This document shows positions 1 to 32,165 of a stretch of DNA of 32,165 nt, one piece after another (positions within the stretch are counted from its first letter, which is position 1; each line of letters starts with the position of its first letter). The notes below the pieces were generated by a model, which had not been told where the DNA came from, ran no database searches, and saw only the letters and a program-made list of their open reading frames with translations. A program made the position numbers and the translations under genes. Origin of the DNA: Myxococcota bacterium (GTDB lineage: Bacteria > Myxococcota_A > Polyangia > JAAYKL01); NCBI GenBank assembly GCA_025453525.1, contig JALOQD010000010.1, positions 1 through 32,165 of the forward strand, written 5' to 3'.

Positions 1-1066
1 CTTTGACGAGCACATGGTCGATGACCGAGTTGACACCGCCGCTGTCCGCGCCGACGAGTGGATTGTCGAGACACCAAGTGCACTGGTGCGACGCGTCGTC
101 GATGTAGGGCTCGACGAGCCCGCCGCCGAGGAACAGTTGATAGTTCTCGGCGTATTCTGCGCTGACGTTGGCCGTGGCAGGACCGCAATTCATGTCGCCC
201 ATGAGCGCGACGCGGCCTGACGGGATTCTTTTCTCTTCGATGTACGGGAGCATCTCGGCGATCTGCGCGGCCCGCTCGGCCTCCCAGGATGCGTACTCTC
301 CGGCGTAAGCCGGCGAGGTGAGATTGGCGGTCAGGTGTGTACAGAAGACGTCGACGGTTTCGTCCAGCGCGTCGACGCGAGCGTGCAGGACCACGCGGCG
401 GTTGAGGAAGGACTTGAAGGTCAGGAATTCCGTCGCGGTAAGGGGGCGTTTGGAGAGCAGGAGCAACCCGTTGCGGCCGCCGTAGGCCATGGTGCCGCCA
501 CCCGAGCCGGAGCACGCGTCGAGGATTTCCTCGATCGTGCCGCCGAGGTTGGCGATGAGGCAGCTCGAGCACTCTGTCGAGAGGTTTCCGAACTCGGTCC
601 CGCAGTTCCCGAGCACACAGCCGGAGAGGTTCTCTGGGTCTACCCCGCCGCAGTGGGTTTCGACACATCCGCCGAGGGTTGCGGTCTCTTCTTCGCTGCA
701 CGCGGCGCCTGCGCCGCTGTCGGTGCCGAGGTCGGTGTCGCCCGAGTCGATGGGATCCTCTGCCGTGAGCTCATAGTAGTTGTAGGGGAAGGCCTCTGCC
801 GTTGCCTGTACGATTGCGTCGATGTGCTCGACCGCCCAGACTTCTTGCAGACACACGACGTCGGCCTGCAGAGTCGCCAGCGCCGATGCGATGAGCGGCG
901 CTCGATCGCTCGCATAATCGACAAAACCAGTTGCGAGGCCCGTGTTGAAGGTCGCGAGCGCGAGCTTGCCGGCATTTAGAACGCCCGGGCTTTCGTCCTC
1001 TGTGCAGCCCACGAGCATCAACGAAATACTGAGATAAAAGCAGTTTCGGACACACCAAATTCGCAT
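1..1066 (-). CDS. Endonuclease/exonuclease/phosphatase (EEP) family lipoprotein, C-terminus truncated by the window edge
   Basis: Own minus-strand reading (absent from the ORF track because it runs off the edge): MRIWCVRNCFYLSISLMLVGCTEDESPGVLNAGKLALATFNTGLATGF...LQADVVCLQEVWAVEH...NGLLLLSKRPL...HLTANL...RVALMGDMNCGP...VNSVIDHVLVK. Lipobox LVGC; EEP motifs LQEVW, GDMN and IDHVL. Confidence 0.85.
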   Translation of the reverse strand, partial: MRIWCVRNCFYLSISLMLVGCTEDESPGVLNAGKLALATFNTGLATGFVDYASDRAPLIASALATLQADVVCLQEVWAVEHIDAIVQATAEAFPYNYYELTAEDPIDSGDTDLGTDSGAGAACSEEETATLGGCVETHCGGVDPENLSGCVLGNCGTEFGNLSTECSSCLIANLGGTIEEILDACSGSGGGTMAYGGRNGLLLLSKRPLTATEFLTFKSFLNRRVVLHARVDALDETVDVFCTHLTANLTSPAYAGEYASWEAERAAQIAEMLPYIEEKRIPSGRVALMGDMNCGPATANVSAEYAENYQLFLGGGLVEPYIDDASHQCTWCLDNPLVGADSGGVNSVIDHVLVK

Positions 1067-1434
1067 GAACCTCTCTCCTTCTTTTTGTGCGGAGAGTTTA
1101 GGAAGGATAAAGATCCTAGAACCTTCCCGCCCTCAGCGCCTTTCATCCCGGTGTCAGTCGACTCCCAACGCGTCGCCGAAACGCCCCAAATGGCGTCCGA
1201 GCGTTCCGTATAGGTCTCTCCAAGTCATCATTTGGGCAACGACGGTAGCAGAAAAGACGAGTCTGCGCCTCCTGGAAAAGGTGCGGGATGCGGACTTGAG
1301 AACGCACGGGCGCCAGGGACCCCAAGGCCTGCCTCGCTGCGTTGTGGGGCGAGACCGATAACGCGCTGTCGGCTCGAGAAGAATCGGCTTGCATCTGGCA
1401 GGGCATATGTTACCGATGCGCCGGTCATTCACAG

Positions 1435-1451
1435 GGCCAGGGTCCCTGGCC
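1435..1451. promoter_or_regulatory. Perfect 8-1-8 inverted repeat GGCCAGGG-T-CCCTGGCC upstream of the membrane protein gene at 1498
   Basis: Direct reading of the sequence; lies about 46 bp upstream of the ATG at 1498. Confidence 0.4.
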
Positions 1452-1497
1452 GGCGGATGAACCCGGACTCATAAACCGAGATGGGCAAGGTGATCGC

Positions 1498-1995
1498 ATG
1501 GCCGAGTCGGTCTTCGAATTCTTCAGGGGCATCTTTGGCGCCGAAGCAGCCGTGTTCATCATTTCGATGCTGCCGATCATCGAATTGCGCGGCGCCATCC
1601 CAGTCGCCGCCGCTCTAAAGCTCCCAATGCTCGAGGCCTATGGGATCGCAGTCGCGGGGAACATGCTGCCGGTCCCCTTCATCTTGTTGTTCATTCGGTA
1701 CATCCTCGATTGGATGCGAACAGTGCCCTCTTTCTCGGGATTCGTCGGTTTTCTCGATCGCAAAATCGAGAAGAACCTCAAAAAATACCCCAACCTCACC
1801 TTCTGGGGGCTCGCGATCTTTGTCGCTGTCCCTCTGCCGGGAACCGGGGCCTGGACCGGTGCTCTGTTGGCCAGCTTCATTGAAATGAAGTTCGCCAAGG
1901 CCATGCTCGCGAACCTACTCGGCGTGCTGATCGCCGGGATCATCGTAACGGCCATCGCCTACGGCTTGGTTTCGTTTTTGGGCGTCGTCGGTTAA
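1498..1995 (+). CDS. Small multidrug export protein family (COG2426-like) integral membrane protein
   Basis: MAESVFEFFRGIFGAEAAVFIISMLPIIELRGAIPVAAALKLP...; PIIELRGAIP and VPLPGTGAWTGALLAS signatures. Start moved to the internal ATG at 1498 relative to the ORF track. Confidence 0.8.
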   Translation: MAESVFEFFRGIFGAEAAVFIISMLPIIELRGAIPVAAALKLPMLEAYGIAVAGNMLPVPFILLFIRYILDWMRTVPSFSGFVGFLDRKIEKNLKKYPNLTFWGLAIFVAVPLPGTGAWTGALLASFIEMKFAKAMLANLLGVLIAGIIVTAIAYGLVSFLGVVG

Positions 1996-2010
1996 AGGCG
2001 CATTCGCGTC

Positions 2011-3534
2011 CTACGGGCTCACGCTCTTGCCCTTGCCGTCTTCGAGGATGAGGGCGCGCACGGCGCGGCGAGCAACTTTGCCGGTCGGCAGGCGCGGGAG
2101 CTCGTCGACGAAAACGATTTTTTGTGGGATGCGCGACTTGAGCAGCTTGCCTTGGCAGAGCCGCTGCAACTCGCGCTTGTTCAGCGCGCTGTCGGTCGAA
2201 ATGACCGCTGCCGCAACGTTTTCGCCGAGCCGCTCGTCGGGCACGCCGACCACGCACACCTCGCGCACCCGACCGGTCTCGAGCAACACGCGCTCGACCT
2301 CGGCGATGCTGATGTTCTCTCCGGCCTTGATGATGATGTCCTTGATCCGGTCCGTTACGTGCAACAGCCCGTCTGCGTCGACGAGACCCAAGTCGCCGCT
2401 TGCGAGCCAGTCGTTCTCGCCGTGCTCGGGCTGACCGAGATAGCCGGTCAAGAGGTGCGCGCCGCGGAAGCAGAGCTCCCCTTCCTCACCTGGCCCGGCA
2501 AGGACGTCGCCACAGCGGACCGCGACCTCGATGGTCGGGACAGGTCGCCCGGCATGAACCCGTGGTCTCCCGTCCGACGCGCGCAGTGGCGCCAGCGAGA
2601 TGCCGCCGGTCGTTTCGGTCATTCCAAACGAGAGGAAAATGGTCTCGAGCCCGAGCGCGCGCTCGATTTCGAGGAGCTGCGCCAGCCGGCATGGGCTGCC
2701 GCCGACGAGGATGCGGCGGAAAGAGCGCAGGTCGTAGCGCGCTAGCCCCGGGCAGCTCGAAAGGCCGAGGAACAGCTCGGGCGGACCAAAGCTGATAGTG
2801 GCTCTGTAACGCACGATCGCCTCGAGCATCGTGGTCGCAGCAAACGCGGGGAGCAGCACAGCGCCGCTTTGGGTGGAAAGCGCAAGCAGGCACGTCACGA
2901 CGCCGAAGACGTGGTGCATCGGCGCCTGCAGTAGGAAGACCTCGTCGCGCGGCTCGATGCCGGCAGTGAGGCCAGCGACGGAAGCGACCAAACCGCGGTG
3001 ACTCAGCCGCACTCCCTTGGGCCGACCGGACGAGCCAGAGGTGAACAGGACCAGGGCATCGAGTGTGGCGTCGACGTGGAATTGTTCGCAGTCCCTTGGG
3101 TCAAAGGGAGGGATAGGGGCTCCACCTGGAAGAGGACTGGGGTGCACGCTTCTCGAGCCGCAAAGGGAGATTCTGGCGATTTGTGGCGCGACCTCGGCCG
3201 ATATTTCAGTGCCGTGCAGGTCGATGATCCCCACTGCTTGCAGCTCATCAATGCAGAACGAGAGCTCTTCGGGCAGCGCATAGGGGTTGAGCGCTGCCGG
3301 CACCGCTTGCGCGAACCAGGCGCCGAGCAGTGCCTCGATCCATTCGCGGCTGGTCGGCAGGTTAAGCGCGATATGGCAGCCTGGTCGAAACCCTGGTAGC
3401 TGGCGGATCGCCTGAGCCACCGCGCCCGCACCGGACATCAACTCCGCGGTGCAAAACGCCTCTTCGTTCGGCAGGCTCCACAGCCGCTTCGAGCTCGTGA
3501 CCGCGATCTGCGCGACAATCGTGGGAGCACTCAT
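2011..3534 (-). CDS. AMP-dependent acyl-CoA/acyl-ACP synthetase (ANL superfamily)
   Basis: VLFTSGSSGRPKGVRLSHRGL P-loop, SGDLGLVDADGLLHVTDRIKDIIIKAGENIS, C-terminal LPRLPTGKVARRAV; 4-nt overlap with the upstream ACP. Confidence 0.9.
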   Translation of the reverse strand: MSAPTIVAQIAVTSSKRLWSLPNEEAFCTAELMSGAGAVAQAIRQLPGFRPGCHIALNLPTSREWIEALLGAWFAQAVPAALNPYALPEELSFCIDELQAVGIIDLHGTEISAEVAPQIARISLCGSRSVHPSPLPGGAPIPPFDPRDCEQFHVDATLDALVLFTSGSSGRPKGVRLSHRGLVASVAGLTAGIEPRDEVFLLQAPMHHVFGVVTCLLALSTQSGAVLLPAFAATTMLEAIVRYRATISFGPPELFLGLSSCPGLARYDLRSFRRILVGGSPCRLAQLLEIERALGLETIFLSFGMTETTGGISLAPLRASDGRPRVHAGRPVPTIEVAVRCGDVLAGPGEEGELCFRGAHLLTGYLGQPEHGENDWLASGDLGLVDADGLLHVTDRIKDIIIKAGENISIAEVERVLLETGRVREVCVVGVPDERLGENVAAAVISTDSALNKRELQRLCQGKLLKSRIPQKIVFVDELPRLPTGKVARRAVRALILEDGKGKSVSP

Positions 3535-3779
3535 CGCGGCGCGAGCTTCACCGAGATCGCGCGGGCCATGTCGCCGACGTTTTTAAAGGTCGCGGCCTCG
3601 GCCTGCGGGATTTCGACACCGAAGCGCTGCTCAATGCTGTGGAGCAACTGCACATGGTTGAGCGAATCCCACTCGATGATCGCCTCTGCGGTGGTGGCCT
3701 CGGTCAGCTCGATGTCATCGGCGTCGAGCACCTCGCGGAAGACCGGCACCATCGCGTCTATGATTTCTTGAACTGTCAT
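3531..3779 (-). CDS. Acyl carrier protein
   Basis: 82 aa with phosphopantetheine site motif WDSLNHVQLL; ATGA-type overlaps with both neighbouring genes. Confidence 0.9.
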   Translation of the reverse strand: MTVQEIIDAMVPVFREVLDADDIELTEATTAEAIIEWDSLNHVQLLHSIEQRFGVEIPQAEAATFKNVGDMARAISVKLAPR

Positions 3780-5062
3780 TTCGCTTCCTTCCCTATTGGG
3801 TCACGCGAGCTGAACAGCCCGCGCAGTACCCTGAGCAGGTCATCGCCAAAGGTCGCGCCGAGCGAGGCGGTGTCCCATGTGACGTTGAGCGCGACCTGTT
3901 TGTTGAACTCCACCACGTTGAAGTTGCTGAGCGCGTATCCAACCGGTTCGATGTTGGCGGTCACTTTGAGCGCGCCTGAGAAAGCGGAATCGACGTGCAG
4001 CTTGCCGTCGAGGAAGACGTAAGAGATGTAGTGCTGCACCCCGCGGGTCGAGCGCGGAAAGATCCAGCGGACGAGCGCGAGCGGCAAGGAGGAGACGAGG
4101 ACGCTGCGGAGAAGAAAGGCATACCGGTTCCAGGGCTGCGCGTACCGCTCGGTGAGTCGGTTGAACAGCTCACGGCTTTGCTCCAGCGTGGATCGGCCAG
4201 CCCGGCGTGGAAATACGAGCGGCATAGAGCGAAAGCAGTTGTTGACCGTCGGCAGCTCTGGCGTGTTGTCGTAGATAACATTGAACACCCGCGCCAGTTG
4301 TGGCGGGGCGACGAGGCGATAGGCATGGAGCGCGGCGACCTGCAAGAGCAGGCTGCGCGACAAAGCGAGCCCACGGCGGGCGGCATTGAGCGCTTTGAGC
4401 TCGCCCTCGTCGAGAAAGACTGTCGCGATGTCCATCCTCCCTTTCCGGGGTGAGGTGAACGCAAACGACCGCGCCATCTCGCCGACCTCGCACCACAATG
4501 ATCGAAAAACGTTACGTGCGCTGTGTACGTGTTGCCGCCAAAGGTCGCGGTAGCTGACAAAGACGAGCTCCTCTGGCGGCGCCTTGCCGTTTTGCGGCCC
4601 GAGGACGCGACCGAGCACGAAGGCGGCGATCTTGGAGTCGCCAGCAAAATGCGGGATGAGAAGGAACAAGGAGCGCGAGCCGTCCGGTTTGTCGATCAGC
4701 CACGCATGGACCAGTGCGTTGCCGAACGAGTACGGCTCGCTGAGGCAGGTGACATAGAAGTTGCGTAGCTCGCGTTCGCTGGTAAAGAAGCGCGTGTCGA
4801 CGCGGGGCGATCGGTCGCCGGCTGGATCGACCAAAAAGACGGCCGGGTAGCGCTCCATCACCTCGGCGAGCGCGCTGCGCACTCGCTCCTCGGAACCCGT
4901 ATCGGCCGCGCACTCGAAGCTGCCGGCGAAGCGGTACAGACCATCTGCGAGCCGCGAATGGCTGTAGAAGATCGTGTCCACTTCATTGAGCTGCCGTCCG
5001 CTTTTGAGTCGCACGCGCCAACCCTTCTTGAGCGACTGAAGATTGCGCGCGTTTAGTACCAC
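3776..5062 (-). CDS. Condensation/chloramphenicol-acetyltransferase-fold acyltransferase-like protein
   Basis: 428 aa; LLIPHFAGDSKIAAF contains an HxxxD motif in the context seen in condensation/wax-ester-synthase-type acyltransferases; operon with ACP and AMP-ligase. Confidence 0.55.
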   Translation of the reverse strand: MVLNARNLQSLKKGWRVRLKSGRQLNEVDTIFYSHSRLADGLYRFAGSFECAADTGSEERVRSALAEVMERYPAVFLVDPAGDRSPRVDTRFFTSERELRNFYVTCLSEPYSFGNALVHAWLIDKPDGSRSLFLLIPHFAGDSKIAAFVLGRVLGPQNGKAPPEELVFVSYRDLWRQHVHSARNVFRSLWCEVGEMARSFAFTSPRKGRMDIATVFLDEGELKALNAARRGLALSRSLLLQVAALHAYRLVAPPQLARVFNVIYDNTPELPTVNNCFRSMPLVFPRRAGRSTLEQSRELFNRLTERYAQPWNRYAFLLRSVLVSSLPLALVRWIFPRSTRGVQHYISYVFLDGKLHVDSAFSGALKVTANIEPVGYALSNFNVVEFNKQVALNVTWDTASLGATFGDDLLRVLRGLFSSRDPIGKEAK

Positions 5063-5137
5063 AGAAGGTCATGGACGCGCCAGCCGAGTTGCATACTCAA
5101 TGGTTGCGCGCAGGGCAGCGGTCGCATACGCTCGGCC

Positions 5138-6505
5138 ATGCCTCCATTTCAACACCACATCTTCGTCTGTTCCACTGTGCGAAAGGACGGCGCGCCCTGC
5201 TGCGACCATGGGGAAGGCGGGGCACTCGTCGAGGTGCTGCGTGCGCAGGTGCAGCAGGCAGGAAAGAGCAACACGATCGCGGTCACGCCCTGTGGCTGTC
5301 TTGGTCTCTGCCGGCGCGGGCCAAACGTTGTCGTCTACCCGGCGGGCCGCTGGTTCACCGCGGTCCGGAGCGACGAGGCGGCGGCGATCGTGGCCGAGGT
5401 CGAGGGCGCAAACTTCTCCACTGTCGAGCGGCCTGATCCCGACTCGGACACCATCCGCGCGGAGATCTCCCTTGCCCGCGCTCGGCAGCGAAAGCTGCGT
5501 GACGCTCGTGACCGCGTCGGAGTCATGCCCGAGCCATTAGAAGAGCTGCTGCGAAGCTACCAGGGGAGCCGCGTGGTGCTGACCGCGGTCGAGCTCGACC
5601 TGTTCAGCGCCGTGGGCGAGGGCGCGGCGGGCGTCGAGATCGCCCAGCGGATCGGGGCCTCGCCGACGGGGACGCTGCCTCTGCTCAACGCTCTGGTGGC
5701 GCTCGGATTGCTCGAAAAGGAGGCCGAACGCTTTCGCAACGCACCGCTAGCCGCGCGGTTTCTCACCGCCTTCGCACCGCACGACGCCCGCGCTGCGGTC
5801 CTGCACACCGCACAACTCTGGCAGCGTTGGAGCACGCTCACGGCAGCGGTCCGGGCCGGCGGCGGCGTGCGGCTCGAAGAAATGGCGGCGTTAGGCCCGG
5901 AGTGGACAGAGCCGTTCATTGCCGCAATGGACCGCAACGGGCGCGCCCGCGCTCCAGTGGTCATCCGCGCTTTGACGCTGGACGGGGTGACGAGAGTGCT
6001 CGACCTCGGCGGTGGCTCAGGGGCGTACGCCATCGCCTTTGCCGAGCGGCTGCCAGCAGCCGAGGTCACGGTGCTCGACGTCCCGGCTGTGACACCCTTG
6101 ACCCGACGTTACGCTGCCGCGAGCGGCGTGGGAAATCGCATCCACGTCATCGATGGCGATATCTCGCAGAAGAGCTACGGCTCGGGCTTCGACCTGGTTT
6201 TTGTCTCGGCGGTGTGTCACATGCTGTCGCCGCAGGAGAACGCGGCGCTGCTCGGCAAGTGCCGTGATGCGCTGCGGCCTGGCGGTCAGCTGGTGATTCA
6301 AGACTTCGTGCTCGATGACGACAAGACCAGCCCTCGAAGCGGGGCTCTATTTGCTCTCAACATGCTCGTCGGAACGCTTGGCGGGAGCACCTACAGCGGC
6401 GCCGAGTACCTCGATTGGATCAAGGCGGCTGGGTTCGAAGGCGGTGCGCTCGTCCGCTTACCGGGCCCGACGGGCCTCGTCGTTGCGAGGAGAGGCTGTC
6501 CATGA
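5138..6505 (+). CDS. Fusion: N-terminal thioredoxin-like [2Fe-2S] ferredoxin domain + C-terminal SAM-dependent O-methyltransferase (Methyltransf_2-like)
   Basis: N-term HIFVCSTVRKDGAPCC...VTPCGCLGLCRRGPNVVVYPAGRWFTAV (Trx-like ferredoxin cysteine pattern); C-term winged-helix region followed by VLDLGGGSGAYAIAFAERLP and GGQLVIQDFVLDDD. Confidence 0.85.
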   Translation: MPPFQHHIFVCSTVRKDGAPCCDHGEGGALVEVLRAQVQQAGKSNTIAVTPCGCLGLCRRGPNVVVYPAGRWFTAVRSDEAAAIVAEVEGANFSTVERPDPDSDTIRAEISLARARQRKLRDARDRVGVMPEPLEELLRSYQGSRVVLTAVELDLFSAVGEGAAGVEIAQRIGASPTGTLPLLNALVALGLLEKEAERFRNAPLAARFLTAFAPHDARAAVLHTAQLWQRWSTLTAAVRAGGGVRLEEMAALGPEWTEPFIAAMDRNGRARAPVVIRALTLDGVTRVLDLGGGSGAYAIAFAERLPAAEVTVLDVPAVTPLTRRYAAASGVGNRIHVIDGDISQKSYGSGFDLVFVSAVCHMLSPQENAALLGKCRDALRPGGQLVIQDFVLDDDKTSPRSGALFALNMLVGTLGGSTYSGAEYLDWIKAAGFEGGALVRLPGPTGLVVARRGCP

Positions 6506-6523
6506 CGCGAATTCTGCCTGATG

Positions 6524-6550
6524 TGTAATAGTATGTAATCCATATAATCC
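6524..6550 (+). promoter_or_regulatory. AT-rich phased direct repeats TGTAATAGTA/TGTAATCCA/TATAATCCA, including a TATAAT hexamer (6543-6548); putative promoter or operator
   Basis: Direct reading of the 88-bp intergenic region between 6508 and 6595, strikingly AT-rich for this window. Confidence 0.4.
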
Positions 6551-6595
6551 AATATTATTGTTGCTAAAAAATGCGCACTTGGATAATGGTCACAC

Positions 6596-8296
6596 ATGGA
6601 AGTTACCCCCTCCCCAACGGCTCTTTGTTCTCGCGACGAACGCTTCAAGGTGAAGCCCGGCGCCGACCTCTCGGCATTGCTGAAGAGCGGTGCGGACATC
6701 GCCTGGTGCGCAGAGTTGCTCGAGCTGTCTCACACAGGCGCCTTGCTCGCGCTCGATGGAGAAATCGCTGCCGGCGTCGTCGTGACCCTGTGCTTGATGC
6801 ATGAGGGCAAGCTCGCATTTGAGGACCAGGCCACGGTGATGCGGGTCGATCCTCGCGATCCTTGCCGCGTGGCGGTGGCCTTTTCTGCTCGCCCACCGCT
6901 CGAGGCTCTCTCGGATGCGCTCCTGCCGCAGGCCTATGTGCGCGACGAGCTTGCCATGCCGCGGCAGCGCGAACGAGGCGGCGCGGCGCGGATGTGCCGA
7001 GTCAACGACTTCTTTCGTTTGAAATCGCCGGATCTGTTTGCCAAGTGCGTGGCATTCAGCGAAGGCATCGGCGAGCTTCAGCGCGCGGGCATGTACCAAG
7101 CGCTGTATCGCGTGACGCTCACCACTGCCCTCGACCGCCGCGCCGTGGTGTTCAATCCTTTGACGGGCCGCGAAGAGGTCATGGTGTGCTTCGACTCCAA
7201 CAGCTACCTCGGCCTGCACCTCCATCCCAAGGTGGTGGCGGCGAGCCGCGCGGTGCTCGATCTCGTCGGCTACGGGACGCCGAGCGCTCAGGTTCTCGGC
7301 GGCACGAGCCGCTACTTGCGCGAGCTCGAGGCGAGGCTCTGCGAGTTTTATGGCCGCGAGGATGCGATTGTATTTCCTTCGGGCTACGCCGCAAACCAAG
7401 GTCTCCTCACGGCGCTGCTGCGCGAGGACGATCTCGTGGTGCGCGACCAGTTCAGCCATGCCAGCATCCAGGACGGCAGCGCGATGAGCCTTTCGCACAG
7501 GCAGCGCGTCTTTCGCCATGGCGACCTCGCGTCTCTCGAAAAAATTCTTACCTCCGAAGCGCAGCGCGGAGAGCTCCAAGGGCGGCTGATCGCCACGGAC
7601 GGTGTGTTCAGCATGCACGGCGCAGTGGCTGACCTGCCCGGACTCGTCAGTGTCGCTGCGCGCCACGGAGCCAGGCTGCTCGTCGACGAAGCGCACGCGA
7701 CAGGCGTCTACGGCGCCACGGGCCATGGGACCGAGGAGCTCTTTGGCATGCCGGGAAGCATCGATGTGCTGATGGGCACCTTCTCCAAGGCGCCGGGCAC
7801 CATCGGCGGCTATGTCTGTGGCTCCAAGGCACTCGTGACCTACCTGCGGTTCTTCGCTCGAAGCGGGCTGTTCACCGCAGCCTTGCCCGCCCACCTGTGC
7901 GCGGGAGTGACCGAGGCGTTCAATGTCATGGAGCGTGAGCCAGAGCATCGAGAGCGGCTCTGGGCGAACACCTTTCGCCTGCATGCGATGCTCATGTCGG
8001 CGGGTCTGCCAGTCTCACCTACCGTCTCGCCGATCATCACGGTTTTTTCCGGCGCTACCCCGATGCTCTGGTCGCTCGCCGCCTCTCTGTTCGCAAGCGG
8101 CGTCAAGGTCGGCACCGTAGACCACCCGGCCGTAGCCAGAGGCGAGACCATCCTGCGCATCACCGTCAATGCGCGGCACACAGAGGGGGACCTCGAGCAA
8201 CTGTGTGCGGCTCTGCTGGCCGCGTATAAAGGGCACGGTCTTCTCGGCAAAACAACAGACGAGATCCGCGCCATGGGCCTCGCCCTCGAGCGCTAG
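6596..8296 (+). CDS. PilZ-like N-terminal domain fused to an alpha-oxoamine synthase (serine palmitoyltransferase/KBL/BioF family, PLP-dependent)
   Basis: AOS motifs: VFPSGYAANQG, DQFSHASIQDG, LLVDEAHATGVYG, GTFSKAPGTIGGYVCGSK (PLP lysine). N-term about 110 aa with LLELSHTGALLAL...DPCRVAVAFSA resembling PilZ (DxSxxG-like, degenerate). Confidence 0.85.
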   Translation: MEVTPSPTALCSRDERFKVKPGADLSALLKSGADIAWCAELLELSHTGALLALDGEIAAGVVVTLCLMHEGKLAFEDQATVMRVDPRDPCRVAVAFSARPPLEALSDALLPQAYVRDELAMPRQRERGGAARMCRVNDFFRLKSPDLFAKCVAFSEGIGELQRAGMYQALYRVTLTTALDRRAVVFNPLTGREEVMVCFDSNSYLGLHLHPKVVAASRAVLDLVGYGTPSAQVLGGTSRYLRELEARLCEFYGREDAIVFPSGYAANQGLLTALLREDDLVVRDQFSHASIQDGSAMSLSHRQRVFRHGDLASLEKILTSEAQRGELQGRLIATDGVFSMHGAVADLPGLVSVAARHGARLLVDEAHATGVYGATGHGTEELFGMPGSIDVLMGTFSKAPGTIGGYVCGSKALVTYLRFFARSGLFTAALPAHLCAGVTEAFNVMEREPEHRERLWANTFRLHAMLMSAGLPVSPTVSPIITVFSGATPMLWSLAASLFASGVKVGTVDHPAVARGETILRITVNARHTEGDLEQLCAALLAAYKGHGLLGKTTDEIRAMGLALER

Positions 8297-8305
8297 GGAG
8301 CAAAG

Positions 8306-9286
8306 ATGCGACGCAAGCCCTACCCGATCGCAAGCACAGATTTCTGGAAGGCCTATTGGATCACGCTGCGTCCCTATCTCTTTTTCCTTTCTGGCGCCGT
8401 GGGGCTCACAGGACTCGCGCTTGCGCCGGTTGACGCAGCCTGGCTGGCGATTTGCGGGGTGGCTTTCTTTCTGACGTACGGCCTGGGCCAGGCGCTGACC
8501 GACGTTTTCCAGACCGACACGGACACCATCTCGTCACCGTATCGGCCGCTCACCCAGGGTCTCATCGGCAAGCCCCAGGTGCTGGTGGTCAGCTTGCTCG
8601 GCCTTTTGGGCTGCAGCGTGGTGCTCACCGTCTCGAACCCTTGGAATGCCGTGCCTGCCGTTCTTGGCGTTATTGGCCTTTCGACCTACACGCCGATGAA
8701 GCGGCGGTTCTGGGCCGGCCCAGCGTGGAACTCCGCCGTTGTCGCGCTCTTGCCGCTGATGGGGGCCATGTGCGGCGGGGCCGATCCTCTACCCGTGCTG
8801 CGCAACCCGACGTTGTGGGGGCTGATGGGAAGCGCGTTCGGGACCTATGCCGTCTTTGTGATCCTCGGCTACCACAAGGACGTCGCCGCGGATCGGGCCA
8901 CAGGCTACCACACGGTGACCGTGCGCTTCGGCTGGCGGCCCTCGGTGATCGCGAGCGCGGCCCATGGCACCGCGGGTCTCGCGGCGAGCCTGCTCGCGCT
9001 GTGGATGTCTGGTGCGCACCTACCGTTTCCCTCGCTCCATACGGTGGCGGGCGGGGCGATGTGGGTCTGTGGCGCCTTGGCCTTCGGCGTAGCCCATGGG
9101 TCGATGTGGAGGGTGTCCTGCGAGCAGGATGCCCACCCCGCCATCGCCTGGTGCATCCGCGGGTTCGTGCTCGTTCATCTGGCCGAGGCCGTGATGCTGC
9201 GACCGGCGCTTTTACTCGTGGCGATGCCGTTCTACGCCGCGTTCGAGCTCGTGCTGCGACTGCGGCCGGAGAAGACGCAGATATGA
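8306..9286 (+). CDS. UbiA-family prenyltransferase
   Basis: Multi-TM; two Asp-rich motifs, ALTDVFQTDTD and YHKDVAADRATGYHTVTVRFG. Confidence 0.85.
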   Translation: MRRKPYPIASTDFWKAYWITLRPYLFFLSGAVGLTGLALAPVDAAWLAICGVAFFLTYGLGQALTDVFQTDTDTISSPYRPLTQGLIGKPQVLVVSLLGLLGCSVVLTVSNPWNAVPAVLGVIGLSTYTPMKRRFWAGPAWNSAVVALLPLMGAMCGGADPLPVLRNPTLWGLMGSAFGTYAVFVILGYHKDVAADRATGYHTVTVRFGWRPSVIASAAHGTAGLAASLLALWMSGAHLPFPSLHTVAGGAMWVCGALAFGVAHGSMWRVSCEQDAHPAIAWCIRGFVLVHLAEAVMLRPALLLVAMPFYAAFELVLRLRPEKTQI

Positions 9287-10215
9287 CCGCGCGTCCTGCG
9301 GCCCTCGTCGTGGTCAATCCCGCGGCCCGCGGTGGTCAGGGGCTCGCTCTGTGGGCCTCGCTGCTCGGTGACGTTGGCGAGCACGTCGAGATCGCGAAGG
9401 TCATCGAGACCACCGCTGACGACGCCTGGACCGCAGAGCTTCGCCAGGCGCTCGAGCAGGGCGCGTCCGTGGTCATCGCCGCCGGAGGCGACGGCACTGT
9501 TGGGACCGTGGCCGACTGTTTGATGGGAGTCCCTGCCGCGCGGCGACCCGTGCTCGGCGCGATCGGGCTCGGCTCGAGCAATGACTTTCACAAGCCCGCG
9601 TCGGTGCGGGCGGCGATCCCGCTGCGCATCGATCCGCGGCAGCCCCTGCGCCGCGATGTCTGCCGTGCCGAGCTCGTCGGCCCGTCGGCCCGCAGGGCGC
9701 GACACTTCGTGGTGTCGGCGAGCGCCGGGTTCACCGCAGAGGCCAACGTGTGCTTCAACCAGCTCAGGGGCTTTGGCGGATTTCTCAAGGCGCACTGGAC
9801 CGGTGGGGCGATCGCGGCGGCGGCTGTTGCCACGCTCCTGTCGCATCGAAACCGCGAGGTCCGTTTGCGATGTGCTGGTTCCACGGAGCAGCGGGCCGTG
9901 TCGCTGTCCAACCTCAGCCTGCTCAAGACGCCGTTCATCAGCGGGTCCTTTCGGGTCGACTTTCCGGTCGCCTCGGACGATGGCCTGTTCGGCGTGGCCC
10001 TGTGCTGCGGCCTCGGCAAGCTCGGCCTGATGCGCGTGCTCGCGGACCTCTCGGCCGGCCGGTTCGTGGGAAAGCCCGGGCGCGAGCACTTCCACACCGC
10101 GGCCCTCGAGCTCGAGGCCGACGAGCCCTTCGCCGTAGAGCTCGACGGCGAAGTCTTCGAGGCGACGACGGCCCGGTTCGAGGTCTTTCACAAAGCATTG
10201 GTGGTGTGTACATGA
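9283..10215 (+). CDS. Diacylglycerol kinase/sphingosine-kinase-fold lipid kinase
   Basis: MTARPAALVVVNPAARGGQG...VVIAAGGDGTVGTVADCLMG...LGAIGLGSSNDF; GGDGT motif. Start set to ATG 9283 (ATGA overlap with UbiA). Confidence 0.85.
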   Translation: MTARPAALVVVNPAARGGQGLALWASLLGDVGEHVEIAKVIETTADDAWTAELRQALEQGASVVIAAGGDGTVGTVADCLMGVPAARRPVLGAIGLGSSNDFHKPASVRAAIPLRIDPRQPLRRDVCRAELVGPSARRARHFVVSASAGFTAEANVCFNQLRGFGGFLKAHWTGGAIAAAAVATLLSHRNREVRLRCAGSTEQRAVSLSNLSLLKTPFISGSFRVDFPVASDDGLFGVALCCGLGKLGLMRVLADLSAGRFVGKPGREHFHTAALELEADEPFAVELDGEVFEATTARFEVFHKALVVCT

Positions 10216-11270
10216 CGCGATCCTTCGATCTGCTCGGCATTCTCGAAAACCAGCTCCACCAGGGCTGGGCCGTGGCGCTCTCGCGGCATCCCGCGCAGCT
10301 CAACCGAACCCACGAGGCCGACGCCGAGCTCGTGCCTTTGCCGGGCGGCGACGTTCTGGCCGCGACCATCGACACCATTACCGAAGAGATCTCCACGGGA
10401 CTGTACCGCGACGCAGAGACCATCGGCTGGGTGGGCGCCGTGGCCTCCTTGAGCGACCTCGCTGCCTGCGGCGCAGAGCCCATCGGTCTGCTCGTGTCCG
10501 CGACCTTGCCGAGCGTCGGCGCGAGTGCTTTCCAGCAAGGGCTTGCCAGGGGGCTCGAGGCAGCCTGCCGGGTCGCTCGGACCTTCGTCCTGGGCGGCGA
10601 TACCAACATCGCGGAGCAGGCGTCGATCACCACCTGCGGCCTCGGGTTGGTCCGCGGCGGCGCCGTGCTCACTCGCGTCGGGGCGCTGCCTGGCGACGAC
10701 CTATACGTAACGAGCAAGCTGGGACTCGGTGCGGTCGCTGCCGCAGCGGCCCTGTTCGCCCTGCCGCCCGAGGTGGTCGGCGAAGCGTCGTATCGCCCTG
10801 TGCCACGACTGGAGATTGTTCGCGCGTTGCGCAAGGTGGCGACCGCAGCCATGGACACGAGCGATGGCTTCATCGCGACGGTGGATCAGCTCATGCGAGT
10901 CAACGGCGTCGGGTTTGCCATCGACGTACCGGTCGCGCAGCTCCTCGAGCCTCGCGCTCTTCTTGTGTGCCAGCGACTCGGTCTCGATCCCCTCGTTGCC
11001 CTGGCCGTACACCACGGCGAGTTCGAGCTCGTGCTCACTGCGCCGCCGGGAGCGCGGGACGACATCGCAGTGCGCGCCGCAGCTTGTCCTCCTGGCCTCG
11101 TCCGCATCGGTCGCGTGACCGAGTCGCCGGAGATCGTGTTTCACGGCGATGGGCAGCGGCGCGTCGACACTTCCGCCTTGCGAAATCTGAGCACCGCGGC
11201 GTCAGTGGATCCCAAAGCCTACCTCGGCGAGTTGGTTCGACACCTCAATGGGGACGCAGCCTGCCGTTGA
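10212..11270 (+). CDS. Thiamine-monophosphate-kinase-like/AIR-synthase-fold protein
   Basis: MTRSFDLLGILENQLHQ...DTITEEISTGLYRDAETIGWVGAVASLSDLAACGAEPIGLLVSATLP...AAMDTSDGFIATVDQL; ThiL/PurM superfamily layout; ATGA overlap with the lipid kinase. Confidence 0.75.
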   Translation: MTRSFDLLGILENQLHQGWAVALSRHPAQLNRTHEADAELVPLPGGDVLAATIDTITEEISTGLYRDAETIGWVGAVASLSDLAACGAEPIGLLVSATLPSVGASAFQQGLARGLEAACRVARTFVLGGDTNIAEQASITTCGLGLVRGGAVLTRVGALPGDDLYVTSKLGLGAVAAAAALFALPPEVVGEASYRPVPRLEIVRALRKVATAAMDTSDGFIATVDQLMRVNGVGFAIDVPVAQLLEPRALLVCQRLGLDPLVALAVHHGEFELVLTAPPGARDDIAVRAAACPPGLVRIGRVTESPEIVFHGDGQRRVDTSALRNLSTAASVDPKAYLGELVRHLNGDAACR

Positions 11271-11297
11271 TGGTACAGGAAGGGTCTCGCGATTGGC

Positions 11298-12341
11298 CTA
11301 TACGAACTGGCAGCCGTCGAACGACTCTATGAACTCTGGGCCAAATGCGCTGGCCGGGGTCGTGGCGCCGTGCGCGACCCCGCCACTGCGCACGCGGTGA
11401 ACGCACTCGAGGGCGGTCTCGACCGTCAACTGGTAGCCCTCGCGGGTCCACAAGCGCGCTGTGACAGTGCGACCCTCCGCGTTCTTTGCCTCACCCCACA
11501 GTTGCATCTTTCCCTGGCTCCGCAGTTTCTCTCCTGGCCCGCGTGGCGCAAAGTCGACGAGGCGTGGCAGGAGCTTTTGGGAGACCGGGTTGGATAAGAG
11601 CACCCCGTGGCCCACGTTGAGCAGAGAATGGGCCATGCGCAGGGCTCTCGGGGTGGCCATGTAGACAGTGATGTTCGGGATGCCGGTTGAGTGAAAGGCC
11701 GTGGAGATGTCACCCCAGGGGATGGCCGAAATGGTGAGCTCACGAGAACCGAAGCTCGCCTTGCGTGAACGCCTCGATGGAGGCACGGCGAGCAGCTTGC
11801 CGTCCACGCGACCCATGACGCCTGTTTTCGCCCCGAGGAGCATGGTCTTGAGCGTGCCCCGGCTGAAGCTGCCTGCGCCCTTGAAGGCCAGGGCGATCTC
11901 GCAGGAGTCTGGCAACTCCCGGAAGAGCTTCACAGCGAGACAGTCCGACGGCACCACGTCGAACCCGACTCCGGGCAGGATGGTGATGCCCGCCTCTACC
12001 GCGCGATGATGATCGGCGAAGCACTGCTCGAACACCTCGAACTCACCGGTGATGTCTAGGTAGTGGACGCGGCTCCTCAGGCACGCCTCTCGCATGGGCG
12101 CGCTCGTCCGTGCGAATGGCCCGGCCGCCAGCAGCACGGCGTCGACGTCATTGAGTTGACGAGCCACCTCCGCGGGATTGCTGAGCGCAAACCCTCGACT
12201 TGGGCAATCGAGCCTGCGAGCGAGCCGCTCCACAGCCTCGCGGTTTCGGCCGGCGAGGATCGGCTTTTCCCCTTCGCGCACTGCCTGCTCGGCGATGAGC
12301 TCCCCAGTGAATCCGTTCGCGCCATAGAGCATCCAAGTCAT
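11298..12341 (-). CDS. Saccharopine-dehydrogenase-like NAD(P)-binding protein (trans-acting enoyl reductase-like)
   Basis: MTWMLYGANGFTGELIAEQAVREGEKPILAGRNREAVERLA...HYLDITGEFEVFEQC...ILPGVGFDVVPSDCLA. Confidence 0.85.
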   Translation of the reverse strand: MTWMLYGANGFTGELIAEQAVREGEKPILAGRNREAVERLARRLDCPSRGFALSNPAEVARQLNDVDAVLLAAGPFARTSAPMREACLRSRVHYLDITGEFEVFEQCFADHHRAVEAGITILPGVGFDVVPSDCLAVKLFRELPDSCEIALAFKGAGSFSRGTLKTMLLGAKTGVMGRVDGKLLAVPPSRRSRKASFGSRELTISAIPWGDISTAFHSTGIPNITVYMATPRALRMAHSLLNVGHGVLLSNPVSQKLLPRLVDFAPRGPGEKLRSQGKMQLWGEAKNAEGRTVTARLWTREGYQLTVETALECVHRVRSGGVAHGATTPASAFGPEFIESFDGCQFV

Positions 12342-13006
12342 GGGTTTCCTTTCTTTTGTGCGCCGCGCTCTAAAAGCTGTAGGGAGAGCAATTCTTCCAA
12401 GTCGTCGACGGCGAGAGTGGGAACGAGCGTGCCGAGGACCAAATCCTTGAGAGCTGCGCCCTCTTGCTTGAAAGGCACTGCCCAGATCTCGAGGGTCGGT
12501 TCGCGCAGCCGCAGGGTCATCCCCGTGACATCACAGCGCTGGTCCACGAGCTGCAGAGCGACGAGCTCGGCCAATCGGATGGTCTCGTCCATTCGGCGAA
12601 CGATGCCCCCGAAGGGCGATGTGAGAGGAGGGGGCGAGGAGGCGCTGAGCTTGTCGGCCTGCCTCGTGAGCGAGGTTCCCAGGTCGCCAAAGGTTCCGCT
12701 TCGACTGGCCTGGAATCCAGTGACGTAGATGGTGGGCTCTCCCAGGAGTCGCATGGCGCAGCGCTGCTGTTGTGGAGTGCCCTGGGCGAGATCCAGCTGT
12801 CCGCGAACGCGCCACACCGGGAGGTAGAGCTCTGCGGCTTCGGCGATCTTGGCCGCGGCCCAGTGCAGCCGCTGGACCTCGGCTTTGCCCTGCTCGAAAA
12901 GAACCGCGACGTTGCAGGTTCGACAGGTGAACGCCACGTCGTAGCGCAAGCCGTGGAGATGGCTCTGGCAATGGGGGCAAACAAGGGCTGTCACGCAGGG
13001 GGTCAC
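12338..13006 (-). CDS. Zinc-ribbon protein, third member of a three-gene set
   Basis: VTPCVTALVCPHCQSHLHGLRYDVAFTCRTCNVAV... and LYLPVWRVRG. GTG start at 13006 gives a GTGA overlap with the upstream gene; ATG at 13033 is an alternative. The 515-aa ORF in the track is over-extended. Confidence 0.65.
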   Translation of the reverse strand: MTPCVTALVCPHCQSHLHGLRYDVAFTCRTCNVAVLFEQGKAEVQRLHWAAAKIAEAAELYLPVWRVRGQLDLAQGTPQQQRCAMRLLGEPTIYVTGFQASRSGTFGDLGTSLTRQADKLSASSPPPLTSPFGGIVRRMDETIRLAELVALQLVDQRCDVTGMTLRLREPTLEIWAVPFKQEGAALKDLVLGTLVPTLAVDDLEELLSLQLLERGAQKKGNP

Positions 13007-14151
13007 GCTTGGTTTTCCTTGTGAGAGAGCCATTTTTCGAGGGCCGCTGAGATCTTTTCCGAAAAAAGCGGTCGCAGCGCTCCGAGCTTTTCGATGCGCG
13101 AGAGGCCGTTCTCGATCACGACCTCGCCGGGGTAGCGAAATTGTTCGTACCCGAGCTCTGCCACGAGGAGGAGCGCAATGCCCACGATCGCCGCGGGGAG
13201 GAGCGCCCAGGTGCCGAGCCCGAGCAATGCGAGTGCCAGTCCAGCCAGAAGGTCGCTGCCGCTTCCCCCGAACAGAGCCCAAAAGATGCGCAGAGCGCTG
13301 CCGGCCACGAGCCCCACGGCAAGAGCACTCGCCATGAGCCAATGGGTTCGGGACGCAATGCCCTGAGGAGCGCGCACATACAAGCACTGGCCGGTCACGC
13401 CGTCCACGCTGGCGCTGTAGAGCCTTCCAAGGTGCAGGTAGCGCAGTCGCCAAACCGGGAAGAAGACGACCCTCAGGCGCACGCCGTGCACCGTCGTGTT
13501 GTCGCCGACGGTCTTTCGCTCGGCGCCAAGGTCGGGAACGAGTCTTTGGGGATCGAGGCGCGGAACCAGAGCGGTGCCGAGCGCGGCGACGGTGCGAGTG
13601 TCGTAGGGTAGGATCGTGGCTTGCCAATCTGTTCGGGCTTTGGACAACGACACTTGAGACAGGCCCCATGTGGGCAGCTCCACGGCGGGTGCAAAGAGAT
13701 TGACGTCTCCAAGGATGACCCGCGTGTCCACTGCCGGACCCATGCCCGTGCTTTTGGATGAGAGCGCGCCCACAAAGCCAGCTTTCGCCGGGTCTTCCAA
13801 TGAGGTCTGTGGCGCTCCGGGATCGCGGCGTTGCACGATGGTGCCGATGCGCCTGCCAAAAAGCTCGTGGAACGGCACAAAGCACAGGTCACAGGATTTC
13901 AGAGAGCTCGCGGACAAGAAACCCTGGGGAATGTCCGGGTGCAACAGCGCTCGCTGGAGGCTTCGGCGAGCGGCGTCCTTGTCGACCTTGGGGGGCACAT
14001 AGTAGCGGGGCATGGCACCGGGCACTTCGACGAGCAGGGGGGTGTCGCAGTAGGAGCACCTCGTAATGCGTTTCCACTGCTCGACGCCGAGGCTGCCTCG
14101 ACAGACGGGACATTCGATGTGTACGCCGCGCGCCAAGATGCGTTTCACCAT
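13003..14151 (-). CDS. Zinc-ribbon membrane protein, second member of the set
   Basis: MVKRILARGVHIECPVCRGSLGVEQWKRITRCSYCDTPLLVEV...FFPVWRLRYLHLGRLYSASVDGVTGQ, then hydrophobic segments. Start reassigned to ATG 14151. Confidence 0.7.
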   Translation of the reverse strand: MVKRILARGVHIECPVCRGSLGVEQWKRITRCSYCDTPLLVEVPGAMPRYYVPPKVDKDAARRSLQRALLHPDIPQGFLSASSLKSCDLCFVPFHELFGRRIGTIVQRRDPGAPQTSLEDPAKAGFVGALSSKSTGMGPAVDTRVILGDVNLFAPAVELPTWGLSQVSLSKARTDWQATILPYDTRTVAALGTALVPRLDPQRLVPDLGAERKTVGDNTTVHGVRLRVVFFPVWRLRYLHLGRLYSASVDGVTGQCLYVRAPQGIASRTHWLMASALAVGLVAGSALRIFWALFGGSGSDLLAGLALALLGLGTWALLPAAIVGIALLLVAELGYEQFRYPGEVVIENGLSRIEKLGALRPLFSEKISAALEKWLSHKENQA

Positions 14152-14876
14152 CCCCTGCTGCGAAGCCGCCACAAGGCGAGCTTGTAACCGCCGCCGCTGA
14201 TGAGGAGCAGGCCGACGAAAATCCATGGCCAGGAAGGGAGGCAGGCCACGCAGGCGACGTAGGCGATCCCCCAGGCCGAGGCGACGAGCCACAGCTCGCG
14301 ATTGCGCTCCCGTGGTGGTGCGGCGGGCCAGTCCTCTGCGTGTATCTGACCGGTCATGGCGTCGACGAAACCCTCGAAGAATCGCCCCTGACATCGGTAG
14401 CGAATCCGGTGAAACGGCACATGCACGAGTTGGGCCCTTGCGTTTTCCTCCGCAGGTTCGCCACAGGCTTCGTTTGGCCCGAGCTCGGGCTCGATGGGGA
14501 TGGTCTCGCGAAGCTGCGTTGCGTCGTAGAAGATCAGCTCGCCCTGCAACCCGCGCAGTTCCTTGGGCGCTGATTCAGGCAAGGCGAGGGCGCAACAAAG
14601 CCGGCTCGTGCGCACATCGCCGCGGCCAAAGTAGGGCACGAGCACAGTATCGAGACTCGCCATCTCGATTTCGTCCAACACGTCGCGCGTGACGAGGGCC
14701 CGTCTGAGCCGAGGCGCAACCTCGCCATGGGGAATGGATGGCGTGACCATGGTATGCAGAGCCGCGCCGCGCAGATCGAGATACAGCGCCGCACCGCAGT
14801 GTTCGCAGGCCACGAGCTCGCCCGGGTCGGCGAGCCGTATCTCGGCTCCGCAGTGAGTGCATCGGGGCCTTGCCAT
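14145..14876 (-). CDS. Zinc-ribbon membrane protein, first member of the set
   Basis: MARPRCTHCGAEIRLADPGELVACEHCGAALYLD...VPFHRIRYRCQGRFFEGFVDAMTGQ, then TM segments. Confidence 0.75.
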   Translation of the reverse strand: MARPRCTHCGAEIRLADPGELVACEHCGAALYLDLRGAALHTMVTPSIPHGEVAPRLRRALVTRDVLDEIEMASLDTVLVPYFGRGDVRTSRLCCALALPESAPKELRGLQGELIFYDATQLRETIPIEPELGPNEACGEPAEENARAQLVHVPFHRIRYRCQGRFFEGFVDAMTGQIHAEDWPAAPPRERNRELWLVASAWGIAYVACVACLPSWPWIFVGLLLISGGGYKLALWRLRSRGW

Positions 14877-14894
14877 GACACAGCCCCTTGTGGC

Positions 14895-15503
14895 CTACAT
14901 TCCACCGTAGAAGGAAGGTGGAACGTCGAGCTCCTCGAGGTGATCCTTGAGCCGCTTCCACATCAGATTGAGGTCGTTGGACATGATGATGACGTCGTGG
15001 AGCTTGCCAGCCGAATCCTTGGCGTAGCTCTTGCGCGTCGCCTCGTACGCGAACCCTTCTTTTTCGAGGTCGGTGATGAGGTTGGTCTGCACCTTGATGA
15101 CCTCGGTGAACAGGCGTTCTACCTTGGCCTTGGCGCCCAGCGCCACGAGCTCCTCGAACATCATGGCGAGGATGCCCTTGTTGGTGTGATCTGGGTGCAC
15201 AAGGGCGCGCAGCTCGGCTACGTGGTGAGTCCAGGCAAAGGGCTCTCGGTCCATGGTGGCATCGCCGATGATCTCGCCGTCGAGCTCGGCCACGATGCGC
15301 CAGTGGTTGGCGTCGTCGAGCTGTGCGAGACGCGCGGAGACGAACTCCTTTTTGGTCACGTTATAGCGCAGGTAGTGCCGCGCCTCGTCGGGTAAGCCGA
15401 GGAAGAACGCTCGGAGCCTTTCGACGTCCGAGGTCCTGTTGAGCTGTACGAGGGTGATGATCTGGCCGCTCGCGAGGGTCACTTTTTTAATCGTTTCGGT
15501 CAT
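14895..15503 (-). CDS. GNAT-family N-acetyltransferase
   Basis: IVAELDGEIIGDATM...AELRALVHPDHTNKGILAMMFEELVALGAKAKVERLFTEV: GNAT motif A/B layout. Confidence 0.8.
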   Translation of the reverse strand: MTETIKKVTLASGQIITLVQLNRTSDVERLRAFFLGLPDEARHYLRYNVTKKEFVSARLAQLDDANHWRIVAELDGEIIGDATMDREPFAWTHHVAELRALVHPDHTNKGILAMMFEELVALGAKAKVERLFTEVIKVQTNLITDLEKEGFAYEATRKSYAKDSAGKLHDVIIMSNDLNLMWKRLKDHLEELDVPPSFYGGM

Positions 15504-15551
15504 GCCGGCCTCCTTGGCTCTGGCGACGGTGTGCGTCGGTTTACTGTCGCG

Positions 15552-15565
15552 GTTGGCCTGCCAAC
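15552..15565. repeat. Inverted repeat GTTGGC-CT-GCCAAC just downstream of the 15567-16130 gene
   Basis: Direct reading; 6-bp arms, no U-tract in the minus direction. Confidence 0.3.
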
Positions 15566-15566
15566 T

Positions 15567-16130
15567 CTACTTCTTTTTTGCCACTGCGCGCCAGCCTGTG
15601 GGATTGGAGATCGGCAGTTTCCGACTCCATCCTGCCACTGGCTCGATGACGTAGAAAAGCTCGGGATCGACCTTTTGGGCTAGCTCGATGAGATCCCTGG
15701 TCAGGCGTCGCGGTGTCACCACATGGAGGATTTCCACAGGGCCGTCGCGTCCCTCGCCTCTGACCGAGGTCACGGCTTGACCGGCATCGCGCAGGACGTC
15801 CGCCGCGATTTCGCCCTTGCGGGTGAAGAGCTTCAGGAGCTGTGTGCCCATGGCGAGCCTTTGCTCGAGGAGGATCCCCACGCCGTTGCCCGAGGCAAAC
15901 CCACCGGCGTAGGCCACGAGCAACACCGGGCTCTTGGTCACTCCGACCATGACTTGAGAAATGGCGGTGATCCAGATGAGCACCTCGAAAAAGCCGAGCA
16001 GCACGGCCAAAGTGATCCGCCCGTTGACGATGGAGATGGTTCGGATCGTGCCGAGAGAGACATCGATGATGCGCAGGGCGAAGATGAGAGCCGCGGCGAT
16101 GAAGAGATTGTCGGTAAATAGTTCTTCCAT
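15567..16130 (-). CDS. UPF0316/DUF2179-DUF5698 family membrane protein
   Basis: ALRIIDVSLGTIRTISIVNGRITLAVLLGFFEVLIWITAISQVM...SGNGVGILLEQRLAMG...VTPRRLTRDLIELAQKVDPELFYVIEPV. Confidence 0.8.
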   Translation of the reverse strand: MEELFTDNLFIAAALIFALRIIDVSLGTIRTISIVNGRITLAVLLGFFEVLIWITAISQVMVGVTKSPVLLVAYAGGFASGNGVGILLEQRLAMGTQLLKLFTRKGEIAADVLRDAGQAVTSVRGEGRDGPVEILHVVTPRRLTRDLIELAQKVDPELFYVIEPVAGWSRKLPISNPTGWRAVAKKK

Positions 16131-16132
16131 GG

Positions 16133-17035
16133 TTAACTCGGGGAGGGTACGACCCGGTTGCGGCCAGCATCCTTGGCCTTGTAGAGGTTCTCATCGGCGA
16201 CGCGCACGAAGGCATCCACGGTCGACATCCCCGGTTCAGCCTGTGTCACGCCGATGGAGATCGTGACCCGCAGGACCATGCCCTCGAATTCGATTCGGGC
16301 AGCTTGTACGAAAACTCGCAATTTCTCGGCTTGGTCCAACGCGCCTTTGATGTTGGTTTCGGGCATGAGCAGGGCGAACTCTTCGCCGCCATAGCGGCAG
16401 AACGTGTCCTCGCGCCGGACATTGGCCATCATGAGCTGGGAAAGCTGAGTGAGCACGCGGTCGCCGGCGAGGTGGCCGTTGTTGTCGTTGACCTTCTTAA
16501 AATAGTCGATGTCAATCATTAGGAGCGACAGGGGTCGAGAATACCGACAGAAGCGGTAGATCTCGCGCTCCGCCTCTTCTTCGAAGTACCGCTTGTTGTA
16601 GGCTCCGGTGAGACCGTCAGTCGTTTTGAGGCGGTAGATCTCCTCGTGATAGGCGTGCTCGATGTTGTTGCCAGAGAGGAACTTGAAGATCGAACGACCG
16701 ATTTTGATCTTGTCGCTGTCGCGCAGCAGATGAGTGGATATTGATGCGCCGTTGACGTAGGTGCCGTTGGTGGAGTTCAGGTCGCTGATGACCACGCCGG
16801 CCGAGCCTGGGATCAGGCGGCAGTGCATGCGGGACACGCTGTCGTCTGTGAGCACGATGTCGCAGTGGGGTGCGCGCCCTATCAGGACCTCTTCGTCCCG
16901 GATGGTGAAGCGCCGACCCAAATACTCGCCGTAGATCATTACGACGAAGGAGACCTCCGGCTGTCGGATGGACAACTTCGACGAGCTCGCTTGGGTGACG
17001 AGCGTCACGTCTGGGATATCGATCTTGCCTCGCAT
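16133..17035 (-). CDS. FHA domain-GGDEF diguanylate cyclase
   Basis: FHA: LIGRAPHCDIVLTDDSVSRMHCRLI...SDLNSTNGTYVNG; GGDEF: MIDIDYFKKVNDNNGHLAGD...RREDTFCRYGGEEFALLMPE (GGEEF plus RxxD I-site). Start could be 17035 or 17113. Confidence 0.9.
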   Translation of the reverse strand: MRGKIDIPDVTLVTQASSSKLSIRQPEVSFVVMIYGEYLGRRFTIRDEEVLIGRAPHCDIVLTDDSVSRMHCRLIPGSAGVVISDLNSTNGTYVNGASISTHLLRDSDKIKIGRSIFKFLSGNNIEHAYHEEIYRLKTTDGLTGAYNKRYFEEEAEREIYRFCRYSRPLSLLMIDIDYFKKVNDNNGHLAGDRVLTQLSQLMMANVRREDTFCRYGGEEFALLMPETNIKGALDQAEKLRVFVQAARIEFEGMVLRVTISIGVTQAEPGMSTVDAFVRVADENLYKAKDAGRNRVVPSPS

Positions 17036-17208
17036 CTTACCTATAGCCTCGATTAAGAATCGACACTCGGTTTGAATAGTAGAGAACTTTACCACATCTG
17101 CTCGGGCAGGCACTAGGGACGTGCTCCGGCGCCACTACGGCCTACAGTTGCAGGCCAAGAATCGTTTCATCGCTTGCCCTTAGCCCTATCGGAGCCAGAA
17201 AGCACGGG

Positions 17209-18084
17209 TCATTCTGCGGCGGATATCCCAGGCTCCATGAGCTGCGGTGGCACGTCGTCGGTGCTGGAGAGCCCGGTGAGAAACTCGAGCTCCTGCATGG
17301 CCTTTTCGCTGCTTTCGACAGAGGCAGTGACGCTATCGACCTCGCTGCTGATGAAATTGGGGTCTTGGCGGGACACGCCCATTTCGGCAAGGGTCGCGAT
17401 CTTGGTGGACAGGCGGTCGATTTCGTCTTGGACGAGCTCGTAGTTGCCCTTGGCTCGGCTGTAGTTCTCAAGCCGAAGCTCCAAGGTCTTGCGCTGGTCC
17501 TCGAGGGAGGTCCGGCGGCGTGCGAGAGTCGTTCCATCCCCTGAGTCGCTTCGGAGCTCGGCGAGGCGGAGCTCGACTTTGGCGATGTCGGCCTTGATTT
17601 GCGAGAGGTCGATGGTTTTGAAGAACTTCTCGATGGCGCCCTTGGAATAGAGGAGCTTGAGCAGGATCCACAGCAGGCGGTTGACGCCGCTGGAGTGGAC
17701 GTCCGATATGGCGCTTCCGGTTTCGGCAGAGCGCACCCTGGCTGCGATGTCTCGGAGCTCTCGCGCCTGGCGCCGCAGCTTTTCGAACTGCTCGCGGTCG
17801 GGCCGTGCGAGCGCGAGGACCATTTCCGCCATTTTCTTCTGGGTCGCTTCGGCCGTGACCGCGCTGTGCTCTTTGTGCTGGGCCGCATCTATGGCCGCCT
17901 GGAACCTCGGGTGGCTGGCGAGTCCCGACAGGTACAGGATTTCGAGAGCCGCGGCAGCTGGCAGAACGACCTCTGGATAGCCGGAGATGATGCCTGCCAC
18001 GGACACGGCGCCGAACGCCAAGAGGTTCCACGGCACTATGAACGCCTTCTTGATGTAGCTAAAGAATCCGCCTCTGCTGACCAT
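17209..18084 (-). CDS. Membrane-anchored coiled-coil protein, last gene of the PspA/ABC operon
   Basis: N-terminal hydrophobic segments (FIVPWNLLAFGAVSVAGIISGYPEVVLPAAAALEILYL), then long charged heptad-like helices; 6 bp from the ABC ATPase gene. Confidence 0.65.
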   Translation of the reverse strand: MVSRGGFFSYIKKAFIVPWNLLAFGAVSVAGIISGYPEVVLPAAAALEILYLSGLASHPRFQAAIDAAQHKEHSAVTAEATQKKMAEMVLALARPDREQFEKLRRQARELRDIAARVRSAETGSAISDVHSSGVNRLLWILLKLLYSKGAIEKFFKTIDLSQIKADIAKVELRLAELRSDSGDGTTLARRRTSLEDQRKTLELRLENYSRAKGNYELVQDEIDRLSTKIATLAEMGVSRQDPNFISSEVDSVTASVESSEKAMQELEFLTGLSSTDDVPPQLMEPGISAAE

Positions 18085-18090
18085 GAGCGG

Positions 18091-18933
18091 TTAGTCTCGT
18101 CCTTCCTCGAGCTGCTCTATGAGCTCGGACAGCTCGAACACCATTTGCTGGAACTGCGCTTCGCGTTGCATCTCTCTGGCCGGCCGATCTGGCTTGGACA
18201 GGGGCAGTTGCTTGAGCAAGCGTCCGGGGGAGCTGGAGAAGACGAAGCATCGATCGCCAAGATACACCGCCTCGGTGATGGAGTGCGTGACGAAGAACAC
18301 CGTGGCCTCGACTTCCTTCCACAGGGAGACGAGCAGATCCTGCATGTGCAGTCGGGTGGTGGGATCGAGGGCGCCGAAGGGCTCGTCCATCAGGATGAGG
18401 CGCGGCTTCAAGATGAGCGTTCGGGCTATGGCCACGCGCTGACGCATGCCGCCAGAGAGCTCGTGGGGGTATTTGTACTGGTCCTTGTCCACCGACAGAC
18501 CGACGCGTCCGATCCAGTACCGGCCTTGCTCGTGACGGTCCTTTTTCGAGACGCCTTGGCATTCGAGGCCAAAGGCGACGTTGTCGAGCACCGAGCGATT
18601 GTCGAACGAAGTATACGACTGGAAGACCATGCCCCGGTCCGGGCCGGGCCCTTTGACCTCCTGACCGCGCACGAGCACCTGACCTGTTGTGGGCGGGTGG
18701 TGCGGGCCCAGACCAGCGATGAGGCGCAGCACTGTGCTCTTACCGCAGCCCGACGGGCCGAGCATGGTGATGAATTCGCCGACGTTGGGCAGATCTTCGA
18801 CGGTGAACGAAATGTCTTTGAGCGCGGTGAACTCGTTCGCAGTGCCAGGGGAGTAGGTCTTGGTCACACCGCGCATTTCGACGACCGCCGGGCGCTGCCC
18901 GTCTTTGTTCTGCTGTGCTTGCGGTTCGTCCAT
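18091..18933 (-). CDS. ABC transporter ATP-binding protein (NitT/TauT type)
   Basis: MDEPQAQQNKDGQRPAVVEMRGVTKTYSPGTANEF...LGPSGCGKSTVLRLIAGL, LSGGMRQRVAIARTLILKPRLILMDEPFGALD, FFVTHSITEAVYLGDR. Start reassigned from 19380. Confidence 0.9.
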   Translation of the reverse strand: MDEPQAQQNKDGQRPAVVEMRGVTKTYSPGTANEFTALKDISFTVEDLPNVGEFITMLGPSGCGKSTVLRLIAGLGPHHPPTTGQVLVRGQEVKGPGPDRGMVFQSYTSFDNRSVLDNVAFGLECQGVSKKDRHEQGRYWIGRVGLSVDKDQYKYPHELSGGMRQRVAIARTLILKPRLILMDEPFGALDPTTRLHMQDLLVSLWKEVEATVFFVTHSITEAVYLGDRCFVFSSSPGRLLKQLPLSKPDRPAREMQREAQFQQMVFELSELIEQLEEGRD

Positions 18934-18934
18934 G

Positions 18935-19786
18935 TCAGCCCCTCCCGTAGCGGTAGGGGAACAGGTACCGCTGCAGCGCGAAGATGAGGCGATCGAGGAG
19001 GAACGCCACCACGGTGATGAAGATGAGGATGAGGTACACATGCTCTCGCGGACCCCGGCGCTGGGACTGCATGATGAGAACACCCACGCCGCTGTCCATG
19101 TCCAGGGCTTCGGCAACGATGATGTAGCCGAAGGCCAGGCCGAAGAGCAGCCGCAGGGAGTTGAGGATCTCGGGCGCCGCCAGGGGGATGAGCACCTTGG
19201 ACAGAGCCTGCCAGCGGTTCGCGCCCAGGGTATAGGCCGTGTCGAGGTAGTCGGTGGACACGCCGCCGATGCTGCGCGCCGCGTCGAACAACACGAAGGC
19301 GACTGTGGCGATGAAGATGAACCCGATCTTCGGCGACTCGCCAGAGCCGAACCACATAAAGGCCAGGGGCACGAGGGCATAGACCGGCACGTTGCGGCCG
19401 AAGATGGAAATGGGAGCGAAGAACGCGTCGATGCGCTTGAACGCCCCGCACAAGATGCCCAGCGGCACGCCCACGAGCGCCGCCAGTCCGAATCCCTGCA
19501 GCACGCGCCCTAGGCTTTTAAGGAGGTTGCGGGTCAGGGCCCGATCGAACCATAGGGTTCGCAGCGAGCCGAAGACCTCCTCTGGGCTGCCGAGCGTCGT
19601 GGGCGACACCAGGCGAGCTTCTGGGGTCGCGCCGCGGGTGGCTGCGAACCACAGAGCCATGAGCGAGCCCAAGCACAGGACCGCCATGATCAGCTTGCCC
19701 AGCCACGTGGGCTCGTCGCGGATCTGGAAGAACCCTTGGAAGAACCCGCGGACAAGGGATGGGGATTTGGACATGGCGGACCTCAT
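18935..19786 (-). CDS. ABC transporter permease (NitT/TauT type)
   Basis: Multi-TM with EAA-loop-like DTAYTLGANRWQALSKVLIPLAAPEILNSLRLLFGLAFGYIIVAEAL. ATG at 19774 (MSKSPS...) is an alternative start. Confidence 0.85.
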   Translation of the reverse strand: MRSAMSKSPSLVRGFFQGFFQIRDEPTWLGKLIMAVLCLGSLMALWFAATRGATPEARLVSPTTLGSPEEVFGSLRTLWFDRALTRNLLKSLGRVLQGFGLAALVGVPLGILCGAFKRIDAFFAPISIFGRNVPVYALVPLAFMWFGSGESPKIGFIFIATVAFVLFDAARSIGGVSTDYLDTAYTLGANRWQALSKVLIPLAAPEILNSLRLLFGLAFGYIIVAEALDMDSGVGVLIMQSQRRGPREHVYLILIFITVVAFLLDRLIFALQRYLFPYRYGRG

Positions 19787-19831
19787 CCGCGACGCCCTCC
19801 CTGTTGGATGGGGACGCGGCGCGGCGGACTT

Positions 19832-21565
19832 CTACATGGCCTCGAGGGGATAGACCTTGACCTCCACGCGGCGGTTCTTGGCGTGGTTGTTGGGATCGCC
19901 CGTATCGGCCGACACGTTCCAGCCCATGCCCTCCACAGAGAACTGGTTGGGCTGCATGGTCTTGAACTTCTGGAGCAAGGAAGTCTTGACGGCGTTGGCG
20001 CGGTTCATGGACAAGAGCTGCACCATTTCGAAGGGAATCTGGCCCTTCATCGACGCGTCGGTGTGGCCCTCGATGACGATGCGGGCGGCGCCGTACTGTC
20101 CGGCGAGCTTGCCGATCTCCTCGAGCACGAAGGGCACGTTGGGATCATAGAGCACGTCGATGGTCTGACCCTTCTCGATTTTTTGGATCTTCTTTTCCAA
20201 CTCGAACGAGTTGGGGAAAAACTGCACGATGACGGTCTTGGTGAGGATCTCGCCGCTTTCGGCCTTGATGGTCGAGACGCTGCGCGGCGCGAAATTCACC
20301 GAGTACTCGTCCTTTTGGCTCGCGTACTTCGGGTCGTTGCCCAGTTTCTTGATGAGGCTGAAGTCCATGACCTGATCGAACGGGGTCTTTTCCGTCACCT
20401 GACCGATTTTTTTGTAAAGGTAGTACGCGGTCTCCCAGGTGCGTTCGAAGTTGGTGGGGTTGTTCTGGTTCATGAAGAACTCGCGGTTCTCCGCGTAGTT
20501 CGTGCTATGGGCGTCGCCCAGCATGCCCAGAGCCTCGTCCGGTGGGATGGAGTACCCAGAGGCCAAGAGCTTCGCTACTTGCTGCTTGGCCGCATCTGCC
20601 TTGAGCGCCTCCATGGCATCGAAGATCCCGCGCACGAGGCCCTCGATGATCTCTGGATTCTCCGAGGCGAAGTCCGCGCGGGCAAACCAGACGTCGGCGA
20701 TGAGCTTGTTGGCGGTTTGAGTGCTGACGATGAGCTTGTTTCCCGGCACCTTGGAGAGGTTGTAGATGTCTGGCGCCCAGGAAACCACGGCCGCGATGTT
20801 CTTGTCCGCGTTGAACGCCGCCGCGGCCTGGAACGCATCGGCGGTGAACTTGAAGTTGACTTCCGCGGGCTGCACGCCGGCGTTGATGAGCGCATTGAGC
20901 AGGAAGTAGTGGGACGGCGAGTTCTGGGCCAGCACCACGGTCTTGCCCCGCAACTGGCCGATGTTCTCCACGCCTCGACCCACGATGCCGTCGCCGCCGT
21001 TGCTCCAGTCGATCTGCTGGTAAATGCGGGGCATGACGCGGGAGTCCTTGCGCATCTCTTCCAGGAATAGGGGGACCATGTCGAGAGTGGCCCAGCCGAT
21101 GTGCACCGTGCCCGTCGCATAGGCATCGCGCATGGCCACCGGATCGTCGATGAGCACCAGCTCGACCTTGAACTTCTTACCCGAGGGAGTCACCCACGGT
21201 TTGCCGGCCTTGAAACCGCCGTTGGCGTGGACGATGGGCGCCCAGCCGGCCCACACGTTGATGGCGAAGCGGACCGTATTGTCCTTGAGGGGCTGGTAGC
21301 CAGCCGTGCCCGCGACAGGGGGGAGCTTGGCCGACGGCACGAACTCATATTCCTTGACCGTGGTCGGTGCGTTGGAGTCTGGCGCTTCGGCAGCCTTGTC
21401 GCCACCGGTTTGGATATTCTTGAGCTCGTTGGCGTCGATGGAAACGAGATCGTCCTGCTTCCCCATGGGGGCGAGGATGCCAGCTTTGTACAAGGCGAAC
21501 CCGGCAAGACCGAGCACCACGATTCCGACGATGATCCAAAACCCGACTTTGGGCTTCCCGTTCAT
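19832..21565 (-). CDS. ABC substrate-binding protein (NitT/TauT-like) fused to C-terminal OmpA peptidoglycan-binding domain, N-terminal membrane anchor
   Basis: N-term TM VGFWIIVGIVVLGLAGFALYKAG; SBP region VRFAINVWAGWAPIVHANGG...GWATLDMVPLFLEEM...; C-term VIEGHTDASMKGQIPFEMVQLLSMNRANAVKTSLLQKF...SVEGMGWNVSADTGDPNNHAKNRRVEVKVYP. Confidence 0.9.
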   Translation of the reverse strand: MNGKPKVGFWIIVGIVVLGLAGFALYKAGILAPMGKQDDLVSIDANELKNIQTGGDKAAEAPDSNAPTTVKEYEFVPSAKLPPVAGTAGYQPLKDNTVRFAINVWAGWAPIVHANGGFKAGKPWVTPSGKKFKVELVLIDDPVAMRDAYATGTVHIGWATLDMVPLFLEEMRKDSRVMPRIYQQIDWSNGGDGIVGRGVENIGQLRGKTVVLAQNSPSHYFLLNALINAGVQPAEVNFKFTADAFQAAAAFNADKNIAAVVSWAPDIYNLSKVPGNKLIVSTQTANKLIADVWFARADFASENPEIIEGLVRGIFDAMEALKADAAKQQVAKLLASGYSIPPDEALGMLGDAHSTNYAENREFFMNQNNPTNFERTWETAYYLYKKIGQVTEKTPFDQVMDFSLIKKLGNDPKYASQKDEYSVNFAPRSVSTIKAESGEILTKTVIVQFFPNSFELEKKIQKIEKGQTIDVLYDPNVPFVLEEIGKLAGQYGAARIVIEGHTDASMKGQIPFEMVQLLSMNRANAVKTSLLQKFKTMQPNQFSVEGMGWNVSADTGDPNNHAKNRRVEVKVYPLEAM

Positions 21566-21590
21566 CTGTTCCTCCTTTGGTGAGTCTCTT

Positions 21591-22340
21591 TTATTGCGTA
21601 ACCTTTTGTGGCGCGGCCGCTTCGGGTCCGAGCGCCTGTGTAGAGACCGACAGGTTGGCGGTCTCTGGAGTCTTGAGGCCCATGTCCACCTCGAACTTGG
21701 CCAGCAGATCCTCGGCCATGGCCTTCTCCATGTTTTTCTCTGCTTGGATCTCGGCGATGCCCTGCGAGGACATATCGGAAGCGACGCGCACCTTGGCTCT
21801 GTTGAGGTCGACCTTCTCCTGCACCATCTGCTCGAGCTCGCCGAAGTCGGTGGTCACGTCGAAGTTGAAGGTTTGACTGAGCTTGGCCAGCTCGGCCTCG
21901 GCCTGGGACATCTTGAGGTCTGCTTCGTATTTCTTGATCTTTTCGCGCACCTTGCCGAGGGAGTTGGAGGCGTGCTTAATTTTTTCTACGTTGTTGTCGT
22001 AGGACGTCTCATGCATGGAAAGCTGGGTCTTGTTTTCCGCGAGCTCGGCCTGGGCTTGCTGAAGCTGCACCGCGAGCGTGCCTGCGGTCGTGCGATCCCC
22101 GGTCTTGAGATACGCCTTGATCTTAGCGGTGAGGGTGTCGACCTTCTTTTGACCATCGACCACCTGGCGGTTCACCCTTTCGACGAGAGCCCGGTACTGC
22201 TCGAGCCCCTCGCGCCCCTCCTTGAGCTGAACCACGGCCCGGTCGTACTCGAGTTGCATCTGAGCGATAGGATCGCGCTCCCAGAACCAGTTGGCGAGCT
22301 TGTTTATCTGCGCTTGAAAGGCGTTCCAGACCTTGCCCAT
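21591..22340 (-). CDS. PspA/IM30 (phage shock protein A) family protein
   Basis: MGKVWNAFQAQINKLANWFWERDPIAQMQLEYDRAVVQLKEGREGLEQYRALVERVNRQV...; all-helical PspA-like architecture with an extended, non-canonical N-terminus. Confidence 0.75.
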   Translation of the reverse strand: MGKVWNAFQAQINKLANWFWERDPIAQMQLEYDRAVVQLKEGREGLEQYRALVERVNRQVVDGQKKVDTLTAKIKAYLKTGDRTTAGTLAVQLQQAQAELAENKTQLSMHETSYDNNVEKIKHASNSLGKVREKIKKYEADLKMSQAEAELAKLSQTFNFDVTTDFGELEQMVQEKVDLNRAKVRVASDMSSQGIAEIQAEKNMEKAMAEDLLAKFEVDMGLKTPETANLSVSTQALGPEAAAPQKVTQ

Positions 22341-22475
22341 GGGCGATCCTCCTTCAGTGCTCCCCTCGATTGGGGCTAGGGTGTCGCAAAAAAATGCGAG
22401 GAAGACAGGCCCAAAATGTACCTGGCCAAGAGGCAGCGGTCAAACCTTTGGGGGGATTTGAGGTCCGCCAGCTGC

Positions 22476-22700
22476 TTACGGTTCGTATTCCGGGGGCGGC
22501 ACCGAGGTTCGCCGGAAGGTCGGATCGTGCGTCACGACCTCCACGAGTCTGCGCCATGTTCCCTGTTCTTCGCAGCGCACCTCGAGGTGCAGCGCGAACT
22601 CGCCCGCGCGCAGCCGAGCTTGAAATTCGTCCTCGCTCAATGGACCAATCTCGCCCTCGGGAAGTCGCACCCACCATTTGCGTTGGGACACGTCGTTCAT
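22476..22700 (-). CDS. Small GYF_2-like domain protein
   Basis: MNDVSQRKWWVRLPEGEIGPLSEDEFQARLRAGEFALHLEVRCEEQGTWRRL: W-x-V...G..GP.s..e...l...G pattern. Confidence 0.55.
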   Translation of the reverse strand: MNDVSQRKWWVRLPEGEIGPLSEDEFQARLRAGEFALHLEVRCEEQGTWRRLVEVVTHDPTFRRTSVPPPEYEP

Positions 22701-22825
22701 GGTTTCTATTATGGCCACGACCTGGCCTTTTGGACAAGGGGGTGGAACACAGGGAGGCAAACGGGTTTGAGTTGTCGGCCGAGCCCTGGTAGAAACCTTG
22801 GCTGGACTATTCAAGGAGGCCTCCC

Positions 22826-23446
22826 ATGCCAGACCGCACGCTCGCGCTCCTCAGCGTTTCCGACAAAACCGGGATCGAGTTCCTCGCTAGGGGTCTTTCG
22901 GACCTCGGGTTCGAGATCCTTTCCACTGGCGGCACGGCCAAGGCCCTGTCGTCGGCCGGCATCCCGATTACCAAGGTGAGCGACTACACAGGATTCCCCG
23001 AGATCATGGATGGCCGCGTCAAGACCTTGCATCCCAAGATCCACGGCGGCATCCTGGCCCGCGACATTGCGGACCACAATTCCGATCTCAAGAAGATCGG
23101 TGGCCGCCTCATCAGCCTGGTGGCCGTGAACCTCTACCCGTTCGAGCGCACGGCGTCCATCCCGTCCTCCACGCTGTTCGACCTCGTGGAGCAGACAGAC
23201 GTCGGCGGCCCGTGCATGCTGCGGGCTTCGGCCAAGAATTTCGAGCGCGTCACGGTGATCTGCGACCCCAAGGACTACGAAAATCTCTTGTGGCACTTGG
23301 CGCGCGGTCCGCAGGTGCCCCTTGACCTGCGATTCGAGCTGGCGCTCAAGGCCTTTGCCCACACGGCCGCCTACGACGCGGCCATCGTGCGGATCTTGAG
23401 CGAGTTCGACGTTCACACGGGTAGGCGCCAGGGAGGCGCGAAATGA
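22826..23446 (+). CDS. purH: Stand-alone IMP cyclohydrolase domain (N-terminal MGS-like half of PurH)
   Basis: LALLSVSDKTGIEFLARGLSDLGFEILSTGGTAKALSSAGIPITKVSDYTGFPEIMDGRVKTLHPKIHGGILARD...; ends at 206 aa with a stop overlapping the purD start. Confidence 0.85.
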   Translation: MPDRTLALLSVSDKTGIEFLARGLSDLGFEILSTGGTAKALSSAGIPITKVSDYTGFPEIMDGRVKTLHPKIHGGILARDIADHNSDLKKIGGRLISLVAVNLYPFERTASIPSSTLFDLVEQTDVGGPCMLRASAKNFERVTVICDPKDYENLLWHLARGPQVPLDLRFELALKAFAHTAAYDAAIVRILSEFDVHTGRRQGGAK

Positions 23447-24714
23447 AGGTCCTCGTCGTGGGCAGCGGTGGCCGCGAGCACGCCCTGTGCTGGAAGATCG
23501 CCCTCAGCCCCCTAGTGACCGAGGTCATCGCGGCTCCGGGCAATGCGGGCATCGCTCTCCGAGCGCGGTGCGTGGACGTGGCTGCCGAGAACGTCGAGGG
23601 ACTGCTCGAGCTCGCGCTGCGGGAAAAAGTCGATCTCGTGGTCGTGGGACCCGAGGCGCCTCTCGTGGCCGGGCTCGCCGACCGATTGCGCGAGCGCGGC
23701 ATCCCTGTGTTCGGGCCGAGCGCACAGGCGGCGCAGCTCGAGGGGAGCAAAACCTTTTCCAAGGAGCTGATGCAGCGCCACGGCATCCCCACGGCGGCCT
23801 TTTCCACTCATCGAGACCTCGACTCGGCGCTCAAAGCCGTGGAGCGGTTCGAGGGGCAATGCGTGGTCAAAGCCGATGGGCTCGCCGCGGGCAAGGGCGT
23901 GGTCGTGTGCTCGAGTCTTGACGAGGCTCGCTCTGCGGTCAGGGCAATGCTGCAGGACAAGGCGTTCGGGGAAGCGGGCGGTACGGTGGTCGTGGAGGAG
24001 TTGCTGCGCGGCGAAGAGGCGAGCGTGCTCGCCATCACCGACGGCAAACGCGTCTTACCCCTTGTCGCGGCGCAGGATCACAAGGCCGCGTATGACGGAG
24101 ATACCGGACCCAACACCGGCGGCATGGGCGCCTATGCGCCCGCACCAGTGGTCACTTCGGCGCTCATGGCGAGGGTGCAGCGCGAGGTGCTCGAAGCGAC
24201 CGTGCAGGCCATGGCCAAGGAGGGACGGCCCTTTAGCGGGCTGCTCTACGCTGGCCTGATGATCGAACGCGGCCAGCCCAAGGTGCTGGAGTTCAACGTG
24301 CGCTTCGGCGATCCCGAGTGTCAGCCACTTTTGGCGCTCATGAAGGACGACCTCGTGCCCCTATTGCTCGGAGCTGCGAGCGGTCATCTCGAGCAGGACC
24401 ACATCGCGTTTCACGATGGGGCGACGATGTGCGTGGTGCTGGCAGCAGGGGGCTATCCTGGACCCTACGCCAAGGGGCAGCCGATTCGCGGCCTGGACGA
24501 GGCGGCGAAGGTCGAGGGCGCCCTCGTCTTTCACGCAGGCACCCGGCTCGAGGGGAGCAAGGTCATCGCGGCCGGTGGCCGGGTGCTCGGAGTTGTCGGA
24601 CGTGGGAAGACCTACGAGGAAGCGGCGCGCATCGCCTATGCCTGCGCCGACAAGATTCAATGGGAAGGCATGCGCATGCGGCGGGACATCGGCCACCGCG
24701 TGCTTTCGAAATAA
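23443..24714 (+). CDS. purD: Phosphoribosylamine-glycine ligase
   Basis: [20 protein letters not shown]...; [51 protein letters not shown]. Confidence 0.96.
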
Positions 24715-24731
24715 AAAAAGGAGTTGAAAGA

Positions 24732-25238
24732 ATGACCAGGAAGCACGTCCTCATCGTGATGGGTAGCGAGAATGATTTTCTTAAGGTCGAGCCAGCGGTT
24801 AAGATTTTGCGCGACCTCGACGTCGATGTACGAGTCACCGTGGCCTCGGCCCACCGCTCTCCGCAGAGGGCTGCGCAGGTCGCTAGGTCCGCACGAGGCG
24901 ATGGAGCCGGTGCGATCATCGCCGCTGCAGGAGGGGCTGCTCACCTCGCGGGCGCCATGGCTGCCAATACCACGCTGCCGGTCATCGCCCTGCCCATCTG
25001 CGTCGGCACTCTCGGAGGCCTCGACGCGCTGCTCTCGGCCGTGCAGATGCCCGGAGGCGTGCCCATCGCTTCGGTGGGCGTGGACGGCGCCAAGAACGCG
25101 GCGCTCCTTTGCGCTGCCATCCTCGGTGCGTATGAAGAGCCCGTGGCCACCCGCCTCGAACAGCAGCGCGCTGACCAGGCCAAGGCAGTCGAGAAGTCAG
25201 ACTGCCGGGTGCAAGAGCAGCTCTCCAAGAACGGTTGA
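24732..25238 (+). CDS. purE: PurE-family N5-carboxyaminoimidazole ribonucleotide mutase, somewhat divergent
   Basis: HVLIVMGSENDFLKVEPAVKILRDLDVDVRVTVASAHRSPQRA...AAAGGAAHLAGAMAANTTLPVIALPI...GGLDALLSAVQMPGGVPIASV. Start reassigned to ATG 24732. Confidence 0.88.
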   Translation: MTRKHVLIVMGSENDFLKVEPAVKILRDLDVDVRVTVASAHRSPQRAAQVARSARGDGAGAIIAAAGGAAHLAGAMAANTTLPVIALPICVGTLGGLDALLSAVQMPGGVPIASVGVDGAKNAALLCAAILGAYEEPVATRLEQQRADQAKAVEKSDCRVQEQLSKNG

Positions 25239-25246
25239 GAGCGCCC

Positions 25247-25615
25247 ATGGGCTTTGAACAGCTTGCCATTGTCGGCGTGATCGTCTGCGGGACCATCGCT
25301 CTTCTCGCGTTTTTCAATACCCTCAAGATCTCGCGACAGCTGGGGCGAAAGGGGCCTGCTCGGCGGGCGCGCCGCCTTGTGGGAACACCCGAGGGAGCCA
25401 CTGCCGCTGCGCGCAGCATCGTCGAGGAGTTGGTGCGCAACCACGGTCCACAGGTGGAAGAGGCCAAGGCCGGAGGGCCAGCCGGACGAGAGCTAACTGA
25501 GGCGATAGAAGAAGCCAGAACCTACTACTTGAGTCGTGTCGAGGCGCGGTACAAACCCGTGTTTCACGATGTGCTCGATGAGCTGGTGTTAGGAAAAAAG
25601 GAGAGCTCCACATGA
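25247..25615 (+). CDS. Small single-TM protein of unknown function
   Basis: MGFEQLAIVGVIVCGTIALLAFFNTLKISRQLGRKGPARRARRL...; next gene overlaps by 4 nt. Confidence 0.6.
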   Translation: MGFEQLAIVGVIVCGTIALLAFFNTLKISRQLGRKGPARRARRLVGTPEGATAAARSIVEELVRNHGPQVEEAKAGGPAGRELTEAIEEARTYYLSRVEARYKPVFHDVLDELVLGKKESST

Positions 25616-26274
25616 AGACCACAAGTGTTGTTGCGATGATTCTCGGTGCCTTTTTCCTTGGTAGCTGCGGCGAGACGCTGAGCACCGATACCGACGCTCA
25701 GGACACGGAGACCACTGCAGGCGAGGGCGAAGGTGAGGGCGAGGGCGAGGGCGAATACCGCGGTCTCGGAGCGGCGTGTCACTGCGACGGAGACAATTGC
25801 CAACAGATGGGTGGCGTCGAGATCCCCAATGCGTCCACCATCGTCGGGTGCGAGGATGTGCCGACGAACGTGACTGGCGCCGCGCTCGTCTGCTTGCGCA
25901 CCTACGAAGGCGATCTGGCCAACGACACCTACTTTGCCAATGGCTACTGCGGTCTCATGGCCACCAAGTGCGAGGGCAACCCGATCATCTGCGGCTCTGC
26001 GGTGTTTGGCAACTACGACCAACTCACGGCTTGTCCCACGGGTTCGGTGAGGCTCGAGACCGAGGTGGAGGTCACGGTGGCCAGCACCCTCAAGGCCACG
26101 ATGAGCAATAGGATCTGTGTGCGTGGGTGCACGGCCGAAGGCCAGTGCCGCGAGGGCGAGACCGACGCCAAGCTCGAGGAGGCGACGCAGTATGAGTGCC
26201 TCGACCACGAAGGCGACCGGTTCTGCTACGATCCACGGAGTCTGCCCACGACTTACGACTCCACGGCATACTGA
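25612..26274 (+). CDS. Cys-rich secreted lipoprotein with Gly-Glu linker
   Basis: MKTTSVVAMILGAFFLGSCGETLSTDTDAQDTETTAGEGEGEGEGEGEYRGLGAACHCDGDNC...; lipobox LGSC. Confidence 0.8.
   Translation: MKTTSVVAMILGAFFLGSCGETLSTDTDAQDTETTAGEGEGEGEGEGEYRGLGAACHCDGDNCQQMGGVEIPNASTIVGCEDVPTNVTGAALVCLRTYEGDLANDTYFANGYCGLMATKCEGNPIICGSAVFGNYDQLTACPTGSVRLETEVEVTVASTLKATMSNRICVRGCTAEGQCREGETDAKLEEATQYECLDHEGDRFCYDPRSLPTTYDSTAY
25720..25755 (+). repeat. In-frame 6-nt tandem repeat (GGCGAG)x6 encoding (GE)6
   Basis: Direct reading: ggcgagggcgaaggtgagggcgagggcgagggcgaa. Confidence 0.85.
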
Positions 26275-26301
26275 GAACCCCGCAGCCTTTTAAGGAGGCC
26301 C

Positions 26302-28110
26302 ATGCGCACCCACAGCGTCACTTTGGAAGAGCTCCTCTCCTACCTTATCGAGGACGGGCTCCTCTCGCAGGAACAGGCGGCCGAGGTGCGGGTCCGCGCA
26401 GATGCGCAGGCGGCCAGGCTCACTATTGCAGCGGGCCGCCAGGCTCGCCAACGGTCTGCGGCCGCGCCCAGTTACGCCGAGGTCGTGGCGTCGTTTCGCT
26501 TGAACGAAGGCGGCGAGGCTTCGCGACCGCTCCTCGAGGAGGACCGCATTGTCCGCTGCCTTTCGGCCCATGTGGACGTGCCCTACGAGAAGCTCGATCC
26601 GCTGAAGCTCGACGCGCAACTCATCACGTCCACGGTGTCCTTGCCCTTTGCCCGGCGCACTTCGGTGCTGCCCTTGCGGCGCCAGCTCGACACCCTGGTC
26701 GTGGCGGCATCGGATCCGTTCGATGCGCATCTCGTCGACGAACTGACGAGACTCGTCAGTTGCAAGGTGCAGATGGTGCTCTCGGCTCGTAGCGACATTC
26801 AGCGCCACATCACAGAGGTCTACGGCTTCAAGCGCTCAGTGGCGCGGGCCGCGGTGGAGATGGCTCCCTCGGTGGATCTGGGTAACCTCGAGCAGCTCGT
26901 CCGCCTTGGAAAGATGGAGGAGCTCGAGGCCACGGACCGCCACGTCATCAGCGCTGTGGATTACTTGCTCCACTACGCTTTCGACCAGAGAGCCTCGGAC
27001 ATTCATATCGAGCCCAAACGCGAGACCTGTCAGATTCGCATGCGTATCGACGGCGTGCTTCACGACATCTACAGCATCCCGCGGGCCGTGCATCCGGCGA
27101 TCGTCAATCGCATCAAGACGCTGTCGCGCCTCGATCTCGCCGAACGGCGGCGACCCCAAGACGGTCGATTCAAGACGCACAAGGAGAACGAAGAAGTGGA
27201 GATGAGGGTTTCCACTCTGCCCGTGGCGTTTGGCGAAAAAGTCGTGGTGCGCATTTTCGATCCCGGACTCCTCATTCAGGACGTCGTTGATCTCGGTTTC
27301 GAGCCAGAAGGCCATCGCCGTTTCATCGAGCTCGTGTCCCGGCCGAGCGGCCTCGTGCTCATCACGGGTCCCACTGGTTCGGGCAAGACGACGACCCTGT
27401 ACTCCGCGCTCAAGTGGCTGGCCTCGCCGGAGATCAATATCACCACCATCGAAGACCCCATCGAGATGGTGGTCGACACCTTCAATCAGATCGCTGTCCA
27501 GCCCAAGATCGGCCTGGACTTTGCCGAGGCTCTGCGGCATGTGCTGCGCCAGGATCCCGACATCATCATGGTCGGCGAGATCCGCGATCCCGAGACCGCG
27601 AGCCAGGCGCTACAGGCAGCGCTCACTGGACACTTGGTGCTCGCGACTCTCCATACAAACGATACGGCCACTTCGGTCACGCGGCTGCTCGAGCTCGGTC
27701 TCAATCCATACGTCGTGGCTTCGACCCTGGCCGGAGTCGTGGCCCAGAGATTGGTGCGCAAGGTGTGCGACTCGTGCCGTGCCGAGGTAGAGCTTTCCCC
27801 TGAGCAGATCGCGACCCTCAACATCGAGCTGCCGCCCGAGCGGGAGTCGTCTCTTCGCGCCTATGAGGGTCAGGGTTGCGTGCGGTGCCGCGGCACTGGG
27901 CTCTACGGTCGAACAGGTGTGTTCGAGCTGTTGCGGGTGACCGACTCCATCCGCAAGCTGGTGCTGGATCGGGCCGACGCGGTGGCCATCGGCAGGGCGG
28001 CTCGAGCGGACGGAACGTGGAACCTGCGTGAGGACGCTGTGCGCAAGCTCGCGCTCGGTATCACCTCTCTCAGCGAGGTCATGAGGGTCACGCTCGATGA
28101 GGATCGATAG
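26302..28110 (+). CDS. GspE/PilB family type II secretion/type IV pilus assembly ATPase
   Basis: MshEN-like N-domain; SDIHIEPKRETCQIRMRIDGVLHD; LITGPTGSGKTTTLYSAL; ILRQDPD-like VLRQDPDIIMVGEIRDPETA; LVLATLHTND; zinc motif CDSC...CVRC. Confidence 0.93.
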   Translation: MRTHSVTLEELLSYLIEDGLLSQEQAAEVRVRADAQAARLTIAAGRQARQRSAAAPSYAEVVASFRLNEGGEASRPLLEEDRIVRCLSAHVDVPYEKLDPLKLDAQLITSTVSLPFARRTSVLPLRRQLDTLVVAASDPFDAHLVDELTRLVSCKVQMVLSARSDIQRHITEVYGFKRSVARAAVEMAPSVDLGNLEQLVRLGKMEELEATDRHVISAVDYLLHYAFDQRASDIHIEPKRETCQIRMRIDGVLHDIYSIPRAVHPAIVNRIKTLSRLDLAERRRPQDGRFKTHKENEEVEMRVSTLPVAFGEKVVVRIFDPGLLIQDVVDLGFEPEGHRRFIELVSRPSGLVLITGPTGSGKTTTLYSALKWLASPEINITTIEDPIEMVVDTFNQIAVQPKIGLDFAEALRHVLRQDPDIIMVGEIRDPETASQALQAALTGHLVLATLHTNDTATSVTRLLELGLNPYVVASTLAGVVAQRLVRKVCDSCRAEVELSPEQIATLNIELPPERESSLRAYEGQGCVRCRGTGLYGRTGVFELLRVTDSIRKLVLDRADAVAIGRAARADGTWNLREDAVRKLALGITSLSEVMRVTLDEDR

Positions 28111-28258
28111 CGGGGTTTTTTGTGACGCGCCCGCCGCATTTTAAGAAAGAATTTTTCCATGGACAGAATATCTGGGGTTGCCAGAGGTGCTGGCCGGGTT
28201 TTATAAACTTCCAGACAAACTAAAAATGAAGTGTGGACGCACTCCAAAGGAGGAAGTC

Positions 28259-28819
28259 ATGATCAGGCCTGCGCAGCTCGGTTTCATCGGTCTTTTCATC
28301 GCGGCGAGCGCTCTTGGCGCGTGCGGCGGCGGCGTTGACAAACAGGAGGGCACCATCGCGCCTTCTCCCCCCAGTGCTTCTGAGCAGCAGGAGGCCGCGG
28401 GTTACATGGAAAAGGCGGTCCTCGCGGAGTCCGAGGGCGATCTTGCCACCGCGTACGACAGCTACATCCAGGCAGCGACTGTTTTTGACCGAACCGGCGG
28501 CGCTTCTGTCGAACGCGCCGAGGCCCATTTCCTCGCGGCCGAGAAGGCCTTGGCCTTGTCCAAGTTCGAGGAAGCAGTGAAGCACTACGATACCGCTGTC
28601 CAGATCTACCTGCGGTTCGAAGGCAATTCCCAAGCCAAGGCAGCCGTGGCGCTAACCAACATGGGCGCGGCCTACAAAAAGACCGGCCAAAAGGAGAAGG
28701 CGCGCGACTGCTGGACGCGGGCGCTCGAGGTCTATCAGGCTCTGCCCGCTGAGCTTCGCAACAGCGCGAACATCGCCATCCTCGAGCAGAACATCAGAGA
28801 CCTCGATAACAACATCTAG
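28259..28819 (+). CDS. TPR-repeat lipoprotein
   Basis: MIRPAQLGFIGLFIAASALGACGGG (lipobox); TPR-like AAVALTNMGAAYKKTGQKEKARDCWTRALEVYQAL; Shine-Dalgarno AGGAGG upstream. Confidence 0.75.
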   Translation: MIRPAQLGFIGLFIAASALGACGGGVDKQEGTIAPSPPSASEQQEAAGYMEKAVLAESEGDLATAYDSYIQAATVFDRTGGASVERAEAHFLAAEKALALSKFEEAVKHYDTAVQIYLRFEGNSQAKAAVALTNMGAAYKKTGQKEKARDCWTRALEVYQALPAELRNSANIAILEQNIRDLDNNI

Positions 28820-28843
28820 CGCTCGTTTTTTGAAAGGAATCCC

Positions 28844-29500
28844 CTACGACCAATCGACCTTGCGCCAGCCGAGCATCTTGGCCATCAGGTGCAGTCGCAA
28901 ATCCGGGTTCACCACCCGAGGGTGTCCCACGCGGCGCAGCATCGGTGCGTCGGAGAAGCTATCGCTGTAGAAATAGGAATCGCAGAGGCTGACACCGTGC
29001 TCTTCTGCCCACGCCTCGGCGAGCCACACCTTGCCTTCGGCATAGCACACAGGAGGGATGGCCTTGCCCGTGAAGCGACCGTCCTTCACTTCGAAATTCG
29101 TGCAGATATAGTCATCGAGGTTGAACTGCCTCGCCGCCGCCCGTGCCTCATGGGCAGAGGCCGAGGTGAGCAGCACCACCTTGTGGCCCTTGGCGCGGTG
29201 CTCATCCACGAAGGGCTGGGCGTTTCTCGGAATGTAATGCCGCAGGGTGTCGTGGAAGAACCCGTGCACTCCCTGCTCGAATTCGGTCTCCACCAGGCCG
29301 ACCATGGTGGAGAGGGCCCGTTCGGCGAGCGTCTGCATGTCTAGGAAGGTGAAGCGATAGAGCAGCGTGTACCATGCGCCTACGAGAGCGTCTCGGCGAG
29401 AGATGAGCCCGAGACTGCGCTGGTGCGTGACCCACAGGCGCATGCTGTTCACGCTGAGCAGTGTTCCGTCCAAATCGAAGAAAGCAGCTACCGAAGTCAT
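28844..29500 (-). CDS. HAD-IB family hydrolase (phosphoserine-phosphatase-like)
   Basis: MTSVAAFFDLDGTLLSVNSMRLWV...KVVLLTSASAHEARAAARQFNLDDYICTNFEVKDGRFTGK...SDSFSDAPMLRRVGHPRVVNPD. Start at 29500 preferred over 29536. Confidence 0.88.
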   Translation of the reverse strand: MTSVAAFFDLDGTLLSVNSMRLWVTHQRSLGLISRRDALVGAWYTLLYRFTFLDMQTLAERALSTMVGLVETEFEQGVHGFFHDTLRHYIPRNAQPFVDEHRAKGHKVVLLTSASAHEARAAARQFNLDDYICTNFEVKDGRFTGKAIPPVCYAEGKVWLAEAWAEEHGVSLCDSYFYSDSFSDAPMLRRVGHPRVVNPDLRLHLMAKMLGWRKVDWS

Positions 29501-29571
29501 CGCTGGCACTGTGTCGTCCCTTGGCACATCGTGCAAGAGGGAAAGATCTTACGCAGTGATGTGCAAGAATT

Positions 29572-30840
29572 TCATAGCACCGGACCGGCCTCGATGCAGC
29601 AGCCGGTCACGCAGTAGTAGTCCTTATCGGTGGGGCATTCGGCAGTGGCCTCGCAGGGCGTGACGCCGGCCGGACAGGTGGCATAGCAGCAGCCGCTGAG
29701 GCAGACCTCATTGGCTGTTGCCGAGCAGTCGGCGCTGCCGTTCGGGCAGGAGTCATGGCCAACAGGGCAGTTGCCGACGTCATTGGTGTCGGTGCTGCCT
29801 TGAGTATCGGTGTCGGTGTCTGCCTGCACCCCGCATTCCTCTGCTGGGCGCTGGAAGCCGGCGAAGCAGGTTTCGCCGCAGCTGCAGGGATTTTCGCACT
29901 CTGCGTTGGAGGTGCAGGCCTCGCACAGGCTGCAGTAGAACGGACCGTCGTCGCCGTCCGAGAGGCAGAATTGGCCTGGGTCGCACTCGTCGATGTTAGC
30001 GCAGGAGCAGCCCTCGGTGCTCCCGTTCCCGCAGGCTGGGGAGAAGGCGCAGTTTTCGCCCACCCAGACGTGCTCGCCCGTGCCATTGTGGTTGACGTCT
30101 ACCTCGCAGCAGCCCTTGTTGTCACAGCCGTTGGGGGTGACGTTTTGGCTGGGGTCTTCCTGGTTGCAACAGATGTCGTCGTTGCCCACTCCGCTATTCC
30201 CGTCGAAGGGGCATTCCTTGTTCCCCTTGGAGCCGTTGTTGTCGCCCGGGATACCCGTGGCATAGGTGGCTTCATCGTCGTCGAACGGGCCAAAGCACTG
30301 GAGATCATCTTCATCGTTCTGGCCATCGGTGTCGTTGTCGAGGCCGTCGTCGCAGGCGCATGGATGCTCGGCGCCGCTGTTGGCGTAGTCGCACATGGCC
30401 CCTCCGCCAGAATCGTTGCCACTGTCCGTGTCGTCGCCACAGGGCGGGTCGAGCTGCGCGCAGTCCGGATCGTCGCAATCGACGAGCTCGTCGGAGTCGT
30501 TGTCCATGTGATCCCCGCACACCTCGCCGCAGGCGGGCGAGATGCCCTTGCAAACGGGATCATCGCAGTCGATGAGCAGATCTCCGTTGTCGTCTTTCTC
30601 GTTGACGCAGTCCTCGACGCAGCGCAGCTCCGCGGCGCAGTCGCTGTCCTGGCAGTCCACCTTGCGGTCCAAGTCGTCGTCGATGGCGTTGTCGCAGTCC
30701 TCGGGTTGGGGCTCGAGAGTGGAGGAATCCGTGGTCGTGTCCGACGTTCCCCCTGGGCTCGAGTCACTACACCCCGCGATACAGGCAGTCGCGCAAAGGG
30801 CCATGACCATTGTCCAGGACCAACTCCATATTCTGTTCAT
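29572..30840 (-). CDS. Cys/Asp-rich repeat lipoprotein (putative metal-binding, MopE-like repeats)
   Basis: MNRIWSWSWTMVMALCATACIAGCSDSS...; repeats CDNAIDDDLDRKVDCQDSDC, CVNEKDDNGDLLIDCDDPVC, CGDHMDNDSDELVDCDDPDC, CDDGLDNDTDGQNDEDDLQC. Start set to ATG 30840. Confidence 0.8.
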   Translation of the reverse strand: MNRIWSWSWTMVMALCATACIAGCSDSSPGGTSDTTTDSSTLEPQPEDCDNAIDDDLDRKVDCQDSDCAAELRCVEDCVNEKDDNGDLLIDCDDPVCKGISPACGEVCGDHMDNDSDELVDCDDPDCAQLDPPCGDDTDSGNDSGGGAMCDYANSGAEHPCACDDGLDNDTDGQNDEDDLQCFGPFDDDEATYATGIPGDNNGSKGNKECPFDGNSGVGNDDICCNQEDPSQNVTPNGCDNKGCCEVDVNHNGTGEHVWVGENCAFSPACGNGSTEGCSCANIDECDPGQFCLSDGDDGPFYCSLCEACTSNAECENPCSCGETCFAGFQRPAEECGVQADTDTDTQGSTDTNDVGNCPVGHDSCPNGSADCSATANEVCLSGCCYATCPAGVTPCEATAECPTDKDYYCVTGCCIEAGPVL

Positions 30841-30971
30841 TGCACACCTCCTTAGAGTTTTTCGAATGATTTTTCCTGGGCGTACGATGGGCTTGTCACT
30901 CATGGCAGCCTCCCTGGCGATCGAGCTCTTCGAATATCCCCTCTATAGCACGGTCGACCCAGGAGGCGAAT

Positions 30972-31637
30972 TCAGCGGTATTTGTTTCCAGAGGGACCTT
31001 CGACGTACTGTTTGAGGAGCTTGGGAAGGCGCAGGAGCACGTTTTCCATGTCTTGGATCACTGTGCGGCCGAGCATGGCCACGATGGGGCCAAGGGATAC
31101 GTCCGTGACACACGAGTAGACGATCAGCGTCTTGCCACCCGGCTGGGGCAGGAGCTTCATGGTGCTGCGCATGTCCTTGGCAAGCGGCGAGGAGAGCTGC
31201 TTGTTGAGGCGCGTGGACATTTCGAAAGACGCCTGATCCGTGACCACGGTCATGTAGATATTGGCTTGCAGGAGCTTTACGCCGAGCCGCAATCTCACCG
31301 ACGTGGCGTTGGCGTGCCGGGTCAGGGGCTCGGCGCTGTAGGTGTAGGGGTAGATGTGGGGCCAGGCTTCGATGTCTGTCGTGGCCTTCCATACGGTTTC
31401 GGGCAGGGCGTTCACCATCATGAAGGAAGTCCCGCCTACGGTGGAGTCCTTGCCCGACTCGGGCATGATGCGCTTGACGAGCTTGCCTTTGGCGAGCTGT
31501 TCGAGCTCGTGCGCCGTGAAATCCACTGCCGCCACGGCCGTCGAGGTCGAGGCCACGAGCAGCAGCAGGAGCGATACCACGAGCACTTTGTGTTGTCCGT
31601 TCATCATTGGCATGGACGAACCCCTAGACGCATTCAT
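30972..31637 (-). CDS. Secreted SRPBCC/START-like protein
   Basis: Signal peptide-like KVLVVSLLLLLVASTSTAVA; VNALPETVWKATTDIEAWPHIYPYTYSAE...LKLLPQPGGKTLIVYSCVTDVSLGPIV-type polyketide-cyclase/SRPBCC layout. Confidence 0.65.
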   Translation of the reverse strand: MNASRGSSMPMMNGQHKVLVVSLLLLLVASTSTAVAAVDFTAHELEQLAKGKLVKRIMPESGKDSTVGGTSFMMVNALPETVWKATTDIEAWPHIYPYTYSAEPLTRHANATSVRLRLGVKLLQANIYMTVVTDQASFEMSTRLNKQLSSPLAKDMRSTMKLLPQPGGKTLIVYSCVTDVSLGPIVAMLGRTVIQDMENVLLRLPKLLKQYVEGPSGNKYR

Positions 31638-32165
31638 TCAATTCTGTCCCAGGTTGAGCTTCAGGTCGAGGCCGTCGCCAGGACTTTTCAGACCGTACCG
31701 GGAAGCGCGGCTGCCGCCCGTGGAATCGAGCTTGAGCTTGAATTGACCGCTGCCTGGCTCTGTGTCCGAGCTGCCTGCCGCAGAATCGCTCTGTGCTGCC
31801 TGCCCGGTTGCCGCGGTCTTGGGCTCGTAGCCGAACATCTTCTTGACCTCTTCGGCCATGGCTGGGTTGTTCGTCTTGGCTAAGAGCTCGTCCAGGGTGG
31901 CGCGCATTTCATCGAACCGCGCGGTGCTGCCGTAGACACCGGCCAGACCCATGAGCGCAGAGGGGCTGTTGTCCGAGATCCGAACGGCCTCCTTGGCCTT
32001 GGCAATGGCGCCCTCGGTGTCGGATTTCGCCAGAAGATAGCGGGCGACGAGCAGCTTGATGGACGGAGACTCGGGGTCCAGGCGCTCGGCCTCTTCGAGC
32101 TCGGCTTTGGCCTGGTCCTCTTCTCCGCTCATGAGGTGCACCATTCCCAAAAGGGCCTTGGCGCG
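31638..32165 (-). CDS. TPR-repeat protein, N-terminus beyond the window
   Basis: RAKALLGMVHLMSGEEDQAKAELEEAERLDPESPSIKLLVARYLLAKSDTEGAIAKAKEAVRI...; frame stays open to the window edge. Confidence 0.75.
   Translation of the reverse strand, partial: RAKALLGMVHLMSGEEDQAKAELEEAERLDPESPSIKLLVARYLLAKSDTEGAIAKAKEAVRISDNSPSALMGLAGVYGSTARFDEMRATLDELLAKTNNPAMAEEVKKMFGYEPKTAATGQAAQSDSAAGSSDTEPGSGQFKLKLDSTGGSRASRYGLKSPGDGLDLKLNLGQN

Follow-up and report, generated by a model that had tools for sequence, protein, structure and literature searches.

A protein of 566 residues encoded in the window (the whole 32,165-nucleotide stretch analysed here, from a Myxococcota bacterium) consists of an N-terminal PilZ domain fused to a complete PLP-dependent alpha-oxoamine synthase (AOS) (Table 1). 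The fusion is real, if rare: the PilZ-AOS architecture is found at six divergent loci (the window, L003, L008, L009, L011 and L012), which argues against a mis-called start. A sequence-only reading of this DNA had proposed a PilZ-like N-terminus, with ELSHTG and RDER as its motifs, ahead of a complete AOS with a PLP lysine. Both motifs were read correctly and both domain assignments are borne out by the results below, while the objection that the fusion might not be conserved, or its start mis-called, is answered by the six diverged loci.

Table 1. Features of the PilZ-AOS locus and the other loci encoding the fusion
Feature	Position	Strand	Basis or remark
Ferredoxin-like N-terminus + O-methyltransferase	5138..6505	+	PF00891 E 4e-27, NF041613 E 2e-15; upstream gene
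PilZ-AOS fusion gene, 566 aa	6596..8296	+	open frame; AOS family matches; architecture repeated in L003, L008, L009, L011, L012
PilZ domain, about residues 13-112	6632..6931	+	hhalign with controls; AF2 and Foldseek; Pfam PilZ on relatives; invariant R13, R16, S45, G48
Linker, residues about 113-196	6932..7183	+	alignment; matches starting near residue 136
AOS catalytic domain	7184..8293	+	alignment, loop scan, structure match; loop GYGTPSAQVLGGT
UbiA-type prenyltransferase	8306..9286	+	9 bp past AOS; PF01040 E 3e-22
YegS-like lipid kinase (DAGK_cat + YegS_C)	9283..10215	+	PF00781, PF19279; ATGA overlap with UbiA gene
ThiL-like (AIR synthase fold) kinase	10212..11270	+	TIGR01379 163 bits vs cut-off 184; overlaps YegS-like gene
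FHA-GGDEF diguanylate cyclase	16133-17113	-	RYGGEEF intact
PilZ-AOS, L003 (G247)			locus stops inside gene
PilZ-AOS, L008			Deltaproteobacteria MAG
PilZ-AOS, L009 (G194)			Myxococcales MAG
PilZ-AOS, L011 (G173)			Myxococcales MAG
PilZ-AOS, L012 (G208)			Sorangiineae MAG

A plain domain HMM run on the window protein alone would miss the PilZ domain, as residues 1-120 match nothing in Pfam or NCBIfam. Searching PDB sequences with a profile built from the six N-termini also returned no PilZ. A HMMER model made from the genomic PilZ domains, used in a six-frame search, recovered none of the PilZ-AOS family; plain HMM searches thus undercount this type of domain. Taking the Pfam, NCBIfam and PDB-sequence blanks as proof that PilZ is absent was considered and overruled by profile-profile and structure tests. 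When the profile of the six N-termini was aligned by hhalign with 21 genomic PilZ domains, of which 20 belong to the window's genome and one to G009, the probability was 95.5 and the score 49.9, compared with a maximum of 13.7 for 60 column shuffles and 8.3 for the reversed profile. The score was still 47.6 when L011 and L008, the two best Pfam matches, were left out. The window sequence alone scored only 22.7, so the relatives were needed to reveal the domain. Against Pfam PilZ (PF07238, cut-off 22.5 bits), the N-termini of L011 and L008 scored 25.7 bits and 22.0 bits, respectively, the latter slightly under the cut-off. The domain HMM suggested by the sequence-only reading therefore finds nothing in the window itself but succeeds with a relative. 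Structure prediction, also suggested there, gave a confident AF2 model (average pLDDT of about 89-95 for residues 21-110) with seven strands, forming a beta-barrel, and a C-terminal helix. In a Foldseek search of the PDB, PilZ domains took nearly all of the best 33 places; the matches included Alg44, MotI, BcsA, YcgR, MrkH and VCA0042, with a probability of 1.00 for Alg44, MotI, YcgR and BcsA.

The stop-to-stop frame around the gene opens only at 6587, with no start possible further upstream, and the ATG at 6596 is consequently the first ordinary start. That the N-terminal region is a wrong-start artefact lying outside the real protein is scarcely credible. A methionine (MCRVNDFF) does sit just before the portion common to PilZ-less relatives, and no strong ribosome-binding site was visible ahead of 6596. 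However, homologous PilZ domains are encoded in frame at all six diverged loci, the N-terminal fold is predicted confidently, and codon-position GC is similar in the PilZ part (0.70/0.48/0.73), the linker (0.69/0.47/0.78) and the AOS part (0.68/0.48/0.79); as regards coding, the six loci and the uniform codon bias rule the artefact out. In the alignment, the later part of the linker, starting at about residue 136, also occurs in PilZ-less relatives and in PigH-type proteins.

The C-terminal domain matches the Pfam aminotransferase I/II family over residues 197-540 (E 6e-44, well over the cut-off) as well as the BioF, Kbl and SPT families, but falls below the NCBIfam equivalog cut-offs for BioF (321 bits, cut-off 426), Kbl (294, 460), SPT (281, 640) and ALAS (244, 339). 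It has the fold type I PLP enzyme fold and the catalytic residues of an AOS, supported by the match to solved structures. H288, D364, H367, K398 and R521 are invariant in the AOS alignment; by their counterparts in the family, K398 would be the Schiff-base PLP lysine, H288 the PLP-stacking residue, R521 the carboxylate-binding residue and D364 and H367 active-site residues. A loop scan identified GYGTPSxQ (in the window, GYGTPSAQVLGGT) as a signature of the clade to which the protein belongs, with Gln in place of the Arg found in the other AOS whose loop was readable. In the ALAS structure, the residues flanking this position contact the acyl substrate, so the Gln-type loop might reflect a preference for another acyl group.

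In a tree of 52 AOS, the six PilZ-AOS proteins and two PilZ-less relatives (G114 and L010) form one clade with 100% SH-aLRT support, although the tree was a quick one with long branches and the order inside the clade is unsure. G019 is a further PilZ-less member. All three PilZ-less relatives retain the AOS-UbiA-kinase operon, and no hidden or frameshifted PilZ was found upstream of the AOS genes of G114 and L010. Two changes are needed on the tree, and so PilZ, inside the clade or at its base, was either acquired and later lost or acquired on two occasions. Red-pigment producers, such as Serratia, Pseudoalteromonas rubra, Vibrio ruber and Hahella, have AOS that fall outside the clade and carry carrier domains in the place of PilZ. 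Within the window's class, PilZ-AOS was found in at least five genomes (G000, G173, G194, G208 and G247, the window's own included) among the 290-318 searched and in none of the 13 other same-family genomes listed; these counts are lower bounds, as few candidates were scored per genome and the survey missed the AOS of G019.

The UbiA-type, YegS-like and ThiL-like genes that follow the AOS are joined in the window by ATGA overlaps. The order AOS, UbiA, YegS-like, ThiL-like is found in the window, L008, L009, L010, G114 and G019, representing two phyla (L010 is from Thermoanaerobaculaceae, Acidobacteriota); L011 and L012 encode PilZ-AOS with no lipid-type operon nearby. In the window UbiA protein, TDVFQTDTD replaces NDxxDxxxD, and TDxxQxDTD is invariant in the five UbiA proteins aligned. 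That the ThiL-like gene is the thiamine gene of this genome was rejected, as a canonical thiL (321 bits) lies on contig C259, so the operon paralogue probably has another role. This gene content points to a lipid-like product. At L009, a gene for a BtaA-like DUF3419 protein (6889-7992, + strand) overlaps the start of the PilZ-AOS gene, a further pointer to lipids. The sequence-only reading had described a lipid/biotin-type enzyme: the operon context agrees with the lipid part and not with biotin, and the nearest AOS of known pathway are PigH-type and not BioF. Whatever its product, the four-gene cassette is an uncharacterised pathway in its own right.

The gene immediately upstream, in which a thioredoxin-like [2Fe-2S] ferredoxin domain is fused to an O-methyltransferase, possibly belongs to the same pathway as the AOS; no counterpart was found at the other loci. 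The protein encoded at 3776-5062 (- strand) had no credible match in Pfam or NCBIfam, although an HFAGD (HxxxD) motif noted on visual inspection suggests that it is possibly a condensation-type acyltransferase. Next on the same strand is a long-chain acyl-CoA ligase-like gene (2011-3534). Elsewhere in the window, a gene encoding an NMT1-like substrate-binding region and an OmpA domain (19832-21565, - strand) adjoins ABC transporter and PspA-like genes.

With 26 PilZ matches above the cut-off, the window's genome is rich in c-di-GMP signalling. A second potential c-di-GMP effector of the window is encoded at 26302-28110 (+ strand), a PilB-like T2SSE ATPase that carries an MshEN domain. The diguanylate cyclase to which the sequence-only reading drew attention is a real FHA-GGDEF gene. 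Apart from one weak motif match near L012, no diguanylate cyclase lies beside the other PilZ-AOS genes; a conserved linkage was thus ruled out, and its proximity in the window is no evidence of a functional connection.

The motifs expected to bind c-di-GMP read R13-D-E-R16-F and E43-L-S45-H-T-G48 in the window protein. The N-terminal regions of the other loci have 21-30% identity to that of the window, and eight columns are invariant across the six (M1, R13, R16, S45, G48, R83, F96 and L105). All six have RxxR[FY] as the first motif, which is shorter than RxxxR by one residue; depending on the alignment, either Arg can be the displaced one, and in an alternative register L009 shows R-FHV-R while the window and L008 have Lys in place of the second Arg. 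The second motif is ELSHTG in the window and DISTTG, EVSRSG, NLSSRG, NISRTG or NISESG elsewhere. Ser and Gly are thus present in 6/6, but the D or N of [D/N]xSxxG in only 4/6, the window and L009 having E. RxxxR together with [D/N]xSxxG occurs in none of the six. As the two Arg, the Ser and the Gly never vary despite such low identity, the signature is altered yet apparently constrained. Judged from these alignments, the motifs of the domain that had been called possibly degenerate are altered, by the RxxR and the E at the D/N position, but not lost.

Binding of c-di-GMP by this domain is possible, and the motif evidence appears readable in both directions. RxxR and E43 are not canonical, and PilZ domains with degenerate motifs may not bind. 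Two myxobacterial proteins caution against predicting binding from motifs: PixB binds c-di-GMP although the motif Ser is missing from its PilZ domains (PMC8316039), while CsdK1, a PilZ-DnaK protein of M. xanthus, lacks half of the motif (PMC10313047). It is quite possible, if somewhat short of probable, that the domain no longer binds nucleotides and serves the AOS in oligomerisation, localisation or protein docking, as PilZ domains without a ligand do in other proteins. Such a role would fit the E in the window and L009, the lack of the full motif pair in all six proteins, a divergence so great that Pfam misses the window domain, and the precedent of CsdK1 (PMC10313047). Had binding been lost, however, the two Arg, the Ser and the Gly need not have remained invariant at 21-30% identity, although Ser and Gly may be retained for the fold.

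Our best explanation of the whole, held at slightly less than an even chance, is a two-domain enzyme in which PilZ tunes an AOS that feeds a lipid-like pathway. By analogy with its family, the AOS would act as a dimer, condensing an amino acid (most likely serine) with an acyl thioester to release CO2 and yield an amino-ketone. The operon suggests that the YegS-like kinase would then add a first phosphate, that the ThiL-like kinase might add a second to give a diphosphate, and that the UbiA enzyme would attach a prenyl or other diphosphate-activated chain. PilZ would have a regulatory function, adjusting the AOS on binding a cyclic dinucleotide, most likely c-di-GMP, and the PilZ domains of PixB, thought to act likewise, would be the model for this control. 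Since some members of the AOS clade are without PilZ, the domain is best seen as a control add-on outside the chemistry, and its regulation of the AOS is not obligatory. The more specific proposal, that c-di-GMP or another cyclic dinucleotide binds through the shortened RxxR and directly switches an AOS making a new prenylated or pyrophosphorylated amino-lipid, which would be the first second-messenger gate on an AOS, we consider unlikely on present evidence. Were c-di-GMP sensed, lifestyle signalling would act directly on the activity of an enzyme that makes amino-lipids or natural products. The RxxR family would also be a test of how much the c-di-GMP motif can change without loss of binding.

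Among the papers searched, none reports PilZ on a BioF/SPT-family enzyme, the one paper in which both names occur doing so through an author's name, and the PilZ-AOS combination appears to be unreported; PilZ-regulated enzymes as such are already known. PilZ domains are known to control polysaccharide synthases and proteins of motility, as well as an acetyltransferase of myxobacteria. The PilZ domains of Alg44, MotI and YcgR resemble window residues about 16-112 in fold; unlike the window domain, they carry the canonical RxxxR and [D/N]xSxxG motifs and are not fused to a PLP enzyme. Serine palmitoyltransferase, ThAOS and Kbl, the best solved-structure matches of the AOS domain, share its fold, PLP lysine and active-site residues but have no PilZ domain.

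The nearest relatives of known pathway returned by the genome scan are PigH-type prodiginine AOS (about 40% identity), which likewise have extra N-terminal domains before the same linker. PigH itself consists of two carrier domains and a serine-using PLP domain (PMC3870968). The window protein is not PigH-type: PilZ replaces the carrier domains, the loop is GYGTPSxQ in contrast to GATNTGCR, and the PigH-type proteins lie outside its eight-member, 100% clade. A prodiginine cluster, considered because PigH-type proteins dominate the wider relatives, was ruled out by this separate clade and by neighbours of other types, no prodiginine gene set being seen around the window AOS. As the same linker and AOS are preceded in PigH-type proteins by a single carrier domain or by two (PMC3870968), PilZ and carrier modules are positionally interchangeable, and the N-terminal domain might stand in for the carriers by helping to deliver or dock an acyl-carrier substrate. 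We find this improbable, because PilZ lacks a phosphopantetheine site and the PilZ-less members retain the operon with no substitute domain. PixB of Myxococcus xanthus, which has two PilZ domains and a GNAT acetyltransferase domain (PMC8316039), differs from the window protein in having a GNAT fold in place of a PLP enzyme, two PilZ domains instead of one, a role in motility and development, and no lipid operon, but is similar in that a PilZ domain with an imperfect motif is carried by an acyl-transferring enzyme of a myxobacterium.
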